64,000 nt of DNA from Alteraurantiacibacter buctensis (lineage in GTDB: Bacteria > Pseudomonadota > Alphaproteobacteria > Sphingomonadales > Sphingomonadaceae): contig NZ_WTYV01000002.1 of NCBI RefSeq assembly GCF_009827655.1, forward strand, positions 124,657 to 188,656, in the 5' to 3' direction. Shown one piece after another: positions 1 to 64,000 of the stretch (position 1 is the stretch's first letter; each line of letters begins with the position of its first letter). The position numbers were made by a program, and so were the translations under genes. The notes under the pieces were generated by a model. That model searched no databases and had not been told where the DNA came from. It saw only the letters and a program-made list of their open reading frames with translations.

Positions 1-899
1 GGCTGCTGACCCGCTGGGCTCCGCCGCAGTTGCGCGCGAGGGCGCTGTCGGGCGCGCTGGTGGCGGTGCCGCTGTCGATGGTGCTGGGCGGCCCGCTGTG
101 CGGCTGGCTGCTGGGCATTCCCAACACGCTGGGGATGGAAGCCTGGCGCTACATGTTCCTGGTGATCGCCGTACCCAACGTGGTGCTGGCGGTGGTGGCG
201 GCCTTCTATTTTGTCGATACTCCGGACAAGGCCCGCTGGCTGGCCCCGGACGAACGGGCGTGGCTGGCGGAGCAGTCGCGCGTGCCGGTTGGGGATGAGC
301 GGCCCGCCGCCACCTTCCGCCAGATCGCTTCCGATCCATGGCTGTGGCGCTGCTGCCTGGGCTGGCTGCTGGTGATGACGGGCTCCTATGCCCTGGCCTT
401 CTGGCTGCCGCAGGTGGTCCGTCAGCTCGATATCGGCGGCAGCGAATTCATGATCGGCACCTTGAGCGCCGTGCCCATGCTGGGGCTGGCGCTGGGGCTG
501 GTGCTGAACGGCCGCCATTCCGACTGCAGTGGCGAACGCCTGCTGCATACCGGCGTCCCGGCTGCGCTGGCGGGTGTGGCCATGATGGCCGCCGCGCTGC
601 TGCCGCCGGGTTGGGCCGTGCTGGGCCTGCTGACGCTGGCCGGCTTCTTCATCGGGGCAACGCAGGGCGTGTTCTGGTCGATCCCCAGTGCCATGCGCGT
701 GGGCGGGCCCACGGTGCCGGTGGGGGCGATTGCCTTGATCAGCATGTTCGGCACGGCCGGCGGCATCGTCGGCCCGTTCCTGACCGGTGCGCTGGCCAAC
801 GATGGCGGCGGCTTTTCGCTCGCCATTGCCCTGCTGGCGGGCCTGCTGCTGCTGGCCTTCCCGGTGATCGCGCTGGGGGCGAAGCGCCGGGCGGCCTAG
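1..899 (+). CDS. MFS transporter, ACS-like family (5' end outside window)
   Basis: This is the C-terminal part of an inner-membrane major facilitator. The reading frame is open from base 3 at the window edge, so the first half of the gene lies outside. The first visible residues resemble the helix 4-5 region of anion:cation symporters (PLSMVLGGPLCGWLLG), followed by a VDTPDKARWLAPDERAWL-like linker that is typical of the ACS family before the central loop. Six or more further hydrophobic helices follow, ending in KRRAA. Family members usually carry organic acids such as phthalate- or hydroxyphenylacetate-like substrates. The neighbouring catabolic genes fit that, but the substrate is inferred. 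The TAG stop overlaps the TAG stop of the convergent GMC gene in a shared CTAG. Confidence 0.85.
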   Translation, partial: LLTRWAPPQLRARALSGALVAVPLSMVLGGPLCGWLLGIPNTLGMEAWRYMFLVIAVPNVVLAVVAAFYFVDTPDKARWLAPDERAWLAEQSRVPVGDERPAATFRQIASDPWLWRCCLGWLLVMTGSYALAFWLPQVVRQLDIGGSEFMIGTLSAVPMLGLALGLVLNGRHSDCSGERLLHTGVPAALAGVAMMAAALLPPGWAVLGLLTLAGFFIGATQGVFWSIPSAMRVGGPTVPVGAIALISMFGTAGGIVGPFLTGALANDGGGFSLAIALLAGLLLLAFPVIALGAKRRAA

Positions 900-2479
900 G
901 CGCGGATCAGCTCTGCCGCCTTCTCCGCGATTACCACGGTGGGTGCATGGGTGTTGCCACGGATCAGCGCCGGCATGATCGAGGCATCGGCCACGCGCAG
1001 GCCCGCGACGCCGTGAACGCGCAGTTCGCTATCCACCACCTTGCCCATGGCGCAGGTGCCTGCCGGGTGACCCGCACTTATCAGGCTGGCGCGCAGCCAG
1101 GCATCTATCGCCGCATCGTCCTCGGCATCCGGCCCCGGGGCCAGCTCGAAGGCCGCCACCTTCTGCGCGGCCTGCGTGGCCAGGAAACGGCGGATGAAAC
1201 GGAAGCCCGCGCGCAGCCGCTCACGGTCGCCCTCGGCGATCATGAAGTTGAACTGCACCCGCGCCAGGTCGCGCGGATCGGCGCTGGCCAGCGTTACCGT
1301 GCCCCGGCTTTCCGGGTTGAGCAGGATGGCCCCGCAGCTCAGCATGTCGGTCGGCCGCGGCCGCCATCCGGGGAACCAGGGCCTGGCATCGTAGCCGCTG
1401 TGGACGATCTGAAACTGGATATCGGGCCGGTCCTGCCCATCACCGGAGCGGACGAAGCCCTGCACCGACATCGGGCTCTGGCTGAGCTGGCCCTTGCCGG
1501 CCAGTTCCCACCGCAGGTAGTTGAGGACAAGCTGGTCCAGCCTGATCTGGCGGTTGAAATCCACCGCTACCGCCGCCTTCCAGATAGCCATGGCAATCGG
1601 GTGGTCCTGCAGGTTGCGGCCCACATCGGGCAGGTCCGCCGCCACGGCAATGCCCTGCGCCTGCAGGTCCGCCGCCGGGCCGATGCCGCTGAGCATCAGC
1701 AGTTGCGGACTGCCGAAGGCCCCGGCGGAGAGGATCACCTCGCGCCGCGCGCCGATCCGCAGCACTTCGCCGCCGCGTTCCACCTCCACGCCGGTGGCGC
1801 GGCCATCGGCCAGCAAGACCCGGCGCACGAGGCAACCGGACAGTACCGACAGGTTGCGCCGCCCCGCCACGGGATCGATGAAGGCGCGCACCGTGCTGGC
1901 GCGGCGGCCCTGGCGGATCGTGCAGTCGGGCATCCCGAAGCCTTCGGGCCGGGGCACGTTGAAATCCGGGCATTCGGGCAGGCCCAGTTCGCGCGCGGCG
2001 GCCAGGAAGGCCGGGGTCAGCGTTTCATCGGGCAGCATCGGGCTGACGGCCATCTCGCCATCCGCGCCGTGGATTCCGCTGGCCCCGCGCCAGTTCGCCT
2101 CGGTGCGGCGGAACAGGGGCAGCAGGTCGGCATAGGACCAGCCGGCATGGCCCATCGCCGCCCACGCGTCGTAATCCGCCGCCGCGCCACGGATGTACAT
2201 GGTGCCGTTGACCGAGGAGCAGCCGCCCATCAGCCGCCCGCGCGGGATCGGCTGCTGGCGGCCGTCCAGGCCCGGATCGGGCTCGGCCATGAAGCCCCAG
2301 TCGAAGCGGGGGTCGCTCGATGCCTGCATCCAGGTCAGCGGGCTTTCCACCAGCAGGTGGCGGGTATCGCTGCCGGCTTCCACCAGCGCCACGCGGCATC
2401 CAGGATCGGCGCTCAGCCGGTTGGCCAGCACGCACCCGGCACTGCCCGCACCCACTACGATATAGTCGAACTCTTCCAC
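896..2479 (-). CDS. GMC family FAD-dependent oxidoreductase
   Basis: This is a glucose-methanol-choline type flavoenzyme of about 527 residues that oxidises an alcohol, usually primary or secondary, to a carbonyl. The N-terminal dinucleotide fold is visible at residues 5-17 (YIVVGAGSAGCVLAN), the family signature is GGCSSVNGTMYIRG, and the C-terminal active-site segment contains HPAGTCAMG and GNTHAP, with the catalytic His of the first. I chose the GTG at 2479 because the FAD fold begins five residues later and GGAG lies about 11 nt upstream. A longer frame reaching 2641 has no family similarity at its N terminus. The gene is divergent from the DUF3237 gene and convergent with the MFS gene. 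The substrate is unknown, but the catabolic context suggests an aryl or alicyclic alcohol intermediate. Confidence 0.93.
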   Translation of the reverse strand: MEEFDYIVVGAGSAGCVLANRLSADPGCRVALVEAGSDTRHLLVESPLTWMQASSDPRFDWGFMAEPDPGLDGRQQPIPRGRLMGGCSSVNGTMYIRGAAADYDAWAAMGHAGWSYADLLPLFRRTEANWRGASGIHGADGEMAVSPMLPDETLTPAFLAAARELGLPECPDFNVPRPEGFGMPDCTIRQGRRASTVRAFIDPVAGRRNLSVLSGCLVRRVLLADGRATGVEVERGGEVLRIGARREVILSAGAFGSPQLLMLSGIGPAADLQAQGIAVAADLPDVGRNLQDHPIAMAIWKAAVAVDFNRQIRLDQLVLNYLRWELAGKGQLSQSPMSVQGFVRSGDGQDRPDIQFQIVHSGYDARPWFPGWRPRPTDMLSCGAILLNPESRGTVTLASADPRDLARVQFNFMIAEGDRERLRAGFRFIRRFLATQAAQKVAAFELAPGPDAEDDAAIDAWLRASLISAGHPAGTCAMGKVVDSELRVHGVAGLRVADASIMPALIRGNTHAPTVVIAEKAAELIRA

Positions 2480-2555
2480 TTCGCCCGCCGCTCCGTTACC
2501 GCTGGTGCAACGGCCTAGCGCATCGCGGGGCGACAACGGAAGAGGATTGCTGGCC

Positions 2556-3026
2556 TTGCAGATACCCGCGCTGGAACTGGCGTTCCACGTCAGGCTGGAC
2601 TTCACCGAAGGGCCGCGCACCCGCTTCGTGCCCGCGCACAAGGGCTTTACCCGCGGCTTCGTGGGGCTTGCGGGCGGCGAGGTCAGCGGGCCGCGCCTGT
2701 CGGGGCGCGTCGTGCCCGGATCGGGCGGCGACTGGCCGCGCTTCTGGGACAGCGGACTGGTGGAGTTTGATGCGCACTACATGCTGGAAGCCGATGACGG
2801 CACGCCGATCTATATCCATAACCACGGCATTGCCTATTCAGCGCCCGACGTGTTCCAGCGCATCGAGGCGGGAGAGACCGTGCCGCCGGAAGACAACTAC
2901 CTGCGCATCACGCCCCGCTTCGAAGCACCGGCAGGGCCGCATGAATGGCTGACGCGGACGATGTTCGTCGGCGTGGCGGAGCGGCGCGGTAACTCCACCT
3001 TCTTCGACTATTACCGGGTGATCTGA
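2556..3026 (+). CDS. DUF3237 family protein
   Basis: This is a small protein of about 156 residues with the DUF3237 pattern: an N-terminal strand pair (LAFHVRLDF), a glycine-rich middle with GRVVPGSGGDW, then YMLEADDGTPIYIHNHG and a C-terminal WLTRTMFVGVAERR. Proteins of this family form a beta-barrel and recur in aromatic and steroid catabolic clusters, but no reaction is established. I place the start at TTG 2556, nine bases after GGAAGAGGA at 2538-2546. TTG 2547 and a frame reaching 2505 are alternatives. Its TGA overlaps the ATG of the SnoaL-like gene (TGATG), so the two are translationally coupled. Confidence 0.8.
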   Translation: MQIPALELAFHVRLDFTEGPRTRFVPAHKGFTRGFVGLAGGEVSGPRLSGRVVPGSGGDWPRFWDSGLVEFDAHYMLEADDGTPIYIHNHGIAYSAPDVFQRIEAGETVPPEDNYLRITPRFEAPAGPHEWLTRTMFVGVAERRGNSTFFDYYRVI

Positions 3027-3535
3027 TGCACGAATTGACTACGGCGGACCGGCTGGCGATCCACGAGCGGCTGGCCATGTGCGCCTGGGCGCTGGATACC
3101 GGGGAGCCGGAGGCTTTCGCAGGCTGCTTCTGCGTGGAAGGCGTGCTGGAATGGGATGCCTTCGAGGAGCCGCTGCGCTGGCAGGGCCGCGCCGCGCTGC
3201 ACCACTTCGCCGCCTTCCTGCGCGACCTGCCGACCAGCGCCGGCCGCCAGCATCACATCACCAACACCGTGATCACCCCGGGCGAGGAGAAGGGGCAGGC
3301 CTTCGCCCGCTCCTATGTCAACGTGGCGCTGCGCCAGGGGGACGGGCCGCACCAGCTTTACGTGATGGGCTGGTACGAGGACACTTTTCAATACGAGGCG
3401 GGCAAGTGGCTGCTGGCCCGGCGGATCATCATGGACTGGTCCGGCCCGATCCTGAAGAACTTTGCCGGGCAAAGCGGCGAGCGGGTGGCCCGTCCAATGC
3501 CGCCGCCGCTGTGGCCGATCCGCTACGACAAGTAG
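3026..3535 (+). CDS. SnoaL-like (NTF2-fold) protein
   Basis: A 169-residue protein of the nuclear transport factor 2 fold, as in SnoaL-like cyclases, small dehydratases and ring-hydroxylating dioxygenase beta subunits. The visible family features are the N-terminal helix with LAIHERLAMCAWALDTGE, an F-A-G-C-F strand, the middle HHITNTVIT segment and a C-terminal GKWLLARRIIMDWSG strand. It overlaps the stop of the DUF3237 gene by one base, forming a two-gene unit. The fold is common in catabolic clusters, where it acts as an isomerase, hydratase or dioxygenase subunit. No catalytic residues are diagnostic here, so the function stays open. Confidence 0.8.
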   Translation: MHELTTADRLAIHERLAMCAWALDTGEPEAFAGCFCVEGVLEWDAFEEPLRWQGRAALHHFAAFLRDLPTSAGRQHHITNTVITPGEEKGQAFARSYVNVALRQGDGPHQLYVMGWYEDTFQYEAGKWLLARRIIMDWSGPILKNFAGQSGERVARPMPPPLWPIRYDK

Positions 3536-3608
3536 GGCTGTCCTACAGGCGCGGCGGTCTGCCAGGCGGTTGGCATGACGCGCACCGCCAACCTGATACG
3601 CCCTGCTT

Positions 3609-3683
3609 GCCAAAGGTCACACCCAGGGGACGGTTTCCCGGTCATTAGGCGTGAAGTTCCAGGTACTTGCGCCAAAGGTCACA
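3609..3683 (+). repeat. Pair of 13-bp direct repeats GCCAAAGGTCACA
   Basis: The sequence GCCAAAGGTCACA occurs at 3609-3621 and again at 3671-3683, in the 174-bp gap between two convergent genes. Both copies are preceded by CTTGC. There is no promoter task to explain here, because both neighbours end at this gap. It may be a remnant or a transcript-end element. I see no other feature in the gap except the short GTGTTC-CTA-GAACAC palindrome at 3704-3718 that spans the SDR stop codon. Confidence 0.4.
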
Positions 3684-3709
3684 GCCGACAAAAACCGCGT
3701 TCCGTGTTC

Positions 3710-4498
3710 CTAGAACACCGAGTTGGTGGCCCCGCCGTCGATCACCAGGCTCTGCCCGGTGATGTAGTTGGCCTGGGCGGAGCAGAACATTGCCACCCAG
3801 TCGCCCACGTCGTCGCAGTCGCCGAACTTCTCGCTGGCGATGCGCCAGTCACGGCAGAACTGAGCCACTTCCTCATCATAGGTGATGCCCTTGGCGGCGG
3901 CCCGTTCGTTGAACTGCTTCTCCACGAAAGCGCTGTGGTGCATTCCGGGCAGCAGGGTGTTGATGATGACGCCGTGCCGGGCCTCCACCTTGCTGACCGC
4001 CACCGCATAGTTGGCCAGCGCCGCGCGGGTGGAACCGGAGAGGGCGCGGATCTCGCCCGGGTACTTGGCGGCCACGGTGGCGATGTTGACCACCCGGCCC
4101 CAGCCGCGTGCGGCCATGCCCGGCACCACGGCGCGCATGAAGGCGACGGGCGAGAGCAGCGAAATGTCGATCGCGCTGCGCCAGTCAGCCTCCTCGATCG
4201 CCTTGTAGTCGGGCGTCATCGGCGGGGGCGAGCAGGTGCCCACCAGGATGTCGGGCGCGGGGCAGGCGGCCAGGATCAGCTCGCGCCCGGCATCGGTGCT
4301 GTGGTCGGTGGCGATGGGGTGAACCGGAACGCCGGTCTCCTGCTCGATAGCGCGGCAGGCTTCGACCAGTCGCTCCTCGCCACGGGCGGAAACCCAGCAT
4401 TCCACGCCCTCGCGCGCCAGCGACAACACGGCGCTGCGGCCCATGCCCGCGCTGCCACCGTTGACGATCGCCTTGCGCCCGCGAATTCCCAGATCCAT
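3710..4498 (-). CDS. SDR family protein with atypical catalytic residues
   Basis: This is a 262-residue short-chain dehydrogenase/reductase fold protein. The cofactor motif is visible near residue 12 (GGSAGMGRS), followed by the strand VNIATVAA, the helix, a LLPG turn and a C-terminal YITGQSLVIDGG typical of the FabG-like subgroup. The usual Ser-Tyr-Lys triad is not there: the expected YxxxK stretch reads SGSTR before AAL, and the expected catalytic Ser is Thr. It may bind NAD(P) and act through other residues, or be non-catalytic. The start is ATG 4498, preceded by GGGAGAGG; an upstream in-frame ATG at 4528 would add ten unconserved residues. It is the last gene of the minus-strand catabolic operon. 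Confidence 0.85.
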   Translation of the reverse strand: MDLGIRGRKAIVNGGSAGMGRSAVLSLAREGVECWVSARGEERLVEACRAIEQETGVPVHPIATDHSTDAGRELILAACPAPDILVGTCSPPPMTPDYKAIEEADWRSAIDISLLSPVAFMRAVVPGMAARGWGRVVNIATVAAKYPGEIRALSGSTRAALANYAVAVSKVEARHGVIINTLLPGMHHSAFVEKQFNERAAAKGITYDEEVAQFCRDWRIASEKFGDCDDVGDWVAMFCSAQANYITGQSLVIDGGATNSVF

Positions 4499-4558
4499 GC
4501 CTTGCCTCTCCCGCCTGTGGTTGTGCAATCAACCCTAGGCGCGGGAGGGCGGGCTTGG

Positions 4559-5749
4559 CTAGCCGATAGCGAGCACCAGCCCCTGCGGGCTGCGGAAATT
4601 GGACGAAGGGATCCACTCGAAGCCCCTCTCCGCCACGCTGAACTCGGGCACTGCGGCCAGCAGCTCCTCGGTCGCCACCTTGCAGGCGAGCCGTGCCAGC
4701 GCCGAACCCAGGCAGGCATGGACCCCGCCGCCAAAGCCCAGGTGGCCCTTGGGCTTGCGGGCAATGTCATAGGTGTCGGGATCGGCAAACTTGCGGTGAT
4801 CGCGGTTGGCCGAGCCATAGCACAGCATCACAAAGTCCCCCTCGCGCATGGTTTGCCCGTGCAGCGTATGGTCCTTCGCGAGGCAGCGGCGGAAGCGCTG
4901 GGCCGAGGTGTTGAAGCGCAAGGACTCCTCGATGGCATCGGGAATGCGCGTTGGATCAGCCACCAGCGCGCGGCGGGCATCAGGGTGCTGCGCCAGGTTG
5001 AGGCCCAGCATGGAGAGGAAGCCCGACAAGCTCTCGATCCCGGCCATGATCAGCGTGGTCACGGTCAACCGCACTTCCTCGTCGCGCAGTTTCTCGCCAT
5101 CGATCTCGGCAGTGATGAAGTTTGAGAGCAGGTCCTCGCCCGGTGCCTTCTTGCGCTCCTGCACCAGGGCTTCCGCATAGTCCGCCATCCAGCGATAGGC
5201 GGCCAGCTGGGCATCGTTCTTGGTCCGCAGCACGGGATCGGTCTGGGTCATCAGCACCGCCTTGTCGCGCACTTCGTCGCGCCCTTCGGGCGGCAGGTTG
5301 AACAGGGTAAAGATCAGGTCCAGCGTCACCCTGCCGGAGAAGTCGGCCACATAGTCGAAGCTGTCGCGCCCCTGCAGCGCCGCCAGGTGCCCGCGCGCGG
5401 CCAGCCGCAGCGGCTCGATGGTGTGTTCCAGCGCGCTCTTCAGCATGGCCTTCTGGATCAGGCCGCGGAGGCGATCATGCCGGGGCGGATCGGTGGAGCC
5501 CAGCGTAGCCCCGGCACGGCCAGGCAGTTCGTCCACCAGGTTGCCCTTGGCGGAGGAATAGGTCCGCCAGTCCTGCAGTGCGGCCAGGATGTCGTCATAG
5601 CGCGACAGCACCCACATGCCCGCTTCCTCGCACCAGAACAGCGGATAGTCTTCGCGCAGGGTGCGGTAGGCGGGGAACGGGTCGGCATCGGTGGCCGGGG
5701 AATAGGGATCGAAGCGGAAGGCTTCGCGCACCAGGGTATCGGCGGTCAT
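4559..5749 (-). CDS. Cytochrome P450 monooxygenase
   Basis: A 396-residue soluble bacterial class I P450. The heme-binding loop FGGGVHACLG carries the thiolate Cys, ExxR is seen as EESLR in the K-helix, and the I-helix segment AGIES has Glu-Ser where Asp/Glu-Thr is usual, so the oxygen-activating acid-alcohol pair is kept in modified form. It hydroxylates a small hydrophobic substrate and needs a ferredoxin and a ferredoxin reductase. Neither is encoded in this window, so the redox partners must come from elsewhere. ATG 5749 follows GAGGGGGA. It sits between the small secreted protein and the SDR in the same direction, which suggests that the SDR oxidises its hydroxylated product. Confidence 0.95.
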   Translation of the reverse strand: MTADTLVREAFRFDPYSPATDADPFPAYRTLREDYPLFWCEEAGMWVLSRYDDILAALQDWRTYSSAKGNLVDELPGRAGATLGSTDPPRHDRLRGLIQKAMLKSALEHTIEPLRLAARGHLAALQGRDSFDYVADFSGRVTLDLIFTLFNLPPEGRDEVRDKAVLMTQTDPVLRTKNDAQLAAYRWMADYAEALVQERKKAPGEDLLSNFITAEIDGEKLRDEEVRLTVTTLIMAGIESLSGFLSMLGLNLAQHPDARRALVADPTRIPDAIEESLRFNTSAQRFRRCLAKDHTLHGQTMREGDFVMLCYGSANRDHRKFADPDTYDIARKPKGHLGFGGGVHACLGSALARLACKVATEELLAAVPEFSVAERGFEWIPSSNFRSPQGLVLAIG

Positions 5750-5843
5750 CAGGTCGTCCCCCTCGGGATTGGTCGATCCTGCCTAGGGGCGGGGCGGCAG
5801 TCGATCCTTGATCTGGAGCAAGCGCGGCTGGCACCAACCAGGA

Positions 5844-6161
5844 TCAGGGGTGGGCCAGCTTGTCGAATTCGGCCTGGATCGCGGCCAGCACGGCATCGCT
5901 CAGCGCCACCGGCTCGTATTGCTGGATGCCCTTCAGCGTCTGGCTGCGGCCCATCGTCTGAAACATCTCGTTGGCATAGACGGTGGGGATCATCCGCTCG
6001 AGGATCGCCTTGGCAGCCGGATCATCCAGCAGGGTGCCGACCTGCGTGGTTTCGACCGAATTGTGCTGTGCCGGGGCGGGTGCCTCCTGCGCAGCGGCGG
6101 GCGCGGCCATCAGGCAAAGCGAAGTGGTGGCCAGTGCCACGGCAGCAAACAGGGTACGCAT
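5844..6161 (-). CDS. Small secreted protein of unknown function
   Basis: A 105-residue precursor with a clear signal peptide: MRTLFAAV, a hydrophobic core, and a cut probably after AAPAAAQ. The mature part is about 80 residues with the pattern SVETTQVGTLLDDPAAKAILER, a short MIPT turn, TLKGIQQYEP and a C-terminal amphipathic helix LAAIQAEFDKLA. I recognise this as a recurring small periplasmic protein of sphingomonad catabolic loci, but I know no function. It has no cysteines and no enzyme motif. The gene lies 22 bp after the MFS gene and before the P450 gene in the same operon, so it may help in periplasmic handling of the substrate. That role is inference. Confidence 0.8.
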   Translation of the reverse strand: MRTLFAAVALATTSLCLMAAPAAAQEAPAPAQHNSVETTQVGTLLDDPAAKAILERMIPTVYANEMFQTMGRSQTLKGIQQYEPVALSDAVLAAIQAEFDKLAHP

Positions 6162-6183
6162 GTGAGAATTCCCCTCTCAGGTT

Positions 6184-7503
6184 TCAGTGCAAGGTAATGG
6201 GTGACGCGGGCATGCCGGCAGGCGCGGTCTTTGCGCGGCGCCACGCGTGAAGCAGGAAGCCTGTGGCCAGAAGCGGCATGACCAGCATCACCGCCATCGC
6301 CTGGCGCAGGCTTTCGGTGCCGGCGCGGTCGACCCACATGTCGCTCAAGGAGCTGACGATGAATGGCCCCAGCGAACCGCCGATCAGTCCGGCAGCGGCC
6401 AGAAGCATGGTGGACAGCATCGCCCTGTCACGCGGATCGGCGCGGCTGACGGCATAGCTGACGGTGGACGGCATCGAGGCGCTGATCGCCACGTTCATCA
6501 GGGCGGCGCAGGCCATCGCCACCAGCAGGGTAGGGGCGAAGATGAAAGCCGCCATGAACGGCAACGACAGCGGCGCGCTGACCAGCGGCACCAGCAGCGC
6601 AGCGGACGGCGTGCCGCGCCGGCGGACCAGCACATCGGCGATGATGCCGCCGGCAATGGTGCCCACGATCCCGCCGATGCCCACCGAAGGGCCGATCACC
6701 AGCCCCACCTGCGCCAACGGCACCCCGTGCGACCGCAGCAGGAAGGCCGGGCCCCAGGCAGCGAGCACCGAAGTCATCATGCTGGTGAGGCCAAATCCCA
6801 CCATCAGCGCGGGCATGCCCGGCAGGCCAAGGACGCGGCGGCAGGCGGCCAGCATCCCGGCCAGGTAGCTCTCGCCTTTGGGAGCAGCGGTCTGCGCGTG
6901 GGTGCGCGCCGGTTCGCGGACGGTGAACAGCAGCGCCACCGCGACCATGCCGGCAAGACCGCAGGCGACGAACATCATCCGCCAGCCCAACATGGCTCCC
7001 AACACGCCCGCCACCACGGTGCCACCGACGATGCCGACAAAGGTGCTGGACTGGAATGCCGCCACGGCCCGCCCGCGCGCCTGCACGCGGAACAGGTCCG
7101 GTATCAGGGACATGGCGGCGGGGAAGGCGGTTGCCTCGCCAATGCCCACGGCAATGCGCGCGGCGGCCAGCGACCAGAACCCTTCGGCATAGCCTTGCGC
7201 CGCCGTTGCCAGCGACCAGGCGAAGACGCCAATTGCCAGGATCCGCACGCGGTTGCCCCGGTCGATTGCGCGGGCCAGCAGCAGGCCGGCCACCAGGTTG
7301 AACAGCACGAAGAACAGGCCGCTCAGCAGTGACATCTGCGTGTCGCTGAGCAGCAGGTCCTCACGGATCGGGTCGACCACCACGCCGAACAGCATCCGGT
7401 CGGCCTGGTTGAACACGTTGGCTACAAACAGGACGAACAGCGCCCAGGCCGAAGCGGGCGGAGTCCGTTCGCCTGCCTCGGCTGCGGGCGCTGGCTGGGT
7501 CAT
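6184..7503 (-). CDS. MFS transporter, spinster-like
   Basis: A 439-residue inner-membrane transporter with twelve predicted helices. The N terminus shows FNQADRMLFGVVVDPI, the loop 2-3 motif near RAIDRGNRVR, and the GIGEATAFPAAMSLIPDLF segment that is typical of spinster-like and ACS-like facilitators. The start is ATG 7503, which overlaps the TGA of the amidohydrolase (ATGA) and gives tight coupling. It probably imports the substrate of the surrounding catabolic operon, or exports an intermediate. The window holds a second MFS gene for this cluster at its left edge. Confidence 0.9.
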   Translation of the reverse strand: MTQPAPAAEAGERTPPASAWALFVLFVANVFNQADRMLFGVVVDPIREDLLLSDTQMSLLSGLFFVLFNLVAGLLLARAIDRGNRVRILAIGVFAWSLATAAQGYAEGFWSLAAARIAVGIGEATAFPAAMSLIPDLFRVQARGRAVAAFQSSTFVGIVGGTVVAGVLGAMLGWRMMFVACGLAGMVAVALLFTVREPARTHAQTAAPKGESYLAGMLAACRRVLGLPGMPALMVGFGLTSMMTSVLAAWGPAFLLRSHGVPLAQVGLVIGPSVGIGGIVGTIAGGIIADVLVRRRGTPSAALLVPLVSAPLSLPFMAAFIFAPTLLVAMACAALMNVAISASMPSTVSYAVSRADPRDRAMLSTMLLAAAGLIGGSLGPFIVSSLSDMWVDRAGTESLRQAMAVMLVMPLLATGFLLHAWRRAKTAPAGMPASPITLH

Positions 7504-8552
7504 ACTCGCGTCAGGCCCAGCAGCGCGGCGGCGTTCCCGCCCAGGATCTTGGCCTTGGTTTGCTCGTCCAGTCGTTCGTGGAAGCCCACGGGATCGGGTT
7601 CGGACATGTCGAACGGATAGTCGGTGCCCAGGCACAGCTTGTCCGCCCCGTGGGTGCGCACCAGGCTGTCGAGCTGGTCCTTGTCGAACACCAGCGTATC
7701 AAGCCACAACTTGCGCAGATAGCTGCTGGGTTCGTGCCGGCAATGCTCCGAACAGTCGGCCCGCGCGCGCCAGCCGTGGTCCATGCGGCCCCAGTAGCCG
7801 GGGATGTAGCCGCCGCCGTGGGCGACGCACAACTTGAGGCCGGGATAGGCATCCAGCACCCCGCCGAAGATCAGGTGGCCCACGGCCAGCGTGGATTCCA
7901 GCGGATTGCCGATCAGGTTGTTGAAGTAATACTCGCTCATGCGGTTGGCATGGGTGAAGCCCAGCGGGTGCAGGAAGATCAGCACGCCCAGTTCCTCCGC
8001 CGCTGCCCAGAAGGGGCGGAATTCGGGGGCGTGCAGGTCCTTGCCGTTCACATTGCTGCTGATCTCGATGCCCCGCAGGTCAAGCTCCTGCACGCAACGG
8101 GTCATTTCCTCGATGGCCAGGCGCGGATCCTGCAGGGGCACCGTGCCCATGCCCACGAAGCGGTCCGGGTGCTGGGCCACGGCGGCGGCCATGCCATCGT
8201 TCACCGCCTGCGCGGCGGCGCGGCCGGTCTCCGGGTCGGTGAAGTAGAAGTACTGGCCGGGGCTGGGCGAGAGGGCCTGCACGTCGATCCCCAGCCGGTC
8301 CATATCTTCAAGCCGGGTGTCGATGGTGTTCAGCGTGCGGCCGATCTGGGCAAACTGCGCGCGGTTCACTTCGGCCGTCTTGGCGCTGGTGAAATCGTTG
8401 ATCCCCGGCGGCGGCCCGGGATAGGCGGCCTGCACGATGGCATCGGCGGCAGGGATGCCCAGGTGGCAGTGGATGTCCACCACCAGGTGCTGGCCGCGCG
8501 CGGAGACCGGGATGGGCTGGCGGGCGCTGCAGGTAAAGACTTGTCCGGTCAT
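7500..8552 (-). CDS. Amidohydrolase family protein (ACMSD-like)
   Basis: A 350-residue TIM-barrel metal-dependent hydrolase or decarboxylase of the amidohydrolase-2 group. The first-strand metal ligands are visible as DIHCHLG near residue 28. Later come FLHPLGFT, the CVAHGGG motif and a final LGTDYPFDMSEP with the conserved Asp. The closest well-known chemistry is nonoxidative decarboxylation, as in ACMSD, gamma-resorcylate decarboxylase and 5-carboxyvanillate decarboxylase, all of which act on carboxylated aromatics or their ring-cleavage products. The ATG at 8552 overlaps the fumarylacetoacetase stop (ATGA), and its own stop overlaps the MFS start. A decarboxylase step in the pathway is likely, but the substrate is unknown. 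Confidence 0.9.
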   Translation of the reverse strand: MTGQVFTCSARQPIPVSARGQHLVVDIHCHLGIPAADAIVQAAYPGPPPGINDFTSAKTAEVNRAQFAQIGRTLNTIDTRLEDMDRLGIDVQALSPSPGQYFYFTDPETGRAAAQAVNDGMAAAVAQHPDRFVGMGTVPLQDPRLAIEEMTRCVQELDLRGIEISSNVNGKDLHAPEFRPFWAAAEELGVLIFLHPLGFTHANRMSEYYFNNLIGNPLESTLAVGHLIFGGVLDAYPGLKLCVAHGGGYIPGYWGRMDHGWRARADCSEHCRHEPSSYLRKLWLDTLVFDKDQLDSLVRTHGADKLCLGTDYPFDMSEPDPVGFHERLDEQTKAKILGGNAAALLGLTRV

Positions 8553-9856
8553 GCGTAAACCTTTGCTGGATGGATTGTGCCGCTGCATTCGCCAAAGCCG
8601 ATGGAAACGAAGCCATCGGCCAGGGCGCGGCCCTTGATAGCCAGGGTGTCGCCGTCTTCCAGCATTACCCGCGTGGTGCCGTCTGGCAGGGTGATGGGCG
8701 ATTTGCCAAGTTCGGTCAGTTCCACCAGGCAGGCCCGCGCCTCGTCCGCTGCGCCCGATACGGTGCCGGTGGCGATCAGGTCGGCGTTTTCCAGCGGCGC
8801 GCCGCCACTGGCCTGGTGGGTGACCATTTGGGCAAGGGTCCAGAACAGTTCGGCCACATTGGTGCGGACGATCTGGTGGGGGCCGGATCCGATATCGAGG
8901 TGCGCCGTTAGCTCGATGTTGAGGCCGCCGTGGGCGCGATCGAACGGGGTATTGAAATAGGGCAGCAGCGCGGGCTCGTCCCCCGTCCGGCCACGGCCGG
9001 GCACGCGGAACGGGGCCAGCGCCTCCATCGTCACGATCCACGGGCTGATTGTGGTCAGGAAGCTCTTGCCTAGGTGCGGACCCAGGATCATCTCGTAGAA
9101 CTGGATGCCGCGCGCCGACCAGTCGTTGACCAGGCAGCAGCCGAACAGCAGGTCTTCCGCCTGCTCCAGCGTGATATGGTCGCCCAGCGCATTGCCCAGG
9201 CCGCGGTTGGGCCCGCGTAGCCAGGCGCCGAATTCCACCTCGAAATCGAGCATCGGTTCGGGCGCGAGCACAGCGGCGCTCTCCCCGCGCGGCACCACCT
9301 GGCCCATCGGGCGCACCACCGGCGTGCCGCTGACGGCGACCGAACTGGCGCGACCGTTGTAGGCTACCGGCAGGGTGGCCCAGGCCGGATTGGGCGCGCG
9401 GCCCCCATTGCGAGCCATGCGCAAAATATGATCGGCGCTAGTGCAGAAATCGGTGAAGGCAGCGGGCTTGGTCGGCATGACCATGGCTGCCGAGTCGGCA
9501 GGAAGCAGCGCCGCCCCGGCAGCCGCCTGCGCGCCGGAATCCTGCCGATAGAGATCGGACAGGGCAGCGCGCAGCTGCGACACCTTGGCCGGATCGGCCA
9601 TGAACAGGTCGGCGAGGGTAGGCTGGCTGGCAATTGCCGCCACTTCAGCCGCAGCCCCGTTCAGCAGGCCTGCCGCCAGCAGCGCCTTGAGATCGATGAT
9701 CTGGTCCCCCAGTGCCACGCCGCCACGCGCACCCTTGCCGTCATCGAACACGCCGAAGGGCAGGTTCTGGATCGGGAAATCGGTATCGGCCACATTGGCG
9801 CTGGCCACGAAGCTGCGGCGCGTCGGATCGTGCGTGGCATTCAGCTCAATGGACAT
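8549..9856 (-). CDS. Fumarylacetoacetase-type hydrolase
   Basis: A 435-residue protein with the full fumarylacetoacetase architecture: an N-terminal SH3-like domain (about 1-125) containing FPIQNLPFGVFDD, then the FAH catalytic domain with DFCTSADHI, a DFEVEFGAWL metal-ligand stretch, LVNDWSARGIQ and a C-terminal GTVSGAADEARACL. It cleaves the C-C bond of a 1,3-diketo acid such as fumarylacetoacetate and releases fumarate plus acetoacetate. No homogentisate dioxygenase or maleylacetoacetate isomerase lies in the window, so here it may serve another diketone acid. The ATG at 9856 overlaps the MBL gene by 11 bases. The gene is the second in its operon. Confidence 0.93.
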   Translation of the reverse strand: MSIELNATHDPTRRSFVASANVADTDFPIQNLPFGVFDDGKGARGGVALGDQIIDLKALLAAGLLNGAAAEVAAIASQPTLADLFMADPAKVSQLRAALSDLYRQDSGAQAAAGAALLPADSAAMVMPTKPAAFTDFCTSADHILRMARNGGRAPNPAWATLPVAYNGRASSVAVSGTPVVRPMGQVVPRGESAAVLAPEPMLDFEVEFGAWLRGPNRGLGNALGDHITLEQAEDLLFGCCLVNDWSARGIQFYEMILGPHLGKSFLTTISPWIVTMEALAPFRVPGRGRTGDEPALLPYFNTPFDRAHGGLNIELTAHLDIGSGPHQIVRTNVAELFWTLAQMVTHQASGGAPLENADLIATGTVSGAADEARACLVELTELGKSPITLPDGTTRVMLEDGDTLAIKGRALADGFVSIGFGECSGTIHPAKVYA

Positions 9857-10823
9857 GGTTGCAGCCTCCCGCGCATTCCTTGCGGTAGTGCAGCATCTCG
9901 CCGAACAGGACAGGCGGGCTGGCGTTTTCCAGTTCCGGGTCCCATTCCTTGTACAGCGAATAGACGTTGACCACCACGCGCTCCGGATCGGTCCAGTGGG
10001 CATATTCGGTGAGGGGAATATCCCGCGCCGCCTCGCGCCACGGCATCCCGGCGTCGAAGCGGCCGCGCGCCTGCGCAGTCAGGTGCTCGAAATAGCCGCG
10101 CAGGTTGCGCACACCCGCCACGTCGCAGATCGGGCCGTGGCCGGGGACGACCACATCGGGCTGCAGGTCCTCGATATAGCGGCAGGCGGCGATCCAGCGG
10201 CTCATCGGGCCGGCCCACACCACCGGGTGGCCTTCGTTGAACAGCAGGTCACCGGTAAAGACCACCTTGTCTTCCGGCACCCAGGCGATGGTATCCGACA
10301 GGGTATGCGCCGGGCCCAGGTCGATCAGTTCCACCGTCTTGTCGCCCACGGCCAGGGTCAGCTTGTCGTCAAATGTGCGGGTAGGCAGGGCCAGCTCGTC
10401 CACGCCGCTGAAATCGAACTGGCGGCCCATCGTCTCGAACAGAAATTCGCCGGCATCGCCGCGCGTCTGCCAGGTGGAGGACAGCTCGGCCAGGGCGCGC
10501 GGGTTGAAGTGGCTCATCTCCTCGGTCATCGTGCGGGTGCCGATGATTTCGGCCCCTTCCACCACGCCGTTGCCGAAAAAGTGATCGGGATTGGCGTGGG
10601 TGTTGACCAGCAGATCCACCTTGTCGCCCCCCGGCACTTTCGCAAACTCTGCCAGCATGTCGTGGGTCAGCGGCACGCTCATCAGCGTGTCGATCAGCAG
10701 GGTCTGCCCGCGGCTGGTGACGAGGCCGGCGTTGGACCAGCCCCAGGTGCCGTCCGGCTGGACATAGCCATACAGGCCATTGCCAATATCATGCACCCCG
10801 TGGCGAAACGGCCAGTTGCTCAA
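9846..10823 (-). CDS. MBL-fold metallo-hydrolase
   Basis: A 325-residue metallo-beta-lactamase fold hydrolase. The metal motif reads NTHANPDHFFGN, so the second His of HxHxDH is Asn, a variation I know from a subgroup of this superfamily. Further ligands are likely in DLGPAHTLSD, FTGDLLF and VVPGHGPI. It ends with an unusual Cys/His-rich tail (KECAGGCNHVH). The start is TTG 10823, well supported by AAAGGAGAG a few bases upstream and by the MBL fold beginning about 20 residues in. It is the first gene of the operon that runs down to the SDR gene. A lactone- or ester-hydrolysing role is likely. Confidence 0.9.
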   Translation of the reverse strand: MSNWPFRHGVHDIGNGLYGYVQPDGTWGWSNAGLVTSRGQTLLIDTLMSVPLTHDMLAEFAKVPGGDKVDLLVNTHANPDHFFGNGVVEGAEIIGTRTMTEEMSHFNPRALAELSSTWQTRGDAGEFLFETMGRQFDFSGVDELALPTRTFDDKLTLAVGDKTVELIDLGPAHTLSDTIAWVPEDKVVFTGDLLFNEGHPVVWAGPMSRWIAACRYIEDLQPDVVVPGHGPICDVAGVRNLRGYFEHLTAQARGRFDAGMPWREAARDIPLTEYAHWTDPERVVVNVYSLYKEWDPELENASPPVLFGEMLHYRKECAGGCNHVH

Positions 10824-10859
10824 CGATCCTCTCCTTTGAAGGGGGAGCCTATCCCCGAA

Positions 10860-10884
10860 ATTCCGGTGCGCAAGAATATATTTG
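10860..10884. promoter_or_regulatory. Shared catabolic promoter/operator element, copy 1
   Basis: ATTCCGG, four variable bases, then CAAGAATATATTTG stand in the MBL-tetR intergenic region, 37 bp from the TTG of the MBL gene. The same elements in the same order and with the same 4-bp gap occur at 17148-17171, in front of the TonB receptor operon. The AT-rich half is imperfectly palindromic (CAA at one end, TTG at the other). It is either an operator for the adjacent TetR protein or a conserved promoter core of both operons. Confidence 0.55.
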
Positions 10885-10933
10885 TGGCAGGGCCCGCTTG
10901 TGCTTGGCGCGGGGTTGCGCCAGCAATGTGCGC

Positions 10934-11599
10934 ATGGGGAAGCCGGGGAAAACCGAGAAGCGCAGCAAGGGGCGGCCCGTCGCGGCCAGCGCGGGCGTGG
11001 GGCGCGACGCGCTGATCAAGGCCGCGCGCGAACTGCTGCAGGAACTGCCTCCAGAACAGGTCACGGCCACGGCCATTGCCCGGCGCGCGGGCGGCGATCC
11101 GGCATTGGTGCGCTATTACTTTGGCAATCGCACCAACTTGCTGCTGGAGGTTGCGCAGGCAATCGGCAGCGAGACGCATACCGAGCCGCCGGCAAGCGGC
11201 CACCCGCCCGATCTGCTGGCCGACTTCATCCATGCCACCTTCCGCTTCACCCGTTCGGCCCGCAACATGCAGCGGCTGATGCTGAACGAGCTGGATAGCG
11301 CCAGTTCGGGCGAGGTGCGCGAAAGCGTGCGCCAATGGAACCGGGTGCCGGTGGATCACTATGCGGCGATCAAGGCGCTGGACGATGGCGGCGAGGGGGC
11401 AGGAGACCTGATCGACTTCGATCCGCTGTTCTTGCACCTGGCAGTGGTGGGCATCAGCGACTTCTTCATCACCGGCGGCCCACTGGTGAAGCTGCTGACG
11501 CCCGAAGGCACCGACATGGACGACCTGGCCCAGCGCTACGAGGAATTCGTCAAAAGGCTGCTGCTGGACGGTCTCCGCAAGCGCCCCTCCGGCGACTGA
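10934..11599 (+). CDS. TetR/AcrR family transcriptional regulator
   Basis: A 221-residue regulator. The N-terminal helix-turn-helix shows DALIKAARELLQEL, VTATAIARRAGGDPALVRYYFGNRTNLL, the standard TetR DNA-binding pattern. The C-terminal ligand domain is all-helical, and its ligand is probably the cluster substrate or an intermediate. It starts at ATG 10934, divergent from the MBL operon with 110 bp between. It is convergent with the FAA hydrolase gene, 20 bp apart. It is the only regulator in the first 19 kb and is therefore the best candidate to control both minus-strand catabolic operons. Confidence 0.9.
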   Translation: MGKPGKTEKRSKGRPVAASAGVGRDALIKAARELLQELPPEQVTATAIARRAGGDPALVRYYFGNRTNLLLEVAQAIGSETHTEPPASGHPPDLLADFIHATFRFTRSARNMQRLMLNELDSASSGEVRESVRQWNRVPVDHYAAIKALDDGGEGAGDLIDFDPLFLHLAVVGISDFFITGGPLVKLLTPEGTDMDDLAQRYEEFVKRLLLDGLRKRPSGD

Positions 11600-11619
11600 C
11601 CGGCACGCGCGCACGCGGA

Positions 11620-12567
11620 TCAGCCCTCGGCGACGCAGGTATTGCGCTGGGTTCCAAGACCCGTGATCGACCCTTCCATCACATCGCCATCCTGCAGGAA
11701 CACGCCGAAAGCGGCCCCGTTGCCATAAGGCGATCCGGTGCAGATCACGTCCCCTGGCAGGAGGACAACGATGCTGGACAGGAACTCGATCTGCCGCTCG
11801 ATGCTGGTCATCATGTCGGCAGTGCTCTCGTCCTGGTAGACCTTGCCGTTGACCGACAGGCGGATGGTCAGGTCATAGGGGTCGGCCACCTGGCTGCGAG
11901 GCACGATCAGCGGGCCAAAAGGCAGAAAGGTCGGGAAGCTCTTGCCCGCCAGCCAGTCCGCCCCGATGGCCGATCCGTCACGCCGGAAGATCAGCTCGCG
12001 CGCGGTCACGTCGTTGACCACGGCAAAGCCGGCCACGTGGTCCATCGCCTCGGCGGCAGACACGCGGTGGGTGCGCTTGCCGATCACCACGCCCAGTTCC
12101 AGTTCCCAGTCGGGCTTCTGCACATTCTTCGGCAGCACCACGTCATCCTGCGGGCCCACCGCGCTGCTGGGCAGCTTGATGAAGCAGAACGGCGGCAGGG
12201 CGGCGCGCTGGTCCATCATCGCCTCGGCCTTGGCGCGGCGTTCCTCCTCGGTCTGCTCCTCGTGTTCGGCCGTGCGCATCGAGCCATCGCCCATGATCAG
12301 GCCGACCACGTGCTTCTTGTAATTGGCCCCGGTGCAGAACACCTGGCCGGGGCGATAGGGCATGTCCACGCGGGCGCTGGCAAAGTCCTGCGCGGCGGCA
12401 AAGGCAGCCTCGTCGGCAGCCCAGGCGGCCAGTTGCGGCTCGACTGCCGCCCAATCCTCCAGCAGGGCGAGGACGGAGCGCCCCTCTCCCCAGTGGCTTA
12501 GCGGCACGAAGCGATCATCGCGCACCAGCACGGCAGCGCCACCGACGGTGGCCAGGGCATGGGTCAT
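11620..12567 (-). CDS. FAA hydrolase family protein
   Basis: A 315-residue fumarylacetoacetate hydrolase-like protein of the short type (acylpyruvate hydrolase, HHDD isomerase or oxaloacetate decarboxylase group). The visible core includes QVFCTGANYKKHV, the metal-ligand strand DWELELGVVIGKR, the FAVVNDVTARE loop, a GKSFPTFLPFGP segment and the C-terminal VLLPGDVICTGSPYG. Downstream of extradiol ring cleavage, such enzymes hydrolyse or isomerise the dienoate product. Its ATG at 12567 shares one base with the stop of the FAD monooxygenase (TGATG). It is the last gene of the TonB receptor operon. Confidence 0.9.
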   Translation of the reverse strand: MTHALATVGGAAVLVRDDRFVPLSHWGEGRSVLALLEDWAAVEPQLAAWAADEAAFAAAQDFASARVDMPYRPGQVFCTGANYKKHVVGLIMGDGSMRTAEHEEQTEEERRAKAEAMMDQRAALPPFCFIKLPSSAVGPQDDVVLPKNVQKPDWELELGVVIGKRTHRVSAAEAMDHVAGFAVVNDVTARELIFRRDGSAIGADWLAGKSFPTFLPFGPLIVPRSQVADPYDLTIRLSVNGKVYQDESTADMMTSIERQIEFLSSIVVLLPGDVICTGSPYGNGAAFGVFLQDGDVMEGSITGLGTQRNTCVAEG

Positions 12568-13685
12568 CAATAGGGTTCCTTCAGCTTGGCCATCGTCCCG
12601 CCCAGCATGGCATTGGCATCGCGCTGGTCGCCGCCGCTCATCTCGATCTCGCCGATGCGGACTGAATTCTCGACGATCAGGCGCACCCGGTCATACCGGC
12701 GGTCGGCGAAGGCGGTGAGGGCGGCATCGAGGTTATCGGTCTTCGCCAGTTCTTCGGCCAGCACCAGCCCGTCCTCAACTGCGGCTCCTGCGCCGCTGGC
12801 CATGTGCGGGGTGGTGGCATGGGCGGCATCGCCGATCACCACCACGCGCCCCTGATGCCAGGGCTTGGGCAGCAACTGCCATTCCAGCGGGCGATAGTTG
12901 ACCAGCGAATCCGGCCCCAGGTTGGCGCGGATCGTCGCCACGTCACCGCCGAAGGGAGCCAGCAGCTCTGCCACGTGGGGAAGCATCTCCTCCTCGGGAA
13001 ACCACGGGTTGCCCGGCACGTGTTCCAGGATGAAGGCGTAGAGCTTGTCCTGCGAAATGGGATTGAGGCCCAGCTTTACCGGACCGCCCACCCAGATTTC
13101 CGCCCGGTCAACCGTGGCAGGACGATCCGCCACGATGCGCCAGCAGCCCTGGCCGGTGAATTTCGGCGCGGCGGCTTCGGGGAACAGCAGCTTGCGGGTT
13201 TCCGAGAAGATCCCGTCTGCCGCCACCACCAGGTCAACGGTGCGGCGGGTGCCGTCGGACAGGGTAACGGTCACGCCGTCAGGCGCCTCGGCATAGCCGG
13301 TGGGGGACACGCCCAGAGTGATCGTGGCATCGGTGGAGCGCACCAGCCGCTGCATGATCGCGTGCAGGGCCGGGCGCATGATGCCGCCGCTGCTGTCGAT
13401 CGGGGCCGGCTCGCCCGGCGGAGGCGGGGTTTCCATCACGATGCTGCCATCGGGGGCGCGCAGCCGCATCCCGCTCGCGACGAAGCCTTCGCGCTTCACC
13501 TCGTCCAGGATGCCCAGAGCGTCGAACGCCCGCAATGACATGCCGGTTACGCTGATACCCGCGCCATAGGCCCGCCATTGCGGATCGACGTCGATCAGTT
13601 CCACCGCCACGCCGAGCCGGGCGAGCGAGGCCGCCGCGCTCATCCCGCCCACGCCGCCGCCGACGACCAGTGCCTTGCCAATCAT
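12567..13685 (-). CDS. FAD-dependent monooxygenase (aromatic hydroxylase type)
   Basis: A 372-residue group A flavoprotein monooxygenase. The FAD-binding GxGxxG is at residues 8-14 (VVGGGVGG), a DG motif is seen in VVAADGIFSETR, and the third signature is GDAAHATTPHMASGAG. Family members such as salicylate and 6-hydroxynicotinate hydroxylases insert one oxygen ortho to a phenolic OH and use NAD(P)H directly, with no separate reductase. It stands next to the extradiol dioxygenase, which fits hydroxylation to a catechol followed by ring opening. The ATG start is at 13685, and the stop overlaps the next gene. Confidence 0.92.
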   Translation of the reverse strand: MIGKALVVGGGVGGMSAAASLARLGVAVELIDVDPQWRAYGAGISVTGMSLRAFDALGILDEVKREGFVASGMRLRAPDGSIVMETPPPPGEPAPIDSSGGIMRPALHAIMQRLVRSTDATITLGVSPTGYAEAPDGVTVTLSDGTRRTVDLVVAADGIFSETRKLLFPEAAAPKFTGQGCWRIVADRPATVDRAEIWVGGPVKLGLNPISQDKLYAFILEHVPGNPWFPEEEMLPHVAELLAPFGGDVATIRANLGPDSLVNYRPLEWQLLPKPWHQGRVVVIGDAAHATTPHMASGAGAAVEDGLVLAEELAKTDNLDAALTAFADRRYDRVRLIVENSVRIGEIEMSGGDQRDANAMLGGTMAKLKEPY

Positions 13686-13707
13686 GTTACGTCCCCCCTC
13701 AGCCGGC

Positions 13708-14613
13708 TCAGGCCGGAACCTGCCACAGGCCCTTGTCGGGCTGCATTTCTGCGTGCGGCACGGTGCCGGTGATGATCCGCCCGGTGCCCCACTGGTCGAT
13801 GGTCTGCGGACCCGGCTCGTAATGTGTCACCTGCCAGGTGTCCTCGTCCACCTCTTCCAGGTCACTGGTGTATTCCACCGCGTTGCCGTTGGGGGTGATG
13901 AAATAGCTGAAGGTGTTGTTTCCCGCCGTGTGGCGGCCGGGCCCCCAGCTCAGCTTGATGCCGCTCTCGTGCATGCGGGCGAGGCCGCGCATCAGCTCGT
14001 CCACCGAGGTCACGTCGAAAGCGATGTGGTTCAGTGCCGGCGGCCCGGGCAGGATCGCCACCCGGTGGTGCGCCGGGTTGCAGCGCAGGAACACCATGAA
14101 CTTGCCGATCCAGTCGGACAGGCGGAAGCCCAGCGCGTCTTGGTAGAAGGCAGTCAGCGCCTCGTGATTGGGCGAGTGGAATACCACGTGGCTGATGCCT
14201 TCGGGGATCGCCTCGCCCTTGGCCAGCTTGCGCGCGGTACGCCGCGCGGTGCTGTAGGCCACTTCCATCGCCCGCCCGTCGGGATTGAAGAAGCGGAAGC
14301 CGAAGCCGCCGGCGGGGCCCGGCACTGGCCCGGGCTCGCTGATGATCTTGCCTCCGGCAGCCTGCACCTGCGCGAAGATGGCCCGCACGTCATCCTCCGA
14401 GGCTGCCGAGAAGCCGACCAGGTCGGTCTTCCGCTCGGCATCCTCGCGCAGGACGATCACGTAGGGGTGTTCCCGGCCCTCTGCCGCAAAGTAGACCTTG
14501 CCGTCCTCCTCGGCCACCTCGGTCAGGCCCCAGGTCTGGCCAAAGAAGGTCCGCTCGGCCGCAAGATCGGGCACGGCAAGGGCAACGTATTGCAGGTCGG
14601 TAACACTAACCAT
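13708..14613 (-). CDS. Two-domain VOC extradiol dioxygenase
   Basis: A 301-residue type I extradiol dioxygenase-like protein with two vicinal-oxygen-chelate domains (about 5-125 and 138-260). The three iron ligands can be read in the C-terminal domain: His142 in SHVVFHS, His196 in LNHIAFD and Glu247 in AVEYTSD. His182/183 before RVAIL matches the catalytic acid-base His of BphC. It would cleave a catecholic ring next to the two hydroxyls with O2. Two adjacent ATGs (14616, 14613) follow CGGAGTGA; I chose 14613 for its better spacing. It lies 29 bp downstream of the TonB receptor and 22 bp before the FAD monooxygenase. Confidence 0.88.
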   Translation of the reverse strand: MVSVTDLQYVALAVPDLAAERTFFGQTWGLTEVAEEDGKVYFAAEGREHPYVIVLREDAERKTDLVGFSAASEDDVRAIFAQVQAAGGKIISEPGPVPGPAGGFGFRFFNPDGRAMEVAYSTARRTARKLAKGEAIPEGISHVVFHSPNHEALTAFYQDALGFRLSDWIGKFMVFLRCNPAHHRVAILPGPPALNHIAFDVTSVDELMRGLARMHESGIKLSWGPGRHTAGNNTFSYFITPNGNAVEYTSDLEEVDEDTWQVTHYEPGPQTIDQWGTGRIITGTVPHAEMQPDKGLWQVPA

Positions 14614-14642
14614 CATTCACTCCGGTTTGGAAAAGCGGGTCG

Positions 14643-17099
14643 TCAGAAGCTGCCACCCAGCCGCACGCCGATCGTCTGCGGCTGTTCGGCGTTGGCCACG
14701 ATCAGCCCGGTCGAGGTTGCGGTGCCCCCGATCAGGCGGCGGCTGTTCTCGATGTTGTTGACGTAGAAGGTGAGGAACATCGTCTCGTCGTGGTCGGCAA
14801 AGGTGATCGAGGCATAGCTGACGAAGTTGGGCCGCGCCTGCAGGTAGGGCAGGTAATCGGCCGACGAATAGCTCGCCCCGCGATAGCGCGTGCCGGCGTT
14901 CAGATGCATGTCGAACGGCCCCACGTTCACCACCTGGCGCGCATCGAGGTTCAAGGACCACTTGGGCGAGTTGAACGCCTGGTTGCCCGAACAGTCGATG
15001 GCAAACACGTTCAGCGTGGCGCCGCCGGGCGTGGTCTGCGTGGTGGGGGTGTAGGGGCAGCTGGTGTTGGGCGGCAGGCCCTGGTTGGGCGCGAAGTAGA
15101 CGAAGCTGTCATAGCTGGTGTCGAGATACTGCACGTTGGCCGAAAGCGTGGTGGTTTCCGTCGGCAGCACCTGCACGTCCAGGTCCAGGCCCTTGATCGT
15201 GCTGTCACCGATGTTGCGGGTGAGGAACACGGTGGAGGGCGGGTTGCCCAGGTCAAACCCGAACTGGCTGAACTGCTGGTCGCGGTAATCCCACCAGAAG
15301 GCTTCCAGGTTCACCTGCAGGCGGTTGTCGAGGAACCGGTTCTTGGTGCCCAGCGTCCAGGCGCGGATCTGTTCCGGCAGATAGGATTCCACGCCGCGCG
15401 CAAACGAGAAGCCGCCCGCGTGGTAGCCGGTTTCCATGCTGGCATAGATCATGTTGCGCGGGGTGAAATCGTACTGCGCGGCCAGGCGATAGGTCACCTT
15501 GTCGTTCGACAGGGTGGCATTGATCGGGATGCGCGAGTTGAGCACGAAGGGTGCGGTCTGCGATCCGCCGGCAATCGGCGGCAGGGCAAACAGCGGCACG
15601 TTGACCACCGGCACACCGGCATTGGCGTAGAAGGTGCGCAGCGCCGCCGCGCTCGACACCAGCGGGGTAAAGGGCAGGGTGGGGCAGAAATCCTGCTGCG
15701 GGGCCGGGTTGCCGCAGAACAGGATGTATACGTCCGACAGGCCGTCGAACCGCTTCTTGTCATCGGTGTAGCGGGCGGCGGCGGTCAGGCTGAGGTTCTC
15801 CACCGGGCGCACGGTGACCATGCCGAAGCCGGCCCAACTGGTGGTGCCGGTCTCGAAGTTCTGGAACGGGGTCAGCGTGTTCTGGTTATACCGCGCGGTG
15901 GCGCTGATATCCTCGTCGAAGTAGATGCCGCCCAGCAGGTAGCTGACGTTATCCCCCAGGTCGCCATTCCAGCGCGCTTCCACGCTGAACTGCTGGTCTT
16001 CCTCGGTGCTGGCGCCTTCGCGGAACACGGCGTTGAACACGTAGTCTAGGCTCGCCTCGCGATAGGCCGGCTGCACGGTCAGCGTGCCGGCATCGGTGGA
16101 ATAGACGATCTCTGCCGTGACGCCCCAGAACTCGTTGTCGTTATAAGGCTGGCCATCGATCACCACGCCGGTGCGGCCCGCGTTGGTCACGAAGCGCTGC
16201 GCCACGTAGGCGGCGGAGCGGGGATCGAGCAGCCCCTGGTCGGGCGAGAAGCCCGAAGGGGTGAAGTCATAGCGCTGGAAGCCGGTCTGGCCGAACACCG
16301 GATCGACCTTCCCCAGATAGAAGCCCGAGGGGCTGGAGCCGCCCTGGCTGGAATAGTCCGCCGCCACGCGCACGGTCAGGTCGGTGCCCGGATCGTACAG
16401 GAACTGTACGCGCCCCGCATATTCGCGCTGCTCGCCGGTGCCATCTGTCATGAAGCCGTCGCGGCGCGAAACCGAGCCGGAGGCGCGCATGGCCAGCGTC
16501 TCACCCAGCGGCACGTTGACCGCGGCCTGGCCGGTCAGCCAGTCGTAATTGCCATAGCCGAGCATGAAGTCGACCGACTGCTCGCCGATCTCGGGGCGGT
16601 TGGGGATCACGTTGATCGCGCCGGCCGTGGCGTTGCGGCCGTAGAGGGTGCCCTGCGGGCCCTTCAGCACTTCCACCCGCTGCAGATCGTAGAACACGCC
16701 TGAGGTGGACGAGGGGCGGCCCACATAGACCCCGTCATAGTTGAACGAGATGGCGGGGTCGGAATAGGCGTTGGACGAGTTGTTGCCCACGCCGCGCACG
16801 AAGAAGCTGGTGGTGCCGCCCGCGCCGCCAACTGCCGCCAGCGAGGGGGCGATGCGCGACAGGTCTTCCGCACGGATCACCTGCTGGGTGGTCAGCTCCT
16901 CCGGCTGGATCACGTCGATCGCCAGCGGGGTGCGCTGGCTGACCGTGGCGGTGCGCTGGGCGGTGACGATGATATCGCCGATGCCTTCCTGCTCCGCAGC
17001 CGCTTCATCGTTGGCAGTGTCTTGTGCCAGGGCCGGAGTGGCCGCCAGGGCCAGAGCCAGGGCCGCGCAGGACGCAGCAGTATTCAGGTGTGCACGCAC
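14643..17099 (-). CDS. TonB-dependent receptor of the catabolic cluster
   Basis: An 818-residue outer-membrane active transporter. It has a signal peptide (cut near LAATPALAQ), a TonB-box-like region GDIIVTAQRT, a plug domain with EVLKGPQGTLYGRNATAGAI, and a large C-terminal beta-barrel ending in the aromatic residue Phe (VRLGGSF). It resembles the pesticin/FyuA-like sphingomonad receptors that often sit in catabolic gene clusters and import hydrophobic or aromatic molecules rather than siderophores. It is the first gene of an operon with the dioxygenase, monooxygenase and FAA hydrolase. That position argues for the pathway substrate as cargo. Confidence 0.93.
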   Translation of the reverse strand: MRAHLNTAASCAALALALAATPALAQDTANDEAAAEQEGIGDIIVTAQRTATVSQRTPLAIDVIQPEELTTQQVIRAEDLSRIAPSLAAVGGAGGTTSFFVRGVGNNSSNAYSDPAISFNYDGVYVGRPSSTSGVFYDLQRVEVLKGPQGTLYGRNATAGAINVIPNRPEIGEQSVDFMLGYGNYDWLTGQAAVNVPLGETLAMRASGSVSRRDGFMTDGTGEQREYAGRVQFLYDPGTDLTVRVAADYSSQGGSSPSGFYLGKVDPVFGQTGFQRYDFTPSGFSPDQGLLDPRSAAYVAQRFVTNAGRTGVVIDGQPYNDNEFWGVTAEIVYSTDAGTLTVQPAYREASLDYVFNAVFREGASTEEDQQFSVEARWNGDLGDNVSYLLGGIYFDEDISATARYNQNTLTPFQNFETGTTSWAGFGMVTVRPVENLSLTAAARYTDDKKRFDGLSDVYILFCGNPAPQQDFCPTLPFTPLVSSAAALRTFYANAGVPVVNVPLFALPPIAGGSQTAPFVLNSRIPINATLSNDKVTYRLAAQYDFTPRNMIYASMETGYHAGGFSFARGVESYLPEQIRAWTLGTKNRFLDNRLQVNLEAFWWDYRDQQFSQFGFDLGNPPSTVFLTRNIGDSTIKGLDLDVQVLPTETTTLSANVQYLDTSYDSFVYFAPNQGLPPNTSCPYTPTTQTTPGGATLNVFAIDCSGNQAFNSPKWSLNLDARQVVNVGPFDMHLNAGTRYRGASYSSADYLPYLQARPNFVSYASITFADHDETMFLTFYVNNIENSRRLIGGTATSTGLIVANAEQPQTIGVRLGGSF

Positions 17100-17125
17100 G
17101 TTCCATCTCCCATCGGTTCTGTTAT

Positions 17126-17152
17126 ATTCCGATGGTTAGGAATTTTTATTCC
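17126..17152. promoter_or_regulatory. Nested inverted repeats ATTCC/GGAAT upstream of TonB receptor
   Basis: ATTCC at 17126-17130, GGAAT at 17139-17143 and ATTCC at 17148-17152 stand 27-53 bp upstream of the receptor start. GGAAT-TTTT-ATTCC is a perfect hairpin or operator, and the first ATTCC can pair with the same GGAAT. The last ATTCC is also part of the shared element at 17148-17171. This could be a binding site overlapping the promoter of the receptor operon. Confidence 0.4.
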
Positions 17153-17171
17153 GGCACTCAAGAATAATTTG
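17148..17171. promoter_or_regulatory. Shared catabolic promoter/operator element, copy 2
   Basis: ATTCCGG, CACT, then CAAGAATAATTTG lie 49 bp upstream of the TonB receptor start. The element matches copy 1 at 10860-10884 with one missing base in the AT-rich part and an identical 4-bp gap. Read on the minus strand it gives CAAATTATTCTTG and then CCGGAAT. Two operons that are both transcribed leftwards thus share the element in the same orientation relative to transcription. Confidence 0.55.
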
Positions 17172-17194
17172 CGGGGCTGGTCGCGATTGCGTGC

Positions 17195-18904
17195 TCAGAG
17201 CGCGGTCAGGTCGCGCAGGCGGCCGCAGGAGGGGATGGTGACGCCGCCGGCAAGATAGGCTTCCAGCGCATCGAGATCGACTCCCGCCTCGCCCACGGTG
17301 CGACGCTGCACCAGGCTGGCGAACCCGTCGCCCCCGTTGGCCAGGAAATTGTTGAACACCACTTGGTAGCGTTCCTCCGGGTTAATCGGCACGCCATCCA
17401 GCCGGATGGCGGTAACGCGATCCCCCTGCGGCCGGTTGCGATCATAGCTGTAGGTCAGCGTGCTAGACGGGGCTAGCAGGGTGGAACAGGGCGTTGCCGG
17501 TCCCTCGTTGCAGAACTGCTCCTCCAGCGCCTGGCGCAACTCAAGTCCGGTCAGCTCAAGCACCTGCAACGTGTTGCCGAACGGCTGCATGGCGAAGATC
17601 TCGCCATAGGTGAGCTGCCCATCGGCCGCGCTGTCCAGGTTGGTTCGCACGCCGCTGGTGTTGATGAAAGCGGCGTCGATGCCTTCACCCAGCGCGGAGC
17701 GGGCGGCGGAAAGCTGGGCATCGGCCACCAGGTTGGCGGCGGGGGTTTCGGCGCAGTTCTCGTCCGCAGCGCCGGAAGGGGTCACGGTGCCCACCACGCG
17801 CGCGGCCAGTGGCTCGGCAGCGGTAACATAGCGGTCGACCAGCGCGGCGACATCGGCCCGCGTGCCCAAGGTGCCGTTGACCGGCACGTTCACGGCGCTG
17901 ATATCCGCCACCCGGCGCGCCGCCGGGTCCCAGGTGAGGCGGATGTCGGTCACGAATCCGCCATAGCGGCCCGCGCTGGAAAGCAGGCGCGGCGGGCCCC
18001 CGGCCCCGTCAATCCGGCAGATGTACGACATGTGTGTGTGGCCCGAGACGACCAGGCTGATCGCCGGGTCCAGACGTTCCACGATCGGCACGATCGGCCC
18101 GCTGAGGTTCGGGCAGCCGGAAAGGTTCTGCGTCGGGTCCACCCGGCCGCCTTCGTGGATCAGCAGCACCACCGTGTCGGCCCCCTGCGCGGTCAGATCG
18201 CGCGCCAGCCGATTGGCGGCATCGGCCTCGTCAGTGAAGCGATAGCCGCGGGTCATCGCGGGGGAGACCAGGGTGGCCGTGCCGGTCAGCGTCAGGCCGA
18301 TGAAGCCCACCTTCACCGGCCCCACCTGCCGCAATGTGGCGCCGGGGAACAGGCTTCGCCCGCCGGTGTCGACAACGTTGCCCGCCAGATAGGTGAAGTC
18401 CGCACCGGCGAACGGCTCCAGCGCGCACGGTGTCCGCAGGGTATGTTGCTCGCATCCGCCATCCTGGATGCGGCGCAGTTCGGCCGTGCCGCGATCGAAT
18501 TCATGGTTGCCGACCGAGGCCACATCCAGCCCGGCCATGCCCAGCGCCATCACGGAGGGTTCGTCCAGGAAGTTGGCCGAGGCGAAAGGCGAGGCGCCGA
18601 TCAGGTCGCCGGCTGCCACGGTAACGGTGGCCGCCTGCCCCTGGCGCAGGGCATCCAGCCTGGCCGCCAGCCGCGCAGCCCCGCCCAGCGTCTGGCGCAC
18701 CACCTGGCCATCCTGGCTGAAAGCGGTGGTGGAGGGCGGCACTTCCAGATTGCCGTGAAAGTCGTTCAGCGCCAGCACCTGCACCTCCACCGGGCCCTGT
18801 GCAACGGGGGCGGGCGCAGGCACGGTGACGCAGCCGGCCAGCAGGCAGGCGATGGCGGCGGCGATGGCAGAACGGCGGGCGGGCATGGCGGTGTGCGTCC
18901 TCAT
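17195..18904 (-). CDS. 5'-nucleotidase / metallophosphatase lipoprotein
   Basis: A 569-residue secreted bifunctional UshA-like protein. A lipoprotein signal ends in LLAGC, so it is probably anchored in the periplasm or outer membrane. The N-terminal calcineurin-like domain shows LALNDFHGNLE, AAGDLIGASP, SVGNHEFDRG and SGHTHMSY. The C-terminal 5'-nucleotidase domain shows NTSGVRTNLD, LTYGEIFAMQPFGN and an FLANGGDGF substrate loop. It removes phosphate from extracellular nucleotides or similar esters and gives nucleosides plus phosphate. A NupC-type nucleoside importer lies 6 kb away. The start is ATG 18904; ATG 18886 is a possible alternative with GAGG upstream. Confidence 0.9.
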   Translation of the reverse strand: MRTHTAMPARRSAIAAAIACLLAGCVTVPAPAPVAQGPVEVQVLALNDFHGNLEVPPSTTAFSQDGQVVRQTLGGAARLAARLDALRQGQAATVTVAAGDLIGASPFASANFLDEPSVMALGMAGLDVASVGNHEFDRGTAELRRIQDGGCEQHTLRTPCALEPFAGADFTYLAGNVVDTGGRSLFPGATLRQVGPVKVGFIGLTLTGTATLVSPAMTRGYRFTDEADAANRLARDLTAQGADTVVLLIHEGGRVDPTQNLSGCPNLSGPIVPIVERLDPAISLVVSGHTHMSYICRIDGAGGPPRLLSSAGRYGGFVTDIRLTWDPAARRVADISAVNVPVNGTLGTRADVAALVDRYVTAAEPLAARVVGTVTPSGAADENCAETPAANLVADAQLSAARSALGEGIDAAFINTSGVRTNLDSAADGQLTYGEIFAMQPFGNTLQVLELTGLELRQALEEQFCNEGPATPCSTLLAPSSTLTYSYDRNRPQGDRVTAIRLDGVPINPEERYQVVFNNFLANGGDGFASLVQRRTVGEAGVDLDALEAYLAGGVTIPSCGRLRDLTAL

Positions 18905-18936
18905 AAACTGGCAGGCTAGGGCATCGGGCGCCGCCG

Positions 18937-18978
18937 GAAAAGAGAAGGCCGCGGATGTCTTGCAACGCCCGCGGCCCT
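18937..18978 (-). terminator. Rho-independent terminator after the Oar-like receptor
   Basis: On the minus strand, downstream of the receptor stop at 19002, an 8-bp perfect GC stem (GGCCGCGG/CCGCGGCC, 18969-18976 with 18947-18954) encloses a 14-base loop. It is followed by a pyrimidine-rich TTCTCTTTTC stretch. That is the classic intrinsic terminator layout, and it separates the receptor from the 5'-nucleotidase gene. Confidence 0.75.
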
Positions 18979-19001
18979 CGTAACGTTCACGTCAGATGCA
19001 A

Positions 19002-22000
19002 TCAGAACTCGTAGCGGGCACCGATCTGAATTCGCCATGCCGAAGCGGAGGTGTTGATCCGCTCCTGATCATCCGGGTTGAAGTCGGTGATCACATAGCG
19101 GCCCAGGGCATCGAAGTTGCCGTCAACCAGATCGACGATCTGGCCGTCGCCAAACACGCCGCGCGACCGCTGGGTGTTCCAGCTGCTGTCGATGATGTTC
19201 AGCACGTTGTCGATATCGGCGAACAGCTCGATGCGGTCTTCGAGGCCGAAGAAGCGACCGGGCCCCGGCACTTCCTGGCTGATCCGCATGTCGAGATCGT
19301 ACACCCAGTCTTCCGTGCAGGTATTGCGACCGATGGTGCGGCCTTCCCAGCCATCGGCGCAGCCCAGATCGTCGAGATAGGAGATCAGGCTGGCCACCGC
19401 CGCAGCGTTGCTGCTGGGCGACAGGTTGGGATCGTTCGGACCCGTGGGGATGTAGAGCCGCGCATTGTCGCTGCCCGACGCGGTGTCCATGAAGATCGCC
19501 GTGCTGCTGCCGCCGTCGAATGTCAGCGTGTACGGGCGGCCCGACTGGGCGCTGAAGAACAGCCCGAGCTGGGTGGAGTACTCTTCGAAGAACTCGTCAC
19601 GGAAGTTGAACGCCGCAGTGAAGCGGTGGCGGGTCTCGTAGTTCGAGGTGCCGACATCGGGATTGTTGCGGTCGAACTCGCCCGATTCGTCAAAGCTGGA
19701 CGTGGCGGTCGAGCTGTTCGCGTTGCGGAAGTTGTTCGAATCGGTGAACGCATAACCGAAGCTGACAGCCGTGCTGCCGTTCTCGGTGAACACGCCGCCG
19801 CCGAAGGTCTTCGACAGTATCGCCGAGACGATGTGGCTGTCATAGCTGGGGCCGTTGGTCAGCTGGATTTCGTCATCGCGGCTGGTGCCGAAACAGGCCG
19901 TGTTGACGTTGGTATAGCGCGGCGGGGTGCCGCCAGTGCCGATCAGCCGGGCGGTGCAGCCGGCGCGCGTCGGATCAATGGCGCGGTAGATCGGCCGGCC
20001 GTCGACGGTGTAGCCGCCGGCACCCAGGCGCGTATCGACCACCTGTGACAGGTCGACGAAGTTCAGCGGATCGACAAAGTGGCTGTAAACGTAGTCCACG
20101 TTTGCCCGCCAGTTGTCGAAGAAGCCGCCGCCCGCACCGAATTCGGTCTCGAAGCCAAGGTTGGCGCGCCACACGGTGGGCACCTTGAAGTTGGGATCGG
20201 TCGACTGGGTATCGGCCAGGCCTGCCGCCGACTGGGCCTGGGCCGCGGCGATCACGCAGGCCGGCATGCCGGTGAAGCTGCCGCCGGTCACCACGTCGAA
20301 CTGGCCGTTCGCATCGCGCAGGCCGGCGCACTGGGTGGCCAGACTGGTGCCCGTGCCAGTGGAATAGCCATTGTTGGAGAAGGCGTTGGAGAAATACACA
20401 ACCGGGTCACCGCCCGAGAAGGCACCAATGCCACCCTTGAGTACGGTGTTGCGCATGAAGCCTTCATCGTTGACTTCGTAGGTCAGGCCCAGGCGCGGCA
20501 GGAAGATCGGGTCCAGATCGCTGAACGAGACTGCGTTGGAGAAGCCGTAGCGGGCGATGAAGTTGGGGTTCTCGCGCGGGGCGCTGCCTTCATACCATTG
20601 CAGGCGGGCACCGGCGATCACGCTGAGCTGGTCGGTTGCCTGCCACTCGTCCTGGGCATAGAGCGACCAGATACGGCGGTTGAATAGGGCGCCGGCATCG
20701 GTGATGTCGCCGCTTCCGGTGGCCGAGATAAGCGCGCCGCCGTTGATGCCGCTGGCCAGGTCGTCCGCCGAGCCGAAGGCGTTGGGGGTGCCGCTGGAAG
20801 CAGCCACCAGACCCTGCTGGAAATCGGCCAGATTGCGGAAGAACAAGGTGCCGGTCGCATTCTGGGCGAACAGGTTGAACACCTCCAGGTCGTTCAGTTC
20901 GGCACCGATCTTCAGCACGTGATCGCCAGCCACGTAGTTGGCCTGGAACTTGTACTGGTAGAGCTCGGTATCGAGCTGGTTGGCCGAGCGCGACAGGCCG
21001 GGGCCGGTCGACAGCAACCCGTTCACGTCATCCGCGTTGCCGGAAATACCATCGGCGCCCGCGCCGCGCACGCCAACCACCAGGCGGACCGTGGGGGCAT
21101 CCGACTGGGCTTCGCCGAAGCCGACCGGATCCTGCCGGTCATGCACCACCGAGCGGCTGACGCGCAGTTCGGTCGAGAACCGGTCGGTCCAGTCCGAGAA
21201 CAGGCGGCCGGAGTAGTAGTTCGACAGCGTGCCTTCCAGCCCATAGCTGTTGAAGCCCGTCAGTTCGTTGCTGCCGGTGTCGGAATAGACGTTTTCTTCC
21301 TCCAGCCGCTGATAGCTCAACTCCAAGCGGTGGTTTTCGGCGATATAGGCATCAACGCGGGCGAAATAGCGCACACTGGATTCAGGCAGCGAGCGGGGAT
21401 AGCCGCCGATGTCCTGGCCATAGACGCTGTTGGCGATCTGGGCGAACTGGTCGAACGTGGCCTGGTTGACGAAGCGCGCCTCGCTGGCGAAGCCGCCACC
21501 CGCAGGGCCGAAGTCGTTGCTGTCACCCAGGTCGGTCTGCTCGTAACCCACGAAGAAGAACAGGCGGTCCTCGATGATCGGGCCTGACAGCGTGGCACCC
21601 CAGCGCTTTTCCGAGAATGGCGCGGGCGTAAAGTCCTGCCCGTCCACGGTGGACCCGCGCAGGTTCTCGTCGCGGAAGGTGAAGAAAGCCGATCCGTGGA
21701 AATCGTTGGCACCGGACTTGGTCACCACGTTCACCAGACAGCCGGTGAAGTCGGAATATTCCACGTCGAACGGCGCAAACTCCACCGAAGTTTCGCGGAT
21801 CACGTCAAACGGCAGCGGCAGGGCGTTGCGCGAGGCGAACGGGGTACCGTTCAGGCCGAAGCTGTCGGCCTGGGTCACGCCATCCACGGTGAAGGTGTTG
21901 GTGCGGTCGTTGCCGCCCAGGCACGAGATACGGTCCACGTCGCCCTCGCGGTCAAGGCTGACGCGCGGATCGATGCGGATGATGTCACGCACGTCGCGGT

Positions 22001-22454
22001 TGATGGACGGGAAGGCTTCCATCGTTTCGGTGTTGAAAGCCAGGCCCGGGCCGGTGGCGACCTGCACGGCCTGCACGCGGTTTGCGGTAACGGTGATGAC
22101 CCCGCCGCCGCTCGATAGGGTGAACGTAAGACTGGTCGCGCCTTGCAGCGAGGTCTGGATGGCCGACACGGTCTGGCCTTCGAAGCCATCGGCTGCCGCC
22201 GTGACCGAATAGGGGCCGCCGGCAACCAGGCCGCTGGCGTTGAACGATCCGGTGGCACCGGTCACGAAGGTGCGGCTGACGCCGGTCCGCTCGTCGGTGA
22301 TGGTGATGGTGGCATTGGCCACCGGGTTGCCCAGATCGTCGATCACGGTGCCTTCGATCGCGGTGGTGGTCTGCTGCGCCATGACCGGCGGGGCAATCAC
22401 CGTGGCGGTGGCGATGCTGGCCAGGCTGGCTGCCAGGAAATACTTGATCTTCAT
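19002..22454 (-). CDS. Oar-like TonB-dependent receptor with N-terminal carboxypeptidase-regulatory domain
   Basis: A 1150-residue outer-membrane protein. After a signal peptide (cut near PPVMAQ) comes a carboxypeptidase-regulatory-like beta-sandwich (about 30-120: GTVIDDLGNPVANATITIT). A plug region with TNTFTVDGVTQADSFGLNG and NVVTKSGANDFHGS follows, then a long barrel ending in IQIGARYEF. This is the Oar/OmpA-like receptor type. Such receptors often import peptides, proteases' products or large ligands, but the cargo cannot be read here. It is followed by a strong terminator and preceded by an AT-rich regulatory region, 222 bp after the 2-oxoglutarate oxygenase gene. Confidence 0.92.
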   Translation of the reverse strand: MKIKYFLAASLASIATATVIAPPVMAQQTTTAIEGTVIDDLGNPVANATITITDERTGVSRTFVTGATGSFNASGLVAGGPYSVTAAADGFEGQTVSAIQTSLQGATSLTFTLSSGGGVITVTANRVQAVQVATGPGLAFNTETMEAFPSINRDVRDIIRIDPRVSLDREGDVDRISCLGGNDRTNTFTVDGVTQADSFGLNGTPFASRNALPLPFDVIRETSVEFAPFDVEYSDFTGCLVNVVTKSGANDFHGSAFFTFRDENLRGSTVDGQDFTPAPFSEKRWGATLSGPIIEDRLFFFVGYEQTDLGDSNDFGPAGGGFASEARFVNQATFDQFAQIANSVYGQDIGGYPRSLPESSVRYFARVDAYIAENHRLELSYQRLEEENVYSDTGSNELTGFNSYGLEGTLSNYYSGRLFSDWTDRFSTELRVSRSVVHDRQDPVGFGEAQSDAPTVRLVVGVRGAGADGISGNADDVNGLLSTGPGLSRSANQLDTELYQYKFQANYVAGDHVLKIGAELNDLEVFNLFAQNATGTLFFRNLADFQQGLVAASSGTPNAFGSADDLASGINGGALISATGSGDITDAGALFNRRIWSLYAQDEWQATDQLSVIAGARLQWYEGSAPRENPNFIARYGFSNAVSFSDLDPIFLPRLGLTYEVNDEGFMRNTVLKGGIGAFSGGDPVVYFSNAFSNNGYSTGTGTSLATQCAGLRDANGQFDVVTGGSFTGMPACVIAAAQAQSAAGLADTQSTDPNFKVPTVWRANLGFETEFGAGGGFFDNWRANVDYVYSHFVDPLNFVDLSQVVDTRLGAGGYTVDGRPIYRAIDPTRAGCTARLIGTGGTPPRYTNVNTACFGTSRDDEIQLTNGPSYDSHIVSAILSKTFGGGVFTENGSTAVSFGYAFTDSNNFRNANSSTATSSFDESGEFDRNNPDVGTSNYETRHRFTAAFNFRDEFFEEYSTQLGLFFSAQSGRPYTLTFDGGSSTAIFMDTASGSDNARLYIPTGPNDPNLSPSSNAAAVASLISYLDDLGCADGWEGRTIGRNTCTEDWVYDLDMRISQEVPGPGRFFGLEDRIELFADIDNVLNIIDSSWNTQRSRGVFGDGQIVDLVDGNFDALGRYVITDFNPDDQERINTSASAWRIQIGARYEF

Positions 22455-22585
22455 TGGAAGGAGGCTCCCGTCATCTGGAACGTGCGTCTGGAGGACGGGA
22501 AAGGCCGCTATGGGGGCCTTGTGACATTGGCAAGACAGGCCGGCGGCGGCGCCGTTCCCAGTCGCCTTCGAAACGGCCCATAAAA

Positions 22586-22620
22586 TTTCATTTGTAATGA
22601 AACTGATTAAAATTCAATCA
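22586..22620. promoter_or_regulatory. AT-rich palindromes upstream of Oar-like receptor
   Basis: TTTCATT-TGT-AATGAAA (22586-22602) is a perfect 7-bp inverted repeat. It is followed by TGATT...AATCA (22604-22620). Both lie about 130-165 bp upstream of the receptor start, in the most AT-rich stretch of the area. This is the likely promoter/operator zone of the receptor gene. The sequence is not a convincing Fur box. Confidence 0.4.
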
Positions 22621-22676
22621 CTTCATCATGTTGCCGCATTGCAACACGAGTCAGAATTCGCAAACAAGTCCACTGT

Positions 22677-23600
22677 TTAGGCCAGTTTGATCTCCCGCAG
22701 GCGCTGCTGGAGGTAGTCCTCGGCAGTGATCGGCGGCAGCGGCGAATGGGCCGAGTCGACGAACTTTTCCATCGGCTCGATCAGGAAATCGGGCCGGAAA
22801 TGCAGGAAGAACGGCATCGAGAAACGCGGCCGGCGGGCGGCCTCGCCAACAGGGTTTACGACACGGTGGCTGGTGGATTTCAGGTGCCCGTTAGTCTGCC
22901 GTTGCAGCATGTCGCCGATGTTAACCACCAGCGCACCTTCGGGCGGGGCCACGCTGATCCATTCGCCGTCCGCCGTCTTCAGTTGCAGGCCCGATTCCTC
23001 GGCTCCCAGCAGCAGGGTAATGGTGTTGATGTCCTCGTGCGCGGCAGCGCGGATGGCCCCTTCGGGCGCGCCGGGGGCGAGCGGGGGATAGTGCAGCAGG
23101 CGCATGACCGAATTGCCCTGGCGCACCGAGTCCGCAAAGAAATCCGGTGCCTCGCCCAGGCTGATGGCAATGGCCTGGAGGATACGCGCGCCGCTGGCTT
23201 CGAAGGCGCCGTAGATGTCCTCCATCGTCTCGCGGAAGCCGGGCACCTCGGCAGGCCACACGTTGGGGGCCATGAACCGTTCCAGCGGGTCGCCCGCCGG
23301 CAGGGTGCGGCCCACGTGCCAGAATTCCTTGAGGTCGACGTCCTGTGCGTCCTTCGCCTGCTCGGTGCCGAAGGGGGTATAGCCGCGCGCGCCCCCCGTC
23401 CCCTTCAGGTGGTAGCGGCGCTTTACCTCTTCCGGCAGGGCGAAGAATTCACGGCACAGCGCCCAGGCGCGGTCGATCAGATCGGCCGGGATGCCGTGAT
23501 CGCGCACCACGCCGAAGCCGGTCTCGGCGAACGACCGGCCCAGTTCCTCGGCCACCTGGTCCAGCGGCCGGACGAGCGAGACGGAGGCGATGGTGGGCAT
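22677..23600 (-). CDS. Isopenicillin N synthase-like 2-oxoglutarate/Fe(II) dioxygenase
   Basis: A 307-residue non-heme iron oxygenase. The N-terminal DIOX_N region contains GFGVVRDHGIP and FFALPEEVKRRY. The double-stranded beta-helix core carries the iron ligands His and Asp in AAHEDINTITLL and the distal His in STSHRVVNP, with the Arg for 2-oxoglutarate in PRFSMPFF. This subgroup includes enzymes that hydroxylate small substrates such as purine derivatives and xanthine-like compounds, and others of unknown role. It lies 19 bp after the NupC gene in the same direction, so the substrate may be what the transporter imports. Confidence 0.9.
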   Translation of the reverse strand: MPTIASVSLVRPLDQVAEELGRSFAETGFGVVRDHGIPADLIDRAWALCREFFALPEEVKRRYHLKGTGGARGYTPFGTEQAKDAQDVDLKEFWHVGRTLPAGDPLERFMAPNVWPAEVPGFRETMEDIYGAFEASGARILQAIAISLGEAPDFFADSVRQGNSVMRLLHYPPLAPGAPEGAIRAAAHEDINTITLLLGAEESGLQLKTADGEWISVAPPEGALVVNIGDMLQRQTNGHLKSTSHRVVNPVGEAARRPRFSMPFFLHFRPDFLIEPMEKFVDSAHSPLPPITAEDYLQQRLREIKLA

Positions 23601-23619
23601 TGCAGATAGTCCTTGAAAC

Positions 23620-24945
23620 TCAGGCGGGAAGGAACAGGCCGGCCAGCGCCGCGCTCATCAGGTTGGCCAGGGTGCCGGCGGCCAGGGCCTTCAGGCCCAA
23701 GCGGGCAATCACCTGCCGCTGGTTGGGTGCCAGGCCCCCGGTTACCGCCATCTGGATGGCGATGGAACTGAGGTTGGCAAAGCCGCACAGGCTGAAGATC
23801 ACGATCGTCCGGCTGCGCTCGCTCAGTGCCTCGGCGGGCAGGGCCTGCAGGTCGATGAAGGCGACGAATTCGTTGAGCACCATCTTGGTGCCGAACAGCC
23901 CCCCGGCAGTCTGCGCTTCGTGCCACGGGATGCCCAGCAGCAGCATGACTGGCGCAAGCAGATGGCCCAGCAGGCCCTGGAAGGTCATGTCCGGATAGCC
24001 GACGAGGCCGCCCAGCCAGCCCAGCAGGCCATTCGCCAGCGCCACCAGTGCCACGAAGGCCAGCACCATCGCGCCCACGGAAACCGCCAGCTTCAGGCCG
24101 GTCTGCGCGCCCTGGGCGGCCGCCTCGATGATGTTAGCGGCGCCTTCCTCGTGCTCCTCCAGCGTTTCGGCCACGGCCACTTCGTGCGGCTTGGCTCCGG
24201 CTTCGGTGATGGCGGCGGGCCCTTCGGAACTGATGCGCGCGTGCGGCAGCTCCAGATCTGCCGAATGGGTGTGGGCCGGCGGGGCATCATCGGGCATCAT
24301 GATCTTGGCCATCAGGATGCCGCCGGGTGCCGACATGAAGGCGGCGGCCAGCAGGTAGGGGAGGTAATCGTTGCCCAGCAGGCCGGCATAGGCCGCCAGG
24401 ATGGTTCCCGCCACGCCCGCCATGCCCACCGTCATCAGGGTGAAGATGCCCGATGGCCGCATTGCCGCCAGGTAGGGCCGCACCACCAGCGGGCTTTCCG
24501 ATTGGCCGACGAAGATGTTGGCCGCCGCGCCCAGCGCCTCCACCCGGTCAATCCCGGTGATCCAGCCGATCGCCCCGCCCAGCCAGCGCACGATGCGCTG
24601 CATGATGCCCAGGTGATAGAGAATCGAGACCAGCGCGGCGAAGAAGATGATCACCGGCAGCGCGCCCACGGCAAAGGTGCCTGCCAGCGGGTTGTCCGCC
24701 GGCTGGCCCAGCAGGAAGGCGGTGCCTTCCCCGGCATAGGACAGCAGCGCCGCCACCCCGTCCGCCAGCGTCTGGATCACCGCCGCGCCGCCGGTGGTGC
24801 GCATGATCAGCAGGGCCAGCCCGGCCTGCAGGGCAAAAGCGGCCGCCACCACGCGCAGGCGGATCCGCCGCCGCCCGCTGGACAGGAGCACGGCGATGGC
24901 CAGGATCACCACGATCCCGAAAAGGCTGATCAATTGCGGATGCAC
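23620..24945 (-). CDS. NupC/CNT family nucleoside transporter
   Basis: A 441-residue concentrative nucleoside transporter of the inner membrane, driven by protons or sodium. The diagnostic segments are GVAALLSYAGEGTAFLLG, GALPVIIFFAALVSILYHLG, the GQSESPLVVRPYL binding loop, GTKMVLNEFVAF and CGFANLSSIAIQ, as in E. coli NupC. A hydrophilic insert of about 60 residues rich in Glu, Ala and His (THSADLELPHAR...EHEEGAANII) lies in the middle. The GTG at 24945 is preceded by AAGGGA with an 8-base gap, and the protein begins with a hydrophobic helix there. It imports nucleosides such as those released by the nearby 5'-nucleotidase. Confidence 0.93.
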   Translation of the reverse strand: MHPQLISLFGIVVILAIAVLLSSGRRRIRLRVVAAAFALQAGLALLIMRTTGGAAVIQTLADGVAALLSYAGEGTAFLLGQPADNPLAGTFAVGALPVIIFFAALVSILYHLGIMQRIVRWLGGAIGWITGIDRVEALGAAANIFVGQSESPLVVRPYLAAMRPSGIFTLMTVGMAGVAGTILAAYAGLLGNDYLPYLLAAAFMSAPGGILMAKIMMPDDAPPAHTHSADLELPHARISSEGPAAITEAGAKPHEVAVAETLEEHEEGAANIIEAAAQGAQTGLKLAVSVGAMVLAFVALVALANGLLGWLGGLVGYPDMTFQGLLGHLLAPVMLLLGIPWHEAQTAGGLFGTKMVLNEFVAFIDLQALPAEALSERSRTIVIFSLCGFANLSSIAIQMAVTGGLAPNQRQVIARLGLKALAAGTLANLMSAALAGLFLPA

Positions 24946-25047
24946 GCCGGGATCCCTTGCGCGTTGGAAAGGCGCTTCATCGCGCTGCCTGCCGTAAAGG
25001 TCAACGGCGGGCTTGCCGGTTTCGCCGGGCAATCCTAGCAAGGCGCG

Positions 25048-25707
25048 ATGAACGACAGCCTGGCCGCGCCTGCGAATCTTCCCGCCATTCCCCGCCCGCT
25101 GCTGATGCTGGCCCTGCTCTATGGCGGGATGACTTGCATCGCCGGGGTGCTGGGATCGAAGCAGGTGGCGCTGGGGCCGCTGGCGGTGGAGGCGGGGATT
25201 TTCCCTTTCCTGCTGCTTGTTTCGATCTCCAGCACGGTGGCGCAGCTCTATGGCCGCGCACTGGCCAACAGCGTGGTGCGGTTCGGCTTCGTGCCGCTGG
25301 TGACCGCCATTTTCCTGACCTGGGCCGTGCTGCAACTGCCGACCGACGAGGGGATGTACGAACCGGCCAAGGAAGCCTTCCCCATCATCCTGGGGCAGAG
25401 CGGGCGGCTGATGGTGGCCGGCATCATCGCTTATGGCGTGTCCATGTGGCTGAACGTGCTGCTGTTTTCCAAGCTGGCCGGCGTGGTGGGCCAGTTGGCA
25501 CAGGTGCGCGGCGCGATTGCCTCGATGCTCAGCCAGGTGGTCGATACGCTGATCTTCATCACCGTGGCCTTCTATGGCGTGCGCCCGATCGGCGAGCTGT
25601 TGGCGGGCCAGGCGCTGGCCAAGGTGGTGCTGTCCGTGGTGTTCGTGCCGCTGGTGATCACCGTTCTGCTGGCGATTGCCAAGCGGATGGACGCCAAGGC
25701 CGCCTGA
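25048..25707 (+). CDS. yhhQ: Queuosine precursor transporter (YhhQ/VUT family)
   Basis: A 219-residue membrane protein with about six helices. It shows the family pattern ALLYGGMTCIAGVLGSKQV at the N terminus and the conserved QVVDTLIFITVAFYG in the middle, where the Asp and aromatic residues are typical. YhhQ proteins import queuosine precursors (preQ0/preQ1), which save de novo synthesis for tRNA modification. It is divergent from the NupC gene, with 102 bp between. Its TGA abuts the TGA of malQ on the other strand (TGATCA). I see no preQ1 riboswitch pattern in the leader. Confidence 0.88.
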   Translation: MNDSLAAPANLPAIPRPLLMLALLYGGMTCIAGVLGSKQVALGPLAVEAGIFPFLLLVSISSTVAQLYGRALANSVVRFGFVPLVTAIFLTWAVLQLPTDEGMYEPAKEAFPIILGQSGRLMVAGIIAYGVSMWLNVLLFSKLAGVVGQLAQVRGAIASMLSQVVDTLIFITVAFYGVRPIGELLAGQALAKVVLSVVFVPLVITVLLAIAKRMDAKAA

Positions 25708-27675
25708 TCAGCGCCGGGCCAGCGTATCGATCCGCATGCTGACAGCGGGATCGGCCAACAGGGCCTCAGTCGGCCCGGCCATGCGCCGCCGCCAGTTGGG
25801 GTGCTCCACCGTGGTGCCGGGCAAGTTGGGCTGCTCGTCCAGCCCCAGCAGGTCTTCCAGCGGAACGATCGCAAGGCCCGATGGCGCGCGGGCCACGTGG
25901 GCCACGGCGGCATCCACCACGGGATCGCTGTCCTGCGGGGCGGGGCGGTGATGCTGCCCGGTGAGTGAGGCCCACAGCAGGCCCCGGTCCCAGTCGCGCA
26001 CGCTTTCCGCTTCCTGCCGCGAGGTGCCTTCGGGCAGGCGGCCCAGCGCGGCGGCCCAGTCCAGGTCGCGCCCGCGCCACCAGCCGGCCACGGTGGGGGT
26101 ATCGTGGGTGCCGGTCATCGCCACCGACAACTCCGGATAGTCACCTGCGCCGATGAACCCGTCATCCGCCGCGCGTTCGAACCACAGCACGCGCATTCCC
26201 AGCATCCGCCTGGCGGTGATCGCATCCACGAAGCCTTTGGGCGCGGTGCCCAGGTCCTCGGCGATCACCAGCGCGCGGGCGCGGTGCGCTTCCAGCGCGG
26301 CCAGGCGCAGCAGGTCGGCGAAGGGATAGGTGATGTAGGCCCCGTCCGCCGCCGTGCCGCCCGCCGGGATCACCCACAGGCGGGCGAGGCCGAAGGCGTG
26401 ATCGATGCGAATGCCGCCGGCATGGGCCAGCGCGTTGCGCAGCAGCGCGATCCACGGGGCATAGCCCTGCGCCTTCAAGCCCTGCGGGGAGAAGCTAGTC
26501 AGCCCCCAGTTCTGCCCGTGCGGACCCAGTGGATCGGGCGGCGCACCGATGCTGAGGCCGTGCAGCATGGCCCCCCGCATGGTCCAGGTGTCGCTGCCGC
26601 CGGGGCGCACGCCCACGGCCAGGTCAGCCAGCAGACCCACCGCCATGCCCGCCTCGCGCGCGCGCTGCTGCACCGCGTCCAGGCTGGTGCGGGCGAGCCA
26701 CTGGCAGAAGCGGTGGAAGGCCACTTCCTGCGGATTATCGCGGGCGAATTGCGCCGCCGCAGCCCCGCGCGGATCGTGAAAGGCTTCCGGCCACTGCTCC
26801 CATCCGTGCAGCCCCTGCGGGCGGAAATAGCAATCCAGCGCATCGAACAGCGCGTGGAGCGACAGGGCTTCGCCGTGCGATCCACCTTCCTGGCCGATCG
26901 TAGCCTGGACCACCGGGTCAAGCGCGGCATAGAGCGTGCGCAGGTCGGCCAGCCGATGGGGCAGGGCTTCGCCCCATTCGATGAAATCGGCCCCTTCGTG
27001 CGCGGGCAGGGGCGAAAGGCCGGCCAGCTCCGGATCGGCCAGCGCGGTGTTCAGGAACAGGCGGCTGGAAGGGGAATAGGGGCTGAAGTCCTCGCCGGTT
27101 CCGGCAAACAGGGCATGCACCGGGCTGATCGCCACGGCCTGCGCGCCGCGGGCGGCAAAGGCCTGCACGGCGGCGTCGAGCTCGGCAAAGGTGCCGTAGG
27201 CCCCCGGCCGGTGCCCCCGCAGCGAGGGGATCTGCACGGCCGGCCCCCACATGCGGGCAGCGCCAAGATCGGCCGGCAGCGGGCAGGCAGTAGGGGCCAC
27301 GGCCAGGGTCAGCGTGGTGGCCCCGGTGTGCAGCACGTAATAGCCTGGCTGGTCGATCGGCGGAAGCTGGCCGCCCGCTACCCGTGCGGTCACCGTGTTG
27401 CCGTCCTCGGCGCTGACTTCTACCGGGCCATCGGCCAGCGGCAGCGGCGTGGGCAGGCCAACCTCGCCCACCACCATGCGCGGCAGGGCGCTCTCCTGTT
27501 CCGCAATCACGGCCAGGCTGGCGGCAATCTGTGCGGGCGTGGCGCAGGCGTGCCCCAGCGCGGTCAGGACGGCGGCCAGCCGGTCATCGGCCACCACCAT
27601 GTCCGCGCCATCCACGCTGCGCCATTCGCGCTGGACGCCGGCGGCACGGGCAAGATGGTGCAGGGGTTCGATAAT
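25708..27675 (-). CDS. malQ: 4-alpha-glucanotransferase with non-canonical start
   Basis: An amylomaltase of about 655 residues, GH77, which moves alpha-1,4-glucan segments between maltodextrins and so feeds glycogen phosphorylase. The catalytic triad can be seen: Asp in GGIRIDHAFGLARLW, Glu in VIAEDLG and Asp in GTHDTPTVAGWW. The N terminus is unusual. The perfect AAGGAGG at 27678-27684 is followed by CC-ATT-ATC-GAA, with no ATG, GTG or TTG in reach, and the conserved part of the protein (LHHLARAAGVQREW) starts four codons later. ATT 27675 or ATC 27672 is the likely start; a frame to 27789 would swallow the Shine-Dalgarno. It is divergent from glgP. Confidence 0.88.
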   Translation of the reverse strand: MIEPLHHLARAAGVQREWRSVDGADMVVADDRLAAVLTALGHACATPAQIAASLAVIAEQESALPRMVVGEVGLPTPLPLADGPVEVSAEDGNTVTARVAGGQLPPIDQPGYYVLHTGATTLTLAVAPTACPLPADLGAARMWGPAVQIPSLRGHRPGAYGTFAELDAAVQAFAARGAQAVAISPVHALFAGTGEDFSPYSPSSRLFLNTALADPELAGLSPLPAHEGADFIEWGEALPHRLADLRTLYAALDPVVQATIGQEGGSHGEALSLHALFDALDCYFRPQGLHGWEQWPEAFHDPRGAAAAQFARDNPQEVAFHRFCQWLARTSLDAVQQRAREAGMAVGLLADLAVGVRPGGSDTWTMRGAMLHGLSIGAPPDPLGPHGQNWGLTSFSPQGLKAQGYAPWIALLRNALAHAGGIRIDHAFGLARLWVIPAGGTAADGAYITYPFADLLRLAALEAHRARALVIAEDLGTAPKGFVDAITARRMLGMRVLWFERAADDGFIGAGDYPELSVAMTGTHDTPTVAGWWRGRDLDWAAALGRLPEGTSRQEAESVRDWDRGLLWASLTGQHHRPAPQDSDPVVDAAVAHVARAPSGLAIVPLEDLLGLDEQPNLPGTTVEHPNWRRRMAGPTEALLADPAVSMRIDTLARR

Positions 27676-27819
27676 GGCCTCCTTGCCGGATGAATCACCG
27701 GAAAATTCGTATGTGCCGCCAGATTGTGCATTGCAGCAAGGGCTTTGATCGGCGTAATCCCTCGTGCGGGAGAGCGACAGACTGTGCAACCCGGGCCTTG
27801 CACCCGGATCCGATGGAGA

Positions 27820-30239
<2,420 letters not shown>

Positions 30240-30243
<4 letters not shown>

Positions 30244-32405
30244 CGCCTGACAGGGCCGCGATCGAGGCATTGCTGGCAGGAAAGCACGGCGATCCGTTCG
30301 CCCTGCTTGGCCCCCATGCCGGGCCGGACGGCACCTTCACCCGCGCCATCCTGCCGGGTGCGGAAGAGGTGGCCGCCTTCTCGATTCGCAGGGCCAGCCT
30401 GGGCAAGCTGGCGCGCGTGGATGATCGCGGGGTGTTCGAGGGGCACATCAGGGGCAAGCCCGGCCCTGTGAAATACCGCTGCCGGGGTGGCGGGGCGGAA
30501 TGGTGGGTGACCGATCCCTACAGCTTCGGCCCAGTTCTTGGCCCGCTGGACGACCTGCTGTTTGCCGAAGGCAACCACTTCCGCCTGTTCGACAAGCTGG
30601 GCGCGCACCTGATCGAGCACCAGGGCGTGGCCGGGTGCCACTTTGCGGTGTGGGCACCCAACGCGCGGATCGTCAGCCTGGTGGGCGATTTCAACGACTG
30701 GGACCGGCGCCGCCACGTGATGCGCCTGCGCGCGGATATCGGTGTGTGGGAGATTTTCCTGCCCGATATCGACGCGGGCCGCGCCTACAAGTTCTGCATC
30801 ACCGGCCCGGATGGCACGGTGCAGCCGCTGAAGGCCGATCCGTTCGCCTTCGCCGCCGAACTGCGCCCCTCCACCGCCTCGCTCACCGCGCGCCCTGCCA
30901 AGCCGGACTGGGGGGACGATGCCCACCGCGCGCACTGGGCCAGCGTCGATCCCCGGCGCGAGCCGATCAGCATTTACGAAGTCCACCCCGGTTCCTGGCA
31001 GCGGGACGAGAACGGCTGGTTCCTGAGCTGGGACACGATGGCCGAAAAGCTCATCCCCTATGTGGCAGACATGGGCTTTACCCATATCGAGTTCATGCCG
31101 GTGTCCGAACACCCGTATGACCCGAGCTGGGGCTACCAGACCACCGGACTATATGCGCCCAGTTCGCGCTTTGGCGGGCCGGACGGGTTCGCCCGCTTCA
31201 TCGACGGGGCGCACCGGGCGGGCATTTGCGTGCTGATCGACTGGGTGCCGGCGCATTTCCCGGTGGACGAACACGGCCTGGCCCGGTTCGACGGCACGGC
31301 CCTGTACGAACACGAAGACCAGCGGCTGGGCTTTCACCCGGACTGGAATACCGCGATCTACAACTTCGGCCGGCGCGAGGTGGCCAGCTTCCTGATCAAC
31401 AACGCGCTGTTCTGGGCCGAGCATTACCACGTGGACGGCCTGCGCGTGGATGCCGTCGCCTCGATGCTCTACCGCGATTACTCGCGCGAAGCGGGTGAAT
31501 GGATTCCCAATGCCGAGGGCGGGCGCGAGTACTGGGAGGCGGCCGAGTTCCTGCGCGGCATGAACCGCGCGGTCTATGGCAGCCATGCCGGCTTCCTGAC
31601 CGTGGCCGAGGAATCGACCAGTTGGCCGGGCGTCACCACGCCCGCGTTTGACGATGGATCCCGTTCCAACCTGGGCTTTGGCTTCAAATGGAACATGGGC
31701 TTCATGCACGACACGCTGCAATACATGGCGCGTGATCCGATCCACCGGCAGTTCCACCACGGCGAGATTACCTTCGGGCTGGTCTATGCTTTCAGCGAGA
31801 ACTTCGTCCTGCCGCTGAGCCATGACGAGGTGGTTCACGGCAAGGGATCGCTGCTCACCAAGATGAGCGGGGATGACTGGCAGAAGTTCGCCACCCTGCG
31901 CGCCTATTACGCGATGATGTGGGGCTATCCGGGCAAGAAGCTGCTGTTCATGGGCCAGGAATTCGCCCAGCGCCGCGAATGGAGCGAGGAGCGCAGCCTC
32001 GACTGGGAGCTGCTGGATGCCTCCGCCCATGCCGGGGTGCGCGATCTGGTGCGTGACCTGAACCGCCTGTACCGCGAGAAGCCCGCGCTGCACGCGCGCG
32101 ACTGCGAGGGCGAAGGGTTTGAATGGCTGGTGGTGGACGATGCCGCCAACTCGGTCTTCGCGTGGGCCCGCAAGTGCCCCGGCCAGCCGCCGGTCGCAAT
32201 CGTATTCAACATGACACCGCAGGTGCATCACGATTACTGGTTGCGCCTGCCGCTGGATGGCGAATGGCGCGAGGTCCTGAACACCGACGCCGCGCACTAT
32301 GGCGGCAGCGGGCAGGGGAACATGGGCAGCGTGCATGCCGGGCACGGCGGGGCAAAGGTGACCCTGCCACCGCTGGCCACGCTGTACCTGGAATATAACG
32401 GATAA
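30240..32405 (+). CDS. glgB: 1,4-alpha-glucan branching enzyme
   Basis: A 721-residue GH13 branching enzyme that forms the alpha-1,6 branches of glycogen. An N-terminal CBM48-like domain (HFAVWAPNARIVSLVGDFN) precedes the catalytic barrel. The nucleophile Asp is in GLRVDAVASML, the acid Glu in VAEESTSWPG and the third Asp in LSHDEVVHGKGS. A C-terminal all-beta domain ends in LATLYLEYNG. The start is the GTG at 30240, which overlaps the glgP stop (GTGA). The length matches the long bacterial GlgB type with an extra N-terminal module. Confidence 0.97.
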
Positions 32406-32423
32406 GCTGGGGAGCAGGACACG

Positions 32424-33685
32424 ATGCCGATGAGTGACAAGTATTCGCAGCCGCTGGCGCGCGATGCGATGGCCTATGTTCTGGCGGGCGGGCGCGGCAG
32501 CCGGCTGATGGAACTGACCGACAACCGCGCCAAGCCGGCGGTCTATTTCGGCGGCGTGTCGCGCATCGTGGACTTTGCCCTGTCCAACGCGATCAATTCC
32601 GGCATCCGGCGCATCGGCGTTGCCACCCAGTACAAGGCCCACAGCCTGATCCGCCACATGCAGCGCGCGTGGAACTTCATGCGCCCGGAACGCAACGAAA
32701 GCTTCGACATCCTGCCCGCCAGCCAGCGGGTGAGCGAAAACCAGTGGTACGAAGGTACCGCCGATGCCGTGTTCCAGAACATCGACATCATCGCCAGCCA
32801 TGCGCCCAAGTACATGGTGATCCTGGCGGGCGACCATGTCTACAAGATGGACTACGAGCTGATGCTGCGCCAGCACGTCAACAGCGGAGCCGATGTCACC
32901 GTGGGCTGCCTGGTGGTGCCGCGCGCGGACGCGACCGGCTTTGGCGTAATGCACGTGGACGAGACCGACGCGATCACCGCCTTCGTGGAAAAGCCCAAGG
33001 ATCCCCCCGGCATTCCCGGCCAGCCGGACATGGCGCTGGCCAGCATGGGCATCTACGTATTCGAGACGCAGTTCCTGTTCGACCAGTTGCGGCGCGATGC
33101 GGTGGACCCTGCCTCCAGCCACGATTTCGGGGGCGACATCATACCCTACATCGTCAAGCACGGGAAGGCCCAGGCCCACCGCTTCACGCAAAGCTGCGTA
33201 CGTGCGGCGGAGGAGATCGGCGAATACTGGCGCGACGTGGGCACCCTCGATTCCTATTTCGAGGCCAACCTCGACCTCACCGACGTGGTCCCCAAGCTGA
33301 ACCTGTATGATCGCGACTGGCCGATCTGGACCGACCAGATCGTGGCGGCCCCCGCCAAGTTCGTGCATGACGAGGACGGGCGGCGCGGGCAGGCGATCTC
33401 CTCGCTGATCAGCCAGGATTGCATCGTTTCGGGTGCGCTGGCGCGCAACAGCCTGCTGTTCACCGGCGTGAAGATGGGCAGCTTCTCCAGCGTGGAGCGC
33501 GGGGTGATACTGCCCTATTGCAACATCGGGCGCGGCGCGCGGCTGAAGAACGTGATCCTCGATTCCGGTGTACGCATCCCCGAAGGCCTGGTTGTGGGCG
33601 AGGACCCGGTGCTGGACGCGCAGCGCTTCCGGCGGTCCGAAAAGGGCGTGTGCCTGATCACCAAGGCGATGATCGCGAAGCTGGG

Positions 33686-33689
<4 letters not shown>
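32424..33689 (+). CDS. glgC: Glucose-1-phosphate adenylyltransferase
   Basis: A 421-residue ADP-glucose pyrophosphorylase, the committed and usually allosterically controlled step of glycogen synthesis. The nucleotidyltransferase signature [16 protein letters not shown] is at residues 17-32, followed by [10 protein letters not shown]. The sugar-phosphate site is near [12 protein letters not shown], and a left-handed beta-helix forms the C-terminal part ([20 protein letters not shown], then hexapeptide-like repeats). ATG 32424 follows GGGGAGCAGG. Its stop overlaps the glgA start (ATGA), which couples substrate and polymer synthesis. Confidence 0.97.
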
Positions 33690-38588
<4,899 letters not shown>

Positions 38589-38607
38589 CGATTCTTGCAC
38601 GCTGGTG

Positions 38608-38633
38608 GGAACGCTTGCATGACCTGCACCGTT
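38608..38633 (+). promoter_or_regulatory. Sigma-EcfG promoter for single-domain response regulator
   Basis: GGAAC at 38608-38612 and CGTT at 38630-38633 are separated by 17 bases. This matches the alphaproteobacterial general-stress sigma factor consensus GGAAC-N16/17-CGTT. It sits 34 bp upstream of the regulator ATG at 38668, a normal promoter distance. The convergent kinase gene has its own match, which makes chance less likely. Confidence 0.75.
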
Positions 38634-38667
38634 GAGGAAGCAACGGGGCATATTCTGGTAAGGTAAA

Positions 38668-39063
38668 ATGGCTGACATTCTGATCGTCGAAGATGAAGTA
38701 CTGGTTGCTTACGACATGGAAGCGACGCTGGAAGAATCCGGCCACCGCTGCGTGGGCATCGCACCCGATCTGAAGACGGCGGAGAGCTTTTTCGAAACCG
38801 CGATCGACCTCGCCCTGGTGGACCTCAACCTGCGCGACGGGCTGACCGGGCCGCAGATCGGCCTGAAGCTGAGCGCCGTGGGCGTCCCGGTGATCTTCAT
38901 CACTGCCAACCCTGCGCAGATCGGTGATGGTGTGGCCGGTACCATCGGCGTGATCACCAAGCCGACCGACGACAAGACGCTGCTGGAGGCGGTGAACTAT
39001 GCGCTCAGCCGCAAGCACGGCTTCGAGGCACAGCCACCCGCCAGCCTCAAGCTGTTTGGCTGA
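38668..39063 (+). CDS. Single-domain response regulator
   Basis: A 131-residue stand-alone receiver domain with no output domain. The acidic pocket is visible in ILIVEDEVLVAYD near the N terminus, the phosphoacceptor Asp in LALVDLNLRDG, the Thr switch in VIFITAN and the Lys in VITKPTDDKTL. It starts at ATG 38668 after AAGG and is preceded by a sigma-EcfG promoter. It faces an HWE kinase gene, 18 bp apart and convergent, which is its likely phosphodonor. Such regulators work by protein contact or phosphate relay, in sphingomonads often in the general stress response (SdrG-like role). It lacks the FATGUY motif of SdrG proper. Confidence 0.92.
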   Translation: MADILIVEDEVLVAYDMEATLEESGHRCVGIAPDLKTAESFFETAIDLALVDLNLRDGLTGPQIGLKLSAVGVPVIFITANPAQIGDGVAGTIGVITKPTDDKTLLEAVNYALSRKHGFEAQPPASLKLFG

Positions 39064-39081
39064 CGCGCATTCTGCGATGGC

Positions 39082-40128
39082 TTAGCGTGCCAGCGCCCGC
39101 ATGTTCACGCGGGCCAGCGCTTCCAGCCCCTCGCGCGACCACTGGCGGCTCAGCGTGCCGCCAAGCTGGTGCACCACGCTCATTTCCGCCAGGCGTGTGC
39201 CGAACCCGGCATGGGTTGGCACGCCTTCGATATGCGGCCCACCGCGTTCCACCCAGGTCAGCTCGCAGTCCTCACGGGCGCGGGTGATGGCAATGTCCAC
39301 CGTGCCCTCGTCGACCGAGAGCGAGCCGTACTTGATGGCATTGGTGGCCAGTTCGTGGACCAGCAGGGCAATCGGCGTGGCCCCGCGGTCGTCGATCCGC
39401 ACATCATCCCCGACGATGCGAATGCGCCCTTCGGACATGGCGACATAGGGGGACAACACGTCCTCGATCAGCGCGCGCAGGCTTTCGGTCTTGATCTGCG
39501 GCTGCGACTTCTCGGAATGCGGGCGCACCAGTTCATGCGCGCGGCCAAGGGCGGAAACGCGCGATTGCAGTTCGCCCGCAAATTCGCGGTGCTCGGGCTG
39601 GCGGCGGGCGGAAAGGCCGATCAGCCCGCCGATCACCGAGAAGATGTTCTTGATCCGGTGGCTCAGTTCGCGGCTCAGGATCTCGTTCTGCTCGGCCACT
39701 TCCTTCTGCTCGTGGATATCGGTGCAGGTCCCCATCCAGCGGATGATCTGCCCGTCACCCGCGCGCATCGGCATGGCCCGGCCCAGAACCCAGCGGTAGC
39801 GGCCCGAGCGATGGCGCAGGCGATATTCGATCTCGTAGGGATCGCCCGTTTCCAGGCAATGCCGCCAGCGGGCCCAGGCGCGCTCCTGGTCATCGGGGTG
39901 GAACATGTCGTTCCATCCCTCGCCGTCGGTCGAGCCTTCGGGCACGCCGGTGAATTCGTACCAGCGGGCGTTGTAATAGTCGTGGAATCCGTCCGGCAGG
40001 GTGGACCACACCATGTGCGGAAAGGCATCCGCCAGGGTCTGGAACCGAAGATCGGATTCGCGCAGGGCGTTGCGGGCCGAGGTCAGCTCCTCCTCGTCCT
40101 GGGCGGCGCCATTGGTGTGTGTCGTCAA
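39082..40128 (-). CDS. PAS-domain HWE histidine kinase
   Basis: A 348-residue soluble sensor kinase with no membrane segment. A PAS domain (about 25-140: FQTLADAFPHMVWSTLPDG to WMGTCTDIHEQKE) is followed by the HWE kinase core. The phospho-acceptor His is in ELSHRIKNIFSVI, the N-box reads LLVHELATNAIKYG and the W-x-E motif is LTWVERGGP. I chose TTG 40128: GGAGG lies eight bases upstream and a sigma-EcfG promoter ends at 40150. A frame up to 40179 would start inside that promoter. PAS-HWE kinases of sphingomonads often feed the PhyR-NepR-EcfG stress pathway. Confidence 0.92.
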   Translation of the reverse strand: MTTHTNGAAQDEEELTSARNALRESDLRFQTLADAFPHMVWSTLPDGFHDYYNARWYEFTGVPEGSTDGEGWNDMFHPDDQERAWARWRHCLETGDPYEIEYRLRHRSGRYRWVLGRAMPMRAGDGQIIRWMGTCTDIHEQKEVAEQNEILSRELSHRIKNIFSVIGGLIGLSARRQPEHREFAGELQSRVSALGRAHELVRPHSEKSQPQIKTESLRALIEDVLSPYVAMSEGRIRIVGDDVRIDDRGATPIALLVHELATNAIKYGSLSVDEGTVDIAITRAREDCELTWVERGGPHIEGVPTHAGFGTRLAEMSVVHQLGGTLSRQWSREGLEALARVNMRALAR

Positions 40129-40149
40129 GAAAGAAGCCTCCAGGTGGCC

Positions 40150-40174
40150 AACGCGCCGCCCGCCGGGTGGTTCC
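40150..40174 (-). promoter_or_regulatory. Sigma-EcfG promoter for HWE kinase
   Basis: On the minus strand GGAAC (40174-40170) and CGTT (40153-40150) are separated by 16 bases, a full match to the sigma-EcfG consensus. It lies 21 bp upstream of the TTG start at 40128. The pair with the promoter at 38608 suggests that kinase and regulator are induced together in the general stress response. Confidence 0.72.
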
Positions 40175-40287
40175 GGCAAGGCGGCGGGTACCTCGGAAGA
40201 GATGGGCGTGGTGCTGGCTTAGCAGTTTTGCGCCCTGTTTGCGATCTGGCCGTCGGCACGCCGGATTGTGGAACCCAGCAGCACGCC

Positions 40288-40311
40288 TGCGAAGCCGAAA
40301 TGCGGCTTGCA
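40288..40311 (-). terminator. Hairpin after arsH
   Basis: AAGCCG-AAATG-CGGCTT (40292-40308), extended by three further pairs past a one-base bulge, lies eight bases downstream of the arsH stop. It is the likely end of the arsR-arsC-acr3-arsH transcript. It has no U-tract, so it may act with Rho or as a 3' stabiliser. Confidence 0.4.
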
Positions 40312-40318
40312 GGGCCCG

Positions 40319-41083
40319 TTATGGCTCGCCAGTCGAACCAGAAGTTGCCAGGCCAGCCGCCTCAACCGGCGTTGCAACCGGCTGGTCCCGTTCCTTGCGC
40401 TCGGAGTAGCGGTCCACCAGCTGTTCGGCATGCGGCCGCAGCAGCGCCGTGAACCGCACCAGTTCCTCCATCACGTCAACGATGCGGTCGTAATAGCTGG
40501 ACGGCTTCATCCGCCCCGCCTCGTCGAACTCCTCGTATGCCTTGGCGATCGACGACTGGTTGGGGATGGTGAACATCCGCATCCAGCGGCCAAGGATGCG
40601 CAGGGTGTTCACGCTGTTGAAGCTTTGCGACCCCGCGCAGACCTGCATCACGGCCAGGGCCCGCCCCTGGGTGGGCCGCAGACCCTTGTAGGCCAGTGGC
40701 AGGTGATCGATCTGCGCCTTCATCACGCCGGTAATCTGCCCATGGCGTTCGGGGCTGCACCATACCTGCGCTTCGGACCACAGCGCATGCTCGCGCAGTT
40801 CATGGACCGCGGGATGATCGTCCCCTGCCACCTGATCGGGCAGCGGCAGGTCGCCGGGATCGAAGATCCGCGCCTCGCAGCCGAATAACTGGAGCAGGCG
40901 GGCCGCTTCCTCCACCGCGAGGCGGGAATAGGACCGCTCGCGCAACGACCCGTAGAGCAGCAGGACGCGGGGCGGCGGGTCGAGCGCGCCCAGGCCCAGC
41001 GCCGGTTGCCGGTGCAGGTATTCGGGTCGCAGGGCCGGCAGGTGTGCGGGATCAGAAAGGGCTCGCAAGCGCTGGAAGGTCAT
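40319..41083 (-). CDS. arsH: Arsenical resistance NADPH-dependent FMN protein ArsH
   Basis: A 254-residue flavodoxin-like flavoprotein. The FMN phosphate loop [20 protein letters not shown] is the ArsH hallmark, and [20 protein letters not shown] follows in the middle. ArsH oxidises trivalent organoarsenicals to the less toxic pentavalent forms and can reduce quinones or dyes with NADPH. ATG 41083 overlaps the acr3 stop (ATGA). It is the last gene of the arsenic operon. Confidence 0.95.
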
Positions 41084-42147
41084 GCGCCGTCCCCCGCAAA
41101 GCGGTTGCGCGTGCGGTTGGCGATGGCCACCAGCGAGAGCATCACCGGCACTTCCACCAGCACGCCCACCACGGTTGCCAGGGCCGCCCCGCTGGACAGG
41201 CCGAACAGGCCGATGGCGACCGCCACCGCCAGCTCGAAGAAGTTCGACGTGCCGATCATTGCACAGGGCGCGGCGATGTTGTGCGGCACCTTCCAGGCAA
41301 AGGCCCAGGCATAGGCGATGGCGAAGATGCCATAGGACTGGATGATGATCGGGATGGCGATCAGGGCAATCAGCAGCGGGTTGTCAATGATCACGCCGGC
41401 CTGGAAGGCAAACAGCAGGACCACGGTGACCAGCAGGCCGATGACCGACCATGGCTTCAGCCGGGCGGTGAAGGCATCTACCGCTGCGGCATTGCCGGCG
41501 TGCGCAGCGATCACCTTTCTGCGGGTCAGGGCACCCGCCACCAGCGGGATCACGATGTAAAGCACGACCGAGAGCAGCAATGTCTCCCACGGCACCACGA
41601 TGTCGGTCACGCCCAGCAGCAGCGCCACGATCGGGGCGAAGGCAACGATCATCACCAGGTCGTTCACCGATACCTGCACCAGCGTGTAGGCGGGATCACC
41701 CCTGGTCATCTGCGACCAGACGAACACCATGGCCGTGCAAGGCGCGGCCCCCAGCAGGATCAGCCCGGCGATGTATTGTTGGGCGTCATTGTCCGCGATG
41801 ATGCCGGAATAGAGGTAATCAAAGAACAGCACCGCCAGCGCGGCCATTGTGAACGGCTTGACCAGCCAGTTGATGACCAGCGTGATGACCAGCCCCTTGG
41901 GCTTGCGGCCAATGTCCCTGATGCTGGCGAAATCGACCCCGACCATCATCGGAAAGATCATCGCCCAGATAAGTGCGGCGACGACGAGGTTGACCGACGC
42001 CACCTCCAGGCCCGCCAGGAGGCCGACAGTGTCGGGTGACAGATTGCCGAGTACGATCCCGCCGACGATCGCCAGGGCCACCCAGAGTGACAGCCAGCGC
42101 TCGAACAGGCCAAGCGGTGAGGCGGATAGCGGCGAGTCCTGTGCCAT
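41080..42147 (-). CDS. acr3: Arsenite efflux transporter, ACR3 family
   Basis: A 355-residue inner-membrane carrier with ten helices that extrudes arsenite. The essential Cys of helix 4 is in [15 protein letters not shown] and the essential Glu of helix 9 in [17 protein letters not shown]. Both fit Acr3 rather than the unrelated ArsB. There is no ArsA ATPase gene, so it runs on the proton motive force. It starts at ATG 42147, three bases after the arsC stop, and overlaps arsH. Confidence 0.96.
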
Positions 42148-42150
42148 CGG

Positions 42151-42588
42151 TCAGCCCAGTGGCTGCACGCGGTTGCCGGATGCATCCACCACCTGCTCGC
42201 CGTCTTCCTTCGCAAAGGCCCCGCGCTGTCCGGCAGGGATCAGGTCGAGCACCTCTTCGGATGGCCGGCACAGCTTCACGCCAAGCGGGGACACCACCAG
42301 CGGGCGGTTGATCAGGATCGGATGCGCCATCATCGCGTCCACCAGTTGCTCATCGGTCAGCGCCGGATCGCCCAGACCCAGTTCGGCGTAAGGGGTGCCC
42401 TTCTCGCGCAACAGCGCGCGCGGCGTGATCCCGGCGCGCGCTATCAGGCTTTCCAGCAGCGCGCGCGACGGCGGCGTCTTGAGGTATTCGACGACGTGCG
42501 GTTCGATCCCGGCATTGCGGATCATCGCCAGTGCATTGCGCGACGTGCCGCACTCGGGATTATGGTAGATGACGATGTCGGTGGTCAT
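42151..42588 (-). CDS. arsC: Arsenate reductase, glutaredoxin-coupled
   Basis: A 145-residue ArsC of the E. coli plasmid R773 type. The catalytic Cys13 is in HNPECGTSRNAL, and the Arg residues that bind arsenate are near HPILINRPLVVSP. It reduces arsenate to arsenite with glutathione and glutaredoxin, so that Acr3 can export it. It lies 21 bp after arsR and just before acr3. Confidence 0.96.
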   Translation of the reverse strand: MTTDIVIYHNPECGTSRNALAMIRNAGIEPHVVEYLKTPPSRALLESLIARAGITPRALLREKGTPYAELGLGDPALTDEQLVDAMMAHPILINRPLVVSPLGVKLCRPSEEVLDLIPAGQRGAFAKEDGEQVVDASGNRVQPLG

Positions 42589-42609
42589 ACGCTTGCTCTC
42601 CTGAATGCC

Positions 42610-42954
42610 TCATTCGTTGCAGGTGATCTCGCCGAGCAGGTCGGCGCACATTTCGGGCGCCCCCTGGCAGCAGTCCTGCATCAGGAAAGCCAGCAGGCGG
42701 CGCATGGCGGCGTAGTCGGCCCGGTAGTGGATCAGGCGGCTTTCGCGCTGCGATTGCACGAGACCTGCACGCTCCAGCGTGGCCAGATGATGCGACATGG
42801 TGGACGGCGGAACGCCCTGCTGGTCCGCGATGGCGCCCGCGATCATGCCGTCCGGTCCGGCCTGCACCAGCATGCGGAACACCGAAAGCCGCGTTTCATG
42901 GGCGAGCGCGCCAAGGGCATCGATTGCCCAGACCTGGGGATTGAGTTCGTCCAT
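42610..42954 (-). CDS. arsR: ArsR family arsenic-responsive repressor
   Basis: A 114-residue winged-helix repressor. The recognition region reads QQGVPPSTMSHHLATLERAGLV. The usual metal motif ELCVCDL in helix 3 is absent. Instead Cys95-Cys96 and Cys103 stand near the C terminus (MQDCCQGAPEMC). This is the layout known from Acidithiobacillus ferrooxidans ArsR, where C95, C96 and C102 bind arsenite. I chose ATG 42954 because both operator palindromes lie just upstream; an in-frame ATG at 43014 would place them within the gene. It leads arsC, acr3 and arsH. Confidence 0.93.
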   Translation of the reverse strand: MDELNPQVWAIDALGALAHETRLSVFRMLVQAGPDGMIAGAIADQQGVPPSTMSHHLATLERAGLVQSQRESRLIHYRADYAAMRRLLAFLMQDCCQGAPEMCADLLGEITCNE

Positions 42955-42965
42955 CCGGTCCCACC

Positions 42966-42983
42966 TTTCGAGAAGGATCGAAA
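42966..42983. promoter_or_regulatory. ArsR operator, proximal copy
   Basis: TTTCGA-GAAGGA-TCGAAA is an 18-bp palindrome with a 6-bp spacer. Its near edge is 12 bp upstream of the arsR ATG. The same arms and the same spacer length recur 48 bp upstream at 43014-43031. The repeat of arm sequence and spacing, right in front of arsR, supports autorepression. The proximal site would also block ribosome or polymerase entry. Confidence 0.75.
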
Positions 42984-43013
42984 TATCACGTTCGCTGGTC
43001 TTGGCAACAATCA

Positions 43014-43031
43014 TTTCGATAAAGTTCGAAA
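43014..43031. promoter_or_regulatory. ArsR operator, distal copy
   Basis: TTTCGA-TAAAGT-TCGAAA is the second 18-bp palindrome, centred 48 bp from the first, so it lies on a similar face of the helix (between four and five turns). It stands 60 bp upstream of the arsR ATG and probably overlaps the promoter. The remaining intergenic stretch up to the TonB receptor (43032-43350) holds the elements listed separately and no gene. Confidence 0.75.
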
Positions 43032-43109
43032 TAGAAGGGCGGCTATCGGCGGCGGGTGCAGATCCCGCCCTGTGGTTGTGTCCGGAACATAGGTTTGAAA
43101 AGCCCCGCA

Positions 43110-43173
43110 CATGTCCCGGACGGGACAACGGAAGGACCAACCAATGGCCCCCAGATGCCCTTTGCATGTCCCG
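43110..43173. promoter_or_regulatory. Palindrome TGTCCCG-GA-CGGGACA and repeated CATGTCCCG
   Basis: A perfect 16-bp palindrome lies at 43112-43127. Its left arm belongs to the 9-mer CATGTCCCG at 43110-43118, which recurs directly at 43165-43173. Both are in the gap between arsR and the TonB receptor, some 180-240 bp upstream of the receptor start. This may be a binding site of an unknown regulator of the receptor or of ars. Confidence 0.4.
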
Positions 43174-43178
43174 CAAAT

Positions 43179-43212
43179 TGCAAGAAAGTCATATAAAAAT
43201 CATAGTCTTGCA
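43179..43212. promoter_or_regulatory. AT-rich promoter zone with Pho-box-like repeat
   Basis: TGCAAGA and TCTTGCA (43179-43185 and 43206-43212) flank a 20-bp AT-rich core. The core contains AAGTCAT-ATAA-AAATCAT (43186-43203), which has the 7-4-7 layout of a PhoB box (CTGTCAT-N4-CTGTCAT) with GTCAT and TCAT kept. It lies about 140-170 bp upstream of the TonB receptor gene that is paired with a phosphodiesterase, so phosphate control would make sense. Confidence 0.4.
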
Positions 43213-43350
43213 GTTTCCTTTCAAAAGCTCGCGAGCTATCATCGAACTTACGCTGCACTGCACAATTGCTGCAACGAATTCCGCCCATTGCCCTGCCAGC
43301 AGCAAGCGCCGCGTGAGTCGCCGGCGCACCTGCACTTCGGGGACTAGACC

Positions 43351-45969
43351 ATGCAAACAATGCACACATTGCGCCGCCTTTTGGCGTGCACGACCTGCCT
43401 ATGCTCAATTCTGCCGACAGCCGCGCTGGCGCAGCAGGCCAACGCGCGGGCCGACGAGGACTTCATCATCGTCGAAGGCGTGCGGGTTACCGAGGAAGTG
43501 ACCGAGACTGCCGCCGAGCTGGCCGAGTTCGGCACCCAGGTCCAGGTGATCAGCAGCGACGAAATCCTCACCGGCGGCTTCACCAACTTTGGCGAACTGG
43601 CAGCCGGCCTGATCCGTGGCGCCAACGTGGGCTATTCGCCGGACGAAGGCGAATTCACCATCCGCATCGACGGCGGCACCGACCGCGACACGCTGCTGCT
43701 GGTCGATGGCGTGCCCTATTTCGACCGCTCCAGCCCGTCGGAAGACCTGTGGCCGGCAACGGCGATCGACCCGCGCATGATCTCCAGCGTCGAAATCTTC
43801 CGCGGCGGCCAGAGCCTCTATTTCGGCTCCAACGGCGGCCTGGGCGTGGTCAGCGTGCGCTCGAAGGATCCCGAGGCCGAGCTGGCCGGCCAGATCGGCA
43901 TCTATGGCGGTTCGTTCCGCACCCGCGAGATCTATGGCAACGTCTCGGTGCCCCTGCCCATCGGCGAGGAAGGCGAGCACGCGCTGCTGGTGTTCGGCCG
44001 GTCTTACGAGACCGATTCCAACATCCTGTTCAACCGCGAAGCCTTTGCCGATACGCTGCTGGAATTGGGCGGCTTCCGCAAGTATCCCTACAGCTTCAAC
44101 AATATCGGCCTGCGTTACATGTGGCGCGCTGCGCCCGATGTGACCTTCCGCGCGGGCTTCCAACTGGCGACCATCGACTTCGAGGATACCTTTCCCGACC
44201 AGTCGCCCTATGCCCCCAACCGCACCGAATTCCCCATCTTCAACGCCTCGCTGGATGCGCGGCTGAATGACCGGATGCGGCTGGAAGTGGAAGGGCACTA
44301 CCAGGCGCCCTCGCTGCTCAACACCGAACTAGACCCGCTGGTCTGTTCGATCCCGCGCGTGGCGGACCTGCCGGCCAACGTACGCAGCCTGGCCCCCAGC
44401 GGCGGCTTTACCACGGCAACGGCCTTCGAGAACTTTGCCCGCGCCAACGGCCTGCCCACCGGCTGCGTCACCAACCCGCAGTTCAACTTCGGCCGCGCCA
44501 ACGTGCAGGCGCGCGAGGGCATCTATATCAACCCGGCCAACGGCCTGCCCTATGGCACCATCGCCAACCCGTTCCCCATCGGCCACCCGATGGGCTTCGT
44601 AATCCAGTCGGTCGCCAGCTTCGGAACCGGCGTGCCGATCAAGGGCATCGGCGATGTCGACCGGTTCAAGTCCGGCTATATCGATCACGGTGCCAACGCC
44701 CGCATCTATTACGACTGGACCGACTGGTTACAGACCGTGATCGGCGTGCAGAACACCAGCTATACCGACAATTCGGACGAAGTGTTCGGCGTGCGGGATG
44801 TGACCCTGCGGTCCAACGGCATCTATGGTGACCTGCGCCTTGACCTGCCGGTGCTGGAGGGCCTGAACATCTCGCTGGCGGGCCGTCAGGACTTCAACAG
44901 CAACTTTGCCGACGAGTTCATCTGGAAGGCCAGCGGCCGCCTGGAACTGCCCGCCGGCTTCTATGTCCGCGGCGGTGGCGGCACGTCCTACAGCGCCCCC
45001 AAGATTGACGAGATCGGTGCCTATGGCCCGCTGGCCAACGTCAATCCCGGCCTGGAATCGCAAAGTGTCGAAACCTACAACTTCGGCACCGGCATCAATG
45101 GCGAGATCGCCATGGGCACCTTCAACATCGAACTGGGCTATTTCGACACTGCAATCACCAACCAGTTCGGTGATCGCAGCGTGGGCGCGGTGTGCCTGGA
45201 ATATGCCCGCGAGACCAACCCTCTGGGCACCGTGGCGCGCGACGAGATTGTCCGCAACCGGGCGCTGATCATCCCGCCCGATGCCTTCTGCGCCACGGCG
45301 GCAGCGGCCAACCTGGGGTCCAACCAGTCGGTGGCGGTCAACACGTTGGCCCGCCAGGACATCAAGGGCTACACCATCGACCTGGCCTTCGATACCGAGA
45401 TGGTCCAGTTCGACCTGTCGTTCACCAAGAATGACTCGCTGGAACTCAACCCGGTGTTCGGCCTGCTGGCCCGCCGCGATGGCACCACCGCCAACCTGTC
45501 GTTCGTCACTCCCGGGCCGGCCGGGGCCAATGAGACCCGCCAGTCGGCCGAACGGCCCGAATGGTCGGCTTCGGGCCTGATCACCTTCACCCCCACCGAC
45601 CGGCTGACCGTGGCCTTCAACCCCCGCTACCAGGGGCCGGAATGGGCCTATGCACCGGCAGGCCTGGCGCGGCTGGTGGATGCCGACGGCAACCGCGTGG
45701 TCGAGGACGTCAACTTCGGCAACTACTTCGTGATGAACGCTTCGATCCAGTACCTGCTGGGCGAGAACCTGGAGCACCGCTTCATGGTGCGGCTGGTGAA
45801 CCTGTTCGACGAGGAATACTTCGAACGGTATTCCGGCGGGTCAACCCTGCAGATTTCGCGCGCTGCGGTGCGCGGGGAACTGGGGCCGCAGAACTCGGGC
45901 TACTACCGCCAGTATGGCTGGAACGGCAAGCCGCGCTCGGCCTGGGTGCAATACGAATACCGCTTCTGA
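43351..45969 (+). CDS. TonB-dependent receptor paired with PHP phosphodiesterase
   Basis: An 872-residue outer-membrane receptor. The signal peptide (LPTAALAQQ) is followed by a short acidic stretch with a TonB-box-like DFIIVEGVRVTEEV, a plug with GGTDRDTLLLVDGVPYFD and VEIFRGGQSLYFGSNGGLG, and a barrel ending in AWVQYEYRF. The start is ATG 43351; ATG 43360 is also possible. The secreted PHP phosphodiesterase gene follows after 78 bp. The receptor therefore probably brings a phosphoester or its complex across the outer membrane. The cargo is inferred only from this neighbour. Confidence 0.92.
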   Translation: MQTMHTLRRLLACTTCLCSILPTAALAQQANARADEDFIIVEGVRVTEEVTETAAELAEFGTQVQVISSDEILTGGFTNFGELAAGLIRGANVGYSPDEGEFTIRIDGGTDRDTLLLVDGVPYFDRSSPSEDLWPATAIDPRMISSVEIFRGGQSLYFGSNGGLGVVSVRSKDPEAELAGQIGIYGGSFRTREIYGNVSVPLPIGEEGEHALLVFGRSYETDSNILFNREAFADTLLELGGFRKYPYSFNNIGLRYMWRAAPDVTFRAGFQLATIDFEDTFPDQSPYAPNRTEFPIFNASLDARLNDRMRLEVEGHYQAPSLLNTELDPLVCSIPRVADLPANVRSLAPSGGFTTATAFENFARANGLPTGCVTNPQFNFGRANVQAREGIYINPANGLPYGTIANPFPIGHPMGFVIQSVASFGTGVPIKGIGDVDRFKSGYIDHGANARIYYDWTDWLQTVIGVQNTSYTDNSDEVFGVRDVTLRSNGIYGDLRLDLPVLEGLNISLAGRQDFNSNFADEFIWKASGRLELPAGFYVRGGGGTSYSAPKIDEIGAYGPLANVNPGLESQSVETYNFGTGINGEIAMGTFNIELGYFDTAITNQFGDRSVGAVCLEYARETNPLGTVARDEIVRNRALIIPPDAFCATAAAANLGSNQSVAVNTLARQDIKGYTIDLAFDTEMVQFDLSFTKNDSLELNPVFGLLARRDGTTANLSFVTPGPAGANETRQSAERPEWSASGLITFTPTDRLTVAFNPRYQGPEWAYAPAGLARLVDADGNRVVEDVNFGNYFVMNASIQYLLGENLEHRFMVRLVNLFDEEYFERYSGGSTLQISRAAVRGELGPQNSGYYRQYGWNGKPRSAWVQYEYRF

Positions 45970-45987
45970 GCTGACCAAACGACCCGT

Positions 45988-46018
45988 GGGCAGGCTGGCG
46001 CTGCGGCGCGGCCTGCCC
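45988..46018 (+). other. Intercistronic GC hairpin
   Basis: GGGCAGGC (45988-45995) pairs perfectly with GCCTGCCC (46011-46018) around a 15-base loop, between the TonB receptor stop and the phosphodiesterase start. It is followed by GCCCTTTCCC, not a U-tract. It could be a partial terminator or an RNA stabiliser that sets different levels for the two genes. Confidence 0.5.
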
Positions 46019-46047
46019 GCCCTTTCCCGATAAATGAGGAGTGTATC

Positions 46048-47223
46048 ATGCGCTATCTGCTGCTTGCTTCGGCCGCCCTGGCCACCCTGTCCGGCACCGT
46101 TGCCGCCCACGAAGATCACCAGCCCGATGATCGCGAAGCCCACTTTCCCGCCGCACAGGACGGCCGCCAGCTGCTGCTGGTGGACCTGCATACCCACTCC
46201 GTGTTCTCGGACGGCATGGTGTGGCCGACCATCCGCGTGGAGGAGGCCGAGCGCGACGGGCTGGACGCGATTGCCCAGACCGAACACCTGGAACACCAGC
46301 CGAAGCGGGCCGATATTCCGCACCCCGACCGCAACCGATCGCACCAGATCGCCGCGGCGGAAGTGGCGCGGACCGGCAGCGACCTCATCGCAATCAACGG
46401 CGCAGAGATCACCCGCGGGATGCCGCCGGGCCACGTCAACGCTGTCTTCGTCACCGATGCCAATGCCCTATTGGTGGACGATGCCGAAGCCGCCATCCGC
46501 ACGGCCAATGCGCAAGGGGCCTTCGTGTTCTGGAACCATCCCAACTGGCTGCCGCAGGCGCCCGATGGCGTGGCCCGGATCTTCCCGTTCCACCAGGCCC
46601 TGATTGCCGATCGCCAATTGCACGGTGTGGAAGTGGCCAACGGCACGCTGGATGCCTATTCCGAACACGCCTTCCAGATCGCCCTCGACTATAACCTGGC
46701 GGTGCTGGGCACGTCCGACATCCATGGCCTGGTGGACTGGAGGCACAACGCCGGCCACGGCGGGCATCGGCCGCAGACCATCGTGCTGGCCGGCCAGCGC
46801 AGCCAGCAGGGCCTGCGCGAGGCGCTGTTCGCGGGCAACACCGTGGCCTGGATCAACGACGACATCATCGGCCTGCAACGCAACGTGGAGCCGGTGGTGC
46901 AAGCCTGCCTGAAGCTGGAGCCGCAGAGCTACCTGCCGAACTCCAGCGTGCTCGACGTGCAACTGGTCAACTCCTGCCCGCTGGCCTTCACCCTCAACAA
47001 TGACGGCGACCGCACCCTGCACAACATCAGCGACCTGATCCGGGTAGAGCGCTACAGCTCGACGCGGCTGCAGGTGCGGATGAATGACGAGCGTAGCGTG
47101 CTGGCGCTGGATGTGCGGGTGCTCAACGCCCACATCCGCCCGCGTGAGGCGCTGCGCACCACGCTGTCGATTGATCTGCCGGCGTCCATGGTGCCAGCCT
47201 TGCCTTCGGCCGAGGCAGAGTAG
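46048..47223 (+). CDS. Secreted PHP-domain phosphodiesterase (Sb-PDE-like)
   Basis: A 391-residue protein with a signal peptide (ATLSGTVAAH). The PHP metal motif HTHSVFSDG comes after LLLVDLH, further ligands are likely in AIAQTEHLEH, NGAEITRG, WNHPNW and LGTSDIHGLVDW, and a C-terminal beta-sandwich of about 120 residues follows. The layout matches Sb-PDE family phosphodiesterases, known from Sphingobium for hydrolysis of dialkyl phosphates from haloalkyl phosphotriesters. It would free phosphate monoesters in the periplasm. ATG 46048 follows GAGGAG. It forms an operon with the TonB receptor upstream. Confidence 0.85.
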   Translation: MRYLLLASAALATLSGTVAAHEDHQPDDREAHFPAAQDGRQLLLVDLHTHSVFSDGMVWPTIRVEEAERDGLDAIAQTEHLEHQPKRADIPHPDRNRSHQIAAAEVARTGSDLIAINGAEITRGMPPGHVNAVFVTDANALLVDDAEAAIRTANAQGAFVFWNHPNWLPQAPDGVARIFPFHQALIADRQLHGVEVANGTLDAYSEHAFQIALDYNLAVLGTSDIHGLVDWRHNAGHGGHRPQTIVLAGQRSQQGLREALFAGNTVAWINDDIIGLQRNVEPVVQACLKLEPQSYLPNSSVLDVQLVNSCPLAFTLNNDGDRTLHNISDLIRVERYSSTRLQVRMNDERSVLALDVRVLNAHIRPREALRTTLSIDLPASMVPALPSAEAE

Positions 47224-47260
47224 CCGGCAAGCCTGGCAGGTCCAGGCGGGGAACTTCGAG

Positions 47261-47296
47261 AACCAGGAATCCGGTGGCCATACCGGGTTCCTGGTT
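47261..47296. terminator. Long hairpin between convergent genes
   Basis: AACCAGGAA (47261-47269) pairs with TTCCTGGTT (47288-47296). Inside it CCGGT (47271-47275) pairs with ACCGG (47282-47286), with one mismatch between the stems and a six-base loop. The 14-bp structure lies midway between the convergent phosphodiesterase and binding-lipoprotein genes and would be seen on both transcripts. It has no U-tract, so it is a likely but non-classical bidirectional terminator. Confidence 0.6.
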
Positions 47297-47348
47297 GAGC
47301 CGGTGGATGGGACCAGACCGGCCAAGAAATGTCCTGCCGCTGTCCTTT

Positions 47349-48383
47349 CTACTGCTCCTCGGGCGTCATCGTTGTCCGCCATCGGCGGATAAAGTTGGCG
47401 GTGTTCATGCGGTCGCGGTTGCCAAGCAGGGCCGGGCCGACCTTGATGGCGCGCGTTCGTATGCCTGCCAGTTCGGGGTAAGGGTTGGAGAGATCGAGGC
47501 GGACCGGGATCATCCCTTGCTGCGCGATAAGCTGCTGGCCTTCCCGCGAAAGCAGATAGCCCAGCAGCCGCTGGCCAAGTTTCGGATTTGGGGCAGATGT
47601 CGGGATGAGCGCGACGCGCGATGCCAGCAATATGTAGTCGCCCGGCATGACGATGCCGAAGCGATCGTCATCGGCAGCCTGTTGAAACGCATAGGAACCC
47701 AGGATGCCATAGGCCAGCAGCAGCTTGCCAGCAGTCACGTCGGCGATCATTTCGCTGGACGACTGGTAAAGCTGTGGGCGCAGGGTGCCAATGGTGCGCA
47801 CCAGTTCCCAGTTGGCAGGATCCGCCTCCAGGTCCTGGTTGAACAGCAACATCCCGGTGGAGCTGCGCTCCGGGTCGTAAATGCCGATCCGGCCCAGGTA
47901 GCGGGTGCGGTTTTGCTGAAGGTGCTCTGTCAACTGGGCACGGCTTGTGTCCGGGGCGATGCCAAGATCGGCGGGTGTGTTGATGCCGATGACGATCGGC
48001 TCGACCCCGACCGCGAAGGCCCTGTCACGCCAGTGTGCCCAATCGGGCAGTTGTTCGATTTCTGGCACCGCGAAAGGCATCGCCTGGCCGTCATTGGCAA
48101 GCTGTACCTGCAGATCCATCGCCGAGTTGATCAGCAAGTCTGGTCCCGTCCGGCCGCTGCGGCGATCCTCCAGGTAGCGTTCGCTCACCTCAGCTGCAGT
48201 AAGCGAATGATACTCGACCGCAATCCCGGGGTTGCCCTGTTCGAAAGCGGTCAGAAGCGGCTCGATCGTGGGGGTGTCGATGGTGCCATAGACAACCACG
48301 GTGCCCGTCTCGCCGGTGCCGTCCAGCCGCTCGCACGCGCCAGACAGCAGCAACAAGACCATGATTAGCAGGCGACGCAGCAT
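47349..48383 (-). CDS. Solitary solute-binding lipoprotein (iron/ABC type)
   Basis: A 344-residue periplasmic binding protein with a lipoprotein signal (LLLLSGAC). The fold begins with VVVYGTIDTPTIEPLLTAFE and continues with GPDLLINSAMDLQVQLAND, FAVGVEPIVIGINT and IGIYDPERSSTGMLLFNQD, as in Fe(III)/AfuA-like type 2 binding proteins. No ABC permease or ATPase gene is near. It is divergent from a TctDE-like two-component pair, 72 bp apart. It could present a ligand to the sensor kinase rather than to a transporter. ATG 48383 follows GGGGAGATCGAGG. The family is clear, the ligand is not. Confidence 0.85.
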   Translation of the reverse strand: MLRRLLIMVLLLLSGACERLDGTGETGTVVVYGTIDTPTIEPLLTAFEQGNPGIAVEYHSLTAAEVSERYLEDRRSGRTGPDLLINSAMDLQVQLANDGQAMPFAVPEIEQLPDWAHWRDRAFAVGVEPIVIGINTPADLGIAPDTSRAQLTEHLQQNRTRYLGRIGIYDPERSSTGMLLFNQDLEADPANWELVRTIGTLRPQLYQSSSEMIADVTAGKLLLAYGILGSYAFQQAADDDRFGIVMPGDYILLASRVALIPTSAPNPKLGQRLLGYLLSREGQQLIAQQGMIPVRLDLSNPYPELAGIRTRAIKVGPALLGNRDRMNTANFIRRWRTTMTPEEQ

Positions 48384-48455
48384 CCTCGATCTCCCCGCTG
48401 TTTGTCGCATGCCCAATCGCTTGATACAATCACTGCGGAGAGGGACGCTTGTGCC

Positions 48456-49124
48456 ATGGCACGGATCTTGGTTGTAGAGGATGACATAGCCCTGGCGCGG
48501 GGCATCCTGGCGCTGCTGCGGGCAGATGGGCACGCTGTCGATCACGTCGAGTCGGCCGAGGAGGCGGTCGATCTGGTCGGCCAGGAGCCCTATGACCTGT
48601 TTGCCGTAGATCTTGGCCTGCCCGGGATGAGCGGGATCGACTTCGTCAGCGCGGCGAGGGCGAAAGGCAACAGCGCCTCCATCCTGATCCTGACGGCGCG
48701 GGACACGATCGAGGACAAGGTCCGCGGGCTGGACGCAGGCTCCGATGACTATCTGCCCAAGCCATTCGATCCTGCCGAACTGCGGGCGCGGGTGCGGGCC
48801 CTGCTGCGGCGCCACACCAGCGATGCCAGCCCGCTAATCAGTGTGGGCCAACTGGTGTGCGATCCGGCTACCAACAGGGCCACAGTTGCCGGCGAAGCCC
48901 TTGATCTGCGCCGCCGGGAATGGGCCGTGCTTGTCGCGCTGGCGCGCAAGGCGGGCACCGTGGTCGCCAAGGAACGCCTTGCCGCCGAGGTATTCGACTA
49001 TGACGATCCGGTCGGGCCCAACGCGCTGGAGGTTTATGTCGCCCGTTTGCGCAAGAAATTGCAGCCGTCCGGCCCGCATATCCGCACCCTTCGCGGGCTT
49101 GGCTACATCATGGAAACCTCATGA
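48456..49124 (+). CDS. OmpR-type response regulator, TctD-like
   Basis: A 222-residue regulator with a receiver domain and a winged-helix DNA-binding domain. The acidic pair is in ILVVEDDIALA, the phosphoacceptor Asp in FAVDLGLPGMSG and the Lys in YLPKPFDPAEL. The C-terminal part has LRRREWAVLVALARKAG and NALEVYVARLRKKL, ending GLGYIMETS. The ATG overlaps nothing upstream; GAGAGGGA precedes it. The stop overlaps the kinase start (ATGA). It probably activates the TonB receptor-capA-tctCB-tctA genes downstream. Confidence 0.93.
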   Translation: MARILVVEDDIALARGILALLRADGHAVDHVESAEEAVDLVGQEPYDLFAVDLGLPGMSGIDFVSAARAKGNSASILILTARDTIEDKVRGLDAGSDDYLPKPFDPAELRARVRALLRRHTSDASPLISVGQLVCDPATNRATVAGEALDLRRREWAVLVALARKAGTVVAKERLAAEVFDYDDPVGPNALEVYVARLRKKLQPSGPHIRTLRGLGYIMETS

Positions 49125-50506
49125 CGGGCATCCTGCCAAATTCGCTTTCGCAACGGCAGTTGGTGATCATGGTTTCGGCCCTTATCGGCATTGCCGGAAT
49201 CCTGGCTGCTGGCGGCACCCTGCTCGCGGCCAGCTTTGCCCAGAGGGCATCGGACCGCGTTTTGCGCAGCGCTGTCACCGCGATAAGCGACACGCTGACC
49301 GTCGAAGGGGACAGCGTTCAGGGACGGGTCCCGGTCGGCGCTTTCAGCTTCCTGGAAGACACCGGACAGGACAGTGTTTTCTACAACATCTCTCAGGGTG
49401 GACGGATAATCACTGGCTACGACGAACTGGCGGTGGCCCCGCCGGACGAGGGAGAGGACTTCGGCTTTCGCGATGACGAGGTCTTCGGGCAGGAGGTGCG
49501 GGTCGCGGTCCAGCAGGTTGAGCTGCCCCGCCAGGACCAGCCGGTGATCATTCAGGTGGCCGAAACCCTGAACCAGCGTGAAAGCCAGACAATCGAGATG
49601 CTGCTGGCCGTTCTGGTACTGGAGCTTGTCCTGGTGCTGGCGGCTGCGGCGATGATCAAACCCGCAGTGCGCTGGGGGCTGCGACCAGTTGCGCGGTTAC
49701 AGGCCCAGTTGAGTGGGGAAAAATTCAATGCGCTGGCCCAGAGCAAGCTGGAGACGCGCGATGTGCCGCGCGAGTTGCAGGGCCTGGTCGAAGCCTACAA
49801 TCACCTTATCGCGCAGCTTGGCGACGCCCTCGCAGCCCACCGCCGGTTCACGGGCGATGCCTCGCACCAGTTGCGCACGCCGCTTACCATCCTGAAAAGC
49901 CACATCGCCGTGCTGGAGCATTCGGAACCAGCTTCGGAAGAGTTCGACCAGTCGGTCAGGGACATTGCCGAAGCCAGTGCGCGGCTGGAACGGTTGCTGT
50001 CTCAGCTACTCAAGCTCGCGCGGGCCGAAGGGGGCGGTGCAAGCGACAGTGCCGTGGTTGAAACAGACCTGGCAGACCTGATCGCGGACCTGTGCCGTCG
50101 CCTGGCGCCCGAAGCCCTGGGGCGAGGTATGGACATGGAATTCCACGCCGACGGGCCAGTGATCGTCCGCTCGCATCCCATTGTTGTCGAGGAGATAGTC
50201 TCAAACCTGATCGAAAACGCCATTCGATACGGCCGGATGGGTGGGCTGATCGAGGTTTCCGTTCACCGGCAGGGGGAGGGCCCGGTAATCGAAGTTCGTG
50301 ATAACGGTCCGGGCATCGCGATGGGGGACCGTGAGAGGATTTTCCGGCGTTTTTCGCGCCTTGCCCGGGACTCGGGAAGGCCGGGCAGTGGCCTGGGCCT
50401 GGCGATCTCGCGCACGCTGGCAGAGGCCGTCGGGGCAAGCGTCGAACTTGTCTGGAGCGAGGTCGGGAAGGGTTCTTTGTTTCGCGTCAGTTTCATGAAA
50501 GGCTGA
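49121..50506 (+). CDS. Sensor histidine kinase, TctE-like
   Basis: A 461-residue membrane kinase. Helix 1 spans about residues 14-38. Next comes a periplasmic 2CSK_N-type sensor domain (40-160, with RSAVTAISDTLTVEGDSV and FYNISQGGRIITGYDEL), then helix 2 (LLAVLVLELVLVLAAAAMI). The HisKA domain has DASHQLRTPLTILKSHI with the phospho-His, and the ATPase has ENAIRYG, DNGPGIA and GSGLGLAIS. TctE kinases sense tricarboxylates and control their TTT transporters, and tctCB and tctA follow downstream here. It starts by overlap with the regulator gene. Confidence 0.93.
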   Translation: MTGILPNSLSQRQLVIMVSALIGIAGILAAGGTLLAASFAQRASDRVLRSAVTAISDTLTVEGDSVQGRVPVGAFSFLEDTGQDSVFYNISQGGRIITGYDELAVAPPDEGEDFGFRDDEVFGQEVRVAVQQVELPRQDQPVIIQVAETLNQRESQTIEMLLAVLVLELVLVLAAAAMIKPAVRWGLRPVARLQAQLSGEKFNALAQSKLETRDVPRELQGLVEAYNHLIAQLGDALAAHRRFTGDASHQLRTPLTILKSHIAVLEHSEPASEEFDQSVRDIAEASARLERLLSQLLKLARAEGGGASDSAVVETDLADLIADLCRRLAPEALGRGMDMEFHADGPVIVRSHPIVVEEIVSNLIENAIRYGRMGGLIEVSVHRQGEGPVIEVRDNGPGIAMGDRERIFRRFSRLARDSGRPGSGLGLAISRTLAEAVGASVELVWSEVGKGSLFRVSFMKG

Positions 50507-50580
50507 TGACAGCTTGGTGATCTAGCACACCCTACACAACAACGTCGGGCGTGAACCGGCGTGCTGCCAAGGGGGATAAG

Positions 50581-53415
50581 ATGCGCCGTTTTCAGCTCAA
50601 GCTGTCTGCTTCACTGCTTGCCATCGCCATGCCGTTTGCGCCTGCGTTTGCCCAGCAGGCCGACCAGCCGGATTCCGCCGCTGCGGACGCCGAAGGCAAT
50701 GAGGGCAATGCCATCATCGTCACAGGTTCGCGAATCCGGTCAGGCACGTTCAATGCGCCCACGCCGGTGACCGCCGTTTCGGCCGACCAACTCTCGATGG
50801 CCGCACCGGGCAACATGGCCGATGCCCTCAAGCAGATCCCCTCGGTTGTCCCGGGTGGCGGCACCACGGCCGGTGGCGGCACCCGCGCCGGCGGCCAGAA
50901 CTTCCTCAACCTGCGCGGCCTGGGCAACAGCCGCACGCTGGTGCTGCTCGACAACCGCCGCTTCGTGCCGACCGGGCCGGACCTGCTGGCCGACATCAAC
51001 CTGATCCCGCAAGGGCTGGTCGAGCGGGTCGACGTGGTGACCGGCGGCGCTTCTGCCGCCTACGGTTCGGACGCGGTGGCAGGCGTGGCGAACTTCATCC
51101 TCAACCGCCGGCTCACCGGGCTGCGCGTGAACGCCACGACCGGCATCTCGCAGCGCGGCGACAACGAGGAAATCCGTCTTTCCGTCAATGGCGGCTTCAG
51201 CGGCCTGGATGGACGCCTGCACGTGATTGCTGGCGGCGAATACTTCGAGAATGCCGGTGTCCGTGGCGATGAGCGGCAGTTCCGCCGCACTGCCGGGAAT
51301 CAGGTTCTCGACCCCGCCCGGCCTGGCTTCCTGACCCGCATCGACGATTATCGCACGGCCTACACGACTGGCGGACTTGTGGTTGTCGGCACGGGCGGCA
51401 CGACCGCCAATCGCAACCTGGTTTTTGGCACTCAGTTCGGTGATGGCGGCAACCCGCTTCCCTATGACTACGGCACGGTCTCGACCACGCTGCGCAACGC
51501 CACCGGCACGCAGAACGGCGGCGATGGCTTCCGCACTTCGACGGGGCAGGAAATTGTCCGCCCGCTGAACCGGACGTCTGCCTTCACGCATATCGATCTG
51601 GAAGTGGCCGCTGGCCTGACGCTCTATACCGAGGGCCTTTACGCGCGGACCAATTCCGAGTTCGCCAACAGTCCGACCACGCGCACCTTCAATATCTCGC
51701 GCAACAACCCCTACCTGGCGCAGGTCGCCCCGGCGCTGGTCACACAGCTTAACGCGCTGGGACTGACCGGTATCTCCATGAACCGCCTGACGCTGGAGCG
51801 CGGGCCAACGCTGACGACCAACGAAAACGAGACAATCCGAGGTGTTGTCGGTGCCGAGGGCGAGATCGGAAACTGGTCGTGGGACCTGTCCTACCAGTAT
51901 GGCCGCAATGACACGCACAGCCCCACCGCCACCAACCTGATCACCACCAACTTTACCCGCGCGCTCAATGCCGTGGTCGCCACGGCAGGCAATCCAGGCG
52001 GCATTGCGGCGGGTACGATCACCTGCGCTGACCTCGTCAACGCCGATGCTACGGTTCGCGCAAATGCCGCTGGTTGTTCGCCCTTCAATCCGTTCGGTGC
52101 GGGATCGCCCTCCAGTGCCTCGCTCGATTACGTATTCGGCACCTCGGTGTTTGATACCCGCACCACACAGCAGGTGGTGGATGCCAGTGTTTCGGGCTCG
52201 CTATTCGACCTGCCAGCGGGCCCCGTCGAGGTCGCGGTTGGCGGCGAGTGGCGCAAGGTCAGCGCAGTCACCACGGCCGATGCCACGTCGATTGCGGGCG
52301 GCTATCGCCTGATCAACCAGCAACCCTTTGCCGGCAGTGTCACGGTCAAGGAAGCATTCGGGGAAGTGCAGATTCCGGTGTTCGACGGCTCTGCAATCGG
52401 GTCATTCGACGTCAACCTGGCTGCCCGCGTCACCGACTATTCGACCAGCGGCGAGGTGACCACCTGGAAGGCCGGTGCCGTATGGCAGCCGGTTGACGAA
52501 CTGCGCATCCGCGGCACCTATTCGCGCGACATCCGCGCGCCCAACCTGGAAGAGCTGTTTGCCACCGGCCGCCAGAACAACATTACGATCCAGGATGCCT
52601 TCACCAACTCGACTTACCTGTCGGTCCCCAACCGTACGCTGGGCAATGCCGCGCTGACGCCGGAGAAGGCCAAGACCTTTGTGGTCGGTTTCGTCTACCA
52701 GCCGAACTGGCTCGATAATTTCAGTCTGGCAGTAGACTATTTCGACATTCGCATTACCGATGCGATCGCCAACGTCGGCGGGCAGAACGCGGTCGAACAG
52801 TGCAACCTGAGCAACCAGACCTCGCCCATCTGTGCTTTCGTCGAGCGCAACGCGGCCAATGCCGTGATCGGCACCCGCACTTCGCCGTTCAACCTGACCT
52901 CGCAGGAAACCAACGGCATCGACATCGAGACGCAGTATCGCACCCAACTGGGCGAAAGCACCGACCTGACGCTGCGCGGCTTTGCCACTTATACCGGCAA
53001 GAACCTGACCGATAACCCTTTCAACGCGGTCAACAATGACGCAGTGGGCGACCTTGCCCAGTCGGTCCAGCCGCGCTGGCGGGGCACTCTGTCCGCCAAC
53101 CTGGACAACGACGGCTGGGGTGCCTTCATCCAGGCGCGCTACATCCATTCGTTCACCTGGGACCGCCTGCGGACCCTTGGGGTGGATACCGATTTCAACC
53201 ACGTTCCGGCGCAGGTCTACCTGGATGGCCAGGTGAGCGTGAAGATCGAGGATTGGGGCGGCGAGCAGGAGGTGTTCCTCAACGTCTCGAACCTGCTCGA
53301 CAAGGGCTGGGTCTATGCCCCCATTCGCGGCGGCGCCACGCCGCTGCCGACCAATCCCAACCTGTATGACCAGGTCGGCCGCATGTTCAGGATCGGGCTG
53401 CGCGCCCGGTTCTGA
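50581..53415 (+). CDS. TonB-dependent receptor of the TTT locus
   Basis: A 944-residue outer-membrane receptor. A signal peptide (MPFAPAFAQQ) precedes the TonB-box and plug with AIIVTGSRIRSGTFNAPTPV, RGLGNSRTLVLLDNRRFVP and VVTGGASAAYGSDAVAGVAN. A long barrel ends in MFRIGLRARF. This is the sphingomonad large-receptor type with an SRI motif after the TonB box. ATG 50581 follows AAGGGGGATAAG; an upstream ATG-less frame from 50551 adds no signal. It lies between the TctE-like kinase (74 bp) and capA (43 bp), and so probably takes the TTT substrate through the outer membrane, in place of a porin such as Pseudomonas OpdH. Confidence 0.93.
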   Translation: MRRFQLKLSASLLAIAMPFAPAFAQQADQPDSAAADAEGNEGNAIIVTGSRIRSGTFNAPTPVTAVSADQLSMAAPGNMADALKQIPSVVPGGGTTAGGGTRAGGQNFLNLRGLGNSRTLVLLDNRRFVPTGPDLLADINLIPQGLVERVDVVTGGASAAYGSDAVAGVANFILNRRLTGLRVNATTGISQRGDNEEIRLSVNGGFSGLDGRLHVIAGGEYFENAGVRGDERQFRRTAGNQVLDPARPGFLTRIDDYRTAYTTGGLVVVGTGGTTANRNLVFGTQFGDGGNPLPYDYGTVSTTLRNATGTQNGGDGFRTSTGQEIVRPLNRTSAFTHIDLEVAAGLTLYTEGLYARTNSEFANSPTTRTFNISRNNPYLAQVAPALVTQLNALGLTGISMNRLTLERGPTLTTNENETIRGVVGAEGEIGNWSWDLSYQYGRNDTHSPTATNLITTNFTRALNAVVATAGNPGGIAAGTITCADLVNADATVRANAAGCSPFNPFGAGSPSSASLDYVFGTSVFDTRTTQQVVDASVSGSLFDLPAGPVEVAVGGEWRKVSAVTTADATSIAGGYRLINQQPFAGSVTVKEAFGEVQIPVFDGSAIGSFDVNLAARVTDYSTSGEVTTWKAGAVWQPVDELRIRGTYSRDIRAPNLEELFATGRQNNITIQDAFTNSTYLSVPNRTLGNAALTPEKAKTFVVGFVYQPNWLDNFSLAVDYFDIRITDAIANVGGQNAVEQCNLSNQTSPICAFVERNAANAVIGTRTSPFNLTSQETNGIDIETQYRTQLGESTDLTLRGFATYTGKNLTDNPFNAVNNDAVGDLAQSVQPRWRGTLSANLDNDGWGAFIQARYIHSFTWDRLRTLGVDTDFNHVPAQVYLDGQVSVKIEDWGGEQEVFLNVSNLLDKGWVYAPIRGGATPLPTNPNLYDQVGRMFRIGLRARF

Positions 53416-53458
53416 TAAGGTGAACGAGGTGAACGATCCAGGACAGGGGAATATCAAG

Positions 53459-54961
53459 ATGCGCCGTCGCCTGATGCTTCATGGGCTACTTCTCTCCCCG
53501 CTGCTCGTTGGCGCGGCGGCGGCGCAACCCTTCCGGTCCCCTCCCGATGCGACCACCCACGAGTGGCGCGATCTGGAGCGCGAGCTGCGCAACAAGATGA
53601 CCGGCACCTATACGGTCGCCATTACCGGGGACCTGCTGTTCCAGGAGCCGGCGGGCCAGCGCATCAGCCCGCAGATCCGGGAAGTTCTGCAGTCTGCCGA
53701 TACCACGATGGGCAATCTTGAGGGGTATCTGGTTGACCGCCAGACCTGGGCGGGCACCCACGGCTATCGGAATAACTGGGCACCCAAGGAGCTGGCGCAG
53801 GACCTGGCGGACCTGGGCTTTGACCTGGTGGCGCCGGGCGAGGCTGACGGCGGCCCGGCCGAGCAGATCGAGACGATGCGCTATCTCGATGAAGCCGGCA
53901 TCAAGCGTCCCGGCTATGGCCCCAACCTGTCCATTGCGCGCCAGCCGGCGTTCCAGGAACTGCCGCAGGGGCGCGTGGCACTGGTGGCAGCGTTCCCCAT
54001 CGGCCCGGTGGCTGACGGGCCGATTGCGCGGAACAAGGACGGAAACGACGGTGGCGAACAGGCGGGCATGAACCCGCTGCGGTTGACCCAGTGGGTAACC
54101 GTCACGCAGGAGCAGTTCGACCAGCTGGTCGCAATGCGCGACTCTATTCTGGCGCGGCGCAACGAGCCCGATCTGGCCCGGCCCACCGACCTGCCGCGCG
54201 ACCGGCCGGGCCGATTGTCGTTCCTGGGCCGCAACTACATCGTGGCGGAACGTCCCGGCGAATTCCGCTATGAAATGAACGCTGAAGACCTGCAATCGCA
54301 GCTTCTCGCGATCCGCAACGCGAAGGAATACGCCGATTTCGCGGCCTTCACGATGCACATCCACGAGAACAGGTATGCCTTCCAGGCCTATTCACAGGAC
54401 CATTATCCGCCCGACTATGTGATGGAGATCGCCCGCGCTGCGATCGACAACGGGGCCGACATGTTCTTCGGCCACGGCAACCATACTATGCAGGGGATCG
54501 AGATCTACAAGGGCCGGCCGATCTTCTACAATCCGGGCAACCTGGCAGTGCAGCGGTTCGGTTCGGACGACAGCGCGCCGAACCCTGGCAACGTGACGAA
54601 CATCGAGGCCGGCGAACTGGGCAACATGTGGCTCCAGCAATACGAGAACCTCGTCGCCTATGTCGCGCAGTCGCACTATCGCGATGGCCGCTTGGAAGAA
54701 ATCCGCATCTACCCGGTCGATCTGGGCGTCGACGCCACGCGGGTGCCGTGGTCGCGATCAAGCATTCCGCAGACACCATCGCCCGAATTGGCCAGGCGAA
54801 TCCTGGCCGACCTCCAGCGCTATTCCGAGCCTTTCGGCACGCAGATCGAAATCAGGGACAACATCGGCATCATTCGCATACCGCCGGAAGCTATTGTTCC
54901 GGTTGGCGGTGATCTGGATATTCCCGGCCGCGGTCCTGCATCCGGACGTTCGGGCAACTGA
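53459..54961 (+). CDS. Secreted CapA-family (PGA_cap) metallophosphatase-like protein
   Basis: A 500-residue protein with a signal peptide (LLVGAAAAQP). The CapA-type calcineurin-like fold shows the metal motifs AITGDLLF, TTMGNLEGYL, AFTMHIHENRYAF and FGHGNHTMQGIEIYKGRPIF, followed by NPGNLAVQRFG. CapA-like proteins are best known from poly-gamma-glutamate synthesis, but many soluble ones have unknown hydrolytic roles. Here it is exported and stands between the TonB receptor and the TTT transporter, so it may process the imported ligand in the periplasm. ATG 53459 follows AGGGGA. The fusion gene starts two bases after its stop. Confidence 0.85.
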   Translation: MRRRLMLHGLLLSPLLVGAAAAQPFRSPPDATTHEWRDLERELRNKMTGTYTVAITGDLLFQEPAGQRISPQIREVLQSADTTMGNLEGYLVDRQTWAGTHGYRNNWAPKELAQDLADLGFDLVAPGEADGGPAEQIETMRYLDEAGIKRPGYGPNLSIARQPAFQELPQGRVALVAAFPIGPVADGPIARNKDGNDGGEQAGMNPLRLTQWVTVTQEQFDQLVAMRDSILARRNEPDLARPTDLPRDRPGRLSFLGRNYIVAERPGEFRYEMNAEDLQSQLLAIRNAKEYADFAAFTMHIHENRYAFQAYSQDHYPPDYVMEIARAAIDNGADMFFGHGNHTMQGIEIYKGRPIFYNPGNLAVQRFGSDDSAPNPGNVTNIEAGELGNMWLQQYENLVAYVAQSHYRDGRLEEIRIYPVDLGVDATRVPWSRSSIPQTPSPELARRILADLQRYSEPFGTQIEIRDNIGIIRIPPEAIVPVGGDLDIPGRGPASGRSGN

Positions 54962-54963
54962 CA

Positions 54964-56334
54964 GTGGCCGGCCAGACGCCACATCTTTCGCGCCGGACCG
55001 TGATGGCCGGCGGCGCAGCGCTGGTGTCGCTTCTCGCGACCCGCGCCAGCGCGGCAGCGGACTTTCCCAACCGGCCCTTGTCGATCCTGGTGCCGGCCAA
55101 TCCGGGCGGGGGATGGGACCAGCTTGCCCGCCTGATGCAGCAGGTGATTGCGCGCAACCACCTGGCACCTACGCCGATCGACGTGTTCAACAAGGGCGGC
55201 GCGGGCGGTGCCATCGGCCTGGCCGACCTGGTCACCCGCAAGCACGACGATCCCTACACCATCATGGCGGCCGGTTCCGTGCTGCTGGGATCGACCATTT
55301 CGCAGAACAGCCCGTTCCGCGCGAGCGACTCCAGGCCGCTGGCCCGGCTGATCGTCGAGAATCTGGTGGTTGCGGTCCCCAGCAACTCGCCGCTGCGCAC
55401 GATCAACGACCTGCTGGACGCCTACCGCGCCGACCCCGGCAGTTTCACCTGGTGCGGCGGATCGGCAGGGGGTGTTGACCATATCCTGATCGGCCTCATC
55501 ACCGAAGCCTGCGGCGTCGCCGCGGAACGGATGCGTTATGTCGCCTATTCGGGCGGCGGGGAGGCATCCGCGGCCATCATGGGCGGCCAGGTAACCGCTG
55601 CCGTGGCCGGTTACGGCGAATGGCGCGGACTGGCCGAATCCGGCCATATCCGCATCTTGGCATCGAGTGCGCCCCAGCGTTTCGGGGATGGCACCATCCC
55701 GACCCTGCGGGACGCCGGGTTGGATATCGTGCTGCAGAACTGGCGCGGGGTCTTTGCCGCGCCGGGTGCCAGCGCCGAGGGCATTGCCTGGTGGGCCAAC
55801 CTGATCCGCACCATGCGGAACACCCGCGATTGGCAGGAAATGCTGGCCAACAAGGGCTGGGAGGATGGCTACCTGGAGGCTGATGCGTTTGCCGCCTTCA
55901 TCCGCGCCGAGGAGATGACCACCGAGACAACCCTTGCACGGGTGGGAATTGGCGGCACTGCCGGCGGCAACTCGCCCCTGGGTCCCTGGGGAATGCCCAA
56001 GGTCATTGCCGGCCTCGCAGTCGTGGCTGCCGTCGGCGTGGCCATGGAATACCGCAGCGGCATCTCCGTTGGTCCAGCAGGGCTGGAAGACGACGACGAA
56101 GGTGGCGGTGACCTGCCGGTCTGGTCGCGCTTCCTGGCGGGAGCGGCAATCATCCCGCTCTATCTGCTGGCCCTGTCGCTGGTGGGCTTCCTGATCGCGA
56201 CGCCGGTCTTCGTCGTGTCCATCTGTCTGCTGATGAAGTCACGGACGCTGAAATGGGACGTTCTGGCAGCACTGGTCCTGACTGGCCTGGTGTGGCTGCT
56301 GTTCACCCGCGTGCTCAACATTTTCCTTCCGTGA
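54964..56334 (+). CDS. TctC-TctB fusion protein of a tripartite tricarboxylate transporter
   Basis: A 456-residue single protein that joins two TTT subunits. Residues 1-30 are an export signal with a twin-arginine (LSRRTVMAGG). Residues 34-335 are a TctC/Bug-type binding protein (FPNRPLSILVPANPGGGWDQ, YVAYSGGGEASAAIMGGQV). From about 336 comes TctB: SPLGPWGMPKVIAGLAVVA matches the segment in front of TctB helix 2. Two more hydrophobic stretches follow and the protein ends with LLFTRVLNIFLP. The first TctB helix is missing, which lets the binding domain stay in the periplasm. GTG 54964 starts two bases after the capA stop. The frame is continuous, with no frameshift. Confidence 0.88.
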   Translation: MAGQTPHLSRRTVMAGGAALVSLLATRASAAADFPNRPLSILVPANPGGGWDQLARLMQQVIARNHLAPTPIDVFNKGGAGGAIGLADLVTRKHDDPYTIMAAGSVLLGSTISQNSPFRASDSRPLARLIVENLVVAVPSNSPLRTINDLLDAYRADPGSFTWCGGSAGGVDHILIGLITEACGVAAERMRYVAYSGGGEASAAIMGGQVTAAVAGYGEWRGLAESGHIRILASSAPQRFGDGTIPTLRDAGLDIVLQNWRGVFAAPGASAEGIAWWANLIRTMRNTRDWQEMLANKGWEDGYLEADAFAAFIRAEEMTTETTLARVGIGGTAGGNSPLGPWGMPKVIAGLAVVAAVGVAMEYRSGISVGPAGLEDDDEGGGDLPVWSRFLAGAAIIPLYLLALSLVGFLIATPVFVVSICLLMKSRTLKWDVLAALVLTGLVWLLFTRVLNIFLP

Positions 56335-56347
56335 CGAGGTAGCTGCC

Positions 56348-57868
56348 GTGGATTTTGCGACACTCGCCAGCAACATGAGCACCGGCTTCGCGGTGGCGCT
56401 TAGCCCCGACAAACTGGCGTTCGGCCTTCTGGGAGTTCTCATCGGCACGGCCGTGGGCGTGCTGCCGGGCCTGGGGCCGTCGGTTGCCATCGCGCTGTTG
56501 CTGCCGCTCACATTCGGTCTCGATCCAACGACCGCGTTTATCCTGTTCGGCGGCATCTACTACGGCACGATGTATGGCGGATCGACGACATCCATCCTTA
56601 TTAACACGCCGGGTGACGCGGCTGCCTCGGTTTCCACCTTCGAGGGCTACCCGATGGCCAAAAGCGGCCGCGGCGGGGTTGCCCTGGCAACGTCGGCGAT
56701 CGGTTCGTTCATCGGCGGCACTTTTGCGACTTTCATGCTGATGATCGCCGCGACCAGCCTGGCGGGTATCAGCCTGGTTTTCGGGCCACCGGAATATGCC
56801 CTGCTGATGCTCCTGGCCCTGACCATGGTCACCGGCATGGCCGGCAAGTCGCTGTTCCGCGCGCTGTTTGCGCTGGCTTTCGGCCTGGGCCTGGCGATGA
56901 TCGGCATCGACATGCAGACGGGCGAGAACCGCCTGACCTTCGGCGTGCAGGAGCTTTACGGCGGGATCGATGTCGCACTGGGGGCTGTCGGGCTGTTCGC
57001 CGTGGGCGAAGCCCTCTGGCTGATTGCGGCCCCGGCTTCCGCGGCGACCGAGCGGATGCCCACCAACCGGCTGTGGCTGACCATCGAAGAGTGGCGCCGC
57101 TCGCTGGTGCCGTGGTTGCGGGGAACGGTTGTTGGGTTCTGCAGCGGCCTGCTGCCCGGCACCGGGGCGACCTTTGCGACATTCCTCAGCTATGGGGTCG
57201 AACGGCGCTTCGCGAAGAACCCGCAGGAATTCGGCAAGGGTGCGATCGAGGGGCTGGCAGGCCCGGAGGCGGCCAACAATGCAGCGGCCGGTGCCAGCAT
57301 GGTCCCGCTTCTTGCGCTGGGCATTCCCGGCTCGGCCACGACCGCGATCATGCTGGTTGCGTTCCAGTTGTATGGCTTGCAGCCGGGGCCGACGCTGCTG
57401 GAGACGAACAAGGACCTTGTCTGGGGCCTTATCGCCAGTCTCTATGTGGCCAACGTCCTGCTGGTGATCCTCAACCTCCCCCTGGTGGGGCTGTGGGTGC
57501 AATTGCTCAAGATTCCCAAGGGAATGATGACGGCGCTGATCCTCGTGTTCTCTACTGTTGGCGCATACAGCCTGCAGGGAAGCCTGGGCGATGTGACGAT
57601 TGTCTGGCTTCTGGGGGTCGCCGGCTTCCTGTTGCGCCGCTTCGGATTTCCGATCGCGCCGGTTCTGCTTGGCCTTGTGCTCGGCCCCTTGCTTGAACAG
57701 GACCTGCGCCGGTCCCTCGCCATGTCGAACGGCGACTATTCGATCTTCATCACGCGGCCCATCTCGGCGTGCATCCTCGCTGTCATCGTCATCGGGCTTG
57801 CCGTGTTCGTCAGGAAGACGCTGCGCGAGCGTAAGGTTGCGCTGCGCGCTGTGGTGGAAGCAAACTGA
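56348..57868 (+). CDS. tctA: Tripartite tricarboxylate transporter large subunit TctA
   Basis: A 506-residue membrane protein with about 12 helices, the ion-coupled channel subunit of the TTT family. The family repeats are visible: [22 protein letters not shown] and [22 protein letters not shown] in the first half, and [23 protein letters not shown] with [15 protein letters not shown] in the second. The start is GTG 56348, with GAGG upstream, 13 bases after the fusion gene. Substrates of the family are citrate and other di- or tricarboxylates and related acids. It completes the TTT set with the TctC-TctB fusion. A tRNA-Pro remnant starts five bases after its stop. Confidence 0.95.
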
Positions 57869-57873
57869 TTTGC

Positions 57874-57917
57874 TTTGGGAGGAGAAGTTCAGAGGTTCGT
57901 TCCTGTCTCCCCGACCA
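57874..57917 (+). pseudogene. Degenerate 3' half of tRNA-Pro(UGG), likely attachment-site scar
   Basis: From 57874 the sequence follows a tRNA-Pro from anticodon loop to CCA: loop TTTGGGA (anticodon TGG), GGAGA for the 3' stem, a five-base variable part, AGAGG-TTCGTT-CCTGT for the T arm with one base missing in the loop, acceptor CTCCCCG and ACCA. The 5' half is absent; the bases before it are the end of tctA. T-stem and anticodon-stem pairing is broken, so it is no functional tRNA. Islands that integrate at tRNA 3' ends leave such fragments at the far border. Confidence 0.6.
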
Positions 57918-58229
57918 TTGGCGTGAAACCGCAGAATTCCGCGGCTTTTTGAAAGTTCACCGTGACGCCGATTGTGGCACCTTCGTGTGACATCAGCAAC
58001 GAAAGTGCTTGCTCGGTCGGGTAGCGATTGCGCCACCTTGACCCGTCAGGTTCTGCCGATTTGCTAGATCTGAAACGGCGACGCTGTCGCTGTTCAACTC
58101 GCCAATCGAGTCCGCCGCAATGGTCGATCCGATTGGGAACTTGCAGCTCCAGGTAATGCCGCTTCGCAAGGGCAGAAGGCGCGCTCATGCCGTTTCAAGT
58201 CGGAACCGTCGGCCTCTTCCTCCATTTGC
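57918..58229. other. Intergenic stretch of lower GC before otsB
   Basis: These 312 bases between the tRNA remnant and otsB have a GC content near 55 percent by eye, clearly below the neighbours. An open frame of 99 codons runs on the minus strand (58188-57889), but it crosses the tRNA remnant, has no recognisable domain and no convincing ribosome site, so I do not call it a gene. The stretch probably holds the otsB promoter and decayed sequence from an integration event. Confidence 0.4.
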
Positions 58230-59000
58230 ATGATGGTACATGCTTTAAGAGACCCAGACGTTTTGCCACGAAACCCATTGATTGAACCTCCAGCGCTGAC
58301 GTCTGACAATTCAATTCTGCTCGATTTCGATGGCACCATGGTCGATCTAGTCGATCGACCGGACGCCGTCGTCATGGACGCGGAATTGGGCCGGCTGATC
58401 GACCACCTGATTGAAGTCTTCGACCGCCGGGTTGCGATTGTCAGCGGACGATCAGTGACGCAGCTGAAGTTCCTCTTGGGCCGGCTGGCGACCGACATCG
58501 CCCTGGTCGGCAGTCACGGTGCAGAAGTTCATGCTCACACTTCTGCGGCCACACCCCTCCGGCCACCGGAATTGGATGGTGTGGAACAAGCGATACACTT
58601 CCAGCTGGCAGGAATGCCGGGAGTCCTGATTGAATCGAAAACACTAGGGGTGGCCGTTCATTACCGTCTGGATCCCTGTTCCGAGCCGCGTGTTCGCGCT
58701 GTTGTCAAAGACCTTGCGGCAAGTAGCGGGCTGGTCATGCAGGAAGGAAAAATGATGCTGGAACTACGCACCGCCGGCGCAGACAAGGGCACGGGCATTG
58801 CCGCTTTGATGAACCAGCCACCCTTCGCTGGAACCAGACCCGTCTTCGCTGGCGACGACGTGACCGACGAGGCCGGCTTTGCCGCCGTCGCCCGGATGGG
58901 CGGCCACGGCGTGCTGGTGGGTCCTGAGCGGCCAACCGCGGCGCGCTATCGCCTGGCCGACGTGGGGGCGGTGCGCCAGTGGCTGGGCCGCCGGCCATGA
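58230..59000 (+). CDS. otsB: Trehalose-6-phosphate phosphatase
   Basis: A 256-residue HAD-superfamily phosphatase that turns trehalose-6-phosphate into trehalose. The nucleophile motif I is ILLDFDGTMVDLVD near residue 30, motif II lies in VAIVSGRSVTQL, and motif IV reads FAGDDVTDEAGFAAV. Two ATGs (58230 and 58233) stand at the front. The first 550-600 bases are much lower in GC (about half in places) than the last 170 bases and the following genes, so the gene looks mosaic. Its TGA overlaps the ATG of the GH15 gene. Confidence 0.93.
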   Translation: MMVHALRDPDVLPRNPLIEPPALTSDNSILLDFDGTMVDLVDRPDAVVMDAELGRLIDHLIEVFDRRVAIVSGRSVTQLKFLLGRLATDIALVGSHGAEVHAHTSAATPLRPPELDGVEQAIHFQLAGMPGVLIESKTLGVAVHYRLDPCSEPRVRAVVKDLAASSGLVMQEGKMMLELRTAGADKGTGIAALMNQPPFAGTRPVFAGDDVTDEAGFAAVARMGGHGVLVGPERPTAARYRLADVGAVRQWLGRRP

Positions 59001-60793
59001 CCGCCACGCTGGACCTGTGGCCGATCGGCAATTGCCAGATATCTGCGCTGGTTGACCGCGCGGGCCGCTTTGTCTGGGGCTGCCTGCCGCGGGTGGATGG
59101 CGATCCGGCCTTCTGCTCGCTGCTGGACAATGCCCCGCCTGCCGCCGACGGCGCTTTCGGGTTCTGGGAGATCGACCTCGACGGCGTGGTCGAAACAACG
59201 CAGCGCTACCTGCGCAGTACCCCGGTGCTGGTCACCCGCCATACCGATGGTGCGGGCAACGCGGTGGACGTGATCGACTTCTGCCCCCGGTTCAAGCGCA
59301 TGGGCCGGATGTATCGCCCCGTGGCCTATGTGCGGATCGTGCGGCCCGTGGCGGGCAGCCCGCGCATCCGCGTGCGGCTGCGCCCGGCCATCCAATGGGG
59401 CAGCGCGCAGGCGGAAACCGCGCGCGGGTCGAACCACATCCGCTACCTGCTGCCCGACTGTGCCCTGCGCCTGTCGACCAATGCCCCGGTGGGCTGGGTC
59501 CTGGATGAACGCATGTTCCGCGTGGAAGGCCCGCTGCACTTCTTCCTGGGGCCGGACGAGAGCTTCGCTCAGGAAATCCCCCGCGCGCTTGATGCCATGC
59601 TGGACGACACGGTTGACGAGTGGCGCCACTGGGTGCGGGGCTTGGCCACGCCTTACGAATGGCAGGAGGCGGTGATCCGCTCGGCCATCACCCTGAAGCT
59701 GTGCCAGCACGAGGAAACCGGCGCGATCGTGGCGGCGCTGACCACCTCGATCCCCGAACACGCCGATTCCGGCCGCAATTGGGACTATCGCTACTGCTGG
59801 GTGCGCGATGCCTATTACACGGTGCAGGCGCTGAACCGGCTGGGCGCGCTGGACGTGCTGGAGGGTTACCTCGCCTACCTGCGCAACATCGTCGACAATG
59901 CCGCCAGCGGCCACATCCAGCCGCTTTATGGCGTGGGGGGCGAGGCCCGGCTGGTGGAAGGCGAGGCGGCAGCGCTCAGCGGCTATCGCGGGATGGGGCC
60001 GGTGCGCGTGGGCAACCAGGCCTATGAACAGGTGCAGCACGATGCCTATGGCCAGATCGTGCTCTCGAACGCGCAGGCCTTTTTCGACCATCGCCTGCTG
60101 CGGATGGGGGGGATCGAGGATTTCCACGCGCTGGAGCCGGTGGGCGAGCGGGCCTGGCAATTGTTCGACCAGCCCGATGCCGGCCTGTGGGAACTGCGCA
60201 CGCGCAGCCACGTCCACACTTATTCGGCGGCCATGTGCTGGGCGGCCTGCGACCGGCTGGGCAACGTGGCGCAAGTGCTGGGCCTGCCGGACCGGGCCGT
60301 CTTCTGGAACGAACGGGCGCGGCAGATGCGGACGCGGATCGAGCAGGAAGCCTGGCGCGAGGAGGCCGGCACCCTGTCAGCAACCTTTGCCGGCAGCGAG
60401 CTGGATGCCAGCCTGCTGCAACTGCTGGACCTGCGCTTCCTGGCCCCGGACGACCCGCGCTTCACGGGCACGCTGGCGGCGGTGGAGCAGGGCCTGCGCC
60501 GCGGCTCGCACATGCTGCGTTATGCCACGCAGGACGATTTCGGCCTGCCGCACACCGCCTTCAACGTGTGCACCTACTGGCTGATCGAGGCGCTGCATTT
60601 CACCGGCCGCCACGCCGATGCCCGCGCCCTGTTCGAGGAGATGCTGCCGCGCTGCACCCCTGCGGGCCTGCTGTCGGAGGATATCGATCCGGTGACCGGC
60701 GAGCTGTGGGGCAACTATCCGCAAACCTATTCGCTGGTGGGGCTGATCAATTGCGCTGTCCTGCTGTCCAAACCCTGGAGTGCCGTGCGATGA
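58997..60793 (+). CDS. Glycoside hydrolase family 15 protein
   Basis: A 598-residue GH15 protein of the bacterial glucoamylase/trehalase-like type. An N-terminal beta-sandwich (LDLWPIGNCQISALVDRAGR, about 1-230) is followed by the alpha/alpha barrel with the family hallmark PEHADSGRNWDYRYCWVRDA and later TFAGSELDASLLQL and NVCTYWLIEAL. Members hydrolyse alpha-glucans or trehalose. It lies between otsB and otsA with ATGA overlaps on both sides, so it probably acts in trehalose turnover or on stored glucan. The start is ATG 58997. Confidence 0.93.
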   Translation: MTATLDLWPIGNCQISALVDRAGRFVWGCLPRVDGDPAFCSLLDNAPPAADGAFGFWEIDLDGVVETTQRYLRSTPVLVTRHTDGAGNAVDVIDFCPRFKRMGRMYRPVAYVRIVRPVAGSPRIRVRLRPAIQWGSAQAETARGSNHIRYLLPDCALRLSTNAPVGWVLDERMFRVEGPLHFFLGPDESFAQEIPRALDAMLDDTVDEWRHWVRGLATPYEWQEAVIRSAITLKLCQHEETGAIVAALTTSIPEHADSGRNWDYRYCWVRDAYYTVQALNRLGALDVLEGYLAYLRNIVDNAASGHIQPLYGVGGEARLVEGEAAALSGYRGMGPVRVGNQAYEQVQHDAYGQIVLSNAQAFFDHRLLRMGGIEDFHALEPVGERAWQLFDQPDAGLWELRTRSHVHTYSAAMCWAACDRLGNVAQVLGLPDRAVFWNERARQMRTRIEQEAWREEAGTLSATFAGSELDASLLQLLDLRFLAPDDPRFTGTLAAVEQGLRRGSHMLRYATQDDFGLPHTAFNVCTYWLIEALHFTGRHADARALFEEMLPRCTPAGLLSEDIDPVTGELWGNYPQTYSLVGLINCAVLLSKPWSAVR

Positions 60794-62196
60794 GCCGCCT
60801 GATCGTCATCTCGAACCGCGTCACCGCCGCCAGCGCCAAGGGCGGCGCGCAAGGCGGGCTGGCCGTGGCCCTGACCGCCGCCCTGCGCGAAAGCGGCGGC
60901 ATCTGGTTCGGCTGGTCGGGCGAGCAGACCGACCAGTTCACCGGCCACATCAACTTCACCCGCAGCCACGGCGTGACCACCGCCACGATTGACCTGGAAG
61001 AGCAGGATATCGAGGAATACTACAACGGCTATGCCAACCGCACGCTGTGGCCGCTGTTTCACTATCGCATCGACCTGGCCGAATACGAGCGTGACTTTGC
61101 CCACGGCTACCAGCGCACCAACGAGTGGTTTGCCGAGACCGTCTATCCGCTGATCGAGCCGGACGACATGGTGTGGGTGCAGGACTACCACATGTTCCCG
61201 CTGGGCCAGGAGTTGCGCAGGCGCGGCCTGAAGAACCGGATCGGGTTCTTTCTCCACATCCCCTGGCCACCCCGCCGCCTGCTGACCACGCTGCCCGAAG
61301 CGCGGACGCTGGTGGAATCGCTGCTGGCCTACGATGTGGTCGGCTTCCACACCCGCGAATGGCTGCTGTCGTTCTGCGACTATGCTCGCGAGGACCTGGG
61401 CGGCGTGATCGACGAAAACGACGTGCTGACGGTGGGGACGCGCAAGGTCCGCCTGCTCGCCTGCCCCATCGGCATCGATGCCGAGGAGTTTGCTGCGCTG
61501 GCCGCCAGCCCGGTGGCGCAGGCCACGCACGATCGGGTCCACCGCAGCGCCGTGGGGCGCGCGCTGATCGTGGGGGTGGACCGGCTGGACTATTCCAAGG
61601 GGCTGGAGGAGCGCTTCCTCGGCTACGAGCGGTTCCTGCTGGAGAACCCGGCCGAGCGCAAGGAAGTGGTGCTCCTCCAGATCGCCCCGCCGTCGCGGGC
61701 GGACGTGGAAAGCTACCAGCGCATCCGCAACACGCTGGAAGGGCTGGCGGGCCGGATCAACGGTGCCCATGCCGGGCTGGACTGGGTGCCCATCCGCTAT
61801 GTCAACCAGGGCTACCCGCGCGATGCGCTGGCGGGCGTCTACCGGGCCAGCCGGATCGGGCTGGTCACCCCCTTGCGCGACGGGATGAACCTGGTGGCCA
61901 AGGAATATGTCGCCGCGCAGGATCCCGCCGACCCGGGCGTACTGATCCTCTCGCGCTTCGCCGGTGCGGCCGACCAGATGCCCGAGGCCCTGCTGGTCAA
62001 CCCGCACAGCGCCGAGGAAATCGCCGATGCCATCGGCCGTGCCCTGGCCATGCCGCTGGACGAGCGGCAACGCCGCTGGCAAGCCCTGATGGAAGGCGTG
62101 ACGCGCGAGGACGTGATCTGGTGGCGCAAGCGCTTCACCGACGCCCTGGCCGCAGTTGCAGCGGACCCGCCAGCGACCGCCAGCGCCGAGCCATGA
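60790..62196 (+). CDS. otsA: Trehalose-6-phosphate synthase
   Basis: A 468-residue GT20 enzyme that makes trehalose-6-phosphate from glucose-6-phosphate and UDP-glucose. Key parts are LIVISNRVTAASAKGGAQGG at the N terminus, VWVQDYHMFPLGQELRRRG, FFLHIPWPPRRLL, GVDRLDYSKGLEERFLGYE and the C-terminal TPLRDGMNLVAKEYVAAQ. The ATG overlaps the GH15 stop. With otsB it gives a complete OtsAB trehalose route, for osmotic and desiccation stress. Confidence 0.97.
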   Translation: MSRLIVISNRVTAASAKGGAQGGLAVALTAALRESGGIWFGWSGEQTDQFTGHINFTRSHGVTTATIDLEEQDIEEYYNGYANRTLWPLFHYRIDLAEYERDFAHGYQRTNEWFAETVYPLIEPDDMVWVQDYHMFPLGQELRRRGLKNRIGFFLHIPWPPRRLLTTLPEARTLVESLLAYDVVGFHTREWLLSFCDYAREDLGGVIDENDVLTVGTRKVRLLACPIGIDAEEFAALAASPVAQATHDRVHRSAVGRALIVGVDRLDYSKGLEERFLGYERFLLENPAERKEVVLLQIAPPSRADVESYQRIRNTLEGLAGRINGAHAGLDWVPIRYVNQGYPRDALAGVYRASRIGLVTPLRDGMNLVAKEYVAAQDPADPGVLILSRFAGAADQMPEALLVNPHSAEEIADAIGRALAMPLDERQRRWQALMEGVTREDVIWWRKRFTDALAAVAADPPATASAEP

Positions 62197-62206
62197 GGGC
62201 TCGGTG

Positions 62207-62668
62207 ATGGAAGCCGGCACACTCTCGCCGATCCACATCAGCTGGGCCGAAGCCCTGCTGCGGATCGCTGCCAGCATGGTGCTGCCGCTGCTGATCGGCC
62301 TCGACCGCTTCCTGCGCCGCAAGCCGATCGACTTCCGGCCTTTCGTGGTGGTCTCGCTGGCGGCCTGCTCGCTGTCGCTGACGGTCCTCGAACTGGCCGC
62401 CCGCGCCGGTGGGCCGGAGCTGGACCCCAGCCCCAGCCGGGTGTTCGCCGGGGTCATCACCGGCATCGGTTTCCTGGGCGCAGGCGCGATGTATCGCGAG
62501 GACAGCTATGTCAAAGGAGCCGGCTCGGCAGCGGCGATCTGGGCTTCCGGGGCCATCGGCCTGATCTGCGGCGCGGGGATGCTGTGGCTGGCGGGTCTGC
62601 TGGGCGGCGGTGTGCTGTTGGTGCTGATCGCCAGCGCCCCCTTCACCAGCCGCTACGACGCCAACTGA
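62207..62668 (+). CDS. MgtC/SapB family membrane protein
   Basis: A 153-residue protein of the MgtC N-terminal membrane domain type, without the C-terminal ACT-like domain. It has four to five helices. The conserved parts are RIAASMVLPLLIGLDRFLRR at the N terminus and VITGIGFLGAGAMYREDSYV with KGAGSAAAIWASGAIGLICG, close to the family signature around GFLGAG. MgtC-like proteins affect Mg2+ homeostasis and F1Fo ATPase in pathogens; the role here is unknown. The start is ATG 62207, 10 bases after otsA, so it is probably cotranscribed with the trehalose genes. Confidence 0.85.
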   Translation: MEAGTLSPIHISWAEALLRIAASMVLPLLIGLDRFLRRKPIDFRPFVVVSLAACSLSLTVLELAARAGGPELDPSPSRVFAGVITGIGFLGAGAMYREDSYVKGAGSAAAIWASGAIGLICGAGMLWLAGLLGGGVLLVLIASAPFTSRYDAN

Positions 62669-62686
62669 TACCGGCGGGCATGCCGG

Positions 62687-63547
62687 TCAGCTCGACCGCC
62701 ATTCACTCAGCAGCTTGCCGTCGGCCGTCTCGAACGCCACCCGGTCCAGCCGGCTGGCGACCACGCACACTGGCCGGACATCGGCCGAAGCTGACTGGCA
62801 GCGCACGGCACGCCCATCAGGGAAGGCCACGGTCCGGCCTTCGAGCACCAGGCGATAGCCCTGTGGCGGGGCGACGAGCTGTTCGTCCCGCTCGCCGCGG
62901 ACGGTGAAAGCATAGGGCCGCCCGTTGCGCCGGCCGATGCGCGACCCGCCTTCCTCGAAGATGGCAGCGATGCCCAGGGTCTGCGGTGATGCCGGCACAG
63001 AGTCCGCGCCCGCCTCGCCCCCGCGCGGGGCCGGGCAGCCATTCCCGGTCAGCCAGGGCCGGGGCAGCCAGAAGCCTTCCACTGCCTCCCAGCCGGATTC
63101 CTCACCCTCGCGCGCGATCACGGGGGATTCAGCCCAGCTTGCCGGGGTCAGCCGCAGGGCGATCGCCTCGCGCTCCCCGTCCCACAGGGCCACGGGCAGG
63201 CCCGGCTGCTCGGCGGCGTCTGCGCTTTCCGCCACCGGGCCGCCGCAGCCGAAGGCCATGGTAACCGCAAAGGTGCGCCCAACCAGCGGATCGCTGTCGG
63301 CGCGCACGGTGCCGGCGGCATAATCGGATGCGGCGCGGTTGACTGCCGCGATCAGGTCGGCCCGGGAAAGGCCCGGCAGCACGGCGGGCAGGCTGGGTGC
63401 TGCGGAAGGGAGCGGCTCGGGCTCCGCCACCGGGTCCGCTTCGTCCGCCGGTTGCTCGCAGGCCGCCAGTCCGGCCAGCAGCACGCTTGCCAGGACCGTG
63501 CAGATCATCCGGGGCGGGCGGGCGGACAAGGGCTGGTTCTGGCGCAT
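62687..63547 (-). CDS. Lipoprotein of unknown function
   Basis: A 286-residue lipoprotein with a signal ending in LLAGLAAC. A Pro/Glu/Ala-rich linker (DPVAEPEPLPSAAPSLPAV) leads to a domain with LSRADLIAAVNRAASDYAAG, several Gly-Cys pairs (FGCGGP, GNGCPAP) and a C-terminal beta-rich part with VRCQSASADVRPVCVVASRLDRV. I do not recognise a family. The four conserved-looking Cys could form disulfides in the periplasm. The start is ATG 63547; ATG 63508 lies inside the signal and is less likely. It is convergent with the mgtC-like gene and divergent from the SLC13 gene. Confidence 0.75.
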   Translation of the reverse strand: MRQNQPLSARPPRMICTVLASVLLAGLAACEQPADEADPVAEPEPLPSAAPSLPAVLPGLSRADLIAAVNRAASDYAAGTVRADSDPLVGRTFAVTMAFGCGGPVAESADAAEQPGLPVALWDGEREAIALRLTPASWAESPVIAREGEESGWEAVEGFWLPRPWLTGNGCPAPRGGEAGADSVPASPQTLGIAAIFEEGGSRIGRRNGRPYAFTVRGERDEQLVAPPQGYRLVLEGRTVAFPDGRAVRCQSASADVRPVCVVASRLDRVAFETADGKLLSEWRSS

Positions 63548-63633
63548 TGCCCGACCATAGCAGACAATGGCCGAATCGCGAAAAAGCCCTTGAATTGCTT
63601 GACGCAAGGCGCATCGCGGGGCCACCAGCAGGC

Positions 63634-64000
63634 ATGGCATTCAATCAGATCGCGGCGCTGGTCGTCCTGGTCACCGTGGTCGGCGTGCTGATCCACGGCA
63701 AGGTGCGGTCCGATGTCGCGGCCCTGTCCGCTGCCGCCGCCCTGCTGCTGCTGGGCGTGATCCGCCCTGTGGAGGTGCAGGGTGCCTTTGCCAGCCCGGC
63801 GGTGATCGCGCTCGCCTGCCTGTTCGTGATTGCCTATGCCATCGAGCTGTCCGGCCTGCTGGGCCTGCTGATCCACCAGGCGCAGAAGCTGTGCGCGCGG
63901 ATCGGCTCGGCGGGGCTGTGGATCCTCCTGGTGGCCTGCGGCGGTGCTTCGGCCTTCCTCAACAACACCCCTATCGTGGTGCTGGCCGCCCCGGTGGTGA
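63634..64000 (+). CDS. SLC13/DASS family permease (3' end outside window)
   Basis: The first 122 residues of an inner-membrane transporter. The protein begins with a hydrophobic helix (QIAALVVLVTVVGVLIHGKV), then RSDVAALSAAAALLLLGVI, a SPAVIALACLFVIAYAIE helix and the conserved AFLNNTPIVVLAAPVV, the SNT/NNT cation- and substrate-binding motif of the DASS/ArsB-NhaD superfamily. Such carriers move dicarboxylates, sulfate or similar anions with sodium. Some of this type carry extra TrkA_C domains, which would lie beyond the window. ATG 63634 is the likely start. Confidence 0.85.
   Translation, partial: MAFNQIAALVVLVTVVGVLIHGKVRSDVAALSAAAALLLLGVIRPVEVQGAFASPAVIALACLFVIAYAIELSGLLGLLIHQAQKLCARIGSAGLWILLVACGGASAFLNNTPIVVLAAPVV

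Follow-up and report, generated by a model that had tools for sequence, protein, structure and literature searches.

Organization of the tctCB locus

The window analysed here is a stretch of 64,000 nucleotides from Alteraurantiacibacter buctensis (contig NZ_WTYV01000002.1, positions 124,657 to 188,656 of the forward strand). It carries a gene, tctCB, that joins the binding protein (TctC) and the small membrane subunit (TctB) of a tripartite tricarboxylate (TTT) transporter in one protein and is followed by the gene for the large membrane subunit, tctA (Table 1). Upstream on the same strand lie genes for a TctDE-like regulator and kinase, a TonB-dependent receptor and a PGA_cap-family protein, with a 4-base overlap between regulator and kinase and gaps of 74, 43 and 2 bases in front of the receptor, the PGA_cap gene and tctCB. 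The SBP_bac_8-type protein encoded on the opposite strand is a possible partner of the sensor. A TonB-dependent receptor is found near six of the seven fusion loci described below, the seventh (L064) being on a stretch without the upstream side.

Several features of the surroundings are recorded for completeness. The PGA_cap protein (53459-54961) scores 131 bits against the NCBIfam model of the lasso peptide epimerase MslH, far below the cut-off of 700. Positions 43351-47223 of the window encode a further TonB-dependent receptor and, after it, a PHP-type hydrolase with DUF5001 (45.8 bits to the CehA/McbA model, cut-off 80), and ArsH and ACR3 arsenite efflux genes are found at 40319-42147. ModA-like SBP_bac_11 proteins with lipobox-like N-termini are encoded at four other fusion loci (L022:13261-14127, L023:1271-2089, L063:6884-7684 and L065:3993-4796), directly beside a TonB-dependent receptor in L065 only. 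An anti-phage defence role was considered and dropped, as no PADLOC match was obtained.

Table 1. Features of the tctCB locus (window coordinates) and TctC-LuxR genes at other loci (locus coordinates)
Feature	Position	Strand	Basis and remarks
SBP_bac_8-type binding protein, lipobox-like LLLLSGAC	47349..48383	-	32% homologue beside S. meliloti tctCBA
Response regulator (TctD-like)	48456..49124	+	45% to the regulator annotated at the matching position in S. meliloti; ATG at 48456
Sensor histidine kinase, 2CSK_N domain (TctE-like)	49121..50506	+	Pfam; 34% to the kinase beside S. meliloti tctCBA
TonB-dependent receptor	50581..53415	+	Pfam; ATG 50581, AAGGGGGA upstream; listed ORF starts at GTG 50551
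PGA_cap-family (CapA-like) protein	53459..54961	+	Pfam; 2 bases upstream of tctCB
tctCB fusion gene	54964..56334	+	One open frame, GTG to TGA, 456 aa
Export signal, residues 1-30 (LSRRTVMAGGAALVSLLATRASA), twin-arginine type	54964..55053	+	Sequence; start codon predicted
TctC/Bug binding domain, residues 31-331	55054..55956	+	Pfam TctC; Bug27 structural match
Linker and joint, residues 328-339 (GIGGTAGGNSPL)	55945..55980	+	Alignments; pLDDT < 50 at 332-339
TctB without first helix, residues 340-456	55981..56331	+	Pfam TctB; AlphaFold2 helices
tctA, large membrane subunit	56348..57868	+	Pfam TctA 1.1e-151, 423 of 423 positions; 13 bases downstream of tctCB
TctC-LuxR protein	L022:11824-13392	-	
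TctC-LuxR protein	L023:2267-3769	+	
TctC-LuxR protein	L024:9586-11172	+	
TctC-LuxR protein	L066:10890-12455	-	
TctC-LuxR protein	L196:1474-2898	+	
TctC-LuxR protein	L197:1447-2877	+	

A complete TctC joined to TctB without its first helix

The original prediction, made from the sequence without database searches, proposed that an export signal, a TctC domain and a truncated TctB share one uninterrupted frame. The frame is indeed open from GTG 54964 to TGA 56334 and contains both Pfam families: TctC at residues 64-316 (2.8e-22, 80 bits against a cut-off of 27) and, in the C-terminal part as foreseen, TctB at residues 330-456 (2.3e-15, 57.4 bits against 29.1). The only other Pfam line up to E 1 is ATG22 (E 0.44), and the DctP/TAXI and DctQ domains of TRAP systems are absent from TctCB. 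tctCB is confirmed as a real and rare TctC-TctB fusion. Two details of the prediction have to be adjusted. The binding domain, drawn to about residue 335, is complete but has its natural C-terminus near residue 331. The twin-arginine motif of the export signal is limited to three fusions, those of the sphingomonad members (window, L022 and L063), whereas the other four of the seven have signals that are Sec-like by eye.

The TctB part of the window protein covers profile positions 21-137 of 137, leaving positions 1-20 unmatched. In all seven fusions the match starts at profile position 19-24, at the end of helix 1 (the first 18-23 positions are unmatched in the six others), while the separate TctB of Sinorhizobium meliloti matches from position 2. 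The predicted loss of the first helix is borne out by an alignment with 19 separate TctBs, one of which (L135) is N-terminally incomplete: the separate set shows the hydrophobic peak of helix 1, all seven fused proteins lack it, and the remaining peaks coincide. The fused TctBs begin just before the motif that follows helix 1 in separate TctBs (GGYAxVGPRxFP type; NSPLGPWGMP in the window), the linker running into this periplasmic motif (VGPxxxP type) at residues 339-345. On the other side of the joint, separate TctCs end in a GLVK-type sequence where the fusions continue with a GIGG type (alignment read at every second row), and 14-15 residues separate the end of TctC from the first remaining helix in all seven proteins. 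Since TctC ends at the joint and TctB starts after helix 1, the fusion unites a whole TctC with a TctB deprived of its first helix.

Across codons 316-350, dN/dS is 0.11 between the window and L022, 0.27 between the window and L063 and 0.24 between L022 and L063, which indicates that the joint is under purifying selection. A matching in-frame joint in six other genomes, together with these low ratios, makes a sequencing error at the joint very unlikely. The stop and restart near base 55980 that might have undone the prediction was thereby set aside, and a frame error or assembly artefact is ruled out by the recurrence of the joint in seven genomes and the constraint across it.

A separate intact tctB or tctC serving the same tctA would have told against the prediction. 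A whole-genome Pfam profile search at E 0.001 found TctC, TctB and TctA once each, all at the tctCB locus; at this threshold, in a genome 99.73% complete, there is no second TctC or TctB and hence no further TctC that could act as a separate, diffusible binding protein.

Fold and membrane topology

The AlphaFold2 model of TctCB (pLDDT 87.3 with 40 alignment rows, 74 with 7) consists of a Bug fold, a disordered segment at residues 332-339 and helices at 340-364, 386-407, 409-423 and 429-450. Confidence is about 71-95 in the helix regions (10-residue blocks) and below 50 in the linker. In a fold comparison that covers the Bug domain (residues 33-332), the best match is Bug27 (2qpq_A; VIA Z 37.2, rmsd 1.9, 292 aligned residues), and eleven TctC/Bug entries score between 31.9 and 37.2; a sequence search of the PDB found no TctB or TctA structure. 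TctB had been described in the prediction as a four-helix protein. Four predicted helices, one of them of only 15 residues, remain here after the loss of helix 1, and by the alignment with separate TctBs an intact TctB from this group would have five helical segments, one more than the prediction gave. Helix counts of four to five appear in the consulted part of a review (PMC5812351).

Basic residues tend to flank membrane helices on the cytoplasmic side (the positive-inside rule). All seven fusions have a basic residue no more than two positions beyond the first remaining helix, and six have a net basic loop ahead of the last helix. These basic residues beside helices fit a TctC domain located outside. 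The expectation that the topology stays correct is therefore mostly consistent with the charges, except in the three sphingomonad members (window, L022 and L063), whose first cytoplasmic loop as a whole is net acidic.

Distribution and origin of the fusion

The survey of genomes for the same fusion next to tctA yielded six more cases, so that seven full-length fusions are available, each with TctC and TctB above the Pfam cut-offs in one frame and each followed by tctA. Two belong to G149, from the same family and with 65% identity, and G014, from the same order and with about 40%. The other four, found in 80 loci taken from at least 562 confirmed relatives, are from a Sphingomonadales MAG (L063), a Pseudomonadales MAG (L064), a Hellea MAG (L065) and Colwellia maritima (L066); the remaining 76 loci have no frame with TctC and TctB together by BLAST, and 69 of them have a separate TctB frame. 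In overlapping samples drawn evenly and not exhaustively, full-length fusions were found in three genomes for the order (396 sampled), two for the family (397) and one for the phylum (398), this last being the A. buctensis genome itself. In the phylum sample, 117 of the 398 genomes match at E 1e-40, the others among the best matches listed corresponding to the TctC part. None of the 13 further congeneric genomes listed in the sample of the order has a tctCB match at E 1e-20. A search from TctB, which BLAST found in 147 of 385 alphaproteobacterial genomes while missing some, gave no frame with both domains in 38 loci among the matches listed. Two long frames (L025 and L053) were discarded as fusions because they read through over tctC in another frame.

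In a TctA tree of 77 rows, the partners of the seven fusions lie together on a single branch (SH-aLRT 100), with one label change under midpoint rooting. In the TctC tree, a supported set (99/95) unites the fusions with separate TctCs of Acidobacteriota, Chloroflexota and one Methylomirabilota; a single origin of the fusions in this midpoint-rooted tree has weak support (60/93). From predicted starts, five of the six separate TctCs of this set carry lipoboxes (L067, L068, L070, L071 and L072, not L127), as does the TctC of L069, whose TctA groups with that of L068; across all 80 loci there are seven such TctCs, the seventh being L126. The lipobox TctCs of Acidobacteriota and Chloroflexota (L067-L072) are probable membrane-anchored lipoproteins in their own right. 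No convincing lipobox is present in the seven fusions (four scanned, three judged by eye). The frequency of lipoboxes among the grouped separate TctCs suggests that membrane tethering may predate the fusion and, by parsimony on midpoint-rooted trees, that lipid tethering of TctC may have come before tethering by fusion.

TctC-LuxR proteins

Three of the seven fusion genomes (G149, G014 and Colwellia) encode, beside the locus, a second type of tethered TctC, in which a TctC domain, a membrane helix recognized by sequence, a coiled stretch and a LuxR-like helix-turn-helix follow each other in one protein (Table 1). G217 has such a gene (L024) without tctCB, directly after the citrate:proton symporter gene citMHS (TIGR00784, 558.9 bits, cut-off 259.7), and two further proteins come from the genus g562 (L196 and L197). 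No full-length TctC-LuxR protein was found in G000 or in the genomes of L063, L064 and L065, the last three being MAGs. The GerE score is 29.3 in L066 (cut-off 23.5) and just under the cut-off in L022, L023, L024 and L197 (20.3-23.4), with no line for L196 at E 0.001; the four proteins that were aligned share an unvarying SERTVRQQA core. The TctC-LuxR proteins appear to be membrane-spanning one-component regulators in which a Bug domain is the sensor. No such protein is described in the titles or abstract openings of the open-licence PMC matches listed.

Discussion

The reading that we favour, and consider well supported, is that TctCB unites the receptor and the small membrane subunit of a TTT transporter, so that the binding protein is fixed instead of diffusible. 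Once the protein is exported and its signal peptide presumably removed, the Bug domain would reside in the periplasm and the chain would enter the membrane directly through the former helix 2 of TctB. The topological job of helix 1, which is to bring an N-terminus from inside to outside, would no longer be needed because the binding domain already arrives from the periplasm. The linker is short, with 8 disordered residues and 14-15 between the end of TctC and the helix; it would hold one binding domain over each TctB-TctA pair, and capture, docking and release could take place in one complex with no need for an excess of free receptor. Fixed-receptor transport with one receptor per transporter would follow from this anatomy. 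We also infer signal-peptide cleavage, 1:1 stoichiometry, transport activity and a citrate-like tricarboxylate as substrate.

Among the alternatives, the one that fares best, though we judge it unlikely, is that the signal peptide is retained as an anchor that replaces helix 1, in which case TctB would keep its full helix count, with TctC inserted into its first periplasmic loop. The N-terminal hydrophobic helix (residues 17-25 in the AlphaFold2 model) is on the correct topological side for such a role, and the rest of the topology would stay unchanged. However, AxA-like cleavage sites are visible by eye in four of the seven proteins (window, L022, L063 and L023), with VIA in L065, CYA in L066 and none clear in L064. 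The signal region is moreover the least conserved part (38-44% identity and dN/dS of 0.51-0.88 in three pairs), unlike a helix of a functional subunit, and its pLDDT is only 42-52. A cut in the linker, which would release a soluble TctC and reduce the fusion to a means of co-production, is most improbable: the linker is glycine-rich in most members and predicted to be disordered, but the 14-15-residue stretch is kept in every fusion, the joint is constrained and the released TctB would be devoid of helix 1. We give equally little credit to TctCB being mainly a sensor, whose tethered TctC would report to the adjacent TctE-like kinase with transport as a secondary task; the TctDE-like pair upstream on the same strand and the dual role of Bordetella BctC in transport and signalling (consulted part of PMC5812351) speak for it, while the tctA gene that follows at all seven loci and the separate, sensor-like TctC-LuxR proteins of three fusion genomes speak against it.

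The proposed fixed-receptor transporter can be set beside systems known from the portions of the literature available to us. The TTT genes of S. meliloti pSymB (tctCBA, TC 2.A.80) belong to the same three families in the same order (TctC 41% and TctA 53% identical) and are likewise flanked by a kinase, a regulator and an SBP; there, however, tctC and tctB are two genes, helix 1 is present and TctC is free. Their 4-base overlap would offer a natural starting point for a fusion event. In the TctAB fusion of Paraburkholderia caribensis (PMC5812351), two TTT subunits are also joined, but both are membrane subunits and the binding protein is free. The likeness to ABC and TRAP fusions drawn in the original prediction is sound, as ABC SBP-TMD and rare TRAP Q-P fusions are both on record. 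The Q-P fusions (PMC8276074), compared here from a mention in the source, link a binding protein to a small membrane subunit as TctCB does, TRAP and TTT having no sequence similarity (PMC5812351). GlnPQ-type ABC fusions (PMC8025302) also tie the receptor covalently, but they are ATP-driven and of unrelated families. TAXI-GltS fusions, mostly of Lachnospiraceae (PMC12344293), share with TctCB an N-terminal SBP on a secondary transporter, although it is placed on the transport subunit itself and the families differ. Finally, lipid-anchored TAXI SBPs (Roden 2023, cited in PMC11574862) keep a receptor at the membrane by a lipid anchor and not by fusion. No report of a TctCB fusion was found in open-licence PMC full text, a search that leaves subscription literature outside, and the part of PMC5812351 available has no mention of one. 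Fusions with SBPs and of TTT subunits are therefore known, and the evidence found suggests that the TctCB joint itself is new.

Concerning the substrate, genes for tricarballylate utilization adjoin the fusion locus in G149 (L022:14075-16604), where TcuA reaches 645.6 bits (cut-off 369) and TcuB 336.8 (cut-off 246.6; 316.9 with the stricter model NF011607, under its cut-off of 524). Together with the citMHS gene of G217, they point to citrate-like tricarboxylates for the clade, and the substrate is probably citrate-like. Tricarballylate degradation in A. buctensis itself was discarded, as its genome has no TcuA above the cut-off; since the PGA_cap neighbour is also unexplained, the substrate at this particular locus is uncertain.

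A fixed TctC cannot wander to a sensor kinase, and sensing has apparently been delegated elsewhere. The free BctC of Bordetella is required for transport as well as for signalling via BctE (consulted part of PMC5812351), two roles that a tethered TctC could scarcely combine. At the A. buctensis locus, sensing is perhaps delegated to the TctDE-like pair with its own binding protein, and the gene content of three of the seven fusion genomes suggests that transport and sensing are divided there between two tethered copies of TctC. Tentatively, and with slightly less than even confidence, we propose that the clade has split the jobs of TctC, the TctB-fused copy serving uptake and some members adding a TctC-LuxR citrate sensor, and that the fusion arose from a lipoprotein-anchored TctC by exchange of a lipid tether for a protein tether.

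To conclude, TTT transporters are abundant and their mechanism is obscure, the function of TctB being called unknown in the available part of a 2018 review (PMC5812351). A natural fusion lacking helix 1 of TctB suggests that the complex can do without this helix. It also places TctC above TctB, implies a 1:1 ratio and provides one covalent construct for structure work. Besides, TctCB makes it testable whether a free receptor in excess is needed for binding-protein-dependent secondary transport.
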